Shown: piece by piece, positions 1 through 64,000 of the stretch
Position numbering within the stretch: position 1 is the first letter of the stretch
Layout of the letters: each line of letters opens with the position of its first letter
From: Actinacidiphila yanglinensis
GTDB lineage: Bacteria; Actinomycetota; Actinomycetes; Streptomycetales; Streptomycetaceae
Assembly (NCBI RefSeq): GCF_900107965.1
Contig: NZ_FNVU01000005.1
Location: 124,001-188,000, forward strand
Reading direction: 5' to 3'
DNA length: 64,000 nt
Made by a program: the position numbers and the translations under genes
The notes under the pieces: model-generated
What the model saw: the letters and a program-made list of their open reading frames with translations, nothing else
Databases searched by the model: none
Told to the model about the DNA's origin: nothing

Positions 1-1
1 G

Positions 2-40
2 GCCGACACGATCCTGGGGCAGATCGCGGTCACGCCGTAG
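2..40 (+). CDS. 3' end of an unidentified gene (partial)
   Basis: An open frame runs in from the left edge and stops at TAG 38-40, giving the C-terminal peptide ADTILGQIAVTP. Only twelve codons are inside the window, too few to name a family. The strand and closeness to the conservon make it the upstream neighbour of cvnA, but about 270 bases separate them, so co-transcription is not implied. It could be a chance frame. Confidence 0.35.
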   Translation, partial: ADTILGQIAVTP

Positions 41-310
41 CACCTTCCGGGACGGAGACGGGTGGCGGTCCGGGGACGGGAACGGGCCGCGATCCGGGGC
101 GAGTTGCGCCAGATCACGCGGATCGGGGCGAATCGGTGACCGAAAGGGCCTCCTTGCACGGGCGGTGATGATCCAGTAACGGTCCGGCGACCAATCCCTG
201 GCGTTTCGGGCGTTGAAGGGGAGTTTGGCGAGTAGGGTGAGGCGCACTCATCCTGTTGCCCGCCCGTACGTCGGCGTGACCCGGCACGGCGGTCGGCTTC
301 CGGCTTGGCC
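41..310. other. intergenic region upstream of the conservon
   Basis: About 270 bases with no convincing gene; the long minus-strand frame here is a shadow. A weak promoter-like pair faces cvnA: TTGAAG at 213-218 and TAGGGT at 233-238. Their spacing of 14 is shorter than usual for a housekeeping sigma factor, so this is only suggestive. No clear ribosome binding site precedes the candidate cvnA starts. Confidence 0.3.
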
Positions 311-2071
311 ATGGGGTATCGATTGATGTCAACTCAAGGCTCACCGTTACCGTTTCAGCCGCCGCGACGCTCCGGCGGTCTCCGTGCCGTCGCCCGGGCC
401 GCCCCCATCCCTCTCGCGGTGACCGTCGCCGCCGCGGTCGCCTGCGCCGCGGCGGTGCGCCGCGTGAGCGGGCACCAGGACCGGCTGCTGGTGGCCGCGG
501 CCGGCGGGCTGGCCGCGGTCCTGCTCGGCACCGTCGCCGCCCTCGCCGCCTCCCGCCGCCGGGCGCTCCGCCAGGTGCGGTCCGAGGCCGCGGAGTTACG
601 GGAGGACACCGCCCGCACCCTCGCGCTGCACGCGGAGGCAACCCGGCAGGCCGCCGCCGAACTCGACGCGGCCCGGCGGTCGGCGCGCGAGGCGGAGGTG
701 CGGCGGCGCGCCTGGGCCGAGACCGAGACCTCCCTGCGGGCCGCGCTGCGCGCCCAGACCGCACGCGCGGCCGAACTCGAGGACGAAGCGGCGCAGTTGG
801 CCGAGGCAACGATTCCCCTCGCGGTCGAGCGGATGCGGGAGGGGGAGTCCACCGGCACCGTACTGGCCGAACTCCCCCGCCCGGCCGGGCAGGTGCTCCG
901 GAAACTGCTCGACGTTACGGTCCGCGAGCTGGGTTCGAGCGAGCGCAACAGGGCCGCCGGGATGGCCGCCTGCGCCAGCGCCGCCGCCCGGGTGCAGGCC
1001 CTGACCACCACCATGCTCGCCGACCTGCGCGAGTTGGAGCAGCGGCACGACGAGAGCGTGCTGGACGACCTGCTGCGGCTGGACCACTGCGCGGCGCAGA
1101 CCGGGCGGCTGGCCGACAGTGTCGCGGTGCTCAGCGGCTCCCGCTCCGGCCGCCGCTGGACCCGGCCGATCGCGATGGAGAGCGTGCTGCGCGGCGCGAT
1201 GGGCCGGATCCACGCCTACCGCCGGGTGCGGCTGCACACCACCGGCGGTGCGGCCGTCGCCGGGCACGCCGCCGAGGGCGTGATGCACGTGCTGGCCGAA
1301 CTCATGGACAACGCCTGCAATTTCTCGCCGCCCTCGGAGGAAGTCCACGTCTACGTCCAGGAATCGCACTCCGGCGTCGTCGTCACTATCGAGGACGCCG
1401 GGCACGCGATGCCCGAGGCCGACCTCACCCGGGCCGAACGCCTCGTGGCGGGCGACCCGTCGGAGGCGGCGGCCGACCTGCTGCCGGGCCTGTCCGGGAC
1501 CCGGATCGGCCTCACCGTGGTCGGCCGGCTGGCCCGCAAGCACGGCCTGCGGATCTCCTTCCGCCCGTCCTCGCGCGGCGGCACCGGCGTGGTCGTCCTG
1601 ATCCCGCCGAAGCTCGTCACCCGCGCCGCCGTGGAGTACGCACCCGGGTCCTACACGACGCCGCCCGCGGTCGGCGGGCGGTACGCCGGCCCGGCCGACA
1701 CCGGCGCCGGGTACGACGGCTTCCCCGAACCCGCCCGGCCCGAGGAGATCGGGCACGCCGGCCCGGCCGACACCGGGCCGGGGCACGGCCCCGGCAGCGG
1801 GGTCCGGCCGCGGACGGCGGGACCCGGTACGACCCCGGGGGACCCGGCGTCCCCGGGAGCGGGCACGCCCGTCCCCGTACCGCTGCCACGGCGGACCCGG
1901 GGGCGCGGCATACCGGACACCCTGTCCGGGTACGACCCTTCTCCGGGGGCTCCGGCACGGGAGGTGCCCCCAGGCGGCGCGGACGCGGGCGACAGGTTCG
2001 GCGCCTTCCGCGACGCCGCGACGGGGCGGGACCGAGGCAGCGCCGACAGCGAAGGGGAGGGTGGCCGATGA
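311..2071 (+). CDS. cvnA: conservon sensor-like ATPase CvnA (nitrate/nitrite-sensor-type membrane histidine-kinase homologue)
   Basis: First gene of a conservon, the Streptomyces module in which a membrane sensor-like ATPase acts with a roadblock protein, a DUF742 protein and usually a small GTPase. Two hydrophobic helices lie at residues 29-51 and 57-78, followed by a coiled coil at about 83-163. A HATPase_c domain at about 310-430 shows the N-box ELMDNACNFSPP, a G1-like box EDAGHAMPEADL and the later GTRIGLTVVGRLA. No phosphorylatable H-box is evident, as is typical of CvnA. The last 150 residues are Gly/Pro-rich and probably disordered. A rare TTA codon at 596-598 suggests dependence on bldA tRNA. 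The start is uncertain: ATG 311, ATG 326 and TTG 305 are in frame, none with a good ribosome site. The stop overlaps cvnB. Confidence 0.85.
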   Translation: MGYRLMSTQGSPLPFQPPRRSGGLRAVARAAPIPLAVTVAAAVACAAAVRRVSGHQDRLLVAAAGGLAAVLLGTVAALAASRRRALRQVRSEAAELREDTARTLALHAEATRQAAAELDAARRSAREAEVRRRAWAETETSLRAALRAQTARAAELEDEAAQLAEATIPLAVERMREGESTGTVLAELPRPAGQVLRKLLDVTVRELGSSERNRAAGMAACASAAARVQALTTTMLADLRELEQRHDESVLDDLLRLDHCAAQTGRLADSVAVLSGSRSGRRWTRPIAMESVLRGAMGRIHAYRRVRLHTTGGAAVAGHAAEGVMHVLAELMDNACNFSPPSEEVHVYVQESHSGVVVTIEDAGHAMPEADLTRAERLVAGDPSEAAADLLPGLSGTRIGLTVVGRLARKHGLRISFRPSSRGGTGVVVLIPPKLVTRAAVEYAPGSYTTPPAVGGRYAGPADTGAGYDGFPEPARPEEIGHAGPADTGPGHGPGSGVRPRTAGPGTTPGDPASPGAGTPVPVPLPRRTRGRGIPDTLSGYDPSPGAPAREVPPGGADAGDRFGAFRDAATGRDRGSADSEGEGGR

Positions 2072-2526
2072 CGACGAACGGAAGCGGCGGAATCGGGGGC
2101 GGGGGCCCCAGCGGGAACCCGGGCGGGGTGGAGGTACTGCTGGAGCGGTTCGTCGCGGTGACGCCCGGCGCGCAGCACGCGCTGGTGCTCTCCGCCGACG
2201 GCCTGAAGGTGAGCTGGTCGCCCGGGCTGTCCGCGGACCGCGCCGACCAGCTCGCCGCGATCGCCTCCGGCATCCAGAGCCTCGTGCACGGCGCGTCCCT
2301 GGAGTTCGGCGACGGGAGCGGCGGCGTCCGCCAGTCGATGACCGACTTCCACGGCGGCGTGCTGTTCATCGTCGCCGCCGGCGCGGGGGCCCATCTGGCC
2401 GTGGTGGGGGAGGAGTCGGCCGACGCCAGGGCGATCGGCCGCGGCATGAACGACGTCGTCGAGGCGGTCCACGGCCGCCTCGGGGTCCGGCCCGCGACGG
2501 GCGCGCTCGGGAAGCTCCCGGCATGA
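2068..2526 (+). CDS. cvnB: roadblock/LC7 domain protein CvnB
   Basis: A 152-residue roadblock/LC7 protein. The family resembles MglB-like GTPase regulators and forms dimers at the membrane sensor. The fold is visible in the motifs ERFVAVTPGAQHALVLSADGLKV near the start, the helix DQLAAIASGIQSL, and the strand FIVAAGAGAHLAVV. It begins at ATG 2068, overlapping the cvnA stop by ATGA, and ends overlapping cvnC, so the three genes are translationally coupled. The normal partner GTPase CvnD is not encoded next door, so its target may lie elsewhere. Confidence 0.9.
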   Translation: MTTNGSGGIGGGGPSGNPGGVEVLLERFVAVTPGAQHALVLSADGLKVSWSPGLSADRADQLAAIASGIQSLVHGASLEFGDGSGGVRQSMTDFHGGVLFIVAAGAGAHLAVVGEESADARAIGRGMNDVVEAVHGRLGVRPATGALGKLPA

Positions 2527-2876
2527 TACGCAGGCCGGTCGACAGCGGCTCCCCGGACCGGTTCTACACGCTCATCGGCGGCCGGAGCAGCACCGCGACC
2601 AAGGGCTTCGACCTCGCCACGGTCATCACCGCCCACGGCGAGCCGCTGCCGGGCATGCCGTCGGAGCACGTCCGCATCCTGCGGATGTGCCGCCGCCCCG
2701 TCGCCGTCCTCGAACTCGCCTCCCGCCTGGCCCTGCCGGTCGGCGTGCTCCGGGTGCTGCTCGCCGACCTGCTCTCCGCCCAGCGCATCACCGCCCACGC
2801 GCCCACCACGGCAGCGGAGCTCCTGCCTCCCTCCGACATGCTGAGGAAGGTCCTCCGTGCGCTGCACAACCTCTGA
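2523..2876 (+). CDS. cvnC: DUF742 domain protein CvnC
   Basis: A 117-residue DUF742 protein, the third conservon component. The start is ATG 2523, overlapping the cvnB stop by four bases. Recognisable family features are the N-terminal RPVDSGSPDRFYTLIGGRS, the helix-turn-helix-like stretch PVAVLELASRLALPVGVLRVLLADLL, and the ending LRKVLRALHNL, where DUF742 proteins typically end in L-x-V-L-x-G-L-R-x-L. The motif suggests a winged-helix-like fold with a role in protein contacts. In complete conservons cvnD follows within a few bases; here only 54 bases separate it from a P450. Confidence 0.88.
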   Translation: MIRRPVDSGSPDRFYTLIGGRSSTATKGFDLATVITAHGEPLPGMPSEHVRILRMCRRPVAVLELASRLALPVGVLRVLLADLLSAQRITAHAPTTAAELLPPSDMLRKVLRALHNL

Positions 2877-2930
2877 CACCGGCCGCCGACGCCGCACTCC
2901 CGCACGGCCCTTCGCCGGGGAGCCGCGGAG

Positions 2931-4457
2931 ATGACATCGCCTCAGGAACGGCAGCAGGAGCAGGCACAGGAACAGGAACGGGAGCAGGAACCCGAGGCGA
3001 GGCGCGCCCGCACGGACGCGGTCGTGCCGCCGCACGGGCTCGCTCCGGAGCGCCGGATGCCGCAGGTGGGAACGGCGGCGCGGACGTCGCTCACGGAGAT
3101 ACCCGGGCCGCAGCCGGTGCCGCCATGGGGCCCGGCCGCGGCGCAGGTACAGGCCCGCGGACCGGCCGGCGAGACAGGTCCGAGCGGTCAGAGCGGTCAG
3201 GGAACGGGAGTTCACGCCCCCGGGGGCCGGCCGGCGGCACCCCCCGCGTTCGACCACGCCGACCCGGGGGCCTACTACCGGGCGCTGCGGGAGACGTACG
3301 GACCGGTGGCGCCGGTGCTGCTGGACGGCGGGATGCCCGCGTGGCTGGTCCTCGGCTACCACGAGGTGCACTTCGTCGCGGGGAACCCGGAGTTGTTCGG
3401 TCGGGACCCGCGCCGCTGGCACGCCTGGGACCGGGTCCCGGCGGGCTGGCCGCTGCTGCCGCACGTGGCGCACACCCCGTCGGTGCGGTTCACCGAGGGG
3501 GAGGAGCACCTGCGGCGCGGCGGCGCGGTCGCCGATGTCCTTGCCGGGGTCGACCCGTTCGAGCTGCGGCAGCGCGCCGAGCGGGCCGCCGACGCGGCCG
3601 TGGACACCTTCGCCGGCGCGGGGCGGGCGGAGCTGGTGGCGCAGTACGCCGAGCAGGTGCCGCTGCACGTGATGGCCGGGCTGTTCGGGCTGCGCCCGGA
3701 CGAGACGGCGGCGCTGGAGCGGGACCTGGCAGGGCAGTACGGGTACGGCACCGCGGCGCCCGGGCGGACCACCGACCCCCTCCACCCGTCCCGGCCCGCC
3801 GCGTCCGCCGCGCGGCTGCGGGACACGCTCGAGACGGTCCTCGCCCGGGCGCGGAGGTCACCCGCCCCCGGCGCCGACATCCCCTCCCGGCTGCTGGCCC
3901 ATCCGGCCGGCCTCACCGACGAGGAGGTCGTGCAGGACCTGCTCACGATCATGGCCGCGGGGCGCCGCCCCACCGCGGACTGGATCGGCAACACCCTGCG
4001 GCTGATGCTCACCGACGAGCGCTTCGCGCTCACCCTCTCCGGTGGGCGGCGCAGCATCTCCCAGGCGCTGGCGGAGGTGCTGTGGGCCGACCCGCCCGTC
4101 CAGAACGTCATCGGGCGGTGGGCCACCCGCGACACGCAGCTCGGGGGGCGGCACATCCGGCGCGGGGACTGCCTCGTCCTCGGGCTCGCCGCGGCCAACG
4201 CGGATCCTCAGGTGTGCCCGGTGCAGCCCGGCTCCGCCGTGGGGAACCATGCGCATCTTGCGTTCAGTCACGGGGCGCACCGGTGTCCGTCGCCCGCGCC
4301 GCAGCTCGCGGAGGTGGTCGCGACGACCGCGGTGGAGATTCTGCTGGACCGGTTGCCCGATCTCACTCCCACCCTCCAGCCCTCCGAACTCCCCTGGCGG
4401 CCCTCCCTCTGGCAACGCGGCCCCGCCGCCCTCCCCGTCACCTTCACCCCCCTCTGA
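2931..4457 (+). CDS. cvnE: cytochrome P450, CYP157-like, lacking the ExxR arginine
   Basis: A 508-residue P450 in the position conservon P450s (CvnE) occupy. The heme loop is FSHGAHRCPSP with Cys452 as thiolate ligand. The I-helix reads AAGRRPTADW (about 342-351) instead of the usual AGxxT. In the K-helix the normally invariant ExxR is replaced by EVLW (Glu382 to Trp385), followed by the expected DPPVQN. Published work on CYP157C1 of S. coelicolor describes the same loss of ExxR, so this is a family trait rather than decay. The first 105 residues are Gln/Glu/Pro-rich and not part of the P450 fold. The redox partner and substrate are unknown. No ferredoxin gene is adjacent. Confidence 0.88.
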   Translation: MTSPQERQQEQAQEQEREQEPEARRARTDAVVPPHGLAPERRMPQVGTAARTSLTEIPGPQPVPPWGPAAAQVQARGPAGETGPSGQSGQGTGVHAPGGRPAAPPAFDHADPGAYYRALRETYGPVAPVLLDGGMPAWLVLGYHEVHFVAGNPELFGRDPRRWHAWDRVPAGWPLLPHVAHTPSVRFTEGEEHLRRGGAVADVLAGVDPFELRQRAERAADAAVDTFAGAGRAELVAQYAEQVPLHVMAGLFGLRPDETAALERDLAGQYGYGTAAPGRTTDPLHPSRPAASAARLRDTLETVLARARRSPAPGADIPSRLLAHPAGLTDEEVVQDLLTIMAAGRRPTADWIGNTLRLMLTDERFALTLSGGRRSISQALAEVLWADPPVQNVIGRWATRDTQLGGRHIRRGDCLVLGLAAANADPQVCPVQPGSAVGNHAHLAFSHGAHRCPSPAPQLAEVVATTAVEILLDRLPDLTPTLQPSELPWRPSLWQRGPAALPVTFTPL

Positions 4458-4501
4458 TCCCGAATCCGCCCCCGGACCACCCGCCTGCCCGGTGCCGTGA
4501 G

Positions 4502-4686
4502 TACCCGGACCTTGCGGTCCGTGGGTGGCTTGTCGCGCAGTTCCCCGCGCCCCTGGACATGCGCGGGTCCTCCCGGGTCGAGCCAGGTGCAAGCTGCACT
4601 GACAAGGGCCGCGTGGGGGCACCTCCCGGCCGCCAGGCCGGGGGAGAACCGCGCGAGCAACCCGGGCGGACCGCAAGGTCCGGGTA
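4502..4686. repeat. 185-bp palindromic intergenic element with perfect 20-bp terminal inverted repeats
   Basis: Positions 4502-4521 (TACCCGGACCTTGCGGTCCG) and 4667-4686 are perfect inverted copies. Inside them lies a second, imperfect pair: the left arm around 4523-4552 contains CGCAGTTCCCCGCGCCCCT, and the right arm 4640-4664 contains GGGGGAGAACCGCGCGAGC. A smaller GC hairpin lies around 4625-4645. The TTCCCCGCGCCCCT phrase is familiar from intergenic REP-like elements across Streptomyces genomes. A 16-base direct repeat (GCAACCCGGGCGGACC) occurs at 4657-4672 and 4700-4715. It sits between the convergent P450 and MFS genes and could act as a bidirectional terminator. Confidence 0.75.
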
Positions 4687-4717
4687 CGGACGCGAACGGG
4701 CAACCCGGGCGGACCGG

Positions 4718-6031
4718 TCAGTCCCGCACCGCGGTCTCCCGTCCCCGGTGCACGCTCTCCACCCGGCTCACCGCGATCCGCTCCCGCTCGAGCCGCTCCG
4801 TACGCCGCCGCAACCGCAGAATCTGCACGGTCCCCACCACCTGAAGCACGAACACGCTGCTCCACGCGACGCGGTAGTCCTGGTCGGTCGCGTCGAGCAG
4901 CACCCCGATCGCGAGCAGCATGATCATCGACGCGGTGAACCCGCCGATGTTGACGATCCCGGACGCCGTGCCGAACCGTTCCGGCGGATTGGCCGGGCGG
5001 GCGAAGTCGAACCCGATCATGGAGCCCGGGCCGCAGGCCCCCAGCACCACGCACAGCACGACCAGCAGCCAGAGCGGATCGTGCCCGCCCGGCCAGCCGA
5101 GGACCGCCGCCCACGCACCGGCGGTCGCCGCGATGACGCCGAGCGTCAACGGCATCCGGGCACCGCGGTGCCGCGCGATCAACTGCCCGAAGAGCATGCC
5201 GAACACCATGTTCGCGACGACCACGAGGGTGAGCAGCCCGCCCGCGCCGCCCCGCGACATCCCCTGGTCCTCGACGAGGAACGGCATCCCCCACAGCAGG
5301 AGGAACACCATCCCGGAGAACTGCGTGGTGAAGTGCGTCCACATGCCCAGCCGGGTGCCCGGTTCCCGCCAGGCATCGGTGATCTGCCGCCGTACGTAGG
5401 CGAGTCCGGCGTGCTCGGCCGGCGCGGGGACGTACCCGTCGGGGTGGTCCTTGAGGAAGAGGGCGACCAGGACGAGGACGAAGGCACCGCCGATCGCGGT
5501 GCCGAGGAAGGTGGGCGTCCAGCCGGCGGAGTGCAGCAGCCGGGAGAGCGCCACCGTGGACACGAGGTTGCCCGCGACGCCGAACAGGGCCGCGCCCTGC
5601 GCCACCATCGGCCCGCGCCGGGCGGGGAACCAGCGCGAGCCGAGCCGCAGCACGCTCACGAACGTCATCGCGTCGCCGCACCCGAGCACCGCGCGGGCGC
5701 CGAGCGCCATCCCGTAGGAGTGCGACAGCGCGAAGGCGCCCTGCCCGACGGTGAACAGCACCGCGCCGAGCATCAGCACCCTCTTCGTGCCGAGCGAGTC
5801 CACCATCAGGCCGACGGGTATCTGCATGCCCGCGTAGACCAGCACCTGGAGGATGGAGAACGACGAGAGCGCGGAGGCGCCGATGTGGAAGCGTGCCGCG
5901 GCGTCGATCCCGGCGACGCCGAGGCTGGTGCGATGGATGACGGCGACGAGGTAGACGAGGGTGCCCACGCCCCAGACGAGCGCGGCGCGCCGGCCGCCCG
6001 GTGGGTCCCCCGGCAGTGCCTTCGCGGTCAC
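4718..6031 (-). CDS. MFS transporter (sugar-phosphate/organic-anion type)
   Basis: A 437-residue membrane protein with about twelve hydrophobic helices and MFS landmarks: VDSLGTKRVLMLGA after helix 2 (the loop 2-3 signature) and a central charged loop before DAWREPGTRLGMW. It would move a small solute across the cytoplasmic membrane; the substrate cannot be read from sequence. The GTG start at 6031 overlaps the stop of the GntR gene (GTGA), so the two form an operon and the regulator probably controls the transporter. GntR/FCD neighbours often accompany carboxylate or sugar-acid uptake, which is an inference. Confidence 0.85.
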   Translation of the reverse strand: MTAKALPGDPPGGRRAALVWGVGTLVYLVAVIHRTSLGVAGIDAAARFHIGASALSSFSILQVLVYAGMQIPVGLMVDSLGTKRVLMLGAVLFTVGQGAFALSHSYGMALGARAVLGCGDAMTFVSVLRLGSRWFPARRGPMVAQGAALFGVAGNLVSTVALSRLLHSAGWTPTFLGTAIGGAFVLVLVALFLKDHPDGYVPAPAEHAGLAYVRRQITDAWREPGTRLGMWTHFTTQFSGMVFLLLWGMPFLVEDQGMSRGGAGGLLTLVVVANMVFGMLFGQLIARHRGARMPLTLGVIAATAGAWAAVLGWPGGHDPLWLLVVLCVVLGACGPGSMIGFDFARPANPPERFGTASGIVNIGGFTASMIMLLAIGVLLDATDQDYRVAWSSVFVLQVVGTVQILRLRRRTERLERERIAVSRVESVHRGRETAVRD

Positions 6032-6681
6032 GACTCGCCCCGGGCCAGGGTGTTGACCCAGGACAGGTGTCGGCCCACGACCTCGGCGGCGGTCCGCTCG
6101 GCGCCGTCCCGCAGCGCCTGGAGGATCTCGGTGTGCTCGGCGATGTTCTTCGCGACCCGGCTCGGCTCGGCGTGCATCGTCGCCACGCCCATCCGCAACT
6201 GCCGGTCCCGGAGCTGGTCGTAGAGGTGCGCCAGGATGCGGTTGCCGGCCGCGCGGACGATCTCGGCGTGGAAGGTGCGGTCGGCGGCCGCGAACGCGGC
6301 CAGGTCACCGGCAGCCGCGTGCCGGTGCTGCTCGGCCAGCGACTCCTCCAGCCGCTCGATCAGCCGCACGGGCACCGCGTGCACCACCTTCGCGACCGCG
6401 TGCTGCTCCACCAGCAGCCGGGTCTCGACCACGTCGGCGATCTCCTGTGCGGAGACCGGCAGGACCAGCGCGCCCTTCTTCGGGTAGAGCTTGAGCAGCC
6501 CTTCCGCCTCCAGCTTCAGCAGCGCCTCCCGGACCGGGGTGCGCGAGACGCCGACCGCCTCGGCGAGGTCGCCCTCGGTGAGCAGCGTGCCGCCCTCGTA
6601 GCTGCGGTCCAGGACCCCGCTCTTCACGTGCAGGTAGACCCGCTCCGCGGCGGGGGGCGACTTGGTATCCATAATGTGCAC
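6028..6681 (-). CDS. GntR-family regulator, FadR/FCD subfamily
   Basis: A 217-residue repressor-type protein. The N-terminal winged helix (about 10-75) contains LTEGDLAEAVGVSRTPVREALLKLEAEGLL, the GntR signature. The FCD ligand domain (about 82-205) shows ETRLLVEQHAV and the metal-site histidines in FHAEIVRAAGN and EHTEILQAL. The first codon is GTG 6681, or ATG 6672 three codons in. A perfect 10-bp palindrome ATGTGCACAT (6675-6684) overlaps this start and may be an autoregulatory operator. It is co-transcribed with the downstream MFS gene. Confidence 0.88.
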   Translation of the reverse strand: MHIMDTKSPPAAERVYLHVKSGVLDRSYEGGTLLTEGDLAEAVGVSRTPVREALLKLEAEGLLKLYPKKGALVLPVSAQEIADVVETRLLVEQHAVAKVVHAVPVRLIERLEESLAEQHRHAAAGDLAAFAAADRTFHAEIVRAAGNRILAHLYDQLRDRQLRMGVATMHAEPSRVAKNIAEHTEILQALRDGAERTAAEVVGRHLSWVNTLARGES

Positions 6682-6801
6682 ATCATAGATACAACATATC
6701 GTCGGACGACAGACCGCCCAGGAGTTGCCGCGCTCACACCCCGGCGCCGGCCCCGGACGAGGCGCGGCCCGTCGGCGCGTTCGGCGAACGGACCTCGTCC
6801 G

Positions 6802-6996
6802 CTACGGGTGGATGGTGCTGACCAGGGACGCCGTGGAGGTGAGGGTGGACTGGATGGTGGGTGCCAGGCTGGAGGACGCCAGGCAGAAGCCGAGCAGCAC
6901 GCAGGTGACGGCATGGCTCGGCTTGAGGGAGCGGTTGCGCATCTGCATCCCGGCAAGGACGATCAGCAGCAGGACGACGGAGACAGAGACGGCCAT
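6802..6996 (-). CDS. small hypothetical membrane protein
   Basis: A 64-residue protein if started at ATG 6996; GTG 7044 would give 80 residues. It has a first hydrophobic helix (AVSVSVVLLLIVLAGMQM), a short basic loop (RNRSLKP) and a second helix (AVTCVLLGFCLASSSLAP) ending in a Ser/Thr-rich tail. No ribosome binding site is clear. It lies just downstream of the bkdC1 terminator, and codon use looks normal. I do not recognise a family with known function; small two-helix proteins of this kind are common in Streptomyces. Confidence 0.55.
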   Translation of the reverse strand: MAVSVSVVLLLIVLAGMQMRNRSLKPSHAVTCVLLGFCLASSSLAPTIQSTLTSTASLVSTIHP

Positions 6997-7044
6997 ACGG
7001 TCGATGGCAGCATAAATCGGACGCGAAGTGCGGGAGACACGCAC

Positions 7045-7084
7045 GACGGCGGGCCCGGGCGAACATCCGCCCGGGCCCGCCGTC
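7045..7084 (-). terminator. terminator after bkdC1
   Basis: A perfect 17-bp GC-rich stem (7045-7061 paired with 7068-7084) closes a 6-base loop, 31 bases downstream of the bkdC1 stop codon on the minus strand. It has no U-tract, as is usual in Streptomyces terminators. Confidence 0.85.
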
Positions 7085-7115
7085 TTCACCTCATCAGCGG
7101 GCGGTCAGCCGGTTG

Positions 7116-8546
7116 TCACGACCAGGTGAGCAGCCGCTTCGGCTCCGACAGGATCGCGGCCACGTCGCCGAGCACCTTGGAGCCGAGCTCGCCGTCGACC
7201 AGCCGGTGGTCGAAGGAGAGCGCCAGCGTGGTGACATGACGCGCCTTCACCTTGCCCTTGTGCACCCACGGCTGGAGCTTGACCGCGCCGAACGCGAGGA
7301 TCGCGGACTCGCCCGGGTTGAGGATCGGGGTGCCGGTGTCGACGCCGAAGACGCCGACGTTGGTGATGGTGACGGTGCCGCCCTGCATCGCCGCCGGAGA
7401 GGTCTTCCCCTCCCGCGCGGTGCCGACCAACTCACCCAGTGCGGACGCCAGTTCGGGCAAGGTCTTGTCGTGGGCGTCCTTGATGTTGGGCACCACCAGG
7501 CCGCGCGGGGTGGCGGCGGCGATGCCCAGGTTGACGTACGACTTCCGCACGATCTGCTGGTTCGCCTCGTCCCAGGCCGAGTTGACCTCCGGATTGCGGC
7601 GGATCGCCACCAGCAGCGCCTTGGCCACCAGCAGCAGCGGGCTGACCCTGACGCCCGCGAACGCCGGGTCGGTCTTCAGCTCCTGCACCAGCTTCATCGA
7701 CTTCGTGATGTCGAAGGTCACGAACTCCGTGACGTGCGGCGCGGTGAAGGCGCTGGTGACCATCGCCTGCGCGGTGGCCTTGCGGACGCCCTTGATCGGC
7801 ACCCGCGTCTCGCGCTCGCCCGCCGAGGAGAAGCCCGCGGCCGGTACCGCCTCCTCGCCCTCCGGCAGCGGCAGCCGGGCCGGCGGCGCGGCGGCGGCCC
7901 GGATGTCCTCGCGGGTCACCTCGCCGTGCGACCCGGTCGGCACGACCGTGGCCAGATCGATGCCCAGTTCCTTGGCGAGCTTGCGCACCGGCGGCTTGGC
8001 CAGCGGCCGCTGCCCGCCCGGTTCGGGCGCCTCCGGGGGAGCGGCCGGCGCCGCGGGCGCCTCCGTGGCCTGCGCCTGCGGGGCCCTCGGCGCCGCGTGC
8101 CCGTTCAGCTGCCCGGCCTGCTGCTTGCGCGGCCGCCTGGTCGTCGACGAGGGCGCGACGCCGTACCCGACCAGGACCGCGGTCCGCTTCGCCGCGGCCT
8201 CCGGCGCGGGCTGCGCCGCCGGCTCGGCTCCGGCCGGCTCCGCGACCGCCGCGTCCGGGGCGTCGCCGCCCGCGTCGTCACCGCCCGCGTCCACCACGAT
8301 GATCGGGGTGCCCACGTCCACGGTGCTGCCCTCGTCGAAGCGGATCTCGCTGACCACCCCGTCGAACGGGATCGGCAGCTCGACGGCCGCCTTCGCCGTC
8401 TCCACCTCGCAGATCACCTGCCCGTCGGTGACCGCGTCGCCCACACCCACGTACCACTTGAGGATCTCCGCCTCGGTCAGGCCCTCGCCGACATCCGGCA
8501 TCCTGAACTCGCGAAAGCGCTGTGCCTGCACGGCCATGATCGTCAC
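7116..8546 (-). CDS. bkdC1: branched-chain 2-oxoacid dehydrogenase E2 (dihydrolipoyl acyltransferase), copy 1
   Basis: A 476-residue E2 core subunit that transfers branched acyl groups from E1 via lipoate to CoA, yielding isobutyryl-, isovaleryl- and 2-methylbutyryl-CoA. It has one lipoyl domain at the N-terminus (lipoyl-lysine in EVETAKAAVE), an Ala/Pro linker, a peripheral subunit-binding domain (RKLAKELGIDLATVVPTG) and the catalytic domain ending with the active-site motif SFDHRLVDGE. GTG 8546 is preferred because AGGAG sits six bases upstream; ATG 8537 is an alternative. It is the last gene of bkdA1-B1-C1, with no E3 gene alongside, so E3 must come from elsewhere. Confidence 0.93.
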   Translation of the reverse strand: MTIMAVQAQRFREFRMPDVGEGLTEAEILKWYVGVGDAVTDGQVICEVETAKAAVELPIPFDGVVSEIRFDEGSTVDVGTPIIVVDAGGDDAGGDAPDAAVAEPAGAEPAAQPAPEAAAKRTAVLVGYGVAPSSTTRRPRKQQAGQLNGHAAPRAPQAQATEAPAAPAAPPEAPEPGGQRPLAKPPVRKLAKELGIDLATVVPTGSHGEVTREDIRAAAAPPARLPLPEGEEAVPAAGFSSAGERETRVPIKGVRKATAQAMVTSAFTAPHVTEFVTFDITKSMKLVQELKTDPAFAGVRVSPLLLVAKALLVAIRRNPEVNSAWDEANQQIVRKSYVNLGIAAATPRGLVVPNIKDAHDKTLPELASALGELVGTAREGKTSPAAMQGGTVTITNVGVFGVDTGTPILNPGESAILAFGAVKLQPWVHKGKVKARHVTTLALSFDHRLVDGELGSKVLGDVAAILSEPKRLLTWS

Positions 8547-8556
8547 AACCCTCTCC

Positions 8557-9531
8557 TCAGTACGCCAGCACGCGGTCGACGGCGTCGAGCACGCGGTCCA
8601 GGCCGGGAAGGTACTCCTCCTCGAGCCTGGCCGGCGGGTACGGCGCGTGGAAACCGCCCACCCGCAGCACCGGGGCCTCCAGAGCGTAGAAGCTGCGCTC
8701 GGTGATCCGCGCGGCGATCTCCGCACCGGTACCGAAGAACACCGGGGCCTCGTGCACCACGACCAGCCGGCCGGTCTTCTCCACCGACGCCTGCACGGTG
8801 TCGAAGTCGAGCGGCGAGATCGAGCGCAGGTCCACCACCTCGATGCTGCGGCCCTCGTTCGCGGCCGCGGCCGCCACCTCCAGGCACACCTTCACCATCG
8901 GTCCGAAGGCCGCCAGCGTGACGTCGGTGCCGGCCTGGGCCACCACCGCCTTGTGCAGGTCGGCCGGCACGGACGAGACGGCCACCTCGCCCTTGTCCCA
9001 GTAGCGGCGCTTCGGCTCGAAGAAGATCACCGGGTCGTCGCACTCGATGGCCTGCTGCATCATCCAGTACGCGTCGGAGGCGTTCGACGGCGAGACCACC
9101 TTCAGCCCCGCGACGTGCGCGAAGAGCGTCTCCGGGGACTCGCTGTGGTGCTCGACCGCGCCGATGCCACCGCCGTAGGGGATGCGGATGACGATCGGCA
9201 GCTTGATCTTGCCGAGCGCCCGGGCGTGCATCTTCGCCAGCTGCGTGACGATCTGGTCGTAGGCGGGGAAGACGAAGCCGTCGAACTGGATCTCCACCAC
9301 CGGGCGGTAGCCGCGCAGGGCCAGCCCGATCGCGGTGCCCACGATGCCGGACTCGGCGAGCGGGGTGTCGATCACCCGGCCCTCGCCGAAGTCCTTGAAC
9401 AGGCCGTCGGTGATCCGGAAGACACCCCCGAGCCGGCCGACGTCCTCCCCCATCACCAGGACCTTCGGGTCGTTCTCCAGCGACGTGCGCAGCGACTCGT
9501 TGAGCGCCTTCGCGATGGCCATCTGCGTCAT
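8557..9531 (-). CDS. bkdB1: branched-chain 2-oxoacid dehydrogenase E1 beta, copy 1
   Basis: A 324-residue E1 beta subunit (transketolase-like pyrimidine-binding and C-terminal domains). Family features include VLVMGEDVGRLGGVFRITDGL, the glycine-rich RIPYGGGIGAVEHHSESPE and PVIFFEPKRRYW. With E1 alpha it carries out thiamine-diphosphate-dependent decarboxylation of 2-oxoisovalerate and related acids. ATG 9531 lies one base after the bkdA1 stop with an AAAGGGG ribosome site inside the end of bkdA1. The bkdC1 gene starts 10 bases after its stop, so the operon is tightly coupled. Confidence 0.93.
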   Translation of the reverse strand: MTQMAIAKALNESLRTSLENDPKVLVMGEDVGRLGGVFRITDGLFKDFGEGRVIDTPLAESGIVGTAIGLALRGYRPVVEIQFDGFVFPAYDQIVTQLAKMHARALGKIKLPIVIRIPYGGGIGAVEHHSESPETLFAHVAGLKVVSPSNASDAYWMMQQAIECDDPVIFFEPKRRYWDKGEVAVSSVPADLHKAVVAQAGTDVTLAAFGPMVKVCLEVAAAAANEGRSIEVVDLRSISPLDFDTVQASVEKTGRLVVVHEAPVFFGTGAEIAARITERSFYALEAPVLRVGGFHAPYPPARLEEEYLPGLDRVLDAVDRVLAY

Positions 9532-9532
9532 G

Positions 9533-10699
9533 TCAGTGCCCCTTTCCGGAGCCGGCCGCCCCATGGGATGCGGCGGGAGCGTCCTCGAAGGAGGCCAGGT
9601 ACTCGGCGAACTGGGCGCGCTCCTCGTCGACCAGCGCGTGCCCGTCGGCGTAGACGTTCTCGAACATCGCCATCGGGTCGGGGTTGGGCATGCCGCGCAC
9701 CCCGTCCCGGACCCGCTTCGCCAGCGCGTCGCTCTCGGCGTCCAGGCCCGCGTAGAAACCCTCGTCGGCCAGGCCCTGCTTGTCGAGGTGGGCGCGCAGC
9801 CGGGCGATCGGGTCCTTCGACGCCCACTCCTCGCGCTCCTCGTCGCTGCGGTAGCGGGTCGGGTCGTCGGTGGTGGTGTGCGCGCCCATCCGGTAGGTGA
9901 ACGCCTCCACCAGCATCGGGCCCTGCCCGCTGCGGGCGTGCTCCAGGGCCGCCCGGGTGACCGCGAGCACCGCCAGCACGTCGTTGCCGTCCACCCGGAC
10001 GCCCGGGAAGCCGTAGCCGGCCGCGCGCTGGTAGATCGGCACCCGGGACTGCTTCTCGGTCGGCTCGGAGATCGCCCACTGGTTGTTCTGGCAGAAGAAC
10101 ACCACGGGCGCGTTGTAGACCGCCGCGAAGGTGAAGGACTCCGCCACGTCGCCCTGGCTGGAGGCGCCGTCGCCGAAGTACGCGATCACCGCGGCGTCCG
10201 CGCCGTCCTTGGCCACCCCCATCGCGTAGCCGGTCGCGTGCAGCGTCTGCGAGCCGATGACGATCGTGTAGAGGTGGAAGTTGTTCTCGTTCGGGTCCCA
10301 GCCGCCGTTGTTGACCCCGCGGAACATGCCCAGCAGGTTCAGCGGGTCCACGTCGCGGGTCCAGGCCACCCCGTGCTCGCGGTAGGTCGGGAAGATGTAG
10401 TCGTCCGGGCGGGTGGCCCGCCCGGAACCGATCTGGGCGGCCTCCTGGCCGAGCAGCGAGGCCCACAGTCCCAGCTCGCCCTGCCGCTGCAAGGTGATCG
10501 CCTCGGCGTCGAAGCGGCGGGTCAGCACCATGTCCCGGTACAGGCCACGCAGCTCATCCGGGGTCACGTCGATGGAGTACTCACTGTGCTCGACGCGGTC
10601 GCCCTCGGGGGTCAGTAGCTGCACGAGCTCGGGCTCGCCCCCACGGCGCTTCGCGCCGCCGCGGGTGGTCCTCCGCGCGGCAGTGCTCTTCACGCTCAC
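9533..10699 (-). CDS. bkdA1: branched-chain 2-oxoacid dehydrogenase E1 alpha, copy 1
   Basis: A 388-residue E1 alpha subunit. The thiamine diphosphate motif is visible as AYFGDGASSQGDVAESFTFA through to FFCQNNQWAIS, and the phosphorylation-loop region is RMGAHTTTDDPTRYR. GTG 10699 is chosen because GGAGGAG lies five bases upstream; frames further upstream have no support. It is the first gene of the minus-strand operon, with a long upstream region shared with the divergent phosphotransferase. A second, full bkd set lies 15-18 kb away in the same window. Confidence 0.93.
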   Translation of the reverse strand: MSVKSTAARRTTRGGAKRRGGEPELVQLLTPEGDRVEHSEYSIDVTPDELRGLYRDMVLTRRFDAEAITLQRQGELGLWASLLGQEAAQIGSGRATRPDDYIFPTYREHGVAWTRDVDPLNLLGMFRGVNNGGWDPNENNFHLYTIVIGSQTLHATGYAMGVAKDGADAAVIAYFGDGASSQGDVAESFTFAAVYNAPVVFFCQNNQWAISEPTEKQSRVPIYQRAAGYGFPGVRVDGNDVLAVLAVTRAALEHARSGQGPMLVEAFTYRMGAHTTTDDPTRYRSDEEREEWASKDPIARLRAHLDKQGLADEGFYAGLDAESDALAKRVRDGVRGMPNPDPMAMFENVYADGHALVDEERAQFAEYLASFEDAPAASHGAAGSGKGH

Positions 10700-11117
10700 G
10701 TTCGCTCCTCCGTCTGTCCGGCCCCCGGGATCTGCCGGAGAGCCAGTGCGGCTCACCTGGTCCGGCATCGACGCACGGGGTATGTGCGGCATGGCCGGGC
10801 CAGGCGTGACAACGCCCCGGCGAATGGCCTGCAACGCAGACGTTACCTACAACCGGAAGCCTTCGCGTACACCGAGGGCACACTTTCTGACCTGCGGTTT
10901 TGCTTGGATTTCCTAGTAGTCCGCGTTACCGCAGGCCATGACCGGGACACGGGCACCGTATCCCGATCCGGAAAAGTCCGTAAGGGGTGAACGGCTCGGA
11001 GCGCCGCCCGGTTCCGGCGACTCGCCCGAACACGACCAGCCGGACATAGCAGACGTAGCCTCCCTTGCGCCACTCGGGCGAACCCCCGCCTCCAGTTGAT
11101 CTACGCTGAAGCGCGTG
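10700..11117. promoter_or_regulatory. divergent control region between bkdA1 and the phosphotransferase
   Basis: About 415 bases without a credible gene. Its middle (10898-10918) contains the most AT-rich stretch nearby, including TTGCTTGGATTTCCTAGTAG, in which GGATTTCC resembles an imperfect inverted repeat. This is the sort of site Lrp/AsnC-type regulators prefer, and the bkdR regulator encoded at 27851 is a natural candidate, but that is inference. The phosphotransferase side has TACGCT close to its start. Confidence 0.4.
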
Positions 11118-12134
11118 ATGGGCACGGCACCGCGGCCGCCCGCGCTGACCGCCCTGCTCCGCCGCTACGACTCCGTGGCGGCCCCGCTGAGCTGCGAACC
11201 CGTTGCGCGCGGGTTACTGAACCGGGGATGGCGGATCAGCACGGACAGCGGCCGCTACTTCCTCAAGCAGTACGTCGCCGCGGACACCGCGGAGCCGGCG
11301 GTGATCGCCCGGCAGCACCACGCCACGCGGCGGCTGGCCCGGCTGGGCCTGCCCGCCGCCGCGCCGCTGCCCGACCGGCGCGGCGGCACCGTCACCGTCC
11401 TCGGCGGCCGCCGCTACGCCCTGTTCCCGTGGATCGACGGCCGGCACCGGGAGGGCACCGAACTGTCCCGCGGCCAGTCCGGCCGGCTCGGCGCCCTGCT
11501 CGGCAGGGTGCACACCGCGCTGGCCGTCAGCCAGCCGCCGCCGCCCGCCGTGCCGCATCCCAGCGCCGATCCCGACCGCACCCACGAGCAGATCGACCAC
11601 CTGCTCACCCTCGTACGCCGGCAGCGGCCCTTCGACTCCTTCGACGCACTCGCCGAGCACCGCCTGCTCGAACGCCGCGACCTGCTGCGCCGGCACGCGC
11701 ACCGCCGGCCGCCCGCCGCCGACGACCGCGCCAGCGGCTGGGTGCACGGCGACTTCCACCCGCTCAACCTGCTCTACCGCGGCCAGGAGCCGGCCGCGAT
11801 CATCGACTGGGACCGGCTGGGCGTCCACCCGCGCGCCGAGGAGGCGGTCCGTGCCGCCGCCATCTTCTTCGTGCACCCCGCCGACGGCCGCCTCGACCTC
11901 GGCAAGATCCGCGGCTACGCCCGCGCGTACCGGCGGGCCGCCGGCGTCGCGGCGTCCGAGGTGGGCGATGCCGTCCACCGCGTCTGGTGGGAGCGGCTCA
12001 ACGACTTCTGGATGCTGAACTGGCGCTACCAGCACCGCGATCCGCGGTCCGATCCGCTGTTCCCGGCCGCGTCGGCGCTGGCGGTGTGGTGGACCGAGGA
12101 GTACGCGCGGGTGCTGGACGCCTTCACGACCTGA
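11118..12134 (+). CDS. aminoglycoside phosphotransferase (APH) family kinase
   Basis: A 338-residue small-molecule kinase of the APH/choline kinase fold. The catalytic loop is WVHGDFHPLNLLY (HGDxxxxN) and the metal-binding motif is IIDWDRLG. An N-terminal lobe contains YFLKQYVA with the expected ATP-contact lysine. The family includes homoserine, hexosamine and maltose kinases as well as resistance enzymes; nothing here points to antibiotic resistance. ATG 11118 and GTG 11115 are both possible. There is no Shine-Dalgarno sequence and a -10-like TACGCT lies close by, so the transcript may be leaderless. A TTA codon at 11214-11216 suggests bldA-dependent translation. Confidence 0.85.
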   Translation: MGTAPRPPALTALLRRYDSVAAPLSCEPVARGLLNRGWRISTDSGRYFLKQYVAADTAEPAVIARQHHATRRLARLGLPAAAPLPDRRGGTVTVLGGRRYALFPWIDGRHREGTELSRGQSGRLGALLGRVHTALAVSQPPPPAVPHPSADPDRTHEQIDHLLTLVRRQRPFDSFDALAEHRLLERRDLLRRHAHRRPPAADDRASGWVHGDFHPLNLLYRGQEPAAIIDWDRLGVHPRAEEAVRAAAIFFVHPADGRLDLGKIRGYARAYRRAAGVAASEVGDAVHRVWWERLNDFWMLNWRYQHRDPRSDPLFPAASALAVWWTEEYARVLDAFTT

Positions 12135-12139
12135 GCGCG

Positions 12140-12164
12140 CCCCGCCCCGGCGTCCGGGGCGGGG
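12140..12164. terminator. bidirectional terminator
   Basis: An 11-bp GC stem with a CGT loop lies between the convergent phosphotransferase and kinase genes, a few bases after one stop and just before the other. Confidence 0.75.
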
Positions 12165-12177
12165 GGGACGGACTCCG

Positions 12178-13725
12178 TCAGCCGAGGCTGACGGGCCCGC
12201 CCGTGGAGCCGTCGGTGGACCCCTGGTCCCCGCCGTCGGGGGTCGTGGGCGGCGGCGTCGTCGGCTTCGTGGGCGGCGTCGTCGTGGGCGGCGGCTTCGT
12301 GGTGTGGGTCGCGGTCGTGGTCGGGGCGGTCGTGGGCGGCGTGGTGGCGGTCGTGGTGGACGGCGCCGTGGTCGGGGTGTCCGTGGGCGTGTCGGTGTCG
12401 CTGGAGTCGTCCGACGGCTGGTCGGACGAGTCGTCCGTCGGCTGGTCGGACGTCTCGTCGGTCGGCTGGCCCGTGGACTGCGTGCTGGCCGGGGGCGTCG
12501 TGTGGTCGTCGGTGTGGCCGCCGTTGCTGCCGCCGCTGTGGGTGGCGAGGTAGACGCCGAGCGCGATGGCGAGCACCGCCGCGATCACGAAGAGCACCGG
12601 CTTGAGCCAGGAGCTGCCGCCGGACGGCGGCTTCTCGCCGTAGCCGTGCACGTCGTCGTTGCCGCCGACCCCGGAGATCCCGCCGAGCAGCGGGCCGATC
12701 TCCGCGGTGTGGCCGCTCTGTCCGCCCTGCGCCACCACGGTGGGCGCCGTGCGGTTCGCGGGGGGCATGGCCGTAGGGACCGCCCCGGTGTTCCACATCC
12801 CCCCGGTCCAGCCGCCCTGCTGGGTGAGGGCGTGGTGGGCGTACCCGACCAGCGCCCGCATCTCCTCGGCGTTCTGGAACCGGTCGTCCGGCTGCTTGGC
12901 CAGCGAGCGCAGCACCAGGCCGTCCAGCTCGGGCGGCACCCGGTCGCTGACCTGCGACGGCACCCGCGGCTCGTCCTGCACGTGCTGGTAGACCACCGAC
13001 AGCGGGGTCTCTCCGACGAAGGGCGGCCGCAGCGCCAGCAGTTCGTACAGCAGGCACCCGGTGGCGTACAGGTCGCTGCGGTGGTCGACGGTCTTGCCGA
13101 GCGCCTGCTCGGGCGAGAGGTACTGCGGCGTGCCCATCACCATGCCGGTCTGCGTCATGGTGCTGGCCGCGCCGTGCAGTGCGCGGGCGATGCCGAAGTC
13201 CATCACCTTGACCGCGCCCGTGGTGGTGATGATGACGTTCGCGGGCTTGATGTCGCGGTGCACGATGCCGTGCTGGTGGCTGTAGGCCAGCGCGTCCAGC
13301 ACGCCCGAGACGATCAGCAGCGCCTGGTCGACCGGCGGCGGGGTCGGCCCGGTGAGCAGGTCCTTGATGGTGTGGCCCTCGACCAGCTCCATCACGATGT
13401 AGGGGACGGTGCCGCCGGGCGTCACGTCCTCGCCGGAGTCGTACACCGCGACCACCGCGTGGTGGTTCAGGCCGGCCACCGACTGTGCCTCGCGGGTGAA
13501 GCGGGCACGGGCCACCTGGTCCTCGGCGAGGTCGGTGCGCAGCAGCTTGACGGCGACGATCCGGCCGAGCCGGACGTCCTCCGCGGCGAAGACCTCGGCC
13601 ATGCCGCCGCGGCCGAGCCGTCCGGTCAGCCGGTAGCGGCCGTCGCCGACCACGCCCCCGGGGCCCCACGGGCCGGCGGCCTCCGACGCTCCGGTGCCGG
13701 CGGCCGTCTCGTTCGGGTCGACCAT
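12178..13725 (-). CDS. membrane Ser/Thr protein kinase without PASTA domains
   Basis: A 515-residue Hanks-type kinase. The cytoplasmic domain (about 30-290) has GRGGMAEV, Lys60 in VAVK, catalytic HRDIKPAN (Asp158) and DFGIA (Asp176), and an activation loop with TMTQTG. One transmembrane helix at about 374-395 is followed by some 120 extracellular residues of Thr/Ser/Pro/Asp low complexity with repeated SDQPTDDSS units and no recognisable ligand-binding fold. ATG 13725 is preferred over ATG 13746 because GAGGA precedes it. It is divergent from a second kinase across 260 bases. Confidence 0.9.
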   Translation of the reverse strand: MVDPNETAAGTGASEAAGPWGPGGVVGDGRYRLTGRLGRGGMAEVFAAEDVRLGRIVAVKLLRTDLAEDQVARARFTREAQSVAGLNHHAVVAVYDSGEDVTPGGTVPYIVMELVEGHTIKDLLTGPTPPPVDQALLIVSGVLDALAYSHQHGIVHRDIKPANVIITTTGAVKVMDFGIARALHGAASTMTQTGMVMGTPQYLSPEQALGKTVDHRSDLYATGCLLYELLALRPPFVGETPLSVVYQHVQDEPRVPSQVSDRVPPELDGLVLRSLAKQPDDRFQNAEEMRALVGYAHHALTQQGGWTGGMWNTGAVPTAMPPANRTAPTVVAQGGQSGHTAEIGPLLGGISGVGGNDDVHGYGEKPPSGGSSWLKPVLFVIAAVLAIALGVYLATHSGGSNGGHTDDHTTPPASTQSTGQPTDETSDQPTDDSSDQPSDDSSDTDTPTDTPTTAPSTTTATTPPTTAPTTTATHTTKPPPTTTPPTKPTTPPPTTPDGGDQGSTDGSTGGPVSLG

Positions 13726-13985
13726 CAGTCCTCGTCGTCCGTCCATGTCGTGCGAGCCATGAGGTCCCTCGCATCGCGTCTTGGTGCGCCACCGTACCGC
13801 TTTTCGGGTGGCGCGATCGGCCGCCGTCCGCCTGCCGTACGAAGGTCACCGCTTTGTGCGCGGACGATGCGTATCAGGTGACGAGATGGTCAACGAACTT
13901 GACGTGCACGTGCGATAAGCCAGACTTGGCGGGCAAGCTCGGGGACGGGTCTGTCCCGGTTCACCTTATGGGGGTAGCGGTACTG

Positions 13986-15665
13986 ATGAGCGGGGACGCA
14001 CCACAGGGCGGATTCACGGGGCGCTCGGTCGGCGGCGGACGGTACGTGCTGCGCGACCTGCTCGGTCAGGGCGGTATGGCATCGGTGCATCTGGCACATG
14101 ACAACGTGCTGGACCGGCCGGTCGCCGTCAAGACCCTTCACACCAACCTGGGCAACGAAGCGTCGTTCCGGGAGCGTTTCCGCCGCGAGGCGCAGTCCGT
14201 GGCCAAACTCAACCACACCAACATCGTCTCGGTCTTCGACTCCGGCGAGGACATGATCGACGGCCAGATGGTGCCGTACATCGTGATGGAGTACGTCGAG
14301 GGCAAGCCGCTCGGCGACGTGCTGGCCGCGGACATCGCCCAGTTCGGCGCCATGCCGACCGACAAGGCGCTGAAGATCACCAATGACGTGCTGGCCGCGC
14401 TGGCCGTCAGCCACGAAATGGGCCTGGTGCACCGGGACATCAAGCCCGGCAACGTGATGATCACCCGGCGCGGCGTGGTCAAGGTGATGGACTTCGGCAT
14501 CGCGCGGGCCATGCAGTCCGGCGTGACGTCGATGACGCAGACCGGCATGGTGGTCGGCACCCCGCAGTACCTCTCCCCCGAGCAGGCACTCGGCCGCGGT
14601 GTGGACGAGCGCTCCGACCTGTACTCGGTCGGCTGCATGCTCTTCGAACTCCTCACCGGGCGGCTGCCGTTCGACGCGGACTCGCCGCTGGCGATGGCCT
14701 ACCAGCACGTGCAGGAGACCCCGCCGGCCCCGTCCTCGGTGAACCAGGCGCTCGGCCCCGCCGTCGACGCGCTGGTGGCCCGCGCGCTGCGCAAGAACCC
14801 GGCCGAGCGGTTCCCGACCGCCGACGCGATGCACGACGAGACCGAGCGGGTGCTCGCCGCCACGCAGAGCGGCGCGATGCCGTCGATCTCCGGCACCGGC
14901 GTCACCGGCAGCCGCGGCGAGGGGGTCGCGCAGTCGGTCTTCCCGTCCCAGCCCGCGCAGATGCAGACCCCGGCGCCGCAGATACAGACCCCGTACGCGC
15001 CGAACCAGCAGGGTTACGGCCCGTCCACCCCGCCGCCGTCGGCCTACGGCTACCCGCAGCAGGGCGCGCAGACCCCGCCGCCGACCCCGGCATACAACCT
15101 CGCGCCGTCCCAGGTGCCGCAGCAGCACCCGATGGGCCCGGGCGGGCCCGGCGGCACCGGCGGGCCGAACGGCTCGCGCGGCGGCAGGTCCAACACCCCG
15201 CTGGTCGTGGGGGTGGTGGTCGCCGTGGTCGCGATCGCGGTCATCGTCGGGGTGATCGTCGCCATGAGCAGCAGCGGTGGCGGCAGCCCCAGCGCGGACG
15301 ACACCAAGTCGCCGACCGGCACCCCGACCAGCTCGGTGACGACCACCGCGTCCTCGAGCGGCATCGTGCAGGGCGACCAGACCCGCACCATCGAGACCAG
15401 CGAGTGCACGGACGCCCACAACGACTTCATCAACCCCGACAAGCCCGACGTCGCCACGATGCCGAACTTCCAGACGGACTACGTCGACTCGGTGGTCGCC
15501 TGCGTGAAGGCCGCCGGCTGGAAGTACACGATCAAGTACACCGACGAGCAGCTGTGGGGCAAGGGCTCGGTGACGAGCCAGTCGCCGTCCGCGGACGAGG
15601 ACTACGACCCGAAGGCCGACGGGCCGATCACGATCTGGGTGTCGACGGGCAAGAGCGCGAGCTGA
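13986..15665 (+). CDS. membrane Ser/Thr protein kinase with one PASTA-like sensor domain
   Basis: A 559-residue kinase. Lys49 (VAVK), HRDIKPGN (Asp151) and DFGIA (Asp169) mark an active catalytic domain, with threonines in SMTQTG for activation. A Gln/Pro/Tyr-rich juxtamembrane linker precedes the helix at about 405-427. The extracellular end carries two cysteines (474 and 506) and a final stretch GSVTSQSPSADEDY...ITIWVSTG that resembles the second half of a PASTA repeat. ATG 13986 is preferred; ATG 13968 is in frame and keeps a G-rich stretch inside the gene. It is divergent from the previous kinase, so the pair may share promoter control. Confidence 0.9.
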   Translation: MSGDAPQGGFTGRSVGGGRYVLRDLLGQGGMASVHLAHDNVLDRPVAVKTLHTNLGNEASFRERFRREAQSVAKLNHTNIVSVFDSGEDMIDGQMVPYIVMEYVEGKPLGDVLAADIAQFGAMPTDKALKITNDVLAALAVSHEMGLVHRDIKPGNVMITRRGVVKVMDFGIARAMQSGVTSMTQTGMVVGTPQYLSPEQALGRGVDERSDLYSVGCMLFELLTGRLPFDADSPLAMAYQHVQETPPAPSSVNQALGPAVDALVARALRKNPAERFPTADAMHDETERVLAATQSGAMPSISGTGVTGSRGEGVAQSVFPSQPAQMQTPAPQIQTPYAPNQQGYGPSTPPPSAYGYPQQGAQTPPPTPAYNLAPSQVPQQHPMGPGGPGGTGGPNGSRGGRSNTPLVVGVVVAVVAIAVIVGVIVAMSSSGGGSPSADDTKSPTGTPTSSVTTTASSSGIVQGDQTRTIETSECTDAHNDFINPDKPDVATMPNFQTDYVDSVVACVKAAGWKYTIKYTDEQLWGKGSVTSQSPSADEDYDPKADGPITIWVSTGKSAS

Positions 15666-15700
15666 CCCGTCCCGGCCGGCCCGCCACGCGCGGAAAAAGA

Positions 15701-15746
15701 GAAGGGGCCGGACCCCGCGGCGACCGCCGCCGGGTCCGGCCCCTTC
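15701..15746 (+). terminator. terminator between the kinase and bpa genes
   Basis: A 15-bp perfect stem (15701-15715 with 15732-15746) encloses a smaller GCGGC/GCCGC stem. It sits 35 bases after the kinase stop and 25 bases before the end of the convergent bpa gene, so it probably serves both. Confidence 0.85.
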
Positions 15747-15771
15747 CGCGTCGCCGCGGGCGCCGACTGCT

Positions 15772-16317
15772 CTACAGGTAGGGACCGCCCGAGCGGCCCG
15801 CCGGGCCCTGCTGCTCGTCGTCGTGGCCGGCCACGCCGGGCGGGAGCGCGCGCCGCATCTGCTCCAACTGGGCGCGCGCGGCCATCTGCTGGGCGAACAG
15901 CGCGGTCTGGATCCCGTGGAAGAGCCCTTCGAGCCAGCCCACCAGCTGGGCCTGGGCGATCCGCAGCTCGGCGTCGCTCGGCACGCTGTCATCGGTGAAC
16001 GGCAGCGACAGCCGGTCCAGCTCCTCGACCAGCTCCGGGGCGAGCCCGGCCTCCAGCTCCTTGACGGAACTCGCGTGGATCTCCTTCAGCCGCACCCGGC
16101 TGGCCTCGTCGAGAGGAGCCGCCCGCACTTCCTCCAGGAGCTGCTTGATCATGCTGCCGATCCGCATCACCTTCGCCGGCTGCTCGACCATCTCCGTCAC
16201 CGGGATCTCGCGGGACTCCTCGCCCTCGCCCGTCGTCCCGCCGCCGAGGGCCATTCCGTCCGGCCCGACGACCAGGACCTGCGGGTTCTGCGCGTTCTCC
16301 GGCGACCGTTCGTTCAT
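15772..16317 (-). CDS. bpa: bacterial proteasome activator Bpa (DUF2587)
   Basis: A 181-residue ATP-independent proteasome activator. The family forms a 12-membered ring that docks on the 20S proteasome and delivers unfolded proteins. The conserved four-helix core contains VMRIGSMIKQLLEEVRAAPLD, RLKEIHASSVKELEAGLAPEL and AQAQLVGWLEGLFHGIQTALFAQQMAARAQLEQMRR. The C-terminus GGPYL ends in Tyr-Leu, matching the Hb-Tyr-X docking motif (mycobacterial Bpa ends GQYL). ATG 16317 has GGAG six bases upstream; ATG 16323 is in frame. The proteasome genes are outside the window. Confidence 0.88.
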   Translation of the reverse strand: MNERSPENAQNPQVLVVGPDGMALGGGTTGEGEESREIPVTEMVEQPAKVMRIGSMIKQLLEEVRAAPLDEASRVRLKEIHASSVKELEAGLAPELVEELDRLSLPFTDDSVPSDAELRIAQAQLVGWLEGLFHGIQTALFAQQMAARAQLEQMRRALPPGVAGHDDEQQGPAGRSGGPYL

Positions 16318-16395
16318 CGGCATCTCCATGACCCCCATTGTCCCGCAGCGGCCCGGCGAGCCACGACACCGGGCGGCCGCCCCGCGCCGGACCGT

Positions 16396-17346
16396 TCATG
16401 ACCGCCGCATCCGCAGCGCCAGGAACCCCAGCCCCAGCCCGACCAGCACCAGCCCGGCCCCCAGCGGCACCATCCGCGCCACCGGAAAGGACGGCGTGAA
16501 CGGCGCCGACGCGCCCTGCTGCTCCTTCGTCCGGGTCGGGGCGTGCGAGGCGTCCGCCTCCAGCGACGGTCCGGCGGTCGGGACGTCCTGATCACCGTCG
16601 CCGTCGCCGTCGGGGAGCAGCGGAGCCGACCTGCCCGGCCGGTCGCCCCGGTGCCGGGACGGCGGGTACGGGTGCAGGGGCGCGTGCGGGCCACCGGCCG
16701 GAGCCTGCGCGGTGGGCGCGGTCGGGCGGGCGGGTCCGGCGCTGTGCTGCGGTCCGGTGCCGAGCTGGGGCTCGTCGCCGGCTTCGGGCCGCGGGCGGCC
16801 GGGCCCCGTCGCCGTCGGTGCGGGCGACGGGCGGGCGGAGGGCGCCGGACGTGCCGACGGCCCGGAGTGCGCGGGCGGCCCGGGTGCGGCGGGCGTGGGG
16901 GTCGGGCGGGACGGCCCGGCCGGACCGGGGCGGTCCGGCCCCGTGGGCCGGGGCGTCGCGGTGGGCGCCGCCGGGCGGCCCGGCTTCGCCGTACCCGGCG
17001 GCGGTACGACCGGCGGGAACCCCGGCAGCGCCAGACCGGGGTCGAGACCGGGCAGCGGCGGCAGCGGGGCGGGCGAGGGGGCGGTCGGCGACAGGCGCGT
17101 GCCCGGCGCCGCGACGGACGGCGCCGCGGTCTGCCGGGGCGCCTCGGGCACGGGTCCCTCTGCCGCCCGCGCTGGGGCGGCTGCCGCGAGCAGCGCCGCC
17201 GCGAGCAGTGCGGTACCGGTGGCCACGCCGGCCGCCGTCGCGAGGGCCGCGGCCGGTGTTCCGGAGGTGCTCCCGGGTGTTCCGGAGGTGCTCCCGGCCA
17301 CGGCTCGTCGCGTCACGCCCTGCCTGCCCGCCGAAGCCCACCGCAC
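16396..17346 (-). CDS. secreted or surface Pro/Ala-rich protein with C-terminal membrane helix
   Basis: A 316-residue protein of unknown function. An N-terminal hydrophobic segment ending AAAAPARAAEG looks like a signal peptide with an AxA cleavage site at about residue 60. A long Pro/Ala/Gly-rich region follows (about 65-275) and a C-terminal helix MVPLGAGLVLVGLGLGFLALRMRRS anchors it. There is no LPxTG or LAxTG motif before the helix, so sortase anchoring is not indicated. GTG 17346 has GGGAGG seven bases upstream. Low complexity prevents family assignment. Confidence 0.6.
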   Translation of the reverse strand: MRWASAGRQGVTRRAVAGSTSGTPGSTSGTPAAALATAAGVATGTALLAAALLAAAAPARAAEGPVPEAPRQTAAPSVAAPGTRLSPTAPSPAPLPPLPGLDPGLALPGFPPVVPPPGTAKPGRPAAPTATPRPTGPDRPGPAGPSRPTPTPAAPGPPAHSGPSARPAPSARPSPAPTATGPGRPRPEAGDEPQLGTGPQHSAGPARPTAPTAQAPAGGPHAPLHPYPPSRHRGDRPGRSAPLLPDGDGDGDQDVPTAGPSLEADASHAPTRTKEQQGASAPFTPSFPVARMVPLGAGLVLVGLGLGFLALRMRRS

Positions 17347-17544
17347 GTCCGCGCCTCCCGCACCACCGTGTGTGGTTCAAGCGTCACATGAGGCGACAAC
17401 TCCGGCATCCCGGACGCCCCAGGGCGATCATGACGCAGGGTGCGGACCGAACCGGTGCGCCGCGCCCAGGTGCGTGCGCCGGCGCGATGCGCGGGGGCGA
17501 TCGGGAGCGCCCGGCACCGTGTCCGGACCGCCGGGCGCTGCGGG

Positions 17545-18510
17545 TCAGACGGTGAGCAGGATCTTGCCGATGTGGGTGCTGGACTCCATCAGCCGGTGGG
17601 CCTCGGCCGCCTCGGTCATCGGAAGCGGGCGGTCGACCACGGGCTTGACGCTTCCCGCCTCGATCAGCGGCCAGACGTGCTCGCGGACCGCGCCGACGAT
17701 CGCCGCCTTCTCGGCCGGCGGGCGGGCGCGGAGCGTGGTGGCGGCGATGGCGCCGCGCTTGGCCATCAGCTTGGCGAGGTTGAGCTCCGCCTTCACCCCG
17801 CCCTGCATGCCGATCACCACGAGCCGCCCGTTGAGGGCGAGCGCGTCGACGTTGCGCGCCAGGTACTTCGCGCCGACGAGGTCGAGGATGACGTCCGCCC
17901 CGTCCGCCCCCAACTCCGCGACGAAGTCCTGCTCGCGGTAGTTGATCAGCACGTCCGCGCCCAGCTCCCGGCAGGCGGCGAGCTTCTCCGCGCTGCCCGC
18001 GGTGACCGCGACCCGGGCCCCGACCGCCTTGCCCAGCTGGACCGCCATGGTGCCGATCCCGCTGGACCCGCCGTGCACCAGCAGCGTCTCCGCGGGCCGC
18101 AGATGGGCGACCATGAAGACGTTCGACCAGACGGTGGCGGTGACTTCGGGCAGCGCGGCCGCCGTGACGAGGTCGACGCCCTTGGGCACGGGCAGGAGTT
18201 GGCCGGCCGGCACCGCCACCTTCTCCGCGTAGCCGCCGCCCGCCAGCAGCGCGCACACCTCGTCGCCGACGGCCCAGTCGGGCACCCCGGGCCCGACCTC
18301 CGTGATCCGGCCGGAGCACTCCAGGCCGGGGTACGGAACGGCGCCGGGTGGCGGGTTGTAGTTGCCCTGCCGCTGGAGGATGTCCGCGCGGTTGACCGCG
18401 CTGGCGGCGACCTCGACCACGACCTCGCCGTCACCGGCCACCGGATCGGGTACCTCCGCCCAGGTCAGCGTCTCCGGGCCGCCGGGCTGGGGAATCGTCA
18501 TCGCGTACAT
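17545..18510 (-). CDS. NAD(P)H:quinone oxidoreductase (zinc-independent MDR family)
   Basis: A 321-residue medium-chain dehydrogenase/reductase of the quinone oxidoreductase (PIG3-like) subgroup. Features are AVNRADILQRQGNYNPPPG, PGLECSGRITEVGPGV, the cofactor-binding LVHGGSSGIGTMAVQLGKAVGARV and the final STHIGKILLTV. No catalytic zinc ligands are present, as expected. It probably uses NADPH to reduce quinones or enones. ATG 18510 and ATG 18501 are both possible; neither has a strong ribosome site. It is divergent from the DHA2 transporter. Confidence 0.87.
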   Translation of the reverse strand: MYAMTIPQPGGPETLTWAEVPDPVAGDGEVVVEVAASAVNRADILQRQGNYNPPPGAVPYPGLECSGRITEVGPGVPDWAVGDEVCALLAGGGYAEKVAVPAGQLLPVPKGVDLVTAAALPEVTATVWSNVFMVAHLRPAETLLVHGGSSGIGTMAVQLGKAVGARVAVTAGSAEKLAACRELGADVLINYREQDFVAELGADGADVILDLVGAKYLARNVDALALNGRLVVIGMQGGVKAELNLAKLMAKRGAIAATTLRARPPAEKAAIVGAVREHVWPLIEAGSVKPVVDRPLPMTEAAEAHRLMESSTHIGKILLTV

Positions 18511-18708
18511 GCGAAGGGAGGCTACTCCGCGGGCGTCGGTGGGCGTCGGGTACCGCGCCGTTCCGTGGGCGCCACCGCGGTGTTCGGCGGCCACGGCCGG
18601 GCGGAGTCGGGCGGGAGGGGCGCCTCACGGGTGCGTCGGTGCCGCGCCTTCCCGGCTGCCTCGGAGGTGGGTCGTGCGCGCCTCGCGGGCGGCTCGCGGC
18701 GGCGGTCA

Positions 18709-18733
18709 TGTGATCACCCCGACCTTGTGATCA
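18709..18733. promoter_or_regulatory. candidate operator: two TGTGATCA repeats before the MFS gene
   Basis: TGTGATCA occurs at 18709-18716 and again at 18726-18733, 17 bases apart, 28-52 bases upstream of the DHA2 transporter start. Each contains the palindrome TGATCA, and a related CATGATCG overlaps the start codon. The position suggests repression or activation of the transporter; no cognate regulator gene is adjacent. Confidence 0.4.
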
Positions 18734-18760
18734 ATCGTGGCCGGATTGCAGGCTGTTCAC

Positions 18761-20329
18761 ATGATCGACGCTCCGCAGCCCGGATCCGAGGGGCGGCCCC
18801 CGCGGTGGCCGGCGGCCGTACCCGCGCCCGCGGCCGCCACCGCGCCCGTGTCCGTCCACGGACCGGCTGACGAACACCTCGGTGGCGCACCCCCTCCCGT
18901 CCCCGCGCCCGGGGACCTCGGCCCGCGGCACGGGATCAGCTCCCGGCAGCGCGCCGTCGCCTTCCTCATGGCGGGCTGCCTGTTCATGGAGAACCTCGAC
19001 GGCACCATCGTGTCCACCGCCGCCCCCCGGATCGGCGCGTCCCTCGGCGTCTCCGCCACCGCGATCGGCCTGGTCGTCACCGCGTACGTCCTCACCCTCG
19101 CGGTCCTGGTCCCGCTGAGCGGCTGGCTGACCGCCCGCTTCGGCGCCCGGCGGATCTTCCTCTCGGCGATCGTGCTGTTCACCCTCGCCTCGCTGGCCTG
19201 CGCCGGAGCGACCAGCCTCGGTGAACTCGTCGCGCTGCGTGTCCTGCAGGGCGCGGGCGGGGCGATGATGGTGCCCGTCGGACGGCTGCTCGCGCTCTCC
19301 GGGATCGCCAAGCCCGACATCCCGCGCCTCGTGGCGTACATCGTCTGGCCCGCCCTGATCGCCCCGGTCGCCGCGCCGCTGCTGGGCGGGGTGATCACCA
19401 CCTACGCGAGCTGGCACTGGCTGTTCCTGATCAACATCCCGCTCGGGCTGGTCGCGTTCGCCGTCGCCTGGCGGCTCGTCGAGGGCGGCCCGGTAGCCGG
19501 AGTGGGCGCGCTGGACTGGCGCGGGCTGGCCTGGACCTCGCTGGGACTGGGCGCGCTCGCCTCCACCGGGCACCTGCTCTCCCAACCCGGCGCGTCATGG
19601 CCGCGGGCCGGCGCGCTCGGCGCGGTCTCCCTCGTGCTGCTCGCGCTCGCGCTGCGGCACCTGCGCCGGACCGACCACCCGCTGATCGACCTCGGCAGCC
19701 TGCGCACCCCCTCCTTCCGCGCCACCGTGTACGGCGGCTCGGTGTTCTGGATATCCGTCTCCGCGGTGCCCTTCCTGCTCCCGCTGCTCTTCCAGGAGGT
19801 CTTCGGCTGGAGCGCCGTACGCTCCGGCTCCCTGGTGCTCTTCGTCTTCGTCGGCAACATCGGCATCAAGCCCGCGACCGGCTTCCTCTTCGGCCGCTTC
19901 GGGTACCGCGCGGTGCTGGCCGGCGCGGGCGCCGTCCTCGCGGGGACCATGGTGGGCTGCGCGTTCCTCACCGCCGCCACCCCGCTGTGGGTGATCGGCA
20001 TCCTCGTCACCATCAGCGGCGCCGCCCGCTCCACCGGGCTGACCGGCTACAACACCCTCGCGTTCGCCGACGTCCCGCCCGACCGGATGCGCGACGCGAA
20101 CACCCTCAACTCGACCGCCACGCAGACCGCCGCCGGCCTCGGTGTGGCCGCCGCGCCCGTCGCCCTCCGCCTCGGCCACCCCCTCACCCAGCACCTGCTC
20201 GGCCACGCCTCCCCCGCGCTCTCCTACGCCGCGGCCTTCACCCTGCTGTCCCTGCCCGCCCTCGCCGCGACCACCGCGGCCAGCCGCCTCCCCCCGGGCA
20301 CCGGCGACATCCTCCGCTCCCGGCGGTAG
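18761..20329 (+). CDS. MFS transporter, DHA2 (EmrB/QacA-like) family
   Basis: A 522-residue exporter-type permease. After a Pro/Ala-rich N-terminal segment of about 65 residues come about fourteen hydrophobic helices, with motifs LDGTIVSTAAPRIGASLGVS (DHA2 motif), SGWLTARFGARRIFLSAI after helix 2 and VLQGAGGAMMVPVGRLL. It would expel a small hydrophobic compound using the proton gradient; the substrate is unknown. ATG 18761 is chosen; GTG 18737 is in frame. The repeats TGTGATCA upstream may be its operator. Confidence 0.87.
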   Translation: MIDAPQPGSEGRPPRWPAAVPAPAAATAPVSVHGPADEHLGGAPPPVPAPGDLGPRHGISSRQRAVAFLMAGCLFMENLDGTIVSTAAPRIGASLGVSATAIGLVVTAYVLTLAVLVPLSGWLTARFGARRIFLSAIVLFTLASLACAGATSLGELVALRVLQGAGGAMMVPVGRLLALSGIAKPDIPRLVAYIVWPALIAPVAAPLLGGVITTYASWHWLFLINIPLGLVAFAVAWRLVEGGPVAGVGALDWRGLAWTSLGLGALASTGHLLSQPGASWPRAGALGAVSLVLLALALRHLRRTDHPLIDLGSLRTPSFRATVYGGSVFWISVSAVPFLLPLLFQEVFGWSAVRSGSLVLFVFVGNIGIKPATGFLFGRFGYRAVLAGAGAVLAGTMVGCAFLTAATPLWVIGILVTISGAARSTGLTGYNTLAFADVPPDRMRDANTLNSTATQTAAGLGVAAAPVALRLGHPLTQHLLGHASPALSYAAAFTLLSLPALAATTAASRLPPGTGDILRSRR

Positions 20330-20418
20330 GCGGCGGACCGTGCGCGGTTCCTCCCGGACCACCCGGACGACGGGCCCGCGGAGGACGTGGAGCCCCGGAC
20401 GACATGAATTGCCCGGGA

Positions 20419-21405
20419 CTACGTGGCCCGGTGGATCGCGATCAGGCGGTCACCGTCGCGGAGCGCCCCCAACTCGCGGTCGTCGTGGTCGAGAAGCCGC
20501 TCCTCCCGCTTGACCGCCACCACCAGATCGCCCAGTTCCCTCGGCGTCCGCCCGACCTCCGAGGGCCCGACCGCGCGCTCGACCAGGTCCAGCCCGCTGC
20601 CGTACGTGAGGAGGTCGTCCATCACCTTCCCGGCGCTGGGACTGAGCATGGACATCCCGAGCATCCTGCCCGCCGCGCCGGAACTGGTGATCACCGCGTT
20701 CGCGCCGGACTGCCGCAGGAGCGGTACGTTCTCCGCCTCGCGCACGGACGCCACGATGCCGGCCGTGCTGTTGAGCTGGCGCGCGGTGAGGGTGACCAGC
20801 ACCGCCGTGTCGTCGCGCTGCGCGGCGATCACGATCTGCCGGGCCCGGCCGACCTCGGCCCGCAGCAGCACGTCATTGCGGGTGGCGTCGCCGTCCACCG
20901 CCACGAACCCCTCGTCGGCCGCCGCCCGGACCACCGCCGGGTCCGGGTCGACCACCACGATCCGCTCGCGCGCCATGCCGTGCCCGATCAGCGTCTGCGC
21001 GGCCGACCGCCCCTTCGTCCCGAACCCGACGATCACCACGTGGTCGTGCAAGGAACTCCTCCAGCGCTTGATCCGGTACTGCTCGCGGGTGCGCTCGGCC
21101 AGCACCTCCAGGGTGGTGCCGATCAGGATGATCAGGAAGATCACCCGCAACGGCGTGACCAGCAGCGTATTCACCAGCCGCTCGGCGTTGCTGTACGGGA
21201 CGATGTCGCCGTAGCCGGTGGTGGAGAGCGTCACCGTCGAGTAGTAGACCGCGTCGAGGAACGACAGCTTGCCGCCGGCGTTGTCGTGGTAGCCGTCGCG
21301 TCCGGCGTAGACGACGGCCACGGTGAGCGCGAGCACCAGCAGCGCGGCGGCCAGCCGGCGGGCCACCTGCCGGAGCGGTCCGGCCGCCGGGTGCGGGAAG
21401 AGCAC
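20419..21405 (-). CDS. two-helix K+ channel with RCK/TrkA-N domain
   Basis: A 328-residue MthK-type potassium channel. The first helix spans about 13-35, the pore loop carries the selectivity filter in TLSTTGYGDIVPYS, and the second helix is VTPLRVIFLIILIGTTLEVL. The cytoplasmic RCK domain begins HVVIVGFGTKGRSAAQTLIGHG, a Rossmann GxGxxG-like motif, and contains VVDPDP and DGDATRNDVLL typical of TrkA-N. A C-terminal TrkA-C-like part follows. GTG 21405 starts 24 bases after moeA, so the channel is the last gene of that run. Confidence 0.9.
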   Translation of the reverse strand: MLFPHPAAGPLRQVARRLAAALLVLALTVAVVYAGRDGYHDNAGGKLSFLDAVYYSTVTLSTTGYGDIVPYSNAERLVNTLLVTPLRVIFLIILIGTTLEVLAERTREQYRIKRWRSSLHDHVVIVGFGTKGRSAAQTLIGHGMARERIVVVDPDPAVVRAAADEGFVAVDGDATRNDVLLRAEVGRARQIVIAAQRDDTAVLVTLTARQLNSTAGIVASVREAENVPLLRQSGANAVITSSGAAGRMLGMSMLSPSAGKVMDDLLTYGSGLDLVERAVGPSEVGRTPRELGDLVVAVKREERLLDHDDRELGALRDGDRLIAIHRAT

Positions 21406-21429
21406 CCGGTGGGCGGTGCCGGGGGAGCC

Positions 21430-23157
21430 TCACCCCGCACGTCCCGGCACCGGACCGGCCGGCCCAGCGGTCGGCCCGGTCATCGCGATCGGCCCGGCCA
21501 TCGCCAGGTCCAGCACCTGCACTTCCTGGCCCGCCTTGACGCCGCCGGGCGGGATGACCGCCATCGCGTCGGCGGCGGCCAGCCCGCGCAGCATCGCCGA
21601 GCCGGTGTGCGGCAGCGGCCGGGCCGTCGCGCCCGCGTCGAGCACCACCGGCACCAGCCGGGTGTCCTCCCGGTGACCGCCGACGTCCTCGCCCAGCGGC
21701 ACGCAGGACGGTGGAGCGGCGGGATGCCCGCCGAGCGTCCGCAGCAGGGGCGCGACGAGGGTCAGCACACCGGCGGCCGCGGCCAGCGGGTTGCCCGGAA
21801 GCCCGACGAAGTAGCTCCTCCTGGGCGGCCGTTCGGCCTCCGGTTGCGGCGGGCCGACGGGCTGTCCCGGGCGCGGGCGGCCGTCCGGCGTCACCGGCTC
21901 CGCCGGCCGCGGCACCTCGTACGGCCCGCAGCGGAACTCCGCCATCAGCATCGGGTGCCCGGGGCGCACCGCTACCCCGTCGACGCGCAGCCGTGCCCCG
22001 ACGCGGACCAGCGCCCCGTGCACGTGGTCGCGCGGACCGCTGGCCGTCCCCCCGGTGGTGACCACCAGGTCGGCGCCACCGGTCGCGACAGCCGCCACGA
22101 TCGCCGCCCGCAGGTCCTCCGCGTCGTCCGGCAGCGCCCGCACGGCCGTCACCTCGGCGCCCAGCGCCCGCAGCCACGGCGGGAGCATCGGCCCCAGCGC
22201 GTCCCTGGTCCGGCCCGGCCCCGGCCGCCCCGACGCCTGCAACTCGTCCCCCAGCACCAGCACTTCGACCCTCGGCCGGGCCACGACCGCCAGCTCGTCG
22301 TACCCGGACGCCGCCGCCAGGCCCAGCACCGCGGGGGTCACCGTCGAGCCGGCCGGCAGCAACTCCTCCCCGGCCCTGCACTCCTGGCCGCGCCTGCGGA
22401 CCTCCTGACCGGGCACGGGAGCGGGGTAGGGCGCGGACACCCGCAACCACTCGCCGTCCGACCGTAGTTCGGCCGCACCGTGCTCGCTGCGCAGCACCGC
22501 CGTCGCACCCGGGGGCAGTTCGGCTCCCGTCGCGACCCGTACCGCGTGCCCGTCGGCCAGTTCGCGGACCGTCTGCTGCCCGGCGAGCACCTGACCCGCC
22601 ACCCGCCACGGCCCGGCCCCGGCCAGCGCCCAGCCGTCCATGGCCGAACTGTCGAACGGCGGCAGGTCCGTCAGCGCCACCAGCCCGCGCGCGAGCACCG
22701 TGCCCAGCGCCTCCTCGCCCAACGGGACGTCCCGCGCCTCCAGTTGCCGGGCCGCGGTCATGGCCGTGCGGTGCGCTCCGAGCCAGGGGGTGTCCCGCCG
22801 GTGGAAGACGGGGCGGCCGGGGTCGTAGGGGAGCCGGTCGCTGCCGCCGGCCCCTGCGGTATCTCCGGGCGCTCCGGGCCCACCGTGTCCACCGCGCTCC
22901 CCGGTCCTCGCGTCCTCGGGAACGGCCGGGGCGGGGAGGGCGCGGCGGCGCGGCTGTTCCGCGAAGTCGAGGCCGAGGCCGTCGAGGTACGCCTTCGCGA
23001 ACGGGTCGGCAGGCGGCGCGGCGAGGGCGCGGCCGGCCGGATCGGGAGCCGTGCGGCCGGTGTCCGCGGGATCGGTGTCCGCGAGGTCGAGGTCCGCGGC
23101 GCCGGGGGCGACCGATCCGCCCACGCCGGGATCGGGTTCGGGGCCCGGCTCGCTCAT
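21430..23157 (-). CDS. moeA: molybdopterin molybdotransferase MoeA with N-terminal extension
   Basis: A 575-residue MoeA, which inserts molybdate into adenylated molybdopterin. Motifs include DLPPFDSSAMDGWA, ATGAELPPGA, the MPT-binding TTGGTASGPRDHV (about residue 370) and FVGLPGNPLAAAAG (about 450). The protein is about 150 residues longer than usual: the first 125 residues are acidic, Pro/Gly/Ala-rich and lie outside the fold, and a Pro-rich insertion precedes the FVGLPGNP motif. ATG 23157 overlaps the stop of the DUF6457 gene (ATGA). Confidence 0.9.
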   Translation of the reverse strand: MSEPGPEPDPGVGGSVAPGAADLDLADTDPADTGRTAPDPAGRALAAPPADPFAKAYLDGLGLDFAEQPRRRALPAPAVPEDARTGERGGHGGPGAPGDTAGAGGSDRLPYDPGRPVFHRRDTPWLGAHRTAMTAARQLEARDVPLGEEALGTVLARGLVALTDLPPFDSSAMDGWALAGAGPWRVAGQVLAGQQTVRELADGHAVRVATGAELPPGATAVLRSEHGAAELRSDGEWLRVSAPYPAPVPGQEVRRRGQECRAGEELLPAGSTVTPAVLGLAAASGYDELAVVARPRVEVLVLGDELQASGRPGPGRTRDALGPMLPPWLRALGAEVTAVRALPDDAEDLRAAIVAAVATGGADLVVTTGGTASGPRDHVHGALVRVGARLRVDGVAVRPGHPMLMAEFRCGPYEVPRPAEPVTPDGRPRPGQPVGPPQPEAERPPRRSYFVGLPGNPLAAAAGVLTLVAPLLRTLGGHPAAPPSCVPLGEDVGGHREDTRLVPVVLDAGATARPLPHTGSAMLRGLAAADAMAVIPPGGVKAGQEVQVLDLAMAGPIAMTGPTAGPAGPVPGRAG

Positions 23158-23447
23158 GGCGCGGTGCCCGCGGGGGCGGCGTCACCGTCGCCGTCCTTGC
23201 CCGCCACCGCGGCCTGCTCGGCCCAACGCCGCGCCAGCGCCGCGGCCTTCTCCGCCGCCGCGCGCACCGCGTCCGGTCCGCCGCCCGCCCGCCCCGCCGC
23301 GTACCCGACGAGGAACGTGGTCAGCGGAGCCGCCGGCCGCGCCACCCCGTGTGCCGCGTCGCGGGCGAGGTCGAGCAGGACGCGGGTGTCCACGTCCAGG
23401 TCGATGCCCAGTTCGGTCTTGGCTGCTGCGATCCATTCGTCCACCAC
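23154..23447 (-). CDS. DUF6457-type small protein
   Basis: A 97-residue protein between mobA and moeA, starting at GTG 23447 (GTG 23444 also possible). It has the motif VDEWIAAAKTELGIDLD followed by an all-helical stretch VLLDLARDAAHGVARPAAPLTTFLVGYAAG. This matches the small family found next to molybdenum-cofactor genes in actinobacteria. Its role is unknown; the position suggests help in guanylation of the cofactor or in MobA stability. Its stop overlaps the moeA start. Confidence 0.75.
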   Translation of the reverse strand: MVDEWIAAAKTELGIDLDVDTRVLLDLARDAAHGVARPAAPLTTFLVGYAAGRAGGGPDAVRAAAEKAAALARRWAEQAAVAGKDGDGDAAPAGTAP

Positions 23448-23488
23448 AGGCCCATCGTCCCCGATCCCGGCCCGGTCGACACGCAGGC

Positions 23489-24148
23489 TCACCCCTCGGA
23501 CCGGCGCTCCAGCCGGGCCCGGGCCACCGCCACGTCCTCCCAGGTGTCGCAGTCGAACGACGCATCGCCGGTCGGGTCGGCCATCCCGCGCAGCGCGAGC
23601 TCGCCGGTGAGCAGGCGCAACGGCAGCCCGCCCAGGCCGCCGTGCTCCCCCGCGAGCAGGGCGAGTTCGCGGCGCAGCGGCTCCACCAGGTACGCGGCGG
23701 CGAGCGGCTGGTCGCGCCCGTCCGGGTCGGTGAGCACCACCCCTTCGGGCACCCCGGCCGCGCCGGGGGCGCACGCGTCGGCCGCCTCCGCGAGGGCTCC
23801 GACCGTCGCCGCCGTCAGGAAGGGCAGATCGGCGGCGAGCACCACGACCACCCGCGGGGCACCCTGTCCCAGGGGTCCCCGCGCGCCCGGTCCGCCGGCC
23901 AGCGCGGCGAGTCCCGCGGCGAGCGCGGGCACCGGTCCGCCGCCGGCCGGCTCCTCCCGGGCCCAGCGCACCGGCCGTGCCGTCGGCCGGCGCGGCCCGA
24001 CCACCACCGTCGTGCCCGCCGCCTCGCACGCCGCGAGCACCCGGTCCAGCAGCATCAGCCCGCCGACCGGCAGCGCGGGCTTGTCGGTGCCGCCGAGCCG
24101 CCGGGCCGCGCCGCCCGCCAGCACCACCGCGTCGTAGCGCGTCGTCAT
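23489..24148 (-). CDS. mobA: molybdenum cofactor guanylyltransferase (MobA-like NTP transferase)
   Basis: A 219-residue nucleotidyltransferase. The N-terminal signature VLAGGAARRLGGTDKPALPVGG binds the nucleotide; AADLPFLTA is the metal-binding acidic motif; DGRDQPLAAAYL follows. It would attach GMP (or another nucleotide) to molybdopterin. ATG 24148 lies only 17 bases after the bkdC2 stop, so mobA probably reads through from the bkd2 operon. Confidence 0.85.
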   Translation of the reverse strand: MTTRYDAVVLAGGAARRLGGTDKPALPVGGLMLLDRVLAACEAAGTTVVVGPRRPTARPVRWAREEPAGGGPVPALAAGLAALAGGPGARGPLGQGAPRVVVVLAADLPFLTAATVGALAEAADACAPGAAGVPEGVVLTDPDGRDQPLAAAYLVEPLRRELALLAGEHGGLGGLPLRLLTGELALRGMADPTGDASFDCDTWEDVAVARARLERRSEG

Positions 24149-24165
24149 GCCCGCGAGTATGCCGC

Positions 24166-25533
24166 TCACACCGCGGCGAGCAGCACCGCCGGGTCCTGCA
24201 CGCAGTCGGCCACGAACCGGAGGAAGCCGCCCGCCGTCCCGCCGTCGCACACCCGGTGGTCGAAGGTGAACGACAGCTGCACCACCTGCCGCACCGCCAA
24301 CTCCCCCTGGCGCACCCACGGCTTGGCCGCGATCCGGCCCACCCCGAGCATGCCCGCCTCCGGGTGGTTGAGGATGGGCGTCGAGCCGTCCACCCCGAAC
24401 ACGCCGTAGTTGTTGAGCGTGAAGGTCCCGCCGGTCAGCTCGGCGGGCGTCAGCGTCCCGGTCCTGGCCGCCTCGGTCAGCCGGGCCATCTCCGCCGAGA
24501 GCTGGGCGGTGGTCCTGGCCTGCGCGTCCCGCACCACCGGTACGACAAGGCCGCGCTCGGTCTGCGCGGCGAAGCCGAGATGCACCGCGGGCAGCCGGAC
24601 GATCTCGCCGCGGGCGGTGTCCACCGACGCGTTCAGCTCGGGGTGCCGGGCCAGCGCCGCGGTCACGATCCGGGCCATGAGCGCCAGGACCGAGATCCGG
24701 GTGCCGCCGTCTCCCGCCGCCGCGTTCATCGCCGCGCGGGCCGCGAGCAGTTCGGTGGCGTCCGCGTCGACCCAGCAGGTGGCGTCGGGGATCTCCCGCC
24801 GGCTGCGCGACAGCTTCTCCGCGACCGCGCCGAGGATCCCGCGCAACGGGACGCGCACCTCGCCCTCGGCGGCCGGCCGTGCCTCCGTCGTCGCGACTGC
24901 CGCGCGGGTGGTGCCCGCACCGGCACCCGCCGCGCGGTCCACGTCGGCCCGCATGATCAACCCGTCCGGGCCGCTGCCGGTCAGCGCCCGCAGATCCAGG
25001 CCCTTCTCCCGGGCCAGCCGGCGCACCAGCGGCGAGATGACCGCGACCGGTCCGCCGTCCGGGTGAGTGCCGCCGCGGACCGCGGCGGCTTCGCGCTCCG
25101 GCGGCACCGGCGGTGCGTGGTCGACCGCCGCGCTCACCGCCTTGATCCGGCTGCGCCGACGGGCGGTCGCCGCCCCGGTGCCGTAACCGACCAGTACGTT
25201 CCCCGAGCCCTCGGCCGAGCCGTCACCCTGGACGCTCTCCGCGCCCTCAGCGCTCCCGGCCGTGGCGGCGGCCGCCACGCCCGCGTCCGCACCCACCGCG
25301 ACCGTCACCAGCGGGCGGCCGACCGAAAGGGTGTCGCCCTGCGCGCCGAAGCGGGCGGTGACCACCCCGCCGTAGGGACAGGGCACTTCCACCACGGCCT
25401 TGGCCGTCTCCACCTCGACCAACGGCTGGTCGACGGTGACGACCTCGCCGACCTCGACCAGCCAGCGCACGATCTCGGCCTCGGTCAGCCCCTCGCCGAG
25501 GTCGGGCAGCGTGAACTCCTTGACGGCGGCCAT
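24166..25533 (-). CDS. bkdC2: branched-chain 2-oxoacid dehydrogenase E2, copy 2
   Basis: A 455-residue E2 subunit with one lipoyl domain (EVETAKAVVE), a subunit-binding domain (VRRLAREKGLDLRALTGSG) and a catalytic domain ending in the active-site motif TFDHRVCDGGTAGGF. The sequence differs clearly from copy 1 throughout, especially in the linker, so this is an old duplication. ATG 25533 shares one base with the bkdB2 stop and has a GGAGGAGGGG ribosome site. Third gene of the bkd2 operon. Confidence 0.93.
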   Translation of the reverse strand: MAAVKEFTLPDLGEGLTEAEIVRWLVEVGEVVTVDQPLVEVETAKAVVEVPCPYGGVVTARFGAQGDTLSVGRPLVTVAVGADAGVAAAATAGSAEGAESVQGDGSAEGSGNVLVGYGTGAATARRRSRIKAVSAAVDHAPPVPPEREAAAVRGGTHPDGGPVAVISPLVRRLAREKGLDLRALTGSGPDGLIMRADVDRAAGAGAGTTRAAVATTEARPAAEGEVRVPLRGILGAVAEKLSRSRREIPDATCWVDADATELLAARAAMNAAAGDGGTRISVLALMARIVTAALARHPELNASVDTARGEIVRLPAVHLGFAAQTERGLVVPVVRDAQARTTAQLSAEMARLTEAARTGTLTPAELTGGTFTLNNYGVFGVDGSTPILNHPEAGMLGVGRIAAKPWVRQGELAVRQVVQLSFTFDHRVCDGGTAGGFLRFVADCVQDPAVLLAAV

Positions 25534-26570
25534 CACCCCTCCTCCCACTGCAGGCGCCCCACGGCGTCGAGGATGCGGTCGACTCCCGGCAGGTGATGCC
25601 GCTCCAGCATCGGCGGCGGGTAGGGGATGTCGAACCCGGCCACCCGCAGCACCGGCGCCTGGAGGTGGTGGAAGCAGCGCTCGGTGATCCGGGCGGCGAT
25701 CTCCGCGCCCGCGCCGCCGAACCCGGCCGACTCGTGCACCACCACGGCCCGCCCGGTCCCCCGGACGACCGCCGCCACCGTCTCCTCGTCGAAGGGCACC
25801 AGGCTGCGCAGGTCCACCACGCCCAGGTCCCAGCCCTCTTCCTTCGCCGCTTCCGCGGCCTCCAGGCACACCGGCAGCGACGGACCGTAGGTGATCAGGG
25901 TGGCGCTGCGCCCGCTGCGCCGCACCACCGCGCGGCCGATCGGCGGGACCTCGCGCGGCTCCTGCGGCGACCAGTCGGCCTTCGACCAGTACAGCCGCTT
26001 GGGCTCCAGGAACACCACCGGGTCGTCGGAGGCGATGGACGCGCGCAGCAGCCCGTAGGCGTCCTCGACGGTCGCGGGCGTCACCACATGGAGCCCCGGG
26101 GTGTGCAGGTAGTACGCCTCGGAGGAGTCGCTGTGGTGCTCGACCCCGCCGATGCCGCCGCCGTAGGGGATGCGGATGGTGATCGGCAGCGGCAGCGCGC
26201 CCCGGGTGCGGTTGCGCATCCGGGACACGTGGCTGACCAGCTGCTCGAAGGACGGGTAGGCGAACGCGTCGAACTGCATCTCGACCACCGGCCGCAGCCC
26301 GTACATCGCCATGCCCACCGCGGTGCCGAGGATGCCCGCCTCGGCGAGCGGGGTGTCGGTGCAGCGGTCGTCGCCGAAGTCGCGGGCCAGGCCGTCGGTG
26401 ATCCGGAAGACGCCGCCGAGGGTGCCGACGTCCTCGCCGAGCACGTGGACGGCCGGGTCGGCGACGAGCGCGTCGCGCAGCGCCTGGTTGAGGGCCTGCG
26501 CCATCGTCGCCGGCTTCTGCGCGACGGGCGCGGCCGCCGGGGCGGGCGCCGTGGAGGAGCTGGGGCTCAT
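25533..26570 (-). CDS. bkdB2: branched-chain 2-oxoacid dehydrogenase E1 beta, copy 2
   Basis: A 345-residue E1 beta subunit with VHVLGEDVGTLGGVFRITDGL, RIPYGGGIGGVEHHSDSSEA and PVVFLEPKRLYW. A 20-residue Ala/Pro extension precedes the conserved fold; ATG 26504, just before the conserved AQALNQALRDAL, would remove it. ATG 26570 overlaps the bkdA2 stop as ATGA, supporting the longer form. It works with BkdA2 in the thiamine-dependent step. Confidence 0.92.
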   Translation of the reverse strand: MSPSSSTAPAPAAAPVAQKPATMAQALNQALRDALVADPAVHVLGEDVGTLGGVFRITDGLARDFGDDRCTDTPLAEAGILGTAVGMAMYGLRPVVEMQFDAFAYPSFEQLVSHVSRMRNRTRGALPLPITIRIPYGGGIGGVEHHSDSSEAYYLHTPGLHVVTPATVEDAYGLLRASIASDDPVVFLEPKRLYWSKADWSPQEPREVPPIGRAVVRRSGRSATLITYGPSLPVCLEAAEAAKEEGWDLGVVDLRSLVPFDEETVAAVVRGTGRAVVVHESAGFGGAGAEIAARITERCFHHLQAPVLRVAGFDIPYPPPMLERHHLPGVDRILDAVGRLQWEEG

Positions 26571-27667
26571 GACTGCTGCTCCGCTTCCAGCTCGGCCCGG
26601 AGCATGGCTTCCTGGTCGCGCAGTTGCTGGGTGGGTTCGGCGTAGACGTGCGCGAACAGCTCCATCGGGTCCAGCCGCGGTTCGTCGTGCATGCGCTCGC
26701 GCAGGGCGGCGGCCAGGGCCTCGGCCTCGTCGGCGGTGCGCTGCCGCAGCGCGTCGTCGAGCAGGCCGCGGCCGGTCAGCTCGCGCTCCATCAGGTCGAC
26801 CGGGTCGTGGGCGCGCCAGGCCGCCACCTCGTCGTCGTCGCGGTAGCGGGTCGCGTCGTCGGCGTTGGTGTGCGCGTCGATCCGGTAGGTGACCGCCTCG
26901 ACCAGGGTGGGGCCGCGGCCCGCGCGGGCCCGGTCCACCGCCTCGGTGAGCACCTGGTGGACGGCCGCCGCGTCGTTGCCGTCCACGAGGCGGCCGGGCA
27001 TGCCGTAGCCGACGGCCTTGTGGGCGAAGCTCGGCGCGGCGCTCTGCTTGGCCAGCGGCACGGAGATCGCGAAGCCGTTGTTCTGCACCAGGAAGACCAC
27101 CGGGGCCTGCCAGACCGCCGCGAAGTTCAGCGCCTCGTGGAAGTCGCCCTCGCTGGTGCCGCCGTCGCCGACCATCGCCAGCGCCGCCACGTCGTCACCG
27201 CTGAGCCGGGCGGCGTGCGCGAGGCCGACCGCATGGGGCAGCTGGGTGGCCAGCGGGGTGCTGAGCGGGGCCACCCGGGTCTCGCGCGGGTCGTAGCCGG
27301 TGTGCCAGTCGCCGCGCAGGAGCGTCAGGGCCTCGACCGGGTCCACCCCGCGCGCGACCACCGCGAGGGTGTCGCGGTAGCTGGGGAAGAGCCAGTCGCG
27401 CGGGCCGAGCGCGAGGGCGGCGGCGATCTCGCACGCCTCCTGACCGGTGCTCGACGGGTACACCGCGAGCCGGCCCTGCTTGGTCAGGGCGGTCGCCTGC
27501 CGGTTGAACCGGCGGCCCCGCACCAGCTGTCCGTACAGCTCCGTGAGCAGCGCGGGCGCCAGCCGGGCGGCCTCGGGGGTGCCGAGCAGCCGGAACGGCG
27601 CCGCGTCGGGCAGCAGGGGCCCGGCTTCGGTGCGCGGGCGCCAGGCGGGGGTGTCGAGGACGGTCAT
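26567..27667 (-). CDS. bkdA2: branched-chain 2-oxoacid dehydrogenase E1 alpha, copy 2
   Basis: A 366-residue E1 alpha subunit with the thiamine diphosphate motif MVGDGGTSEGDFHEALNFAA to FLVQNNGFAIS and the phosphorylation-loop region RIDAHTNADDATRYRDDD. ATG 27667 has an excellent AAGGAGG ribosome site; the upstream open frame is not supported. First gene of bkdA2-B2-C2, divergent from the Lrp-type regulator, with a palindromic operator about 70 bases upstream. Confidence 0.93.
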   Translation of the reverse strand: MTVLDTPAWRPRTEAGPLLPDAAPFRLLGTPEAARLAPALLTELYGQLVRGRRFNRQATALTKQGRLAVYPSSTGQEACEIAAALALGPRDWLFPSYRDTLAVVARGVDPVEALTLLRGDWHTGYDPRETRVAPLSTPLATQLPHAVGLAHAARLSGDDVAALAMVGDGGTSEGDFHEALNFAAVWQAPVVFLVQNNGFAISVPLAKQSAAPSFAHKAVGYGMPGRLVDGNDAAAVHQVLTEAVDRARAGRGPTLVEAVTYRIDAHTNADDATRYRDDDEVAAWRAHDPVDLMERELTGRGLLDDALRQRTADEAEALAAALRERMHDEPRLDPMELFAHVYAEPTQQLRDQEAMLRAELEAEQQS

Positions 27668-27733
27668 CGCGAGCACCTCCTTGCGAATCGGTGACCGGTG
27701 GCGGTCGGGGTGGCGAGCGGGTCCCGCTCTCCC

Positions 27734-27792
27734 AACCGATTGTTCGGTCGCCGGAGGCATTTTGGCTACGGGGTCGTTCGGCCTGTGGACAA
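27734..27792. promoter_or_regulatory. two-block control element between bkdA2 and bkdR
   Basis: Block 1 (27734-27750) reads AACCGATTGTTCGGTCG and contains the palindrome ACCGA-N4-TCGGT. Block 2 (27779-27792) reads CGGCCTGTGGACAA and includes a perfect reverse copy of the DnaA box TTGTCCACA. The same two blocks, in the same order and orientation, recur near paaN. On the minus strand block 2 also supplies a -35-like TTGTCC for bkdA2. Confidence 0.6.
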
Positions 27793-27850
27793 ACGGTTCT
27801 GCACAGCCTGAGATGGAGCCAGTACGTCCATGCTAGGGAGTCCCGGGGGG

Positions 27851-28375
27851 ATGGCGAGAGAACAGATGGCCGAAGAAGATCAGGGGGTGCGACCTCTGGA
27901 CCCGATCGACCGCGCGATCCTGCGCCTGTTGCAGGAGGACGGTCGGGCCTCGATACGCTCCGTGGCCGAACGCGTACACGTCTCCCGGGCCAACGCCTAC
28001 GCCCGGATCAACCGTCTCGTCGAGGACGGAGTGATCCGGGGATTCAGCGCCCGGGTCGATCATGAGCGGGCCGGGCACGGCGCATCCGCGTACATCACGC
28101 TCAAGATCGTCCAGAACTCGTGGCGGACGGTACGGAAGGAACTCGTCACTCTTCCGGGTGTCGTCCACATCGCGCTGGTGAGCGGGGACTTCGACGTCCT
28201 GCTGCTGGTGCACACCGTCGACAACCGCAGCCTGCGCGAGCTGGTGCTGACCCGGATCCAGGCGATCAAGGAGGTCCTCAGCAGCCGCACCCTGCTGGTC
28301 TTCGAGGAGACCGACCTCGTGGTCGGGGACTGGCCCCTGGGGGAGGGCGGCGCCGACGAGGCCCCGACGCCCTGA
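27851..28375 (+). CDS. bkdR: Lrp/AsnC-family regulator of the bkd operon
   Basis: A 174-residue regulator. The N-terminal helix-turn-helix reads LDPIDRAILRLLQEDGRASIRSVAERVHVSRANAYARINRLVEDGVIRGF, followed by a RAM/AsnC ligand domain with HIALVSGDFDVLLLVHTVDNRSL. The divergent position beside bkdA2 matches Streptomyces bkdR, where Lrp-type proteins control branched-chain amino acid catabolism. ATG 27851 is preferred because AGGGAG lies ten bases upstream; ATG 27830 is in frame. Confidence 0.9.
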   Translation: MAREQMAEEDQGVRPLDPIDRAILRLLQEDGRASIRSVAERVHVSRANAYARINRLVEDGVIRGFSARVDHERAGHGASAYITLKIVQNSWRTVRKELVTLPGVVHIALVSGDFDVLLLVHTVDNRSLRELVLTRIQAIKEVLSSRTLLVFEETDLVVGDWPLGEGGADEAPTP

Positions 28376-28405
28376 GGAGCGGCGCCCCCGGCGTACGGGG
28401 CGGTC

Positions 28406-29011
28406 CTACGGGCGCGCGCCCGGCGGTATGCGCAGCCCGTCGAAGGCCAGCCGCACCACCGCGTCCGCGACCTGCTCGCCCTGAGCGGCGCCGCGGCCGT
28501 CGGGGCGGTACCACTCCACCACCGAGTTGATCATGCCGAACAGCAGCCGCGTGGCGAGCCGGGGCTCCACGTCCGCGCGCAGGTCGCCCTCGGCGACGGC
28601 GGCCTTGAGCAGCGCGGCCACCCGCTGGTCGAACTCCCGGCGCCGCTCCATCGCCCGCCGCTCGGTGCCGGTGTTGCCGCGCACCCGCAGCAGCAGGGTG
28701 ACGTAGGGCAGTTCCTCGACCAGCACGTCGGTGCAGCGGCGGGTGACGTACTCCAGCCGGTCGACCGCACGGCCGGTGGTCGCGCCGGACTCGTCCAGGA
28801 CGCCGAACAGACCCTCCAGGGCGCGGCCGACCGCCCGGCTCAGCAGTTCCTCCTTGCCGCGCACGTGGTGGTAGATCGACGACTTGGAGATGCCCGCGGC
28901 CTGCGAGAGGTGCTCCATGGACGTGCCGTCGTAACCGCGCTCGTTGAAGACCTCGACGGCCACGGCGAGCAGCGAGTCCGGCGTGTAGGTGTCGCGCTTG
29001 GGCATGGTCAT
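28406..29011 (-). CDS. TetR-family regulator, PaaR-like
   Basis: A 201-residue TetR protein with DNA-binding segment VAVEVFNERGYDGTSMEHLSQAAGISKSSIYHHVRGKEELL and a helical ligand domain. ATG 29011 overlaps the stop of the 3-hydroxyacyl-CoA dehydrogenase gene (ATGA); ATG 29005 is in frame. Its place in an operon with that dehydrogenase and beside paaN suggests control of the phenylacetate/beta-oxidation genes. It is the best candidate to bind the palindromes at 27734 and 30613, which resemble the ACCG...CGGT operators of PaaR-type TetR proteins. Binding is inferred. Confidence 0.87.
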   Translation of the reverse strand: MTMPKRDTYTPDSLLAVAVEVFNERGYDGTSMEHLSQAAGISKSSIYHHVRGKEELLSRAVGRALEGLFGVLDESGATTGRAVDRLEYVTRRCTDVLVEELPYVTLLLRVRGNTGTERRAMERRREFDQRVAALLKAAVAEGDLRADVEPRLATRLLFGMINSVVEWYRPDGRGAAQGEQVADAVVRLAFDGLRIPPGARP

Positions 29012-30537
29012 GAGCAGATCACACCTTGCGCGGTCGCCGCACGCCGTCTCAGCTCCGGGCCGGGTGCGTACCTCCCGGTCGGATACCAGGCGTGCAGCCC
29101 GTCCAGCAGGTCCCGCACGTAGGGCAGCGAGATCCGCTCGCCCCACTCCAGCGGCCCGAGCGGGTAGTTCACGCCCAGCCGCATCGCGGTGTCCACGTCG
29201 TGCGGCGACGCCACCTCGCGGGCGACGGCGTCCAGCGCGAAGTCCACCAGCATCGCCACGGTGCGCGCCACCACCATGCCGGGCACGTCACGGATGACGC
29301 TGACCTCCTTGCCCATGGCCTGGAACAGCCCGGTCGCCTCCGCGACGGCGTCGGCGTGCACCCCGGCGGCCGGCGCGATCCCCACCCTGGTCGCGGCCCG
29401 GTAGTCCAGTGCAAGGTCGAACCGGATCGACGGCTCGCCCGGCAGTCGGCCGTCGGCCAGGTGGAGGCGGACACCGCCGGGCAGCACCAGCGTGCCGGGC
29501 CGGCCGGGCTCCGCCGGCTCCCGGCGCACCTCCACGCGGGACTCCTCGGCGAGCGCGGACAGCTCGGCCGCCGGCCCCAGTTCCCCGCGAACGGTCACGA
29601 ACGGCGGTGCCAGGGCCGCCTCGGCGGTGTGCGGCGAGGTCGCCGCTGCCAGGTCGGCCGCGCTGTGCCCGGGGCCGTGCGGGAACCAGCCGCGCCCCGA
29701 CTTGCGGCCCAGCCGCCCCGACTCCACCAGCCGGCGCTGCGCCAGCGACGGCCCGAACTTCGGATCGCGGCCGAACGCCTCCCACACCGAGCGCGTCACC
29801 GCCTCGTTGACGTCCTGGCCGATCAGGTCGGTCAGCTCGAACGCGCCCATCGCGAAGCCGCCGCTCTCGCGGAGCAGGGCGTCGATGGTGGCGGGATCGG
29901 CGGCGCGCTCCTCGTAGACCCGCAGCGCCTCGGCGTAGAAGGGGCGGGCCACGCGGTTGACGAGGAAGCCCGGGGTGTCCGTGCAGCGCACGGGGGTCTT
30001 GCCCCAGGCGGCGGCGAGCTCGTAGGCCGCGGTGACGGCGGCCGGGTCGCCGGCGGCGCCGGCGACCACCTCGACCAGCGGCAGCAACGGGGCCGGGTTG
30101 AAGAAGTGCATCCCGACCAGCCGTCCGGGCCGGCGCAGCCCGCTCGCGACGGCGGTCACCGACAGCGAGGAGGTGTTCGTCGCCAGCAGGCAGTCGTCAC
30201 CGACCGCCCGCTCCACCTCGGCGAAGAGTCGCCGCTTGACGTCCAGGTCCTCCACGACGGCCTCCACCACGAGCCGGGCGGGCACCAGGTCCGCCACGCT
30301 CTCGGCCGCCGAGAGCCGGGCCAGGGCCGACACGCGCGCGTCGGTGCCGAGCCGGCCCTTCTCGACCAGCCGGTCCAGCCGCGCCGCGACCGCGTCCACG
30401 GCCGCGAGGGCCTGCCCCGGGGCGGCGTCGTGGAGCAGGACGCGGTGGCCGGCGAGGAGCGCCACCTGCGCGATCCCCTGGCCCATGGTGCCCGCGCCCA
30501 CGACGGCGACGGTGCTGCTCAGGTCCGGTGCGCTCAC
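29008..30537 (-). CDS. 3-hydroxyacyl-CoA dehydrogenase, long (PaaH/PaaC-like) form
   Basis: A 509-residue NAD-dependent dehydrogenase. The N-terminal Rossmann fold has VAVVGAGTMGQGIAQVALLAGHRV; the conserved NTSSLSVTAVA and GMHFFNPAPLLPLVEVV surround the catalytic His. Two C-terminal helical domains are present: one with DTPGFLVNRVARPFYAEA and a second with DVPGMVVARTVAMLVDFALDAV. This duplication is typical of the 3-hydroxyadipyl-CoA dehydrogenases of phenylacetate breakdown. GTG 30537 has GAGGAG nine bases upstream. Operon with the TetR gene. Confidence 0.9.
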   Translation of the reverse strand: MSAPDLSSTVAVVGAGTMGQGIAQVALLAGHRVLLHDAAPGQALAAVDAVAARLDRLVEKGRLGTDARVSALARLSAAESVADLVPARLVVEAVVEDLDVKRRLFAEVERAVGDDCLLATNTSSLSVTAVASGLRRPGRLVGMHFFNPAPLLPLVEVVAGAAGDPAAVTAAYELAAAWGKTPVRCTDTPGFLVNRVARPFYAEALRVYEERAADPATIDALLRESGGFAMGAFELTDLIGQDVNEAVTRSVWEAFGRDPKFGPSLAQRRLVESGRLGRKSGRGWFPHGPGHSAADLAAATSPHTAEAALAPPFVTVRGELGPAAELSALAEESRVEVRREPAEPGRPGTLVLPGGVRLHLADGRLPGEPSIRFDLALDYRAATRVGIAPAAGVHADAVAEATGLFQAMGKEVSVIRDVPGMVVARTVAMLVDFALDAVAREVASPHDVDTAMRLGVNYPLGPLEWGERISLPYVRDLLDGLHAWYPTGRYAPGPELRRRAATAQGVICS

Positions 30538-30590
30538 GGTTGCACTCTCCTCGCCAGGTCCTCGACGTCGCACGGGGAAGTTGTCCACAG

Positions 30591-30629
30591 GCCGGGGACG
30601 GTCCTCTTGTCCCGACCGAACATTCGGTT
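30591..30629. promoter_or_regulatory. two-block control element and promoter between hbd and paaN
   Basis: Block 2 (30591-30604, read on the minus strand) is CGGCCTGTGGACAA and contains a perfect DnaA box; block 1 (30613-30629) contains the palindrome ACCGAACATTCGGT. A plausible paaN promoter has TTGTCC at 30607-30612 and TAATCT at 30629-30634 with 16 bases between, so the palindrome fills the spacer, a classic repressor position. Confidence 0.6.
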
Positions 30630-30680
30630 AATCTAGCGGTGTCCCCGCCACTCAGCCCAGCTCGACGAGGAGTTGGTCCC

Positions 30681-32357
30681 ATGTCCGCCGATCTGTCCAC
30701 CGTGCTCCTGGTCGACCGCCACCGCGGCACCCTCGACCAGGCGCTGGAGGCCGTCAGGACCCGCGCGTTCTGGTCGCCGCACCCCGAGCACCCCAAGGCG
30801 TACCCCGACCCGGACGCGGGCCGCGCCGCCTTCGAGGCGCTCGCCGGCCGCCGCTTCGCGCTCGACCAGCCGGGCACCGACGGATGGACCGGCGACGAGC
30901 GCTCGCCGTTCGGCGTGGAGTTGGGCGTCCACTACCCGCACCCCGATCCCGACGTGCTGCTGCCCGCCATGCGCGCGGCGATGCCCGTCTGGCGCGCGGC
31001 GGGACCCGAGGCCCGCGCCCTGGTCTGCCTGGAGATCATCGCGCGGATCAATGAGCGGACCCACGAGTTCGCGCACGCCGTGATGCACACCAGCGGCCAG
31101 GCGTTCACCATGGCCTTCCAGGCGGGTGGGCCGCACGCGCAGGACCGCGCCGTCGAGGCGGTGACGTACGCGTACATCGAGCAGGTGCGCACCCCGGAGA
31201 GCGCGGAGTGGACCAAGCCGCAGGGCAAGCGGGACCCGATCGGGCTGCGGAAGACCTTCACCGCCGTGCCCCGCGGCATCGGCCTGGTCATCGGCTGCAA
31301 CACCTTCCCGACGTGGAACGGCTATCCCGGCCTGTTCGCCTCGCTCGCCACGGGGAACGCGGTGCTCGTCAAGCCGCACCCGCGGGCGGTGCTGCCGCTC
31401 GCGCTGACCGTGGAGATCGCCCGCGAGGTGCTGGCGGAGGCGGGATACCCGCGGGATCTGGTCTGCCTCGCGGTGGACCACCCGGGTGAGGGGCTCGCCA
31501 AGACCCTGGCGCTGCGCCCCGAGATCCGCCTCATCGACTACACCGGGTCCACCGCCTTCGGCGACTGGCTGGAGGCCAACGCGCGGCAGGCGCAGGTCTT
31601 CACCGAGAAGGCCGGCGTCAACACCGTGGTGATCGACTCGACCGGCGACTACCGCGGCATGCTCGCCAACCTCGCCTTCTCGCTGTCCCTGTACAGCGGC
31701 CAGATGTGCACCACCCCGCAGAACCTGCTGATCCCCCGCGACGGCATCGCCACCGACCAGGGGGACAAGACCTTCGACGAGGTGGTCGCCGACCTCGCCG
31801 CGGCCGTCGACCACCTGCTGGGCGACGACGCCCGGGCCAACGCCCTGCTCGGCGCGCTGGTCAACCCGGACGTGAAGTCCCGCCTCGACGCCGCCCCCGG
31901 CATCGGCGACGTCGCGCTGGCCTCCCGCGCGGTCACCCACCCCGACTTCCCGGACGCGGTGGTCCGCACCCCCGCGATCGTCAAGCTCGACGGCGCGAAG
32001 ACCGACGACGACTCCCCGTACCTGTCGGAGTGCTTCGGCCCGGTCTCCTTCGCCGTGGCCGTCGACTCCACCGCCGGCGCGCTGGAACTGCTGCGCCGCA
32101 CCATCCGGGACAAGGGCGCCATGACCGTCGCCGGGTACACCACGTCCGCGCAGGTCGAGCAGGAGCTGGAGGAGGTCTGCTTCGAGGAGTGCGCCCAGCT
32201 CTCCCTGAACCTCACCGGCGGGGTGTACGTCAACCAGACCGCGGCGTTCTCCGACTTCCACGGCTCGGGCGGCAACCCGGCGGCGAACTCGGCGCTGTGC
32301 GACGGCGCCTTCGTCGCCAACCGCTTCCGCGTGGTGGAGGTGCGCCGCCCGGCGTGA
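30681..32357 (+). CDS. paaN: phenylacetic acid degradation protein PaaN (aldehyde dehydrogenase family)
   Basis: A 558-residue member of the PaaN2-type aldehyde dehydrogenase family. Features include FTAVPRGIGLVIGCNTFPTWNGYPG (cofactor region), LIDYTGSTAFGDWLE, the catalytic Glu in FTEKAGVN and the nucleophilic Cys in LYSGQMCTTPQN. Family members are thought to oxidise the ring-opened semialdehyde in aerobic phenylacetate catabolism. ATG 30681 has GAGGAG upstream; the long upstream frame is dismissed. The rest of the paa genes are not in this window, so it may serve a wider aldehyde role. Confidence 0.88.
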   Translation: MSADLSTVLLVDRHRGTLDQALEAVRTRAFWSPHPEHPKAYPDPDAGRAAFEALAGRRFALDQPGTDGWTGDERSPFGVELGVHYPHPDPDVLLPAMRAAMPVWRAAGPEARALVCLEIIARINERTHEFAHAVMHTSGQAFTMAFQAGGPHAQDRAVEAVTYAYIEQVRTPESAEWTKPQGKRDPIGLRKTFTAVPRGIGLVIGCNTFPTWNGYPGLFASLATGNAVLVKPHPRAVLPLALTVEIAREVLAEAGYPRDLVCLAVDHPGEGLAKTLALRPEIRLIDYTGSTAFGDWLEANARQAQVFTEKAGVNTVVIDSTGDYRGMLANLAFSLSLYSGQMCTTPQNLLIPRDGIATDQGDKTFDEVVADLAAAVDHLLGDDARANALLGALVNPDVKSRLDAAPGIGDVALASRAVTHPDFPDAVVRTPAIVKLDGAKTDDDSPYLSECFGPVSFAVAVDSTAGALELLRRTIRDKGAMTVAGYTTSAQVEQELEEVCFEECAQLSLNLTGGVYVNQTAAFSDFHGSGGNPAANSALCDGAFVANRFRVVEVRRPA

Positions 32358-32376
32358 GTGCGGGCCGGGCCCGCAC
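32358..32376. terminator. short terminator after paaN
   Basis: An 8-bp stem GTGCGGGC/GCCCGCAC with a 3-base loop begins directly after the paaN stop, between it and the convergent methyltransferase gene. Confidence 0.6.
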
Positions 32377-32409
32377 CCATCGGGGCCCGGCGCACGCGCG
32401 ACCGGACGC

Positions 32410-33210
32410 TCAGCCGGCGCTCGGCCCCGGGACCAGCGGCGAGCGTGAGGTGGCCGACCAGTGGTAGAGCGCCATGCCCACGCTGGTGGCCAGGTTGTAG
32501 CTGGAGACCTGCGCCCGCATCGGCAGCGACACCAACGCGTCGGCCTGGTCGCGCAGTTCGGCCGAGACCCCATGCCGCTCGGAGCCGAACACCACCAGCG
32601 CGTCGTCGGGCAGCCCGACGGCGCGGATGTCCTCGCCCTCGGGGTCCAGGACGTAACGCGGACCCGGCGGCAGCGCACCGGGGTCGGCGCGCTCGACCGC
32701 GGTCGCGTAGTGCAGCCCGGCGCCGGACCGTACGGCGTTGGGGTGCCAGGGGTCGAGGTCGCCGGTGGTCACGACCCCGGTGGCGGCGAAACCGGCGGCG
32801 AGGCGGATGACCGCGCCGACGTTGCCGAGGTTGCGCGGGGCGTCCAGCACGACCAGGGGAGCGAGCCGGGGGAGCCGGCGCAGCGCGGCCAGGTTCGCGG
32901 CGCGGTCCCGGCGGGCGGCGAGCGCGGCCACCCCGGTCGGATGCACTCGGGGCACCAGGTCGCGCAGCGCGGCGGTCGGCACTTCGACGACCCGCGCCGC
33001 CAGGTCCTCGGCGAGATCGGGTGCCAGCTCGGCGGCCAGCCGCAGCAACCCGGCCCGGTCCGCGGTCACGGCGGCGCGCACGTCGGCGCCGAAGCGCAGC
33101 GCGTGCTTGAGCGCGTGGAAGCCGTCGAGCAGCACGCACTCCGGGCCCGCGGCCTGCCAGCGGCGCACCGCGGCCGCGCCGTCCGGCGGCGCGGCCTCGT
33201 CCTCGGTCAT
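32410..33210 (-). CDS. SpoU/TrmH-family RNA 2'-O-methyltransferase
   Basis: A 266-residue methyltransferase with the trefoil-knot motifs: motif 1 LDAPRNLGNVGAVIRLAAGF, motif 2 LVVFGSERHGVS and motif 3 VSSYNLATSVGMALY. It methylates a ribose in rRNA or tRNA using S-adenosylmethionine. A substrate-binding N-terminal part carries LLDGFHALKHALRFGAD. A thiostrepton-resistance type enzyme is possible in principle but nothing favours it. ATG 33210 is used. Confidence 0.87.
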   Translation of the reverse strand: MTEDEAAPPDGAAAVRRWQAAGPECVLLDGFHALKHALRFGADVRAAVTADRAGLLRLAAELAPDLAEDLAARVVEVPTAALRDLVPRVHPTGVAALAARRDRAANLAALRRLPRLAPLVVLDAPRNLGNVGAVIRLAAGFAATGVVTTGDLDPWHPNAVRSGAGLHYATAVERADPGALPPGPRYVLDPEGEDIRAVGLPDDALVVFGSERHGVSAELRDQADALVSLPMRAQVSSYNLATSVGMALYHWSATSRSPLVPGPSAG

Positions 33211-33274
33211 GCGGTCAACCCTACGGTCCGGCCCCGGCGGGCCCGCCGCACGGGCTTGCCTTCCGGCGGGCGGC

Positions 33275-34726
33275 TCAGGTGACCGCGGTCGGCGGGGGCG
33301 GCCCCACCGCGGGAGCGGCCGGGCCGTCGGCGCGCTGGCCGGGGACGACGCCCGCCGCGGGCTCGAGGCGGGCCCGCCGGCGGCCGGTGATCTGCTGCTG
33401 CGCCCACAGCAGGAAGCCGGTCGGCAGGAAGACCGCGTCGGCAGCGATCATCGCGAGCGAGAAGAAGGGCAGCCCGAGGACCACCGCGATCGACGCGTGC
33501 TCGATGATCATGCCGACCAGCAGCACGTTCTTCACCCGGCGGTTGAAGAGGGTGAAGGGGAAGGCGACCTGGACGATCACCGTGCCGTAGGTGATCAGCA
33601 TGACCAGGACGTCGTTGCCCGCCAGCGCGTGGGACAGCGCCGGCCAGGGCGTGAAGTCGTCCAGGTGCAGCGGGTAGTACAGCGCCGTGCCGTCCTGCCA
33701 GCGGCTGCCCTGGATCTTGTACCAGCCGGCGGTGGAGTAGATCAGGCACACCTCGACGATGATCACGAGCATCGCGCCGTTGTGGACGACGTTCGCGATG
33801 ATGTCGAGCACCGTGCGCGGCTCGCCGGGCGCGTAGCGGCGTACCGCCCACCACACGGCCTGACCGATCCAGCAGGCCCAGAAGATCAGGCCCCAGCCGG
33901 TGCTGAGCTTGTCCGCGAACGTGGCGGCGATCAGGGCGACGCCCAGCACCGCCCACAGCACGATGCCGACCGGGTCGGCACCGGCCCGCGCCACCGCGGC
34001 CGCCCGCACCGGGCGTGCCTCCGGGCCGGCGCCGGCGGTCAGGTCCGCGGCCCCGCCCTCGGGCCGAGCGCCCGCGTCGGACGAGGCGCCGGACGCGGCT
34101 CGGGACAGTGCCTCGACCGTCGACGGTGCCGCTTCTCCGCGTGCCGCCTCTGCCTGCCCCGCTTCCGCCGCGGCCCGGCGCCGCGCGCGGCGGCTGTCGA
34201 GCGACCAGACCTGGCCGCAGCGCGTGAAGGCGAGGTAGATCGCGATGATGTGGACCACGTTGTCGCCGCCGTCGCCCATGAACACGCTGCGGTTCTGGAG
34301 CGACAGCACCCCGATCATGAACATCAGCGCCGACGTCCGGGTCCGCCACCCCAGCAGCAGCGACGCGCTCGCCAGGATCGCGAAGGCGTAGCCGATCTCG
34401 AACCAGGCGCGGCTGTCGCTCCACATCAGCACGCTGAACGCGTGGTTGCTCGCCAGCAGCCGCTGCGCCAGGTCGAACCCCCAGGCGCTGTGCGGCCCGT
34501 AGAGCGCGCCGCGGTGCGGGAACTCCCGCACCAGGTACAGCAGCCAGGTCAGCGACATGCCGATCCGGACCACCGCGCTCTGGTACGGGCCGATGATGCC
34601 GCCGGTGACGCGGGTCAGGCCGCGGGTGATGCCGCGGTCGAGCGCCGCGGTCACGCTCGCGTAGGTGGGGGTCGCGGGGACCCGCGCTCCGGCGGGCAGC
34701 TCGGCGTGGGAGCGGGGGGCGCTCAT
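33275..34726 (-). CDS. HTTM-domain membrane protein (vitamin K-dependent carboxylase-like)
   Basis: A 483-residue polytopic protein with an HTTM domain, the bacterial relatives of gamma-carboxylase membrane regions. Visible helices include LLYLVREFPHRG, GYAFAILASASLLLGW, VVHIIAIYLAF, IVLWAVLGVALIAATF, MLVIIVEVCLIYSTAGWYKIQGSRW and FFSLAMIAADAVFLPTGFL. The motif YSTAGWYKIQGSRWQDGTALYY is characteristic of the family. A Pro/Ala-rich loop of about 70 residues separates two halves. ATG 34726 overlaps the stop of the DUF5819 gene, so the two act together. The reaction, if any, is unknown. Confidence 0.85.
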   Translation of the reverse strand: MSAPRSHAELPAGARVPATPTYASVTAALDRGITRGLTRVTGGIIGPYQSAVVRIGMSLTWLLYLVREFPHRGALYGPHSAWGFDLAQRLLASNHAFSVLMWSDSRAWFEIGYAFAILASASLLLGWRTRTSALMFMIGVLSLQNRSVFMGDGGDNVVHIIAIYLAFTRCGQVWSLDSRRARRRAAAEAGQAEAARGEAAPSTVEALSRAASGASSDAGARPEGGAADLTAGAGPEARPVRAAAVARAGADPVGIVLWAVLGVALIAATFADKLSTGWGLIFWACWIGQAVWWAVRRYAPGEPRTVLDIIANVVHNGAMLVIIVEVCLIYSTAGWYKIQGSRWQDGTALYYPLHLDDFTPWPALSHALAGNDVLVMLITYGTVIVQVAFPFTLFNRRVKNVLLVGMIIEHASIAVVLGLPFFSLAMIAADAVFLPTGFLLWAQQQITGRRRARLEPAAGVVPGQRADGPAAPAVGPPPPTAVT

Positions 34727-35487
34727 GAGGAGGTCTCCTGCCCGGACGGGTCGGCGGTCGGGCCGGTACCGCTCGCGGCGGCACTCGGGGTGGTACCGGG
34801 AGCGGTGCTCGGCGTGCTGCCCGGTGCGGCGGACGTGGTGTCCTCGGCGCCGGAGTCGACGCCCCACCACGGCAGCGTCCGGTACTGGGTCACGGGTGTC
34901 GGCGCCCCGGCGACCCAGGACGGCTGCTTGACGGGGGTGGTGGCCGCACGGGCCTCCACCTGTATGACCGGGCCACCGTCCAGCGTGGGGCCGAACCGGT
35001 CCTCGATGATCCGCAGCAGGTACGTACGGCTCAGGTCGCTGCCGTCACCGGCCGTCGGCTGCTCCTGGGTGTCGTGGGTGTCGGTGTAGTAGCCCCAGGC
35101 GCGGCGCAGTTCGTTCTGCTGCGTGTGGCTGGGCAGCGGGTCGTGCCGCATCGCCGCGATGTCCATGCCGGTCAGGTCCACCCAGCCGGTGGTCTGGGTG
35201 CCGCCGCCGGCCTTGCGCACCTGCGCCCGGGCCTCTATGTGGACGTTCTGCTGGAGCGGGTCGGGAGCGAACAGCTTCCAGTTCTGCTCGAACTCCGGGA
35301 AGATGTAGTCGTTGACGGCCTTCCCGTGCTCCTTGCTGAGCGTGTTCGACGGCGCCACGTAGAGGAACACCATCCCCAGGTGGAGCAGCGCGCCGACCGC
35401 GACCGCGCCGACCGTCACCGCCACGACTATCCGCCCGGGCAGCGACAGCGCCGCCACATCGGGCGACGGCCCCTCCATTGGCCCCAT
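34723..35487 (-). CDS. DUF5819 protein, partner of the HTTM protein
   Basis: A 254-residue protein with one N-terminal helix (IVVAVTVGAVAVGALLHLGMVFLY), then the conserved FEQNWKLFAPDPLQQNV typical of DUF5819, which resembles a periplasmic or extracellular domain. The last 40 residues are Ser/Thr/Pro-rich. ATG 35487 has GGAGAG five bases upstream; ATG 35478 is in frame. It overlaps the HTTM gene by four bases and is always its genomic companion in my experience of Streptomyces. Function unknown. Confidence 0.8.
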   Translation of the reverse strand: MGPMEGPSPDVAALSLPGRIVVAVTVGAVAVGALLHLGMVFLYVAPSNTLSKEHGKAVNDYIFPEFEQNWKLFAPDPLQQNVHIEARAQVRKAGGGTQTTGWVDLTGMDIAAMRHDPLPSHTQQNELRRAWGYYTDTHDTQEQPTAGDGSDLSRTYLLRIIEDRFGPTLDGGPVIQVEARAATTPVKQPSWVAGAPTPVTQYRTLPWWGVDSGAEDTTSAAPGSTPSTAPGTTPSAAASGTGPTADPSGQETSS

Positions 35488-35587
35488 CCGTCTCTCCGCT
35501 CTCCGCTGCACCCGATGCATCCGACTGCCGCCCAGAACGCTAGCCACCCGGGGGCCCCGGCGGTGACCTTACCCAGTTATCAAGGGG

Positions 35588-35603
35588 TGCAGGAGTGGTC
35601 CTG
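35588..35603 (-). terminator. weak hairpin after the rhodanese gene
   Basis: GCAGGA/TCCTGC forms a 6-bp stem with loop GTGG about 30 bases downstream of the rhodanese stop on the minus strand. It is short, so only a weak terminator call. Confidence 0.35.
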
Positions 35604-35632
35604 CGGAACGGAGAGCCACGGAATGCGGCGGG

Positions 35633-35965
35633 CTAGAGGACGTAGCCCTCGGCACCGCTGTCGTCGACGACCGGACGCCCCGCGGACTCCCAGTCGAGCA
35701 TGCCGCCGCTGACGTTCACCGCGTCCACGCCCTGCCCGATGAGGTACTGCGTCACTTGCGCCGATCGCCCGCCGACCCGGCAGACCACGTGCACCGTGCC
35801 GCCCTCGGGCAGCTCGCCGATCCGGGCGACGACCTCGCCCATCGGGATGTGCAGGGCGCCTTCGGCGTGCCCGGCGGCCCACTCGTCGCCCTCCCGGACG
35901 TCGAGGAGGGTCGCGTCGGCGGGGATCGCGGAGGCATCCACCGCGGGGAGCTGGGAGCGGAACAT
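35633..35965 (-). CDS. rhodanese-like sulfurtransferase
   Basis: A 110-residue single rhodanese domain. LLDVREGDEWAAGHAEGALHIPMGEV and the active-site loop VVCRVGGRSAQVTQYL (catalytic Cys in CRVGGRS) are clear, with the ending NVSGGMLDWESAGRP. It would carry a persulfide sulfur for transfer. ATG 35965 has AGGAGG nine bases upstream. No sulfur-pathway partner is adjacent. Confidence 0.9.
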   Translation of the reverse strand: MFRSQLPAVDASAIPADATLLDVREGDEWAAGHAEGALHIPMGEVVARIGELPEGGTVHVVCRVGGRSAQVTQYLIGQGVDAVNVSGGMLDWESAGRPVVDDSGAEGYVL

Positions 35966-36100
35966 CGGACGTGGCCTCCTGGAACACGGAACTTCGGGGC
36001 GGCGGGAGCACCGGGCCGCCACGGCCACGGCATCCGCCGGCGTCGCGAGCGGCCCGCGCACCCGCACGGCCCCGCTCACCGGGAACGTGGCAAAGCTACC

Positions 36101-36964
36101 TCAGCCGCCGGAAGCGCCGTGGACCAGTTCGGCGAGCCGGGCCTCGCGCTGGGAGACCTGGGTGAGCAGTTGCTCGGCGATCTCGTTGAGCAGCGCGTCG
36201 GGGTCCTCCGGGGCGAGCCGCATCATCTGCCCGATGGCGCTCTCGTCGAGTTCGGCGGCCACCGCGGCCAGCTTCTCCTTGCGCTCGGCCAGCCACTCGA
36301 GCCGGGCGTAGAGCACCTCGGCCTCGCTCGGCAGGTCCTGCTCGGGCGCCGGACCGGCCTCCCACTCCGCGGACAGCTCGCGCAGCGCGTCCTCGTCGGC
36401 GTACGCGTACGCCTCGTTGACCCGGGCGATGAAGGTGCTGCGGCGCTCCTTCTCGGCGTCGTCCTGGGCGAGATCGGGGTGGACCTTGCGGACCAGCTCG
36501 CGGTAGAGCCGCTGGGCCTCCTTGCCCGGGCGCACCCGGCGCGGCGGGTTCGGGTCCTCGACCGGCCGCACCCCGTCGGCGCCCAGCAGGCCGCCGAAGA
36601 GTTCCTCGATGCCCGGCATCGGCATCACCAGCGCGCGCGCCTCCCAGGCGCGCTCGATGTCGGCCCGGTCGCCGCTGTGCGCCGCGACGGCCTCCGCGAT
36701 CAGCGCGTCGAGCTCGTCCAGCCGCGCGTACATCGGGCCGAGCCGCTGGTGGTGCAGCCGGGAGAAGTTCTCCACCTCGACGCGGAAGGACTCGACCGCG
36801 ATCTCGAACTCGATGAGCGCCTGCTCTGCCGCGCGTACGGCCTTCGCCAGCCGGTCCTGCCCTTCCGGGTCCGCAGGCGCCGCTGCGGAAGCGGCGCCCG
36901 CGGCAGCCGCGGAAGCGGCGGCGGACGGGGCGGCGGAAGGTCCGGGTCCGGAGCTGTTCGTCAC
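36101..36964 (-). CDS. J-domain (DnaJ-like) protein with coiled-coil N-terminus
   Basis: A 287-residue protein. The N-terminal 35 residues are Ala/Ser low complexity, followed by a coiled-coil region (QDRLAKAVRAAEQALIEFEIAVESF). A J-like segment YRELVRKVHPDLAQDDAEKERRSTFIARVNEAYAY contains the HPD tripeptide that stimulates Hsp70 ATPase. A C-terminal helical part (about 200-287) ends LAELVHGASGG. GTG 36964 is the start. The role is unknown, and no dnaK lies nearby. Confidence 0.78.
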   Translation of the reverse strand: MTNSSGPGPSAAPSAAASAAAAGAASAAAPADPEGQDRLAKAVRAAEQALIEFEIAVESFRVEVENFSRLHHQRLGPMYARLDELDALIAEAVAAHSGDRADIERAWEARALVMPMPGIEELFGGLLGADGVRPVEDPNPPRRVRPGKEAQRLYRELVRKVHPDLAQDDAEKERRSTFIARVNEAYAYADEDALRELSAEWEAGPAPEQDLPSEAEVLYARLEWLAERKEKLAAVAAELDESAIGQMMRLAPEDPDALLNEIAEQLLTQVSQREARLAELVHGASGG

Positions 36965-37241
36965 CCGGACAGCCTAGGCCCTCCTCGGTCGATCTTCGTG
37001 GGAGCGCGAGCGCGTGACGCGCGGGGAACGGCCGGGAAACCGTCGTGCGGCGGTCGCGGGACGGGGTGCGGCGCCGTGCCCGAGGGCATCGCGGGGCGGT
37101 CCCGGTGGTCCACCGCACCGTCGCGATCGCCGCGCCGCACCCCGCCGGAAGCCGTCGCACCCGCCACCCTCGCAGCCCCCACACCGGACGAACCGTCACC
37201 ATCCAGCGGAGGAAGGCCAATCCGGCCATTCGGCCGACCCG
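36965..37241. other. divergent intergenic region before the PP2C phosphatase
   Basis: About 275 bases between the divergent J-domain and phosphatase genes. The frame of the phosphatase remains open through it but the protein there is Arg-rich and unlike the family. A GGAGGAAGG ribosome-like sequence at 37207-37215 lies 27 bases before the chosen GTG, too far for direct use. No hairpin or palindrome stands out. Confidence 0.35.
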
Positions 37242-40200
37242 GTGGGCCGTTTCGTGCTTGCCTTGAAAGCCGACCCTACTCAGCGCGGAACCTCAGCGCC
37301 GGACCGCAGGTACACGACGTTGGACGAGATCACCGGGCATGTCGATGCCACAGAGCCGGACCACCACGCCGACCGTTCCGACCACCACGAGCCGTACGAG
37401 GGCCCTCCCCCGCACGGCCGGCGGGACGGCCGCGCGCAGCAGACCCGCGCGCCCTACGCGGAACCGGAAAGCGCCACCGCCGCGGTCCGGGACGCCGCGG
37501 TGACGGGCCGCGGCGAGTCCCGGCCGGCCCCCGGCACGGGCGGACCGGTCACGCCGCCCGCCGGCGAGCCCCTGGCCGCCCCCGGCGCGTTCGTGCCCGC
37601 GGTACGGCCCGTGGCGCTCCCCCACGTCCGCGGCGCCGGCGACGCCGTACCGGCCACCCCGCCGGCCGTCCCCGTGGCACCGGCCGTCACCGCATCACCC
37701 GCCTCCCCGGTGCCGCCGGGGTCCATGGCACCGGCCGCCTCCCCGCCGCCACCCGTACCCGGGCGCCCGCCCGCGCCGGGACTGGCCGCCCTGCTGCGGC
37801 TCGCCGTGCTCTGCGTGGACCCCGACGGCCGGATCTCGTACTGGAACCGCGGCGCCGAGGAGCTGTTCGGCCACCGCTGGGAGCACGTCTTCGGCCACCG
37901 CGCGACCGGCCTGCTGAGCACGACCAGCCCCTCCGCGGGGCGTACGGGGACGCGTGCCGCCGCCTCCCACCACGACACCCTGGAACTGCTGGACGACCTC
38001 ACCGTCTCCTCCTGGGCCGGGGCGCTGGCCGCCACCGACCGCGACGGCACCCTGAAGGACGTCCTGTGGTGGACGTACCGGCTGGTCGAACCGACCGGGC
38101 GGAGCCTGCTGGCCATCGCCACTCACGCCAAGCCGCTGCGGACGGGCGGCCTGCGGATCGCGCTCGGCGGCCGGCTGCTGCCGTACAGCGCGGAGGGGCC
38201 GCAGCGGCAGGACATCGCGGTCGCCGCGGTGCTGATGCCGAGCGCCGACCCGTCCGCGGGCCAGGCCCTGGCCGGGCGGCTCGCCGACGTGCTGCCGGGG
38301 GCCAGCCCGGGGCGCCTGGACCGGATCGTCCGGCAGGTCGGCGCGCTCGGACACCCCGCGCTGGAGGTCGAGGACGGCGCCCGGCTGCCGGTCGTGCCGC
38401 ACGAACGCGCCAGGCTCGCCGCGGCCGCCCGCGCCGAGACCGCGGTGCGCAGGGAACTGCTGTCGAGCAGCCTGGGCGGCGGCCGGGGCTCCGCCGGGGC
38501 CGCCCGAGGTGACGGGACCGGGCAGGCCGCCGACCTGTCCAGCGCGTCGGCCCTGACGGCCGTGCCGCTGCCGTCCCTCACCTCTCCTCCCGTCTCCACC
38601 GTCACGCCCTCCCAGGCCGGCGGCCCGGCGACCGGGTCGGCGGGAACCGCGGCAGGCGTCCAGGGCGCGCCGGGACCAGCCGCGCCGTCCCCGTACCGGC
38701 CGGGAGAGCCGCCCGACCATCCGGTCGCCGGAACACCCCGCGCCGACCTGGGACACGAGATCTGGATCGGCTCCGACACCGGTTTCCCCGGCTCCGACGT
38801 CCCGCGCCAGGTCGGCAACGCCCTCGACGAGCAGCTGGCCCTGCTGCGTGCGGCGGGCTCGATCGTCGGCTCCACCCTCGACCTCCACACCACCGCGCGC
38901 GAGCTGTGCTCCGTCACCGTGCCGCGCTTCGCCGACCTCGCCACCGTGCTCGTCGTCGACCAGCTCTTCTCCGACGCCGAACCGCCCAAGGACGACCGCC
39001 CGTCCGACACCGTCCTCGTCCGCCGGGTCGCCAGCGCCCTGCCGGGCCTGAGCGGCGGCTGGGATGCGGCGCTTCCCGAGGGCGAGCTGCTGGCCCTGAC
39101 CGCCGGGGGCGTGCCGACCCGGCTCGGCGAGCCCGTCCTGGTGCCCGTGGTCGACCCGGCGCTCGCCCCGGACATCGCCGTCGACCTGGGCGTCCCCCTG
39201 CTTGCCCCGCTGCTGGCCGGCCACTCGCTCATCGTCGCGCCGCTCACCGCCCGCGGCACCGTGCTCGGCCAGGTCTGCTTCCTGCGCGGCCCGGGCCGCC
39301 GCCCCTTCGACGTCCGGGACGCGGCCACCGCGGCCGAGGTGGTGGCGCGCGGCGCCGTGCACATAGACAACGCCCGGCTGCACCGCCAGGAGTCGCGCGC
39401 CGCCGCGACCTTGCAGCGGTCGATGATGCCGACCCGGCCGCCCCGCATCCCCGGTGTCCGCATCGCGCACCACTACATGCCGGGCGACCGGCAGGCCCAG
39501 GTCGGCGGCGACTGGTTCGACGCGATCCAGCTGCCCGGCGGCCGGGTGGCCCTGATCGTCGGCGACGTGATGGGCCACGGGCTGCAGGCGGCCGCCGTGA
39601 TGGGCCAGTTCCGCACCTCCGTGATCACCATGGCCGCCCTCGACCTGCCGCCCGCGCAGCTGCTGCGCCACCTCGACAACCTCGCCCACCGCCTGGGCAC
39701 CGAGCACCTGGCCACCTGCGTCTACGCGGTGTACGACCCGATCCACCGCACCCTCACCCTTGCCAACGCCGGGCACATCCCGCCGGTACTGGCCGGCTCC
39801 GACGGCCGCGGCGAGCTGCTCCGGATCCCCGGCGGCGCGCCCATCGGGGTGGGCGGGGTGCCCTTCGAGACGGTGGAGGTCCCCGCACCGGACGGCAGCT
39901 GGCTGGTGCTGTGCACGGACGGGCTGGTCGAGGTGCGCGGCCAGGGCATCGACGCGGGACTGGCCGCCCTGTGCGCCAACGTGATCGAGCCGCAGCAGAC
40001 CCCCGAGGACGTCTGCGCGCAGATACTCGCCCGGGTGCACTCCGAGGACCGCCGGGACGACGTGGCGCTGCTCGTCGCCCGCTTCGAGGGGGTCGCCCCG
40101 CAGGACGTGATCCGCTGGACCCTGCTGATCGACTACGCCGAAGTGGCCAGGGCCCGCGAGCTCACCCGCCGCCAACTCGCGGCCTGGGGCCTGGAACACC

Positions 40201-40472
40201 TCAGCGACGTCGCGGAGCTCTTGGTCAGCGAGCTGGTGACCAACGCGATCAAGGCCGCCTCCTACGAGGTCGAGCTGCGCCTGATGCGGGTCGGCAAGCT
40301 GCTGGTCGAGGTGAGCGACGACAACCACAACCTGCCGCAGTTGCAGCGGGCCGAGGCGGACGACGTCTGCGGGCGCGGCCTCGCGCTGGTCTCGCACCTG
40401 TCGCGGCGCTGGGGGACCAGCCGGAAGGCGGTCGGAAAGGTCGTCTGGTTCGAGCTGCCGATCCCCTCCTGA
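37242..40472 (+). CDS. multidomain PP2C (SpoIIE-type) phosphatase with PAS, GAF and anti-sigma-like ATPase
   Basis: About 1,076 residues. Domains in order: Pro/Ala-rich N-terminus, PAS (about 180-300), second Pro-rich linker, GAF (about 526-720), SpoIIE-type PP2C (about 726-950; metal motifs QVGGDWFDA, VGDVMGHG and CTDGLVEV, DDVALLVARF) and a HATPase anti-sigma-like domain (about 956-1074; SELVTNAIKAASYEV and GRGLALVSHLSRRWG). Such proteins can dephosphorylate anti-anti-sigma factors and also phosphorylate them, tuning a stress or developmental sigma factor. The start is uncertain: GTG 37242 is chosen because composition and length fit, but it lacks a good ribosome site. Confidence 0.85.
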   Translation: MGRFVLALKADPTQRGTSAPDRRYTTLDEITGHVDATEPDHHADRSDHHEPYEGPPPHGRRDGRAQQTRAPYAEPESATAAVRDAAVTGRGESRPAPGTGGPVTPPAGEPLAAPGAFVPAVRPVALPHVRGAGDAVPATPPAVPVAPAVTASPASPVPPGSMAPAASPPPPVPGRPPAPGLAALLRLAVLCVDPDGRISYWNRGAEELFGHRWEHVFGHRATGLLSTTSPSAGRTGTRAAASHHDTLELLDDLTVSSWAGALAATDRDGTLKDVLWWTYRLVEPTGRSLLAIATHAKPLRTGGLRIALGGRLLPYSAEGPQRQDIAVAAVLMPSADPSAGQALAGRLADVLPGASPGRLDRIVRQVGALGHPALEVEDGARLPVVPHERARLAAAARAETAVRRELLSSSLGGGRGSAGAARGDGTGQAADLSSASALTAVPLPSLTSPPVSTVTPSQAGGPATGSAGTAAGVQGAPGPAAPSPYRPGEPPDHPVAGTPRADLGHEIWIGSDTGFPGSDVPRQVGNALDEQLALLRAAGSIVGSTLDLHTTARELCSVTVPRFADLATVLVVDQLFSDAEPPKDDRPSDTVLVRRVASALPGLSGGWDAALPEGELLALTAGGVPTRLGEPVLVPVVDPALAPDIAVDLGVPLLAPLLAGHSLIVAPLTARGTVLGQVCFLRGPGRRPFDVRDAATAAEVVARGAVHIDNARLHRQESRAAATLQRSMMPTRPPRIPGVRIAHHYMPGDRQAQVGGDWFDAIQLPGGRVALIVGDVMGHGLQAAAVMGQFRTSVITMAALDLPPAQLLRHLDNLAHRLGTEHLATCVYAVYDPIHRTLTLANAGHIPPVLAGSDGRGELLRIPGGAPIGVGGVPFETVEVPAPDGSWLVLCTDGLVEVRGQGIDAGLAALCANVIEPQQTPEDVCAQILARVHSEDRRDDVALLVARFEGVAPQDVIRWTLLIDYAEVARARELTRRQLAAWGLEHLSDVAELLVSELVTNAIKAASYEVELRLMRVGKLLVEVSDDNHNLPQLQRAEADDVCGRGLALVSHLSRRWGTSRKAVGKVVWFELPIPS

Positions 40473-40476
40473 TATC

Positions 40477-40491
40477 GTTGCACTCTACAAC
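40477..40491. promoter_or_regulatory. candidate MarR operator
   Basis: GTTG-N7-CAAC forms an inverted repeat (GTTGCACTCTACAAC) five bases after the phosphatase stop and about 50 bases before the MarR start. MarR proteins bind such short repeats and often repress themselves. Confidence 0.4.
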
Positions 40492-40538
40492 CCTCCTGGT
40501 CGCGGGTCGCGGCCGTACGAGGCAGGAGCGTGACCGCG

Positions 40539-41000
40539 ATGGCATCAGCAGCCTCCCCGACCCGGCCGGCCGAATCCGCCACGTCACTGGAGACCATCCA
40601 GCGCGAGCTGACCGCGTTCGCCCGCCGCGCACGTGCCACCGCCGCGCGCATGCACCCCGAGCTGTCCCTGGTGGCGTACACGATCCTCGCGCACCTGGAG
40701 GAGCAGCAGGGCTGCCGCGCGACCGACCTCGCCGCGCACTACCTGCTGGACAAGTCGACGGTCAGCCGCCAGGTCGCCGCGCTGGAACGGGACGGCTTCC
40801 TCGAACGCCGCACCGACCCCACCGACCACCGCGTCCAGGTGCTGCATCTCGCGCCGCGCGGCGTGCGGAGCCTGGCGGCGGCGCGCGTGCGGCGGCAGGA
40901 GACGTTCAAGGAGCGGCTGGCGGCGTGGGACCCCGCGGACCTGGCACGGTTCGCCGACTACCTGGTGCGCTACAACGCGGACGCGGCGGCGCACCCGTAG
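40539..41000 (+). CDS. MarR-family transcriptional regulator
   Basis: A 153-residue winged-helix regulator. The DNA-binding part reads GCRATDLAAHYLLDKSTVSRQVAALERDGFLERRTDPTDHR, with the beta-wing DHRVQVLHLAPRG. N- and C-terminal helices form the dimer. ATG 40539 is preferred because AGGAG lies ten bases before it; GTG 40530 would place AGGAG only one base away. There is no downstream plus-strand gene, so it is monocistronic; its targets are unknown but a palindrome lies upstream. Confidence 0.88.
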   Translation: MASAASPTRPAESATSLETIQRELTAFARRARATAARMHPELSLVAYTILAHLEEQQGCRATDLAAHYLLDKSTVSRQVAALERDGFLERRTDPTDHRVQVLHLAPRGVRSLAAARVRRQETFKERLAAWDPADLARFADYLVRYNADAAAHP

Positions 41001-41046
41001 CGACCCGCGTACGGCCGGGCGTGCGACCCCGGGGCCCGCACGGCGG

Positions 41047-41092
41047 CGGGGCCGCGACCGCCGGTTGTGGGCAACCGGTGGCCGCGGCCCCG
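41047..41092. terminator. bidirectional terminator between marR and terD
   Basis: CGGGGCCGCG (41047-41056) pairs with CGCGGCCCCG (41083-41092); the inner bases CGGTTG and CAACCG extend the stem. It lies between convergent genes. Confidence 0.8.
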
Positions 41093-41158
41093 CGATCCGG
41101 CGTCATCGGACGCCGGCAGGCCTTGCCTGGCTTCTTCTCCGCCTCGTCAGAGGTCGTG

Positions 41159-41734
41159 TCAGAGGTTCACGCCGAAGTCCTGGGCGATGCCGCGCAGGCC
41201 CGAGGCGTACCCTTGGCCGACGGCGCGGAACTTCCACTCCGCGCCATTGCGGTACAGCTCGCCGAAGACCATGGCGGTCTCGGTGGAGGCGTCCTCGGTG
41301 AGGTCGTAGCGGGCGATCTCGGTGCCGCCCGCCTGGTTGACCACGCGGATGAACGCGTTGCGCACCTGTCCGAAGCTCTGCTGGCGGGTCTCGCCCTCGT
41401 AGATCGAGACCGGGAAGACGATCTTGTCCACCTCGGCCGGAACGCCGGCCAGGTTGACCTTGATCGCCTCGTCGTCGCCCTCGCCCTCACCGGTGAGGTT
41501 GTCGCCCGTGTGCTCGACAGAGCCGTCGGGGCTCTTGAGGTTGTTGAAGAAGATGAAGTGCTTGTCCGACACGACCTTGCCGCCGGCGTCGAGCAGCAGT
41601 GCGCTCGCGTCGAGGTCGAAGTCGCTGCCGGTGGTCGTACGCACGTCCCAGCCCAGGCCGACGGTGACCGCCGTGAGACCGGGGGCCTCCTTCGTCAGCG
41701 AGACATTGCCGCCCTTGGAGAGGCTGACACCCAT
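41159..41734 (-). CDS. terD: TerD-family tellurium resistance/stress protein
   Basis: A 191-residue TerD protein. The canonical start [20 protein letters not shown] and the calcium-binding region GWDVR...[11 protein letters not shown], together with [29 protein letters not shown] and the conserved [15 protein letters not shown], leave no doubt. TerD proteins bind calcium and act in stress and, in Streptomyces, in differentiation. ATG 41734 has GGGAG upstream. It is a single copy here, without other ter genes. Confidence 0.93.
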
Positions 41735-42064
41735 GATGGATCTCCCTGTTCTGTTCGGCGCGGGCCGCGCCGCTTGACGGTTCCTTTGCCCAGTTGGTCC
41801 AACGGACACCACACTGCCCGGGTTCCCGCTCCGGTGCCACCGATGACCCCGCAGCGTGTCGCCGAGCCGCCCCGAAGGACCACAGCCGGACCACGGCCGG
41901 ACCGCACCGCCGCCGTCCCCTCCAGGACCGCCCCCGCGCCCGCATCCCTCGCGCGCCGACCTTCCACGAGTGACAGGTCCGGACATGCGAAAGCGGGCGG
42001 CACCGTGATCACGATGCCGCCCGCTTCGTCGAGCCGTGCGAAGCACTTTGGGGTGCTCCACGAG
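41735..42064. other. intergenic region between terD and tRNA-Leu
   Basis: About 330 bases without a gene. It holds the terD promoter side, about which nothing specific stands out, and the tRNA terminator at 41991-42026. Confidence 0.5.
41991..42026 (-). terminator. terminator after tRNA-Leu
   Basis: A 12-bp perfect stem AAGCGGGCGGCA/TGCCGCCCGCTT encloses a 12-base loop that contains the palindrome GTGATCAC. It is 39 bases downstream of the tRNA 3' end on the minus strand. Confidence 0.8.
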
Positions 42065-42148
42065 TGCGCGAGGGGGGAGTTGAACCCCCACGCCCTTTCG
42101 GGCACTGGAACCTGAATCCAGCGCGTCTGCCTATTCCGCCACCCGCGC
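42065..42148 (-). tRNA. tRNA-Leu (CAG anticodon)
   Basis: An 84-nucleotide class II tRNA on the minus strand. The acceptor stem GCGCGGG pairs with CTCGCGC; the D-arm GTGGCGGAATAGGCAGACGC is typical of tRNA-Leu; the anticodon loop TTCAGGT gives CAG, reading CUG codons; a long variable arm GTGCCCGAAAGGGCGT is present; and the T-arm reads GGGGGTTCAACTCCCCC. The discriminator base is A and CCA is not encoded. Confidence 0.95.
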
Positions 42149-42553
42149 ATGGGTGTTGCCGTTGTGATTCTCACACTGCCCTGGACCGGTAGGTCTTGGT
42201 GGTGGGAACCCCGTCCGACATGCAGAAGATTAGCACGGCGCAAGCGGTGGAATCACATCCGTTTCGACCCTCCCCCCGGTGGCACACGCCCAGGAGGGGA
42301 CGCGGCGCGGTGCGGCGTGCCGGTGCGGGACACTGGGGACACTGGTGGGTGGACCGTTGGCGCGGAGACCGCGTACCGGGGCCGCATCTACCATCGCAGT
42401 GGGCAGGAGGAGCGCAGGCGCGGCGTGGTGTGAGGGTTGACACTGCCCGTCCGCGCAGGATCAGGGAACCACGGGTTTTTCCCACGCGTGGATACGATCA
42501 GTAAGCAGTATCGGAAACGAGCCGACGGACGATCCGGAGGAGGGAGGTGCCCG
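42149..42553. promoter_or_regulatory. control region upstream of the fhaA operon
   Basis: About 405 bases without a gene, covering the tRNA promoter on one side and the fhaA promoter on the other. TTGACA occurs at 42437-42442, with a possible -10 GATCAG at 42459-42464 (16-base spacing). A second -10-like TACGAT lies at 42493-42498. The run GGGTTTTTCCC (42473-42483) stands out in this GC-rich context. Confidence 0.4.
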
Positions 42554-43456
42554 GTGGGTGTGCTGAAGCGTTTCGAGCAGCGGCTTGAGGGCATGGTGAA
42601 CGGCACCTTTGCCAAGGTCTTCAAGAGCGAGGTGCAGCCCGTGGAGATCGCGGGTGCGCTGCAGCGTGAGTGCGACAACAACGCAACGATCTGGAACCGC
42701 GACCGCACCGTGGTGCCGAACGACTTCATCGTCGAGTTGAGCGCCCCCGACTACGAGCGGCTGAGCCCGTACGCGGTCCAACTCGGCGACGAACTGGCCG
42801 GGATGGTCAAGGACTACGCCAAGCAGCAGCGCTACACGTTCATGGGCACCATCAAGGTGCACCTGGAGCGGGCCGACGACCTGGACACCGGGCTGTACCG
42901 GGTGCGCAGCCGCACCCTGGCCGCGAGCGAGTCCCAGCCGCAGGCCCCGCAGGGCCACCAGCAGCCGGGCCGCGGCCAGCAGCCGTCGTACCAGCAGCCG
43001 GCCCAGCCCGCGCCGCAGGCGTACCCGTCGCGCCCGGCCCGGCCGGCACCCGACCGGCACGCGGCCCCGCCCCGCCCCGCAGGCATGCCCCCGATGCCCG
43101 CCGCACCGCCCCCCGGCGGCGCGGCGGTGACGCGGCTGCCCGGCACCGGCGTCCCGGCCGGCTCCCCTGCGGCGAACACCAGGCGCTGGGTGGAGATCAA
43201 CGGCACCCGCCACCAGATCTCCCGTGCGACCCTCGTACTCGGCCGTTCCACCGAGGCCGATGTGCGGGTGGACGACCCGGGCGTATCGCGCAAGCACTGC
43301 GAAATCCGGGTCGGCACGCCCTCGGTCGTCCAGGATCTCGGGTCGACAAACGGCATCGTGGTAGACGGGCAGCACACCACGCGCGCTACGCTCCGCGACG
43401 GCTCCCGCATTGTCGTGGGGAGCACCACCATCGTGTACAGGCAAGCCGAAGGGTGA
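42554..43456 (+). CDS. fhaA: FHA-domain protein FhaA (DUF3662 N-terminal domain)
   Basis: A 300-residue protein that recognises phosphothreonine. The N-terminal DUF3662 domain (about 1-128) begins MGVLKRFEQRLEGMVNGTFAKVF; a Gln/Pro linker follows; the FHA domain (about 206-296) shows LGRSTEADVRV, SRKHCEI and LGSTNGIVVDG. In mycobacteria FhaA binds PknB-phosphorylated proteins and affects peptidoglycan synthesis. GTG 42554 has GGAGG seven bases upstream. First gene of fhaA-fhaB-pstP-rodA-pbpA. Confidence 0.93.
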   Translation: MGVLKRFEQRLEGMVNGTFAKVFKSEVQPVEIAGALQRECDNNATIWNRDRTVVPNDFIVELSAPDYERLSPYAVQLGDELAGMVKDYAKQQRYTFMGTIKVHLERADDLDTGLYRVRSRTLAASESQPQAPQGHQQPGRGQQPSYQQPAQPAPQAYPSRPARPAPDRHAAPPRPAGMPPMPAAPPPGGAAVTRLPGTGVPAGSPAANTRRWVEINGTRHQISRATLVLGRSTEADVRVDDPGVSRKHCEIRVGTPSVVQDLGSTNGIVVDGQHTTRATLRDGSRIVVGSTTIVYRQAEG

Positions 43457-43466
43457 AGCGGGGGCA

Positions 43467-43985
43467 ATGTCAGAGCTGACCCTGACGGTCATGCGGTTGG
43501 GTTTCCTCGCCGTGCTGTGGCTGTTCGTCATCGTCGCGGTCCAGGTCATCCGCAGTGACCTGTTCGGGACCCGGGTGACCCAGCGCGGCGCGCGCCGCGC
43601 CGACGACCGGTCCCGCCCGCCGCAGCAGCGCCAGCAGCAGGTTCAGCAGCCTCCCCGGCCGCAGCCGCAGAACAACCGGCAGCGGCGCGGCGCCCCCACC
43701 AAACTGGTGGTCGCCGAGGGTTCGTTGGCCGGCACCACGGTGGCACTCCAGGGTCAGACCATCACCCTGGGCCGAGCGCATGACTCGACGATTGTGCTCG
43801 ATGACGACTACGCGTCCAGCAGGCATGCCAGGATCTACCCGGACACCGACGGCCAGTGGATCGTCGAGGACCTGGGTTCGACCAACGGCACCTATCTGGA
43901 CCGCAACCGGTTGACCACGCCCACGCCGGTCCCGCTGGGTGCGCCGATCCGCATCGGCAAGACCGTCATCGAGCTGCGGAAGTAG
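43467..43985 (+). CDS. fhaB: FHA-domain membrane protein FhaB/FipA-interacting type
   Basis: A 172-residue protein with an N-terminal membrane helix (RLGFLAVLWLFVIVAVQVI) and a C-terminal FHA domain (about 93-165: LGRAHDSTIVLDDDYASSRHARI and LGSTNGTYLDRN). A Gln-rich linker joins them. It probably links PknB signalling to the divisome, as its mycobacterial homologue (FhaB/FipA system) does. ATG 43467 follows 10 bases after fhaA. Confidence 0.92.
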   Translation: MSELTLTVMRLGFLAVLWLFVIVAVQVIRSDLFGTRVTQRGARRADDRSRPPQQRQQQVQQPPRPQPQNNRQRRGAPTKLVVAEGSLAGTTVALQGQTITLGRAHDSTIVLDDDYASSRHARIYPDTDGQWIVEDLGSTNGTYLDRNRLTTPTPVPLGAPIRIGKTVIELRK

Positions 43986-44072
43986 TCGCACAATGGGGCA
44001 GCGAAGCCACGACGCGCGAGCGAGAGGGTGGGCAGCGTGCGGATGTACCCGGAACCGACGGGGGAGGTACGC

Positions 44073-45584
44073 ATGTCATTGAGCCTGCGTTTCGCCGCCG
44101 GTTCACACAAGGGCATGATCCGCGAGGGGAACGAGGACTCCGGCTATGCCGGCCCCCGTCTGCTCGCGATCGCGGACGGCATGGGCGGCCAGGCCGCCGG
44201 CGAGGTCGCGTCGTCCGAGGTGATCTCCACCATCGTCACGCTGGACGACGACATCCCCGGCTCCGACATCCTCACCTCCCTGGGCACCGCCGTACAGCGG
44301 GCCAACGACCAGTTGCTGCACATGGTCGAGGAGGACGCGCAGCTGGAGGGCATGGGCACCACGCTCACCGCCCTGCTGTGGACCGGGCAGCGGCTCGGCC
44401 TGGTGCACGTCGGCGACTCCCGCGCGTACCTGCTGCGGGACGGCGTCCTCACCCAGATCACCCAGGACCACACCTGGGTGCAGCGGCTGGTGGACGAGGG
44501 CCGGATCACCGAGGAAGAGGCCACCACCCACCCGCAGCGCTCGCTGCTGATGCGGGCGCTGGGCAGCGGTGAGCGGGTCGAGCCCGACCTGTCCATCCGC
44601 GAGGTGCGGGTCGGTGACCGCTACCTGATCTGCTCCGACGGCCTGTCGGGCGTGGTCAGCCACCAGACCCTCGAGGACACCCTCGGCGGCTACCAGGCCC
44701 CGCACGAGACCGTGCAGGAGCTGATCCAGCTCGCCCTGCGCGGCGGCGGCCCCGACAACATCACCTGCATCGTCGCGGACGTGCTGGACACCGACGACGG
44801 CGACGCCCAGGCCGCGCGGTTCAACGACACGCCCGTGGTCGTCGGCGCGGTCGCCGAACACCAGTCGCAGCCGCACGACCCGCGGCACCTGGACACCCCG
44901 GCCGGCCGCGCCTCCGAACTCGGCCGCACCCCGCACCAGGCCGGCCCCTCCGGCGCCTTCGGGCCGCCCGGCAGCGGCGACCCGGTGCCCGGCGGCCCGC
45001 CGCTCGGCTCCTTCGGCGCCTACGACGACGCCGACCTCGACAAGCCCGGCACGCGCAAGTGGCCCAAGCGCACCCTGATCACGCTGGTGGTGCTGGCCGT
45101 GGTCGCCGGCGGCCTGTACGGCGCCTATGCCTGGACCCAGACGCAGTACTACGTCGGTTCCAAGGGTGACCACGTCGCCGTCTACCAGGGCATCGACCAG
45201 AAGCTGGTCGGGGTCAGCCTCTCCAAGGTGCACCACGACCGCACGGACATCCCGCTGAAGTACCTGCCGTCGTACCAGCGCAAGCAGGTGCAGGACACCA
45301 TTGCGACCAGCAGCCTGGGGCAGGCGAACGACAAGGCCGACGAACTCGCCCAGCAGGCGGGCGTCTGCGCGAAGGTCGCCCAGGCCAAGAGCGTCGCCGA
45401 CAAGGCCAAGGCCGCGGCGAAGAACGCCGAGGACAAGGTCGGCACCGGCGGCGCCGCCACCGGCAGCGCCGAGGGGAAGGCCGGAACGAAGAAGACCACC
45501 ACCACGCCGCCCACCGCGCCCGGTCCGTCCCTGACGCCCGACGAGAAGAAGCTGGCCGGGCAGTGCAGCACAGACCAGCAGTAG
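44073..45584 (+). CDS. pstP: PP2C Ser/Thr phosphatase PstP
   Basis: A 503-residue phosphatase that opposes PknB. The PP2C domain (about 1-240) has NEDSGYAG, LLAIADGMGGQAAGEVAS, LVHVGDSRAYLLRDG, CSDGLSGVV and GGPDNITCIVAD with the metal-binding aspartates. A linker follows, then a membrane helix (about 327-348) and an extracellular Lys/Ala-rich tail with two cysteines. ATG 44073 has GGGGGAGG six bases upstream and starts the conserved SLRFAAGSHKGMIREGNEDS; earlier starts are not needed. Confidence 0.93.
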   Translation: MSLSLRFAAGSHKGMIREGNEDSGYAGPRLLAIADGMGGQAAGEVASSEVISTIVTLDDDIPGSDILTSLGTAVQRANDQLLHMVEEDAQLEGMGTTLTALLWTGQRLGLVHVGDSRAYLLRDGVLTQITQDHTWVQRLVDEGRITEEEATTHPQRSLLMRALGSGERVEPDLSIREVRVGDRYLICSDGLSGVVSHQTLEDTLGGYQAPHETVQELIQLALRGGGPDNITCIVADVLDTDDGDAQAARFNDTPVVVGAVAEHQSQPHDPRHLDTPAGRASELGRTPHQAGPSGAFGPPGSGDPVPGGPPLGSFGAYDDADLDKPGTRKWPKRTLITLVVLAVVAGGLYGAYAWTQTQYYVGSKGDHVAVYQGIDQKLVGVSLSKVHHDRTDIPLKYLPSYQRKQVQDTIATSSLGQANDKADELAQQAGVCAKVAQAKSVADKAKAAAKNAEDKVGTGGAATGSAEGKAGTKKTTTTPPTAPGPSLTPDEKKLAGQCSTDQQ

Positions 45585-45600
45585 GAGGGTTCGGCTCGAC

Positions 45601-46983
45601 ATGAGCGCCAGCAACACCACGACGATCACGTCGATCGGCGCGCCCAACCGCCGCAACACCGAGTTGGCCATGCTGGTATTCGCCGTGGCCATCCCGGTCT
45701 TCGCGTTCGCCAACGCGGGCCTGGCCAAGCACGGCACGGTACCGGCCGGCCTGGCGGAGTACGGCCTGGGCATGGGTCTGCTGGCGGGCATCGCGCACCT
45801 GATCGTGCGGAAGTTCGCGCCGTACTCCGATCCGCTGATGCTGCCCATCGCCACGCTGCTCAACGGGCTCGGCCTGGTGCTGATCTGGCGGCTCGACCAG
45901 GAGCCGGTGCTCGGCAAGGCGATGGCACCCGGCCAGCTCGAGTGGTCGACGATGGGCATCGTGCTGTTCGTGGTGGTGCTCATATTCCTGAAGGACCACC
46001 GCATCCTCCAGCGCTACACCTACATCTCGATGGTCCTGGCGCTGTGCCTGCTGATCGCCCCGGTCTTCTTCCCGCCGGTCTACGGCGCCCGGATCTGGAT
46101 CACGCTGCCCGGCCTCGGCTCGCTCCAGCCGGGCGAGTTCGCCAAGATCATCATCGCCATCTTCTTCGCGGGCTACCTGATGGTGAAGCGGGACGCCCTC
46201 GCGCTCGCCTCCCGCCGCTTCATGGGCCTGTACCTGCCCCGCGGCCGCGACCTCGGCCCGATCCTGGTGATCTGGGCGCTGAGCCTGCTGATCCTGGTCT
46301 TCGAGACCGACCTCGGCACCTCGCTGCTCTTCTTCGGCCTCTTCGTCATCATGCTGTACGTCGCCACCGAGCGGACCAGCTGGATCGTCTTCGGCCTGCT
46401 GCTCAGCGCGGCCGGCGCGGTCGCGGTCGGCTCCACCGAGGCGCACGTCAAGGTCCGCGTGCAGGACTGGCTGCACCCGCTCGCCCTGCAGAACGGCGGC
46501 GTCACCGAGACCGCCCAGTCCCGCTACGCCTTCGGCTCCGGCGGCCTGTTCGGCTCCGGCCTCGGCGAGGGCTACAGCCGGCTGATCGGCGGCATCGCGT
46601 CCAAGAGCGACTACATCCTGGCCACCGTCGGCGAGGAGCTCGGCCTGGCCGGCGTGATGGCCATCCTGCTGCTGTACGGGCTGCTGATCGAGCGGGGCCT
46701 GCGCACCGCGCTGGCCGCCCGCGACCCGTTCGGCAAGCTCCTCGCGGTCGGCCTGTCCGGCGGTCTCGCGCTCCAGGTCTTCGTGGTGGCCGGCGGTGTC
46801 ACCGGGCTCATCCCGCTGACCGGTATGACCATGCCCTTCCTCGCCCAGGGCGGCTCCTCCGTGATCGCCAACTGGGCGCTGGTCGCGATCCTGCTGCGGA
46901 TCAGCGACACCGCGCGGCGGCCGGCCCCGAGCCCCGCCCCCTCACCCGACGCCGAAGCGACCCAGGTGGTGCGCAGCCAGTGA
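45601..46983 (+). CDS. rodA: SEDS peptidoglycan polymerase RodA/FtsW family
   Basis: A 460-residue polytopic protein of the SEDS family, which polymerises lipid II into glycan strands together with a class B PBP. It has about ten to twelve helices. Family motifs include LPGLGSLQPGEFAKI, VFETDLGTSLLFFGLFV (catalytic Asp region), RYAFGSGGLFGSGLGEG and ILATVGEELGLAGVM. ATG 45601 has AGGAGGG upstream. Its stop overlaps the pbpA start by GTGA, so the polymerase and transpeptidase are translationally coupled. Confidence 0.93.
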   Translation: MSASNTTTITSIGAPNRRNTELAMLVFAVAIPVFAFANAGLAKHGTVPAGLAEYGLGMGLLAGIAHLIVRKFAPYSDPLMLPIATLLNGLGLVLIWRLDQEPVLGKAMAPGQLEWSTMGIVLFVVVLIFLKDHRILQRYTYISMVLALCLLIAPVFFPPVYGARIWITLPGLGSLQPGEFAKIIIAIFFAGYLMVKRDALALASRRFMGLYLPRGRDLGPILVIWALSLLILVFETDLGTSLLFFGLFVIMLYVATERTSWIVFGLLLSAAGAVAVGSTEAHVKVRVQDWLHPLALQNGGVTETAQSRYAFGSGGLFGSGLGEGYSRLIGGIASKSDYILATVGEELGLAGVMAILLLYGLLIERGLRTALAARDPFGKLLAVGLSGGLALQVFVVAGGVTGLIPLTGMTMPFLAQGGSSVIANWALVAILLRISDTARRPAPSPAPSPDAEATQVVRSQ

Positions 46984-48443
46984 ACAAGCCCCTGCGACGG
47001 GTCGCGGTCTTCTGCGGTCTGCTCGTCCTCGCCCTGCTCGTGCGCGTGAACTACGTGCAGTTCGTCCAGGCCGACCAGCTCTCCAACGACCCGCACAACC
47101 GCCGGGTGGCGATCAACCAGTACGCCCAGCCCCGCGGCGACATCATCGTCGACGGCAAGGCCGTCACCGGGCACACCACGACCTCCGACAGCGACTTCAA
47201 GTACAAGCGCACCTACACCGACGGTCCGATGTGGGCCCCGGTGACCGGGTTCGCGTCGCAGGCGTACAGCACGTCGATGCTGGAGGGCGTCGAGGACAAG
47301 TTCCTCACCGGCGACGACGACCGGCTGTTCTTCAACCGCACCGTCGACCTGCTCACCGGCAAGCAGAAGCAGGGCGGCAACGTGGTGACCACGCTGAACG
47401 CCAAGGCGCAGGCCGCTGCCTACAACGGGCTGGGCAAGAAGAAGGGCGCCGTGGTCGCGCTCGACCCGCGCACCGGCGCGATCCTCGCGATGGCCAGCAC
47501 CCCGTCGTACGACCCCGGGTCCTTCGCCGGCGACTCGCTCAGCACCGACCAGAAGAACTGGAACGCGGTCCAGAAGAAGAACGACCCCGACGACCCGACG
47601 CTGAACCGGGCGCTGCGCCAGACCTACCCGCCGGGCTCGACGTTCAAGCTCGTCACGGCCGCCGCCGCGCTCCAGGACGGCAAGGTCACGAACGTCAACC
47701 AGAAGACCAACTCACCGGACCCGTACATCCTGCCGGGGACCACCACACCGCTGGTCAACGAGGGGAACATCCCCTGCAAGGACGCGACGCTGACCGTCGC
47801 GCTCCAGTACTCGTGCAACACGGTGTTCGGCAAGCTCGGCGCCGAGGTCGGCCTGGACAAGATGGTCGACGAGGCCCAGCAGTTCGGCTTCAACAAGGAG
47901 CAGTTCGTCCCGGTCCGCTCCGCCGCCAGCAACTTCGACACCAAGATGTCGCCGGACCAGGTCGCGCAGTCGTCGATCGGCCAGTTCGACACCGCGGCCA
48001 CCCCGCTGCAGATGGCGATGGTCGCCTCCGCGATCGCCAACAACGGCAAGCTGATGCAGCCCTACGAGGTGGACAAGCTGGTCGCGCCGAACCTGAGCAC
48101 CATCTCGCAGACGAACCCGAAGCAGATGAGCCAGCCGCTGTCGGCGGAGAACGCCCAGAAGCTCCAGGCGATGATGGAGAACGTGGTCAACAAGGGGACC
48201 GGCACCAACGCGCAGATCCCCGGCGTGACCGTCGGCGGCAAGACCGGTACCGCGCAGCACGGCATCGACAACAAGGGCCTTCCCTACGCGTGGTTCGTCT
48301 CGTACGCCAAGACCGACCAGGGTTCGCCGGTCGCGGTGGCGGTCGTGGTCGAGGACGCCGCGGCCAACCACGACGACATCTCCGGTGGCGGCTTCGCCGC
48401 GCCGATCGCGAAGAGCGTGATGGAGGCGGTCCTCAACAAGTGA
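46980..48443 (+). CDS. pbpA: class B penicillin-binding protein PbpA
   Basis: A 487-residue transpeptidase. The N-terminal helix (RRVAVFCGLLVLALLVRV) anchors it. The catalytic domain has the SxxK motif S220-T-F-K223 in YPPGSTFKL, SxN at S278-C-N280 and the KTG triad K421-T-G423 in GGKTGTAQ. It cross-links peptidoglycan with RodA at the poles and septa and is a beta-lactam target. GTG 46980 overlaps the rodA stop. Last gene of the fha-pbp run. Confidence 0.94.
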   Translation: MNKPLRRVAVFCGLLVLALLVRVNYVQFVQADQLSNDPHNRRVAINQYAQPRGDIIVDGKAVTGHTTTSDSDFKYKRTYTDGPMWAPVTGFASQAYSTSMLEGVEDKFLTGDDDRLFFNRTVDLLTGKQKQGGNVVTTLNAKAQAAAYNGLGKKKGAVVALDPRTGAILAMASTPSYDPGSFAGDSLSTDQKNWNAVQKKNDPDDPTLNRALRQTYPPGSTFKLVTAAAALQDGKVTNVNQKTNSPDPYILPGTTTPLVNEGNIPCKDATLTVALQYSCNTVFGKLGAEVGLDKMVDEAQQFGFNKEQFVPVRSAASNFDTKMSPDQVAQSSIGQFDTAATPLQMAMVASAIANNGKLMQPYEVDKLVAPNLSTISQTNPKQMSQPLSAENAQKLQAMMENVVNKGTGTNAQIPGVTVGGKTGTAQHGIDNKGLPYAWFVSYAKTDQGSPVAVAVVVEDAAANHDDISGGGFAAPIAKSVMEAVLNK

Positions 48444-48625
48444 GAGACACGTCACGTCCGGATTGGGTCGCAGCCAGATACCGGTCGGATATCGGCCGAC
48501 CGCGGAGCGGATGTTGCGTCCTGCACGCCCGGTAGCGTAGCTCCGAGCAGGCATAGGGCACGGGTTCACCTGTCGGGTTGTCGGGGATGGGCTCAGGACA
48601 ACGGGATTGAGGAAAGGGCAGAGCT
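48444..48625 (+). promoter_or_regulatory. pknB promoter region
   Basis: About 180 bases separate pbpA from pknB, longer than elsewhere in this run, so pknB may have its own promoter. TTGCGT (48514-48519) and TAGCGT (48533-48538) look like promoter boxes but are only 13 bases apart. No strong terminator is seen. Confidence 0.35.
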
Positions 48626-50623
48626 ATGGAAGAGCCGCGTCGCCTCGGCGGCCGGTACGAGCTGGGCTCGGTGCTCGGCCGTGGTGGTATGGCCGAGGTG
48701 TACCTCGCCCATGACACACGCCTCGGCCGTACCGTTGCCGTGAAGACGCTCCGGGTGGACCTCGCCCGCGATCCGTCGTTCCAAGCCCGGTTCCGGCGTG
48801 AGGCCCAGTCGGCCGCCTCTCTGAACCACCCCTCGATCGTCGCCGTCTACGACACCGGCGAGGACTACGTCGACGGGGTCTCCATCCCGTACATCGTGAT
48901 GGAGTACGTCGACGGCTCCACCCTGCGCGAGCTGCTGCACTCCGGGCGCAAGCTGCTGCCGGAGCGCTCGCTGGAGATGACCGTCGGCATCCTCCAGGCC
49001 CTGGAGTACAGCCACCGGGCCGGCATCGTGCACCGCGACATCAAGCCCGCGAACGTGATGCTGACCCGCACCGGCCAGGTCAAGGTCATGGACTTCGGCA
49101 TCGCCCGCGCGATGGGCGAGTCCGGGATGACCATGACCCAGACCGCCGCGGTGATCGGCACCGCGCAGTACCTCTCGCCCGAGCAGGCCAAGGGCGAGCA
49201 GGTCGACGCGCGCTCCGACCTGTACTCGACGGGCTGCCTGCTCTACGAGCTGCTGACGGTGCGGCCGCCGTTCGTCGGCGACTCACCGGTGGCCGTCGCC
49301 TACCAGCACGTGCGCGAGGAGCCGCAGCCGCCGTCGGTGTACGACCCCGAGGTCACGCCGGCGATGGACGCGATCGTGCTGAAGGCGCTGACCAAGGACC
49401 CGGACTACCGCTACCAGTCGGCCGACGAGATGCGGGCCGACGTCGAGGCGGCGCTGGACGGCCAGCCGGTCGGCGCCACCGCCATGATGGGCGCGGCCGG
49501 CTACGGCTACCCGCACCAGTACGGCGAGACCGCGGCCACTACCGCGATGCCGCCGCAGACCGACCAGCAGACCTCGATGCTGCCGCCGGCCCGCGACGAC
49601 GACGGCGGCTACGGCTACGAGGACCGCCCCGACCGGCGGCGCCAGAAGAAGTCCGGCAACACCTCCACGGTGCTGCTGGTCATCGCCGGCGTCCTGGTGC
49701 TGGTGGGCGCGATCTTCCTCGGCAAGGCGCTGTTCTCCGGGCACTCGCCGTCCGGCGGCAGCGTGCCGGACTTCACGAACTCCTCGTACAGCAGCGCCCA
49801 GGCCAAGGCGGACAACGTCGGCATAAAGCTGGTCAAGGGCCCGGCGGTGTTCTGCGGCGACGTCGACAAGAACCTGGTCTGCAAGCAGGACCCGCAGCCG
49901 AACGCGTCGATCCCGTCGGACAAGACGGTCACCGTCAACCTGTCGAAGGGCGCCGCGCCGGTCGACGTGCCGGACGTGACCAACGACAAGTTCGACGACG
50001 CCAACAAGGAGCTGACCGACAAGGGCTTCCAGGTGGCGCAGAAGACGCAGACCTCCACCACCGAGGACCCCGGCACCGTGCTGAGCCAGAACCCGAAGGG
50101 CGGCACCAAGCAGCCCAAGGGCTCGACGATCACGCTGACGGTCGCGGAGCAGCCGAAGAAGGTCGTCCCGGACAACGTGATCGGCGAGCCGGTCGACCAG
50201 GCGATGCAGGAGCTCAAGGCCCAGGGCTTCACCAACGTCACGCAGGGGCCGGACCAGCCGTCCGCCTCCACCGTGAAGGGCGACGTGCTCACCCAGTCCC
50301 CGGGCCACAGTGACGGCGAGCAGTCGCTCGACACCGCGATCACGCTGGTGGCGTCCTCGGGACCGCCGCCGAGCACCACGCCCCAGCAGACGATGCCGAA
50401 CTGGAGCGGGCAGAAGCTCAGCGACGTCTACGGCCAGCTGCAGGGCATGAACCTGAACCTCCAGATCCAGGTGAACGGCCCGCAGGACGGCAACGCGCGG
50501 ATCATCAACTCCAGCGTCCCGGCCGGCCAGCCGCTGACGGAGGGTGAGCCGATCCAGCTGACCACCATGGACATCGGTGGCGGGGGCAACGGCGGCGGGG
50601 GCAACGGCGGCCTCGGCGGCTGA
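48626..50623 (+). CDS. pknB: Ser/Thr protein kinase PknB with four PASTA domains
   Basis: A 665-residue membrane kinase. The cytoplasmic domain has GRGGMAEV, Lys40 (VAVK), HRDIKPAN (Asp138), DFGIA (Asp156) and activation-loop threonines 169, 171 and 173. A membrane helix at about 359-379 precedes four extracellular PASTA domains (about 388-452, 455-519, 522-588 and 598-661), which in this family sense muropeptides or lipid II. The first PASTA has two cysteines (410 and 419) that could form a disulfide. ATG 48626 follows an AGG-rich stretch. It controls growth and division through the FHA proteins. Confidence 0.95.
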   Translation: MEEPRRLGGRYELGSVLGRGGMAEVYLAHDTRLGRTVAVKTLRVDLARDPSFQARFRREAQSAASLNHPSIVAVYDTGEDYVDGVSIPYIVMEYVDGSTLRELLHSGRKLLPERSLEMTVGILQALEYSHRAGIVHRDIKPANVMLTRTGQVKVMDFGIARAMGESGMTMTQTAAVIGTAQYLSPEQAKGEQVDARSDLYSTGCLLYELLTVRPPFVGDSPVAVAYQHVREEPQPPSVYDPEVTPAMDAIVLKALTKDPDYRYQSADEMRADVEAALDGQPVGATAMMGAAGYGYPHQYGETAATTAMPPQTDQQTSMLPPARDDDGGYGYEDRPDRRRQKKSGNTSTVLLVIAGVLVLVGAIFLGKALFSGHSPSGGSVPDFTNSSYSSAQAKADNVGIKLVKGPAVFCGDVDKNLVCKQDPQPNASIPSDKTVTVNLSKGAAPVDVPDVTNDKFDDANKELTDKGFQVAQKTQTSTTEDPGTVLSQNPKGGTKQPKGSTITLTVAEQPKKVVPDNVIGEPVDQAMQELKAQGFTNVTQGPDQPSASTVKGDVLTQSPGHSDGEQSLDTAITLVASSGPPPSTTPQQTMPNWSGQKLSDVYGQLQGMNLNLQIQVNGPQDGNARIINSSVPAGQPLTEGEPIQLTTMDIGGGGNGGGGNGGLGG

Positions 50624-50640
50624 CCCGCACCCGCACCACG

Positions 50641-50680
50641 ACGGAGGGCCCGCAGGCTTCGCAGCCTGCGGGCCCTCCGT
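50641..50680. terminator. bidirectional terminator pknB/srtE2
   Basis: A perfect 18-bp stem (50641-50658 with 50663-50680) with loop TCGC lies between convergent pknB and srtE2. It is one of the strongest hairpins in the window. Confidence 0.9.
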
Positions 50681-50722
50681 CGTATACAGCCCCCTACCGG
50701 TGACCGGCCGGTCACCGTCGCG

Positions 50723-51469
50723 CTAGCGCAGCTCCGCCGGCGGTGTGCGCTGCGCGTCGACCTTCTGCGTGCGGACCAGCTGGCCCCACACCACGTAGCG
50801 GTACAGCGAGGTGTAGACGGGCGTGCAGGTGGTGAGCGTGATGTAGCGGCCCGGCTTCTTCTTGCCGGACTCCTTGGGGACCTGGTCGGTCACCGCCACG
50901 TCGTACTTCGAGGTCTGGTCGAGGACCTTGTAGACCTTGTAGATGTACCAGGTGTCCTTGGACTCGAAGACGACCGGGTCGCCCTTGTGGATCTTGTCGA
51001 TGTTGTGGAACTTCGCCCCGTGGCCGTCGCGGTGCGCGGCGACGGTGAAGTTGCCGGTGCTGTCCCAGGGCATCGCCGACGCGGTGGGCTTGGTGTAGTA
51101 GCCGGCGACGCCCTCGTTGAGCACCTTGGTGGAGGTGCCCTTCTTCACCAGGACCTCGTAGTCCTTGCCCATCGCGGGCACGTGCAGGAAGCCGATGCCG
51201 TCCTTGGTGTCCAGCGCGCCCGGCCCGGTGTTCTTGCCCCCGGGCGAGGACTGCGACCACTCCTTGCGGACCTTGTCGGCCTCTTTCCGCGCGTGCCGGT
51301 CCGCGATGACGTTCGTCCACCACAGCGAGTAGACGACGAACAGCGCGAGGATCAGCCCGAGGGTGATGAGGACCTCGCCGATGACACTGATGGTCGCCGC
51401 GACACGGCCCCGCCCGCTGCGCTTCTGGGTGGTCACGCTGTTCCGTTCTGTCGTGGCGCCCTCAGCCAT
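50723..51469 (-). CDS. srtE2: class E sortase (SrtE2-like)
   Basis: A 248-residue sortase. A membrane helix at about 27-49 is followed by the sortase barrel with catalytic His146 (FTVAAHRDGHG), Cys215 (TLTTC) and Arg224 (SLYRYVVW). Class E sortases join LAxTG-tagged proteins, including chaplins, to the peptidoglycan of aerial hyphae. ATG 51469 overlaps the end of the srtE1 gene by eight bases. It is the last gene of a minus-strand run that includes pabA. Confidence 0.93.
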   Translation of the reverse strand: MAEGATTERNSVTTQKRSGRGRVAATISVIGEVLITLGLILALFVVYSLWWTNVIADRHARKEADKVRKEWSQSSPGGKNTGPGALDTKDGIGFLHVPAMGKDYEVLVKKGTSTKVLNEGVAGYYTKPTASAMPWDSTGNFTVAAHRDGHGAKFHNIDKIHKGDPVVFESKDTWYIYKVYKVLDQTSKYDVAVTDQVPKESGKKKPGRYITLTTCTPVYTSLYRYVVWGQLVRTQKVDAQRTPPAELR

Positions 51470-52826
51470 TGACGAGGGCGTCGGGCTTGCCCTTGCTGCG
51501 TGCCCGCTCCTCCGTGAGCTTGCCCCAGACGATCAGCCGGTTGGTGCTGGTGAACTCGGGGGTGCAGGTGGTGAGTGTCAGGTAGCGACCCGGCTGGGTG
51601 AAGCCGGACCCGGGCGGTATCGGCTGGAGCACGCTGACGTTGCTCGGCGGGGTGGACGCCAGCGCGCTGGTGATCGTGTACGTGTAGTACGTGGTGGCCG
51701 TCTCGACCACCACCTTGTCACCGGGGACGAGCCGGTTGATGTACCGGAAGGGCTCGCCGTGGGTGTTGCGGTGGGCGGCGACCGCGAAGTTGCCGGTCTT
51801 GTCCCACGGCATCGCGGTGTTGGTGGGGGCGCCGTCGTAGTGGCCGATCATGCCCTTGTTGAGCACCTGCGTGGTGCTGACGCCCTGGGCGATCGGGGCC
51901 TTGACGTCCAGCTTCGGGATGTACATGATCGCGAAGCCCTGGCCGGGGGAGAAGGTGCCCGGCGCCCGGTTCGGATCGCCCTGGGCGGTGTCCCACTGGT
52001 GCTCGAGGTTGTTCGACGCGCTGTTGGCCTGGGCGTGCGCCCGGACGTTGGTCCACCACAGCTGGTAGGTGACGAACAGCAGCATCACGACGCCGACGGT
52101 GATGAACAGCTCACCGACGACGCGGCTGATCACGACCGCGGGGCTGTCCTTGGCAGCCTTCGCGGCGCGGCGGGCCTCCACCCGGCTCAGCGGCACGGCC
52201 GGCTCCTGCGCGGCGCCGGACCCGGCTGCCCCGGCCGCCGCGGCGGCGTTGCGGCCACGGGCCCGGTGGCCACCGCGGGCCGCGGCCTTGCGCCTGGCGG
52301 CGCGACCGCCGTCCACGGGAGCCGCGGCCGTCTCGGCGGCCGGCCGGTCCGGTCCCGGGGCGGAGTCGGACCCGTCGGGCGACGGCGCCAGGGTGGGCGT
52401 GGCCACCGTGGGCGCGGGATCGGCGGGGAGGTCCGGCTCCGCGACGAGCGGGAGCTGTGCGGTGCGGTCCGGTTCCGGAACGGGGATGGGGGCCGGAGCG
52501 GGGGCGGGGGCCATCGGCTGCGGCGGCGCCATGGACGGGTGAGCCATGGGCTGCGGCGCCATCGGCTGGGCTGCCATCGGCTGGTGTGCCACCGGGGGGA
52601 GCGGCTGCTGCGCCATCTGCGGCGGCATCTCCCGCGGCGCGCTGCGCGCCGTCTCGGGCGCGCTGAACCAGGGCGAGCCGTTCGGCCGCTCGTCGACCGC
52701 CGGGGACCGGCCGGGCAGCGGGTCGTTGAGCGGGTCGGCGAGCTGTCCGACCGCAACCTCGAACTGCCCGGTGTCCTCATAGGACATCGGGCTGTCGGCG
52801 GGACGCTCCGGTCGGAGCGTGGTCAC
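51462..52826 (-). CDS. srtE1: class E sortase with long Met/Pro-rich cytoplasmic tail (SrtE1-like)
   Basis: A 454-residue sortase. The first 215 residues are unusual: a Pro/Met repeat (QPMAAQPMAPQPMAHPSMAP), then Ala/Arg-rich sequence. A membrane helix (about 240-262) and the catalytic core follow, with His352 (VAAHRNTHG), Cys421 (TLTTC) and Arg430. GTG 52826 overlaps the pabA stop by four bases (GTGA). In S. coelicolor two class E sortases act redundantly in chaplin anchoring and aerial development, and this pair fits them. Confidence 0.92.
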   Translation of the reverse strand: MTTLRPERPADSPMSYEDTGQFEVAVGQLADPLNDPLPGRSPAVDERPNGSPWFSAPETARSAPREMPPQMAQQPLPPVAHQPMAAQPMAPQPMAHPSMAPPQPMAPAPAPAPIPVPEPDRTAQLPLVAEPDLPADPAPTVATPTLAPSPDGSDSAPGPDRPAAETAAAPVDGGRAARRKAAARGGHRARGRNAAAAAGAAGSGAAQEPAVPLSRVEARRAAKAAKDSPAVVISRVVGELFITVGVVMLLFVTYQLWWTNVRAHAQANSASNNLEHQWDTAQGDPNRAPGTFSPGQGFAIMYIPKLDVKAPIAQGVSTTQVLNKGMIGHYDGAPTNTAMPWDKTGNFAVAAHRNTHGEPFRYINRLVPGDKVVVETATTYYTYTITSALASTPPSNVSVLQPIPPGSGFTQPGRYLTLTTCTPEFTSTNRLIVWGKLTEERARSKGKPDALVNG

Positions 52827-53479
52827 GCCCCGGCCCTCCCGGCCGGCGCACCCGTCCCGACCACCGGGGCCAGACCGTGCGACCGCTCCACCGCCCCCGG
52901 GTCCCCGCACTCGGCGAGCCAGTTGGCCAGCATGCGATGCCCCCATTCGGTCAGCACCGACTCCGGATGGAACTGCACGCCCTCGACGGCGGCGTCGCGG
53001 TGCCGAAGCCCCATGATGATCCCGTTCTCCGTCCAGGCGGTCACCCGCAACTCGTCGGGGAGCGAGTCCCGTTCGACCGCGAGCGAGTGGTAGCGGGTGG
53101 CGGTGAAGGGCGTGGGCAACCCGGCGAAGACCCCGGCGCCCTCGTGCACCACCGGCGAGGTCTTCCCGTGCAGCAGTTCCGGCGCCCGGTCCACCACGCC
53201 GCCGTACGCCACCGCCATGGACTGCACACCAAGGCAGACGCCGAAGACGGGGACCGCGGTTTCCGCGCAGTGCCGGACCATGTCCACGCACACCCCGGCC
53301 TCTTCGGGGGTGCCGGGACCGGGGGAGAGCAGCACCCCGTCGAATCCGTCGCCCGCGTGCGAGAGTTGCACCTCGTCGTTGCGCAGCACCTCGCACTCGG
53401 CGCCGAGTTGGTAGAGGTACTGGACCAGGTTGAAGACGAAGGAGTCGTAGTTGTCGACCACGAGGATGCGTGCGCTCAT
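52823..53479 (-). CDS. pabA: glutamine amidotransferase subunit of aminodeoxychorismate/anthranilate synthase
   Basis: A 218-residue class I amidotransferase. The nucleophilic Cys sits in GVCLGVQSMAVAYGG, the oxyanion region in LLSPGPGTPEEAG and the catalytic His-Glu in VEGVQFHPESVLTEWG. It supplies ammonia to PabB (folate) or TrpE (tryptophan). No synthase partner is nearby, so the choice between pabA and trpG is open. ATG 53479 overlaps the upstream small gene stop, and its own stop overlaps srtE1, an unusual coupling of a metabolic gene with sortases. Confidence 0.9.
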   Translation of the reverse strand: MSARILVVDNYDSFVFNLVQYLYQLGAECEVLRNDEVQLSHAGDGFDGVLLSPGPGTPEEAGVCVDMVRHCAETAVPVFGVCLGVQSMAVAYGGVVDRAPELLHGKTSPVVHEGAGVFAGLPTPFTATRYHSLAVERDSLPDELRVTAWTENGIIMGLRHRDAAVEGVQFHPESVLTEWGHRMLANWLAECGDPGAVERSHGLAPVVGTGAPAGRAGA

Positions 53480-53673
53480 CGGACGGCGGCCACCCCGTGA
53501 TGGGCGGCGGCCGCCCCGTTGTCGACGGTCACGTTGTTGAACGGCAGCAGCGGCTCCGCCCACGGGAACACGTACTGGAAGAGGATGTAGACGACCGCGA
53601 GCACCATCACGAGTGAGATCCCCGCCCTCACCCACGCGTTGCCCGGCAGATGCCGCCAGATCCAGCCGTACAT
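53476..53673 (-). CDS. small membrane protein upstream of pabA
   Basis: A 65-residue protein, MYGWIWRHLPGNAWVRAG at the start, with one strong helix ISLVMVLAVVYILFQYVFPW and an extracellular Pro/Asn/Ala tail (LLPFNNVTVDNG). ATG 53673 has GGAAGG upstream. It is conserved at this place in Streptomyces (the small gene between the DUF881 and pabA genes) but its function is unknown. Its stop overlaps pabA. Confidence 0.8.
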   Translation of the reverse strand: MYGWIWRHLPGNAWVRAGISLVMVLAVVYILFQYVFPWAEPLLPFNNVTVDNGAAAAHHGVAAVR

Positions 53674-53803
53674 GCGGTGCCTTCCTTCCACGTCCCCGCA
53701 GCAGGATAAAGGGAGATCGGCGACCAAGGGGGGTCCACGGGACAAAGCTTCGGCATGAGATCACCCCGTACACGTGTCCGCGCACCGCCCTGAGCGGGGG
53801 CGT

Positions 53804-54586
53804 TCACGGATGGTCCACAGGTGTCGCATAGCGGAGGTCCACCGATCCGGTGTAGCCCGGCAGCGTGGTCCGGCCCTTCGACGCCACCTTCCACCCGAGG
53901 CCGTACGCCTGCACGTACTCCAGGTAGTTGCGGATCGCCGGGCTGGCGTCGAGCGCCTTGCGCAGCTCGGTCTGGTCGCCGATCGCGGTGATGCGGTAGG
54001 GCGGGGAGTACACCCGGCCCTGGAGGATGAGGGTGTTGCCGACGCAGCGTACCGCGCTGGTGGCGATCAGCCGCTGGTCCATGACCCGGATGCCCCGGGC
54101 GCCGCCCTGCCACAGCGCGTTGACCACCGCCTGGAGGTCCTGCTGGTGGATGACCAGGTCGTTCGGCTGCGGGTCGGGCACGCCGGGCACCAGCGGAGTG
54201 GCGTTCGGCGGGGCGTCGTCGAGCGTGACGTCGAGCGCCTGGCCGGTCAGCGGCGCGGTACCGGCCGCCTTGCCGAGGGCGTCGATCCGGGCCCGCTCAG
54301 CGGGGCTGAGGCCGCCGCCCTGCCGGGCCAGGTCGTCGACGTCCGAGCGGACGCCGGCGACCTGCCGGTCCAGCTTCTCGTTCTGCGCGTTCTTGGCCCG
54401 GATGTTGTCCGACAGCTTCGGCAGCGGGTCGTCGCTGCGGATGTCGACGCCCTTCGCGGTGTCGAAACTCGTCCAGAAGATGAGTCCGGCCAGCGCGAAG
54501 ACTCCCGCGCTGAGTACCCGCAGCGCTACGGTGCGGGGTACGGCACGAGATGTAGGGGTGGGGGAGGTGCCACCGGCTCCGGTCAC
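53804..54586 (-). CDS. DUF881 family protein
   Basis: A 260-residue protein with an N-terminal membrane helix ([19 protein letters not shown]), a coiled-coil stretch ([29 protein letters not shown]) and a DUF881 extracytoplasmic domain containing [39 protein letters not shown] and [10 protein letters not shown]. The family occurs near division genes in actinobacteria and is thought to act in the cell envelope. GTG 54586 has AGGAG about ten bases upstream; TTG 54589 is in frame. Confidence 0.87.
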
Positions 54587-54727
54587 CAAATACCCTGCTC
54601 CTTACAACCCGAAGGAAGCACTACGCTAACGGACGCCCCGAAGCGGCAGTGCCTCCCACCGTCCTCACCCGCCAGGCTGACCCCACAGACCCGCGCGGTC
54701 ACGCAGCGCATCGACAGGAGCTCCCTC

Positions 54728-54982
54728 GTGCCGAAGTCACGGATCCGCAAGAAGGCGGACTTCACCCCGCCGCCCAGCAAGACCGCCACCGCGATAAAGC
54801 TCGGCAACCGCGGCTGGGTCGCGCCGCTGATGCTGGCGTTCTTCGTCGTCGGTCTGGCATGGATCGTGCTGTTCTATGTGACGCGCGGCGACCTCCCGGT
54901 GGACGCCTTCGGCAACTGGAACATCGTGGTCGGCTTCGGCTTCATCGCGGGTGGCTTCGTCGTCTCCACGCAGTGGAAGTAG
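54728..54982 (+). CDS. crgA: cell division inhibitor/regulator CrgA
   Basis: An 84-residue two-helix protein: [20 protein letters not shown], then [18 protein letters not shown] and the second helix [18 protein letters not shown] ending WK. In Streptomyces CrgA delays FtsZ ring formation during aerial growth and in mycobacteria helps assemble the divisome. GTG 54728 has AGGAG seven bases upstream. It is divergent from the DUF881 gene and directly precedes the DnaA-box cluster. Confidence 0.94.
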
Positions 54983-55006
54983 CACGTCGAACCCGCGCTC
55001 GCGCGG

Positions 55007-55235
55007 TTGTCCACACGGTTATCCACAGTGGGGAAAAGGTCAGAAGATCTGTGGATAACCTCTACGGAGTTGACGCCGGTACGACCGGTGGTCGCTGCGG
55101 CGGCCACCGGTCTTTCGTTGATCTTGCAGGTGAAACCGGGCGCCAGGCGGCCTGGTGACCCTCCGCGCAGCCCTTCCCACCAGTTGTGCACAACGGGGTG
55201 AGCTGCCCCCGGTCGTCCCGTCCCGCTGTGGATAA
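55007..55235. promoter_or_regulatory. cluster of DnaA boxes downstream of crgA
   Basis: Four perfect or near-consensus nine-base DnaA boxes lie in 230 bases with no gene: TTGTCCACA at 55007-55015, TTATCCACA at 55019-55027, and reverse TGTGGATAA at 55050-55058 and 55227-55235. A 12-bp palindrome GTTGTGCACAAC at 55183-55194 contains two overlapping one-mismatch boxes. The region has no dnaA or dnaN beside it, so it is not the origin; it is more likely a DnaA-titration or control site, as described for a cluster in S. coelicolor. Confidence 0.7.
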
Positions 55236-55273
55236 CGTCTGATCAACGCCAGGGACACGGGCCCGGCCAGCGG

Positions 55274-56152
55274 TCAGGAAGTGACCTGCGACACAGCGAC
55301 TCCCATGAGGGCGAGCGAGGCCACCAGCACCGCCGCGGTGGTCCCCCACTGCACCAGCGACCGCCGCTCCCGCGGGGCGTAGAGCATCCCTATGGCCACC
55401 AGGGTGCCCGCCACCAGACCGCCCACGTGCGCCTGCCAGCTCACCCCGCTCCAGGTGAAACTGAACAGGATGTTCAGGCCGAGCAGGATCAGGATCGGCC
55501 GCATGTCGTACCGCGCCCGCCGCATGTAGACCGCGGTCGCCCCGAACAGCCCGAAGATCGCCCCGGAGGCGCCGATGGTGAGGGTGTCCGGCGCGAGCAG
55601 CAGCACGGCGGCGCTCGCCCCGAGCGCGGAGACGAAGTACAGCGCGATGTAGTGCGCCCGGCCGATCCGCTGCTCCAGCGGAGCGCCGATCCACCACAGC
55701 GTCAGCATGTTGAAGCCGATGTGCAGCGGGTTGGTGCGCTCGTGCAGGAAGGCCGAGGTGATCACCCGGTACCACTCCCCGTCGGCGGCGCCACCGCACA
55801 CCTGGTTGCCGAACGGGTCGTGCCCGCAGGCGGCGAACAGCCCGTACTTGTCGACCACCGTGCCGTTGCCCCCACCGCCGACGGCCAGCTCCACCAGCCA
55901 CAGCGCGACGTTGACGGCGATGAGGATCTTCGTGACCAGGAACGGGTCGCCCGCGCTGACCCGGCCGCCGGAGACCGTGCGCGGCTGGGTGACGCGGTGC
56001 GAGGAGTCGTTGGCCCGGGCCACGCACTGCGGGCACTGGAACCCGACCGACGCGCTGACCATGCACGCCGTGCAGATCGGCCGCTCACACCGGGTGCACC
56101 GGATGCCGGTCTCCCGGTCCGGATGCCGATAGCAGCAGACCGCCTGGTCCAT
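55274..56152 (-). CDS. rhomboid intramembrane serine protease with N-terminal zinc-binding domain
   Basis: A 292-residue rhomboid. The N-terminus has a B-box-like cysteine/histidine cluster (CCYRHPDRETGIRCTRCERPICTACM and CPQC). The rhomboid core shows HIGFNMLTLWWIG, the catalytic GASGAIFG serine and the partner His in SWQAHVGG. It would cleave membrane-anchored substrates. ATG 56152 has GGGGAG upstream. Separated from the cyclophilin by a terminator, so independently expressed. Confidence 0.9.
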   Translation of the reverse strand: MDQAVCCYRHPDRETGIRCTRCERPICTACMVSASVGFQCPQCVARANDSSHRVTQPRTVSGGRVSAGDPFLVTKILIAVNVALWLVELAVGGGGNGTVVDKYGLFAACGHDPFGNQVCGGAADGEWYRVITSAFLHERTNPLHIGFNMLTLWWIGAPLEQRIGRAHYIALYFVSALGASAAVLLLAPDTLTIGASGAIFGLFGATAVYMRRARYDMRPILILLGLNILFSFTWSGVSWQAHVGGLVAGTLVAIGMLYAPRERRSLVQWGTTAAVLVASLALMGVAVSQVTS

Positions 56153-56221
56153 GAGCCCACTCCCCTGACGACACCTGATGACAGCACCTGTGCACACACC
56201 CTGGACCGGCTGTGCACTCGT

Positions 56222-56255
56222 GCGCCCCGCCCACTTGTACGTGCGGGCGGGGCGC
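56222..56255 (-). terminator. terminator after the cyclophilin gene
   Basis: An 11-bp perfect GC stem (56222-56232 with 56245-56255) lies 28 bases downstream of the cyclophilin stop on the minus strand. Confidence 0.8.
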
Positions 56256-56282
56256 GATGTTCCCGAAGACTACGGGATCAGC

Positions 56283-56816
56283 TCACGAGCTCCGCTTCTC
56301 GATCACCACGGTCTCCAGCACCACGTCCTCCAGCGGGCGGTCCGTCCGCGGGTTGGTCGGGGTGCCGACGATGCCGTCCACCACCTTCTTGCTGGCGTCG
56401 TCGGCGACCTCGCCGAAGATGGTGTGCTTGCGGGTCAGCCAGGTGGTGGGGGCCACGGTGACGAAGAACTGCGAGCCGTTGGTGTGCGGGCCCGCGTTCG
56501 CCATCGCCAGCAGGTAGGGCCGGTCGAAGGCCAGGTCGGGGTGGAACTCGTCGGCGAACTCGTAGCCGGGGCCGCCGGTGCCGTTCCCCAGCGGGTCACC
56601 GCCCTGGATCATGAAGCCCGAGAGAACCCGGTGGAAGACGGTGCCGTCGTAGAGCTTCGCGTGCGACGGCTCGCCGGTTCGCGGATCGGTCCACTCCCGG
56701 CTGCCCTCGGCAAGCCCGACGAAGTTCGCGACCGTCTTCGGGGCGTGGTTCGGCAGCAGCCGGATCACGATGTCCCCGTGGTTGGTCCGCAAGGTGGCGT
56801 AGAGCTGCTCGGCCAC
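56283..56816 (-). CDS. peptidyl-prolyl cis-trans isomerase (cyclophilin type)
   Basis: A 177-residue cyclophilin with no signal peptide, so cytoplasmic. Signature motifs are FHRVLSGFMIQGGDP (catalytic Arg), GSQFFVTVAPTTWL and HTIFGEVADDASKKVVDGI. It speeds proline isomerisation during protein folding. GTG 56816 has GGAAGG upstream. Codon use is normal. Confidence 0.93.
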   Translation of the reverse strand: MAEQLYATLRTNHGDIVIRLLPNHAPKTVANFVGLAEGSREWTDPRTGEPSHAKLYDGTVFHRVLSGFMIQGGDPLGNGTGGPGYEFADEFHPDLAFDRPYLLAMANAGPHTNGSQFFVTVAPTTWLTRKHTIFGEVADDASKKVVDGIVGTPTNPRTDRPLEDVVLETVVIEKRSS

Positions 56817-57039
56817 GTTCTACCTTCCATGAGTCTGCGCTGACAGGGGCAAATCCTCGCACGGTCCGCCCGGCCGCGTGCGGCTCCCCCGGAAGCCGTC
56901 GTCGCGGCACCACGGGAATGGGGCCCACTGACCCGTATGGCTTGCCGCACATGCCGTACCCGAGGTGGCCGGGCATGATTTCAAACCGGGTGGACAGGCG
57001 AAAACCGTACGCCACCGAACCACCGAGGAGGAGGTTCCT
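56817..57039. other. divergent region between cyclophilin and DUF5324 genes
   Basis: About 220 bases between divergent genes with no feature beyond expected promoters. No clear -10/-35 pair or palindrome stands out. Confidence 0.3.
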
Positions 57040-57843
57040 GTGACCCGCATCGACAGCGTGCGCCACGCGGCCGACGTGACGAAGGACAGCGTGCGGCACG
57101 CCGCGGAGGTGGCGGCACCGTACGCGAGCACGGCCAAGGAGAACGCCGTGCTCTACGGCAGGCAGTACGGCAGGCAGGCCGGTGCCTACGGGCGCCAGGC
57201 GGGCATCCTGGCCAGGCAGCAGTACGACGCCCGGCTCGCCTCCCGGGTCGACCAGGCCCGTGAGCAGGCGTGGGCGGCCGTGCCGCCGAAGGCCGCGACC
57301 GCCGTGGAGACCGCTGCCCGCCGCACCGCGGAGGGTGCGAAGACCGCCGCCGACTACACGGTGCCGAAGGTGGAGACCGCGGTCGCCGCGACCCGTTCCG
57401 TGGCCGTCCCGGCCAAGGACGAGGTCGTGCTGCGCGGCGGGGCCGCCCTCCAGGCCCTGCGCGGCCAGGTGTCCGCCACCGACATCGACCGGCTGGTCCG
57501 GCGCAAGATGTTCCGCGCGAAGGCCGGACGCACCGCCCGCGACCTGGCGCTCGCCGCCGTGTGCTGCGGCGCCGCGTTCGCCGCCTGGAAGTGGTGGAAC
57601 AAGCAGAACAACCCGGAGTGGCTGGTCGAGCCCTCCGAGGCCACCGAGATGGACAGCCGGGGGTCGATGAACGGCAGCGCCACCCTCACGGTGGTCGACC
57701 CGCTGGAGGGCGGCTCCGTCAACGGCTCCAAGCCCTCCACCATCGACCGGGTCGACGGCTCGGCCGACGCCTCCGACCTCGACGCCGAGGTGCGGGCCAA
57801 GCAGGACGAGGCGGACCGCAAGCGCAAGCGGGGCAACCAGTAG
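57040..57843 (+). CDS. DUF5324 family protein
   Basis: A 267-residue protein. The N-terminal 130 residues are amphipathic repeats (TRIDSVRHAADVTKDSVRHAAEVAAPYAS, YGRQYGRQAGAYGRQAG) like those of LEA or phasin-like proteins. A membrane-like segment DLALAAVCCGAAFAAWKWWNK follows, then a Ser/Asp-rich acidic tail ending in Lys/Arg residues. It belongs to the Streptomyces DUF5324 family, of unknown role. GTG 57040 has GAGGAGG upstream. Confidence 0.8.
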   Translation: MTRIDSVRHAADVTKDSVRHAAEVAAPYASTAKENAVLYGRQYGRQAGAYGRQAGILARQQYDARLASRVDQAREQAWAAVPPKAATAVETAARRTAEGAKTAADYTVPKVETAVAATRSVAVPAKDEVVLRGGAALQALRGQVSATDIDRLVRRKMFRAKAGRTARDLALAAVCCGAAFAAWKWWNKQNNPEWLVEPSEATEMDSRGSMNGSATLTVVDPLEGGSVNGSKPSTIDRVDGSADASDLDAEVRAKQDEADRKRKRGNQ

Positions 57844-57871
57844 GACCCGGCCGCGCCACCCCACCTCCGAG

Positions 57872-57924
57872 GCCGCAGGGTGCGGCCGCCCGACCGTCGT
57901 GGCCGGGCGGCCGCACCCTGCGGC
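57872..57924. terminator. bidirectional terminator
   Basis: A perfect 21-bp stem (57872-57892 with 57904-57924) and 11-base loop lie between the convergent DUF5324 and MFS genes. It is the longest perfect hairpin in the window. Confidence 0.9.
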
Positions 57925-57936
57925 TTGCCGTGCGGC

Positions 57937-59616
57937 TCAGAGCTCCGCGGTGCGGCCTGTGGCGGCGCGGCCTGCCGCGGGGGAGGCGGGGTCGGCGGAG
58001 CCGGTGGAGCCGGTGGAGCCGGTGGAGCCAGTGGGGTCGGCGCCGGCCGTGGGGTCGGCGGGGAGCATGTCCTCGGGGTGCGGGTCGAGGACGGTGGGCA
58101 CGCCCCTGAGGGTGCGCAGCGCGGCCACCGCGCCCAGCAGCATGACCGCCGCGGCGGCCAGCATGGTGGTGTGCATGCTGTCCGTGAACGCCTGCTGGGC
58201 GGCGGCCACCACGTGCTGCCCGGTCGCCCCGGCGAGCCGGCCGCCGGTCTGCACGCCGCCTGCCACCGATTCGCGGGCGGCCGACCGGTCCGCCGCGCTC
58301 AGCCGCCCGGGCAGCCGCAGGTCGTCCCGGTAGAGCGTGGTGAGCACCGAGCCGAGGATCGCGATGCCGAGCGCGCCGCCCAACTCCATCCCCGTCTCGG
58401 AGATCGCCGCCGCCGCGCCGACCCGCTTCCTGGGCACGCTCGCCAGCATCGTGTCGGAGGTGACGGCGAAGGTGAAGATCACACCGAGCCCGTTGACCAC
58501 CACGATCGGCAGCAGGTGCCAGTACGTGGTGTGCGGCGTCACCCACGCGAACCCCGCGGTGCTCACCGACATCAGCAGCAGGCCGAAGGCGACGGTGCGT
58601 GCCCGCCCGAGGCGCTGGACGAGCACGGTGGACAGCGGCGCCCCGACCCCGGCCGCCAGCGGGCCGGGAAGCAGCGCCAGGCCCGCCATGAGCGGCGACC
58701 ACCCGTGCACCACCTGGAAGTAGAGCGAGCAGGAGAGCGAGAGGGTGGACGAGGTGAACATCGTGACCACGTTCGAGGACAGGGCGCCTGAGAAAGCCGG
58801 GCTGCGGAAGAGCTTGAGGTCCAGCAGGGGCTCGGCGAGCCGTCCCTGGCGGCGCAGGAAGGCGGTCAGCGCGGCCGCGCCGACCAGCGCGCTGATCCAC
58901 ACGGCGGGCTCGTCGACCCCGTCACGGGCCGCGGTCTTGATCGCGTAGATGATGCCGAGCATGCCGGCGATCGACAGGGGGACGCTGGTCCAGTCGAGCC
59001 GCCCCGGGTTCTGGTTCCTCGACTCCGGCAGGATGACCGCGCCCGTCACCAGCACCAGCGCCATCAGCGGAACGTTGATCAGGAAGACCGAGCCCCACCA
59101 GAAGTGGTCGAGCAGCAGCCCGCCGACGACCGGGCCGAGCGCGAAACTGGCCGCTCCGACGCCGCTGCTGACACCGACCGCGGTGGTGCGCTCCCGGGGA
59201 TCGGGGAAGGCGTTGCGCACCAGGGAGAGCGTGGAGGGCATGATCGTCGCCCCCGCGACGCCGAGCAGCGCACGGGCGGCGATCAGCATCTCCGGGCTGG
59301 TCGCGTAGGCGGTGACCGCGGAGGCAACGCCGAATCCGGCGACACCCATCAGCAGGATCCGCTTGCGGCCGATCCGGTCGCCCAGGCTGCCCGCGAAGAT
59401 CAGCAGCCCGCCGAGGACGAAGCCGTACACGTCCACGATCCACAGCAACTGCGTCGAGGAGGGGTGGAGTTGTGCCGAGAGGCTCGGCAGCGCGTAGTTC
59501 AGCACGCTGTTGTCGATGCCGAGAAGGGCGGCGGCCAGGCAGCAGATGGCCAGGACGGCCCAGCGGCGCGGGTCGGCCGCGGTGATGGTCGCCGGGGTGG
59601 CTGATGTCGTCGTCAT
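57937..59616 (-). CDS. MFS exporter, DHA2 (14 TM) family
   Basis: A 559-residue multidrug-type exporter. DHA2 motifs include LLGIDNSVLNYALPSLSAQL, GSLGDRIGRKRILLMG after helix 2 and GVAGATIMPSTLSLVR. The C-terminal tail carries a short run of GSTGSTGSTGS encoded by repeated GGAGCCGGT units (57998-58033). It lies downstream of an AfsR/SARP-type regulator, and its upstream region contains a 22-bp-spaced direct repeat, so it may be its target. ATG 59616 is used. Confidence 0.88.
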   Translation of the reverse strand: MTTTSATPATITAADPRRWAVLAICCLAAALLGIDNSVLNYALPSLSAQLHPSSTQLLWIVDVYGFVLGGLLIFAGSLGDRIGRKRILLMGVAGFGVASAVTAYATSPEMLIAARALLGVAGATIMPSTLSLVRNAFPDPRERTTAVGVSSGVGAASFALGPVVGGLLLDHFWWGSVFLINVPLMALVLVTGAVILPESRNQNPGRLDWTSVPLSIAGMLGIIYAIKTAARDGVDEPAVWISALVGAAALTAFLRRQGRLAEPLLDLKLFRSPAFSGALSSNVVTMFTSSTLSLSCSLYFQVVHGWSPLMAGLALLPGPLAAGVGAPLSTVLVQRLGRARTVAFGLLLMSVSTAGFAWVTPHTTYWHLLPIVVVNGLGVIFTFAVTSDTMLASVPRKRVGAAAAISETGMELGGALGIAILGSVLTTLYRDDLRLPGRLSAADRSAARESVAGGVQTGGRLAGATGQHVVAAAQQAFTDSMHTTMLAAAAVMLLGAVAALRTLRGVPTVLDPHPEDMLPADPTAGADPTGSTGSTGSTGSADPASPAAGRAATGRTAEL

Positions 59617-59635
59617 GGCCCGAGCGTGGGCGTCG

Positions 59636-59676
59636 CGGCGCACCGCACGCTGACCGGCGGCGCACCGCGCGCTGAC
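59636..59676. repeat. tandem 19-base direct repeats with 22-bp period before the exporter
   Basis: CGGCGCACCGCACGCTGAC (59636-59654) recurs at 59658-59676 with one difference (A to G), starts 22 bases apart. SARP regulators typically bind direct repeats with 11- or 22-base spacing, and a SARP-like gene lies just beyond. The site is 20-60 bases upstream of the exporter start. Confidence 0.6.
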
Positions 59677-59739
59677 AGCCGGGTGTCAGGGCAGGTCAGG
59701 GGGTGTTGGCGGATGGGGTGCGGGGTCGGGGCGGTACGT

Positions 59740-59779
59740 CCCCGGGTGCGCGGCGTCCGTGCGGCGGTGGCACCCGGGG
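59740..59779 (-). terminator. possible terminator after the SARP gene
   Basis: A 10-bp stem CCCCGGGTGC/GCACCCGGGG with a 20-base loop lies just downstream of the regulator stop on the minus strand. Confidence 0.5.
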
Positions 59780-59784
59780 GCGGC

Positions 59785-62700
59785 TCACTCCCCGACGATG
59801 GAGGCCGTCGCCCGCTCCAGGGCCTGCGCCCGGTCCAGCTCGGCCGTGCTCGTCCATGCCTCCCGATAACGTTCCTCGCCCAGTGCCGTGCGAGCCGCCT
59901 GCTGTGTGGCCCTCGCGTCGGGTCCGTCCAGGGAGCCGCCGCGCAGCGCCTTCGCGGCTCCGAGCAGGAGCGCGGCCCGCCGCGGTTCGCCGGTCAGCAT
60001 GGCGAGCGCGGCGGCGGCCTCGGAGGCGAGGGAGGCGGTCATCGGGAACTGCAGGGACATCCCGCCGTTGGTCGCCGCGGCCCGGAAGTGCTCCTGGGCG
60101 CCGGCCGCGTCGCCCTCGGCGACCGCGATCCGTCCCAGGGCGACCAGCACCGAGGAGCGGGCGCTGTCGCTGGAGAACCAGCCGCTCGGGCACTCCGCGA
60201 GCGCCTGCTCGCACAGCGACCGGGCCGCCTCCAGATCGCCGCTCAGCCGGGCGGCCTCGGCCAGTCCGAGGTGGGCCAGCGCCAGGGACTCCGGCGAACC
60301 GGCCCGGCGGGAGAGCTCCACGGCCCGCTCGCAATAGGCGGCCGCCGCCTCGTACTCCTCCGCCCGACGGCTGTACGCCGCGCGGTTGCAGAGCAGGTCG
60401 GCCATGTCGAGGGCGGAGTCCAGCTCCTCGGCCAGCTCCAGCGCGCGGCCGAGCAACGCGACCGCCTCCTGGAGCTCGCCGCGGTAGTCGGCGATGTCGG
60501 CCAGCACGTTGAGGCAGGTGATCATGCCCCAGCGGTCGCCCACCTGCCGGAAGCCCTCCAGGGCGCGGGTGCAGTCGTGCTGGGCCGGGACCGCGTCGGC
60601 GAAGGACATCCAGGACTGGAAGCCGGCACCGAGGTGACCCAGCGCGCGGTACCAGGGGTCCTCCCACTCGGCGAGGAAGCCCTCCAGCACGGCCAGGGTG
60701 TCGACGCTCTCGTCCGGCACCCCCGCGAACGGCGCCCACAGCACGGTGAGGACGGGGAAGCGGCGGGAGACCCGGTTCATCCCGTCCACGATGCGGGTGG
60801 CGGCCGCCACGTGCTCGACGTACCGGCCGGCATCGGAGATGGAGCCGACCACGGCCATGACGCACAGGACGTACTCCTCGTCCATGCCGTCGGGCGGATG
60901 CGGCCCGAGCGCCCCGAGCACCTGCCGCGCGGCCGCCGCACCCTCGTACCGCAGCCCGCGCAGCAGCCAGTACGACGAGAGGGCCGCGATGAGCCGCATC
61001 GTGGTGGGCAGGTCGCCAGCCGCGGCGCTGCGGTGCAGCGCGGCCTGGAAGTTGTCGCGGTCCTCGGTGAACAGCCGCAGCCAGGCGACCTGTTCGGCAC
61101 GGCGCAGATGCGGATCCGCGTCGAGCGCGAACTCCAGGAAGTAGGTGATGTGGGCGTGCTGCGTGCTGTCGGCCTCTCCGGCCTCGACCAGCCGCTCGGC
61201 GCCGTAGGCGCGGATCGACTCCAGCATCCGGTAGCGGACCCGGCCCGCCGCGTCCGGCTGCTGGGCCACCACCAGGGACTTCTCGACAAGCGCGGCGACC
61301 AGGTCGAGGACGTCGTCGGGCCCGATGCGAGGTGCCCCGGCGACGGGCGTCCCCCCATGGCCCGCCGTGCCCGGCGGGTCCGCGCAGACCGCTTCCGCCG
61401 CGGCCAGCGTCCATCCTCCGGCGAAGACCGAGGCGCGGCGCAGCACCGCCCGCTCGTCCGCCGGCAGCAACTCCCAGCTCCAGTCGACCACCCCGCGCAG
61501 GGTGCGCTGGCGCGGCTGGGCGGTGCGGCTGCCGCGGGACAGCAGCCGGAAGAGCGCGTCCGGCCGCACCGCGAGGCTGTACGGCACCTCGTCGGCGTCG
61601 ACCGCCGGCAGCGCGCCGAGCCGGGCGGCGATCTCGGGGACCGACAAGGAACGCACCCGGGCCGCGGCCAACTCGATCGCCAACGGGAGGCCGTCGAGTA
61701 CGGCGCACAGCCGCAACACGGCGTCCAGGGTGGCCGGATCGGTGGTCGGGTCGAAGTCCGGGCGGACGGCCGCGGCCCTCTCCACGAAGAGGCGGACGGC
61801 GGGGGAGGCGAGCACCAGGGAGCGGTCGGCGCCGGGCGCCGGCAACGGCAGGGTGGGTACCGGGCACAGCGCCTCACCGTTGATGCCGAGCGCCTCTCGG
61901 CTGGTCGCGAGGATGCGCAGCAGCGGCAGCGCGCCGAGCAACTGCTCGGCGAGATACGCGGCCTCGGCGACCACGTGCTCGCAGTTGTCGAGGACGAGCA
62001 GCAGCGGGCGGTCGGCCAGCGCGGCGGCGATCCGGGCCATCGGGTCGAGTCCGGTGCCGCCGCCCGTACCGCCGCCGGTGGTGCTGCCGCTTCCGGTGCC
62101 GGCTGCCGAGCTGGTCGCGGCGCCCGGGCCCCCCGCGGGCAGCAGCCCGCCTTCCCGCAGCCCGAGCGCGCGGAGCACGGTCTGCGGCACCGCGGCACCG
62201 TCGTCCAGAGCCGCCAGCTCCACGAACGCCGCATCGTCCGGGTGTCGTCCGGCCACCTCCAGGGCGAGCCTGGTCTTGCCCGCGCCGCCGGGTCCGATCA
62301 GGGTGATCAGCCGCCGCTGCGCCAACTGCTCCCCGATCGCGCCGATTTCCGCCTCGCGGCCGACGAAGCTGGTGAGGTGCACGGGAAGTTCGCGCGCAGG
62401 CGGGAGCGATGTTCCACGTGGAACATGAGCGTCCGACGATGTTTCACGTGGAACATCCGGGGTTGTCCGGTGGGGTGCGTCGCCGGACGTCACAGCGGGG
62501 GAGGTCGGGGGTTCCGTTGCTCGCGGCAGGACGTCGGGCGCGGTGGCAGGGGCCATGACCGGTGCCGATGCGTGTGCCGGCGCGGGTGCCGGGATCAGCG
62601 AGGGGTCGCCGCGCAGCACGGCGAGGTGGACCGCGGCCAACTCCCGTCCCGGATCGGCCCCCAGCGACTCGGCCAGCTCCCGCCGCGCCGCGTCGTAAGC

Positions 62701-63327
62701 CGCCAGGGCCTCGGACTGCCGCCCGCTGCCGTACAGCGCCCGCATCAACTGCCCGCGCAACCGTTCCCGGAGCGGATGCAGGGCGACCAACTCCCCCAGT
62801 TCCGCGACCGTCTCGCGGTTCCGCCCCAGCGCCAGGTCCGCCTCGACCCGGTCCTCGACCGCCGCGAGCCTCAGTTCCTCCCACCGCACCGCCTGCGCCA
62901 CCGCGAAAGGCGCGTCCCCCACGTCCGCCAGCGCGGGGCCCCGCCACAGGCCGAGCGCCTCGCGCAGCCACCCGGCCGCCGACTCGCTCCGCCCGGCCGC
63001 CAGCGCCTCCCGGCCGCGGACCGCCAGCCGCTCGAACCGGTGCGCGTCGACCTGATCCGGCTCCACGGCGAGCCGGTACCCCGCCGGGTGCCCCTCCACG
63101 GCGACCGGCAGCACCTGCCGCAGCCGCGAGATCTGCGACTGCACCGCGTTCGCCGCCCCGGCCGGCACCTCCGGCCCGTACAGACCCCCGATCAGCCGGT
63201 CCACCCCGACCACGCGCCCGGCGTCCAGCGCGAGCAGCGCCAGCACCGCCCGCCGCCGCGGCCCGCCCAACGCGACGTCGGCGCCGTCCGCACCGACGAC
63301 CCGCGTCGCCCCCAGAATTCCGAACAT
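59785..63327 (-). CDS. AfsR/SARP-family regulator with NB-ARC ATPase and TPR region
   Basis: A 1,180-residue regulator. An OmpR-type DNA-binding domain (about 1-88) and a bacterial transcriptional activation domain (BTAD, about 95-240) are followed by a Pro/Ala-rich linker (about 245-312), an NB-ARC-like ATPase with P-loop LIGPGGAGKTRL (about 343-354), LLLVLDNCEHVV Walker B region and ILATSREALG, and helical TPR-like repeats to the end. Activators of this design control secondary metabolism or exporters. ATG 63327 is preferred; GTG 63333 and 63330 are in frame. Two parS sites lie inside codons 291-306. Confidence 0.9.
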   Translation of the reverse strand: MFGILGATRVVGADGADVALGGPRRRAVLALLALDAGRVVGVDRLIGGLYGPEVPAGAANAVQSQISRLRQVLPVAVEGHPAGYRLAVEPDQVDAHRFERLAVRGREALAAGRSESAAGWLREALGLWRGPALADVGDAPFAVAQAVRWEELRLAAVEDRVEADLALGRNRETVAELGELVALHPLRERLRGQLMRALYGSGRQSEALAAYDAARRELAESLGADPGRELAAVHLAVLRGDPSLIPAPAPAHASAPVMAPATAPDVLPRATEPPTSPAVTSGDAPHRTTPDVPRETSSDAHVPRGTSLPPARELPVHLTSFVGREAEIGAIGEQLAQRRLITLIGPGGAGKTRLALEVAGRHPDDAAFVELAALDDGAAVPQTVLRALGLREGGLLPAGGPGAATSSAAGTGSGSTTGGGTGGGTGLDPMARIAAALADRPLLLVLDNCEHVVAEAAYLAEQLLGALPLLRILATSREALGINGEALCPVPTLPLPAPGADRSLVLASPAVRLFVERAAAVRPDFDPTTDPATLDAVLRLCAVLDGLPLAIELAAARVRSLSVPEIAARLGALPAVDADEVPYSLAVRPDALFRLLSRGSRTAQPRQRTLRGVVDWSWELLPADERAVLRRASVFAGGWTLAAAEAVCADPPGTAGHGGTPVAGAPRIGPDDVLDLVAALVEKSLVVAQQPDAAGRVRYRMLESIRAYGAERLVEAGEADSTQHAHITYFLEFALDADPHLRRAEQVAWLRLFTEDRDNFQAALHRSAAAGDLPTTMRLIAALSSYWLLRGLRYEGAAAARQVLGALGPHPPDGMDEEYVLCVMAVVGSISDAGRYVEHVAAATRIVDGMNRVSRRFPVLTVLWAPFAGVPDESVDTLAVLEGFLAEWEDPWYRALGHLGAGFQSWMSFADAVPAQHDCTRALEGFRQVGDRWGMITCLNVLADIADYRGELQEAVALLGRALELAEELDSALDMADLLCNRAAYSRRAEEYEAAAAYCERAVELSRRAGSPESLALAHLGLAEAARLSGDLEAARSLCEQALAECPSGWFSSDSARSSVLVALGRIAVAEGDAAGAQEHFRAAATNGGMSLQFPMTASLASEAAAALAMLTGEPRRAALLLGAAKALRGGSLDGPDARATQQAARTALGEERYREAWTSTAELDRAQALERATASIVGE
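62410..62455. other. two parS-like ParB-binding sites inside the SARP gene
   Basis: TGTTCCACGTGGAACA (62410-62425) is a perfect 16-bp palindrome and TGTTTCACGTGGAACA (62440-62455) a near-perfect one, 30 bases apart. Both match the Streptomyces parS consensus GTTTCACGTGAAAC with one or two changes. Streptomyces parS sites cluster around the origin, consistent with the rest of this window. They fall in the disordered linker of the regulator. Confidence 0.8.
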
Positions 63328-63413
63328 CACCACACAGCCGATTGTGTCGCACCCGCAACCCGCCGCCCAGGCACGATCAGCACCGGCGGGCGGACCCGGT
63401 GGTGCGGGCCGGC

Positions 63414-64000
63414 TCAGCCCTGATCCGGGTCCGCACCCCCGACACGCAGGTCGGCGTCGAGCTTGGCGACCAGCGACGCCGCGAGCCCCGGCGCGTTCCG
63501 GGCGGCCCACTCCGCGGTCCGGTCGAGGAACCCGGCCAGATCCTCCCGCACCCCGCATAGCAACCCGGACAGCTCGGTGACCACGAAGTCCACCGGCGGC
63601 CCGTTCGGCGACCGGGTCGGCGCCGCCCGCGTCAGGGGTCCGTCCGGCCACAACCGGAGCAGCCCGCCGTCCCGCTCGAACCACGGCGCCGGATCGTGCC
63701 CGAGCCACGGCCCGTCGTCCCCGCCGGCGAGACCGGACCACTCCCGCCAGTCCTCCAGCCCCGCGCAGCACCCCGGCACCACCACGGCCCCGGTCCGCTC
63801 GTCCCGGGCCCGCAGCCCACCCGGCGCGATGATCTTCTCCGCCGCCACCAACCCGGCCACCACCTCGCGGGCGTCGACCGGCGCGCCCTCCTCGTCCCCG
63901 AGCAGCCCCGCGTACACCGCCATGGTCGCCAGCACCGTCCCGACCCCGGCCGGCGTCATCCGCCCGGACACCACCACCCACCCGAACGCGGGCACCTCGG
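63414..64000 (-). CDS. unidentified protein, 5' end outside the window (partial)
   Basis: The frame is open to the right edge and ends at 63414. At least 195 residues are inside, with motifs VVPGCCAGLEDWREWSGLAGGDDGPWLGHDPAPWFE and DFVVTELSGLLCGVREDLAGFLDRTAEWA. ATG 63959 and GTG 63995 are possible internal starts, but upstream codons continue to the edge. I do not recognise the family; the Cys-Cys and Trp/Gly-rich motif suggests a globular protein, perhaps an immunity- or SUKH-like fold. It is on the same strand as the SARP gene, 86 bases away. Confidence 0.6.
   Translation of the reverse strand, partial: EVPAFGWVVVSGRMTPAGVGTVLATMAVYAGLLGDEEGAPVDAREVVAGLVAAEKIIAPGGLRARDERTGAVVVPGCCAGLEDWREWSGLAGGDDGPWLGHDPAPWFERDGGLLRLWPDGPLTRAAPTRSPNGPPVDFVVTELSGLLCGVREDLAGFLDRTAEWAARNAPGLAASLVAKLDADLRVGGADPDQG

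Follow-up and report, generated by a model that had tools for sequence, protein, structure and literature searches.

In Burkholderia cenocepacia, PaaR is described as a TetR repressor of paaA, paaH and paaZ, which are separate paa units, and its operator ACCGACCGGTCGGTT, positioned between the -35 and -10 elements, has the same form as the operator examined here (PMC2770484, PMC9493321). That organism belongs to a different phylum, however, and the excerpts of the two papers mention neither a bkd target nor a DnaA box. PaaR of Corynebacterium glutamicum and Streptomyces pristinaespiralis is likewise reported as an actinobacterial TetR repressor of paa genes, with a putative motif AACGA-N4-TCGGT in S. 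pristinaespiralis; the excerpt of that source mentions no bkd target for either protein (PMC10933834). TetR control of short-chain acyl-CoA metabolism is also described for PccD of Saccharopolyspora erythraea, which reportedly acts on the BCDH operon, and for AccR of Streptomyces avermitilis (PMC8176718). The AccR motif GTTAA-N6-TTAAC differs from the operator at our locus, and a phenylacetate link is mentioned for neither protein in the excerpts of these sources (PMC8176718, PMC10933834).

DnaA is described as a transcription factor at nrdAB, dnaA and sda, where, as at the promoters considered below, boxes lie in the promoters, and where the effect is activating or repressing; a catabolic acyl-CoA regulon or a pairing with a TetR operator is not mentioned in the excerpt of that source (PMC8203912). 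The 9-mer TTGTCCACA is given as the high-affinity DnaA box of Streptomyces coelicolor (PMC4285127). Antibiotic production and morphogenesis in Streptomyces are said to be under the control of bkdR, which in S. coelicolor is SCO3832, the number adjoining SCO3833 (PMC8176718).

The stretch of DNA analysed here (the window) comprises 64,000 nucleotides from Actinacidiphila yanglinensis and carries a bkd operon close to paaH and paaN. The bkd operon leads to branched-chain acyl-CoA starter units. In Streptomyces-type bacteria, a phenylacetate switch appears to sit on the branched-chain keto-acid dehydrogenase genes too, and a predicted DnaA site near both switches, at an almost constant distance, hints that catabolism may be connected with chromosome replication. 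Control of bkd by PaaR, if real, would place phenylacetate catabolism and starter-unit supply under one switch, which would be relevant to strain engineering; action of DnaA at these promoters, if real, would tie replication initiation to acyl-CoA catabolism in antibiotic producers. A literature search did not find a link of such kind between replication initiation and acyl-CoA catabolism, nor did searches on PaaR with bkd and DnaA, on SCO3831-SCO3835, and on phenylpyruvate with BCDH in Streptomyces find the link.

Operators in the bkd and paa promoter regions

The genes flanking the two promoter regions are listed in Table 1. The tandem of E1 alpha and E1 beta genes (E1 beta assigned by context), with an Lrp-type bkdR adjoining, marks a branched-chain 2-oxo-acid dehydrogenase operon; the name bkdR follows from the gene's location next to bkdA2 and to the SCO3833 relative. 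Either of the two bkd operons may be the counterpart of S. avermitilis bkdFGH. The PaaH-like gene also matches TIGR02279 (PaaH) at 553 bits, below the cut-off of 669, and overlaps the TetR gene on the same strand by four bases.

Table 1. Features of the bkd and paa promoter regions; positions are those of the window
Feature	Position	Strand	Remarks
bkdB, E1 beta, bkdA2 operon	25533..26570	-	ORF; name from context
bkdA2, 2-oxo-acid dehydrogenase E1 alpha	26567..27667	-	Pfam E1_dh; TIGR03181 417.1 bits, cut-off 411.35
bkdA2/bkdR PaaR-type operator (predicted)	27735..27748	.	ACCGATTGTTCGGT; ACCGAACAATCGGT on the bkdA2 strand
Candidate bkdA2 core promoter	27739..27768	-	by position and conservation
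bkd DnaA box (predicted), TTGTCCACA	27784..27792	-	begins 44 bases before the operator, bkdA2 strand
bkdR, Lrp/AsnC-family regulator	27830..28375	+	Pfam AsnC_trans_reg and HTH_AsnC-type
TetR-family regulator, probable PaaR (SCO3833-like)	28406..29011	-	Pfam TetR_N and TetR_C_24 above cut-off
3-hydroxyacyl-CoA dehydrogenase, PaaH-like	29008..30537	-	NF006124 592 bits, cut-off 508; hbd in the first-pass annotation
paaN DnaA box (predicted), TTGTCCACA	30581..30589	+	begins 34 bases before the operator, paaN strand
Candidate paaN core promoter	30607..30634	+	proposed from sequence
paaH/paaN PaaR-type operator (predicted)	30615..30628	.	ACCGAACATTCGGT
paaN	30681..32357	+	TIGR02288 932.8 bits, cut-off 578.75

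The first-pass annotation had described two sequence blocks shared by the bkdA2/bkdR and paaH/paaN regions. Block 1, AACCGATTGTTCGGTCG, is indeed found at 27734-27750, its near-copy occupies 30613-30629 of the minus strand, and a PaaR-like palindrome ACCGA-N4-TCGGT is present in both regions as proposed. Block 2, CGGCCTGTGGACAA, was correctly placed at 27779-27792; its second copy had been put at 30591-30604 and actually lies at 30581-30594, so the gaps between the blocks are 28 and 18 bases, not 28 and 8, and differ by 10 bases or one helical turn, where a difference of 20 or about two turns had been claimed.

The pair is not widespread in the genome: its looser form, ACCGNNNNNNCGGT-N10-40-TGTGGACAA, matches at these two sites alone, both in the window, and a simple estimate puts the chance of a box within 60 bp at two of four operator places at about 1e-6. 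Among the 35 genomes found for the genus, all 35 contain the pair in its bkd form and 19 contain it in its paaN form, two further matches occur elsewhere (in G024 and G027), and the reversed-pattern control yielded one match across the entire set. The motif pair is real and not a product of chance in this genome.

Taking an ACCGA-N4-TCGGT type palindrome in paa promoters as the mark of a PaaR-type operator, we found it at bkd, paaH/paaN and paaK, and block 1 is such an operator by prediction. ACCGANNNTTCGGT occurs at four places in the 9.59 Mb genome, namely bkd, paaH/paaN, immediately upstream of paaK (TIGR02155 659.6 bits, cut-off 646.3) and within one coding frame; the operator copy at paaA(BCDE) is degenerate. 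Conservation was scored in 80 loci, which are the best 80 of 397 confirmed TetR relatives and therefore selected by TetR similarity; 14 loci without paaA, three without bkdA, one bkdA fragment and one paaN fragment were left out. Within these best 80 of 397, the palindrome precedes bkdA at 76 of 76 testable loci, each time with the same operator sequence as in the window, ACCGA-N4-TCGGT precedes paaN at 79 of 79, and the operator precedes paaA at 66 of 66, with 22 palindromes in the remaining 1.46 Mb. Beyond these, 40 paaA promoters were picked by position among the matches listed, and 30 further PaaA loci among the matches listed, a few of whose genomes also occur in that set, were scored later; all 30 have the operator.

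Judged from the sequence, the operator would lie within or close to the core promoter, clearly between the candidate -35 and -10 elements of paaN and near the -10 of paaA, with a weak assignment at bkd. The candidate paaN elements TTGTCC (30607-30612) and TAATCT (30629-30634) flank the operator; at bkdA2, a -35-like TAGCCA (27768-27763) would be followed by a -10-like AACAAT (27744-27739) within the operator, both matching the consensus weakly.

DnaA boxes upstream of the operators

With the 9-mers TTGTCCACA (Streptomyces) or TTATCCACA as the definition of a DnaA box, block 2 contains an exact TTGTCCACA in both promoter regions, in agreement with the first-pass annotation. TGTGGACAA occurs 37 times in this genome (10 times for the reversed-pattern control); coding and intergenic labels of genome sites were rough, from ORF length and GC3, and no count was drawn from them. 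A special cause for the identity of the 14-base block 2 was rejected: 23 of the 37 boxes read CCTGTGGACAA, five match all 14 bases of CGGCCTGTGGACAA, and the rest varies in relatives, the CGGC part differing between species. The two blocks are not a single operator, a reading we also rejected, because the box is absent at the paaK promoter of this genome and at most paaA copies on the chromosome arms. Block 2 is a separate predicted DnaA box, positionally coupled to the operator at this locus, a coupling noticed earlier and given no explanation.

Among the best 80 of 397, 75 of 76 loci have TTGTCCACA as the bkd box, at 43 or 44, and the remaining one has TTGTCCACC, while 61 of 79 loci have TTRTCCACA upstream of paaN; seven of the 18 paaN promoters without a perfect box also lack the one-mismatch form. 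In the same set, the spacing between box and operator is 43/44 in all 75 bkd pairs, 32-35 in 59 of 66 paaN pairs, and 44, 45 or 54 in 44 of 63 paaA pairs (56 to 286 in the other 19), so that spacings of about 33, 44 and 54 bases are preferred, a pattern resting on few independent events because close relatives are not independent. The paaA box is 12 bases from TTGACA in 47 of 66 promoters and 23-27 bases from it in 17. Orientation is similarly uniform, with 75, 61 and 60 forward boxes at bkd, paaN and paaA in the best 80 of 397 and two, none and one in reverse; the 30 further paaA loci have 15 forward boxes and none in reverse, perfect boxes being missing in the other 15. Thirteen genomes from 10 genera, chosen for having the bkd operator, have the box 43 or 44 bases before it, as TTGTCCACA in five, TTGTCCACC in seven and CTGTCCACC in one. 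The DnaA box is not a component of the general PaaR operator, yet the promoters of bkd and paaN, and many of the paaA promoters that are oriC-proximal, have it recurrently on one side and in one orientation.

These boxes might instead be DnaA-titration or origin-domain sites, common around oriC and without a transcriptional role, with the PaaR operators there by coincidence; we hold this explanation to be a serious one, though doubtful. The bkd box is about 51 kb from dnaA, and perfect boxes number 120 per Mb within 50 kb of dnaA versus 0-2 per Mb beyond 3 Mb (in G028 and G031; of five genomes, these two had complete lists). Among the matches listed, perfect boxes are present at seven of eight paaA promoters no more than about 110 kb from dnaA, at two of two at about 1 Mb, and at none of the 24 at 1.5 Mb or more, nor at the six of unknown distance; the one-mismatch TCGTCCACA occurs at one of these 24 and one of these six. 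However, outside the three promoters boxes are rare in the same oriC-proximal loci: in the best 80 of 397, the promoters hold 208 perfect boxes in 0.095 Mb (2189/Mb) and the rest of the loci 14 in 1.46 Mb (9.6/Mb), an approximately 200-fold lower density, with at least three of the 14 falling in promoters left out as fragments or absent genes. The one-sided orientation and the mostly fixed spacing to operator and -35 also speak against titration, as do the bkd promoters without an operator, none of which (0 of 4) has a perfect box. The gradient is real, yet the boxes are concentrated at operator promoters, and oriC proximity alone is not favoured as their explanation.

It is unlikely that block 2 at bkd only looks like a DnaA box and serves instead as a promoter element or as the site of a different regulator such as BkdR. 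The bases preceding the bkd 9-mer (AACCGT) are conserved as well, and eight of the 13 genomes, all outside the genus, have TTGTCCACC or CTGTCCACC; but TTGTCCACC is itself common in oriC, where it has nine copies in four oriC regions, more than any other one-mismatch box, and the near-boxes of paaN and paaA drift among TTTTCCACA, TTATCCACA, TTCTCCACA and TCATCCACA, with TCCACA kept in all those listed except L074.

Returning to DnaA as a regulator, we propose only tentatively that in Streptomycetaceae it acts directly on transcription from the PaaR-controlled bkd, paaN and oriC-proximal paaA promoters. Bound to a box on a preferred helical face upstream of the -35 element and aimed at the catabolic gene, it would activate or limit the promoter. 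The supply of branched-chain and phenylacetyl-CoA building blocks would then depend on phenylacetyl-CoA by way of PaaR and on the capacity for replication initiation by way of DnaA.

A candidate PaaR regulon

We consider it likely that both promoter regions belong to one PaaR regulon, which the TetR protein would repress and the upstream DnaA box would modulate. The protein encoded downstream of paaH is most likely a repressor responsive to phenylacetyl-CoA, and would sit on ACCGA-N4-TCGGT in the core promoters of paaN and paaH-tetR, of bkdA2BC (possibly also bkdR) and of paaK, as well as on the degenerate operator at paaABCDE elsewhere in the genome. Phenylacetyl-CoA would release it, leading to joint induction of phenylacetate catabolism and the keto-acid dehydrogenase of the bkd operon. 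A plausible reason is that the bkd dehydrogenase can convert phenylpyruvate to phenylacetyl-CoA, or that the two are competitors for CoA.

The first-pass annotation had linked both promoters through the TetR protein at 28406-29011; its joining of the two blocks in one operator does not stand, while comparative evidence favours its choice of protein. This TetR is the probable repressor of the bkd and paaN palindromes because the operator is found at bkd, paaN, paaA and paaK, and because the gene co-occurs with the bkd operator. The N-terminal DNA-binding domain scores 57 bits against PF00440 (cut-off 24), and the closest structure match is PDB 2iai_A (SCO3833; E 9.9e-86), a close sequence relative listed as 'putative transcriptional regulator'; no curated NCBIfam equivalog scored above its cut-off, the best being the ScbR family at 64.7 of 150 bits. 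Among the matches listed, a TetR relative at E 1e-20 is present in 15 of 16 sampled genomes with PaaA and missing in five of six without it. The exceptions are G016 (71% complete), with TetR and no PaaA, and G063, with PaaA and no TetR among the candidates scored (145 of 149-216 in G038, G051, G061 and G063). A bkdA2 match was obtained in 17 genomes: 13 of the 15 that have TetR also have the operator at bkd, and neither of the two that lack TetR (G043, G063) does; G053 and G069, which belong to genus g5, contain bkd and a TetR match but no operator at bkd.

Binding of the palindromes by a different TetR protein, not the adjacent one, is very improbable: similar palindromes are used by other TetR proteins, as in the PfmR-predicted TACCGACCGNTNGGTN (PMC7022988, as excerpted), and G063 retains PaaA without the adjacent-type TetR, but TetR is missing from most sampled genomes without PaaA and its gene lies behind paaH and the paaH operator on the same strand.

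Paired elements at the bkd and paaN promoters

The A. yanglinensis assembly comprises 43 contigs, and the window (C20:124001-188000) carries, in order, bkdB-bkdA2 (reverse), bkdR (forward), tetR and paaH (reverse) and paaN (forward); dnaA is on the same contig, some 51 kb away from the bkd box. Judged by the TetR protein, the nearest named relatives among the best 80 of 397 are Actinacidiphila and Streptomyces.

The first-pass annotation had proposed that the bkdA2/bkdR and paaH/paaN intergenic regions share a two-block motif with gaps of 28 and 8 bases, a 20-base difference, through which one TetR protein links bkd with phenylacetate genes. Both copies of block 1, and block 2 at the bkd site, lie where it had placed them (see table), but the reversed block 2 lies at 30581-30594, not 30591-30604, which makes the gaps 28 and 18. 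From box start to operator start the distances are 44 (bkd) and 34 (paaN), an offset of one helical turn.

Features discussed in the text (window positions unless a contig is given)
Feature	Position	Strand	Assignment
bkdA2		-	E1 alpha; TIGR03181, 417.1 bits (cut-off 411.35)
bkdR		+	Lrp/AsnC family
tetR	28406-29011	-	similar to SCO3833, PDB 2IAI (E 9.9e-86)
paaH		-	3-hydroxyacyl-CoA dehydrogenase; NF006124, 592 bits (cut-off 508); TIGR02279 PaaH model, 553 bits, under cut-off 669
paaN		+	TIGR02288, 933 bits (cut-off 579)
Block 1, bkd	27734-27750		predicted operator
Block 1, paaN	30613-30629	reversed	predicted operator
Block 2, bkd	27779-27792		predicted DnaA box
Block 2, paaN	30581-30594	reversed	predicted DnaA box
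Conserved T(A/G)GCCAAAAT	27759-27768	-	between bkd box and operator
Second E1 alpha/E1 beta pair	8569-10567	-	bkd-like; 42% and 56% identity to the first
Box pair	55007-55015	-	perfect DnaA box, TGTGGATAA directly before
ACCGANNNTTCGGT	C22:253135		directly upstream of paaK, phenylacetate-CoA ligase gene; TIGR02155, 659.6 bits (cut-off 646.3)
ACCGANNNTTCGGT	C18:518066		within a reading frame
Stretch beside dnaA (L267)	C20:201000-202600		taken as oriC

In the 9.59 Mb of the genome there are four places with ACCGANNNTTCGGT, two of them in the window, and 37 with TGTGGACAA, against 10 for the reversed control. Searched for together in a looser form, the blocks occur in this genome at these two sites only. 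Across 35 genomes of the genus the bkd form is present in 35 and the paaN form in 19, with two matches elsewhere and one hit for the control. Of 22 Streptomycetaceae (two genera), 21 have the pattern ACCGANNNNTCGGT-N15-45-TGTGGACAA, which none of the 224 other Actinomycetes carries (the control gave a single hit); judged by sequence, each of the 28 matches is of the bkd or paaN form. No PaaR-type palindrome accompanies the window's other bkd-like operon.

Block 1 and the TetR protein

By its sequence, block 1 is assigned as a PaaR-type operator. According to excerpts of the sources, the Burkholderia cenocepacia PaaR operator is ACCGACCGGTCGGTT, between -35 and -10 (PMC2770484, PMC9493321), and the putative Streptomyces pristinaespiralis PaaR motif is AACGA-N4-TCGGT (PMC10933834). 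Among the best 80 of 397 TetR-relative loci, ACCGA-N4-TCGGT lies at most 400 bases upstream of every testable bkdA (76/76), paaN (79/79) and paaA (66/66), with 22 occurrences in the remaining 1.46 Mb; the bkd copy is ACCGAACAATCGGT in 76/76. The paaA operon, initially identified by eye from reading frames in two loci (L035 and L113), has the palindrome in 30 of 30 further PaaA loci, and 39 of 40 chosen paaA promoters have a PaaR-like palindrome when up to one mismatch is allowed; that of A. yanglinensis (contig C37) is degenerate. The place of paaA varies within the family, close to oriC in some genomes and a long way out along the chromosome in others, and operator spellings differ between these copies, which suggests relocation or replacement.

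PaaA is missing in six of 150 family genomes, and five of these (G038, G043, G048, G051, G061) also lack TetR (E 1e-20), as does only G063 among 16 other genomes compared, just 145 of 149-216 candidates having been scored in G038, G051, G061 and G063; the sixth, G016 (71% complete), has TetR. Seventeen of the 22 genomes have a bkdA2 relative (E 1e-100), two of them without TetR (G043, G063), and these two have no bkd operator. Among the 15 with TetR (that of G073 was seen in a separate comparison), 13 have it. Both exceptions belong to genus g5: G053, whose TetR has 61% identity, keeps the paaN operator, and the TetR match of G069 is partial, at a contig end. G043 retains bkd and bkdR, with neither operator nor TTRTCCACA in the bkd promoter. 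Downstream of bkdR this genome, which has lost TetR, paaA and the bkd operator, carries four TTRTCCACA boxes (L258, 400-668).

Block 2 and its possible coupling to the operator

Block 2 reads as a DnaA box, the S. coelicolor high-affinity box being TTGTCCACA in an excerpt of PMC4285127. At bkd, 75 of 76 loci have TTGTCCACA as the box and the remaining one has TTGTCCACC; among 13 genomes from 10 genera, where the bkd box precedes the operator by 43 or 44 bases throughout, it is TTGTCCACA (5), TTGTCCACC (7) or CTGTCCACC (1). TTGTCCACC is also the most frequent near-box of four oriC regions (9 copies). Where paaN and paaA promoters have no perfect box, near-boxes TTTTCCACA, TTCTCCACA, TCATCCACA and, once, TTATCAACA were found; seven such paaN promoters and one paaA promoter had no near-box within the stretch examined.

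Forward boxes are present in 75/76 bkd, 61/79 paaN and 60/66 paaA promoters of the 80 loci, and reverse boxes in 2, 0 and 1. Box density is 2189 per Mb in these promoters against 9.6 per Mb in the remainder of the loci. The spacing to the operator is 43 or 44 at bkd (75/75 pairs), 32-35 at paaN (59/66) and 44, 45 or 54 at paaA (44/63). None of four operator-less bkd promoters has a perfect box, and of the 30 best-scoring PaaA loci 15 have a perfect forward box and none a reverse one. That the two blocks make up a single operator is rejected on account of box-less promoters: that of paaK in A. yanglinensis and most of those of paaA far from dnaA. The 40 chosen paaA promoters were scored for a box in any of six spellings: 7 of the 8 closest to dnaA (up to about 110 kb) and both of the 2 some 1 Mb away have one, as do none of the 24 lying at least 1.5 Mb off and none of the 6 at unknown distance; allowing one mismatch adds one far promoter and one of unknown distance. 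Boxes are in general concentrated around oriC: in two genomes there are 120 per Mb less than 50 kb from dnaA and 0-2 per Mb at distances above 3 Mb. The orientation, spacing and density counts speak for coupling of box and operator; the clustering around oriC, the nearness of dnaA to the bkd box and the distance and absence counts speak against it. We regard the box as no part of the PaaR operator; it would be a second element in many PaaR promoters close to oriC. At paaA of A. yanglinensis a perfect box starts 62 bases before the degenerate palindrome.

Promoter layout and proposed regulation

The operator occupies the space between TTGTCC and TAATCT at paaN, follows TTGACA and CACCAT in many paaA loci, and covers a weak -10-like AACAAT at bkd, a layout that, from sequence, is that of repressor sites. 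In the window the proposed -35 follows the start of the box by 24 bases at bkd and by 26 at paaN; at paaA, in the same orientation, the box lies 12 bases before TTGACA in 47 of 66 promoters and 23-27 in 17. Such upstream positions allow a regulator to contact RNA polymerase. Most likely, PaaR would repress all three promoters (from homology and conservation), and DnaA at the upstream box would modulate them (from position and conservation). In such a regulon bkd could serve phenylacetyl-CoA formation from phenylpyruvate, a route for which our literature search found no paper. PaaR repressors and DnaA-controlled promoters are each of a known kind; among the open-licence papers searched, none assigned bkd to a PaaR regulon or described DnaA boxes in the bkd, paaN or paaA promoters.

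At paaA promoters with the box at 12, TTGACA and operator are 42 bases apart at 23 loci and 32 bases apart at another 19 (for example L051 versus L043), a shift of exactly 10 bases, which leaves the operator facing the same side of the helix. The conserved T(A/G)GCCAAAAT of the bkd promoter resembles the AdpA motif TGGCSNGWWY, with one mismatch in its TGGCC form; AdpA acts at oriC too (excerpt of PMC4285127).

The L267 stretch holds ten one-mismatch boxes and zero perfect ones, unlike the bkd and paaN promoters. The further box pair of the window lies toward dnaA, some 27 kb away from the bkd site. TTRTCCACA exceeds the reversed control about 3- to 6-fold in 5/5 genomes, with several pairs 18 bases apart, and there may be a wider DnaA-box network: single boxes of A. 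yanglinensis (L009, L014, L025, L028, L030) lie beside rpsB, a response regulator gene, serS, ispH and a DegV gene.
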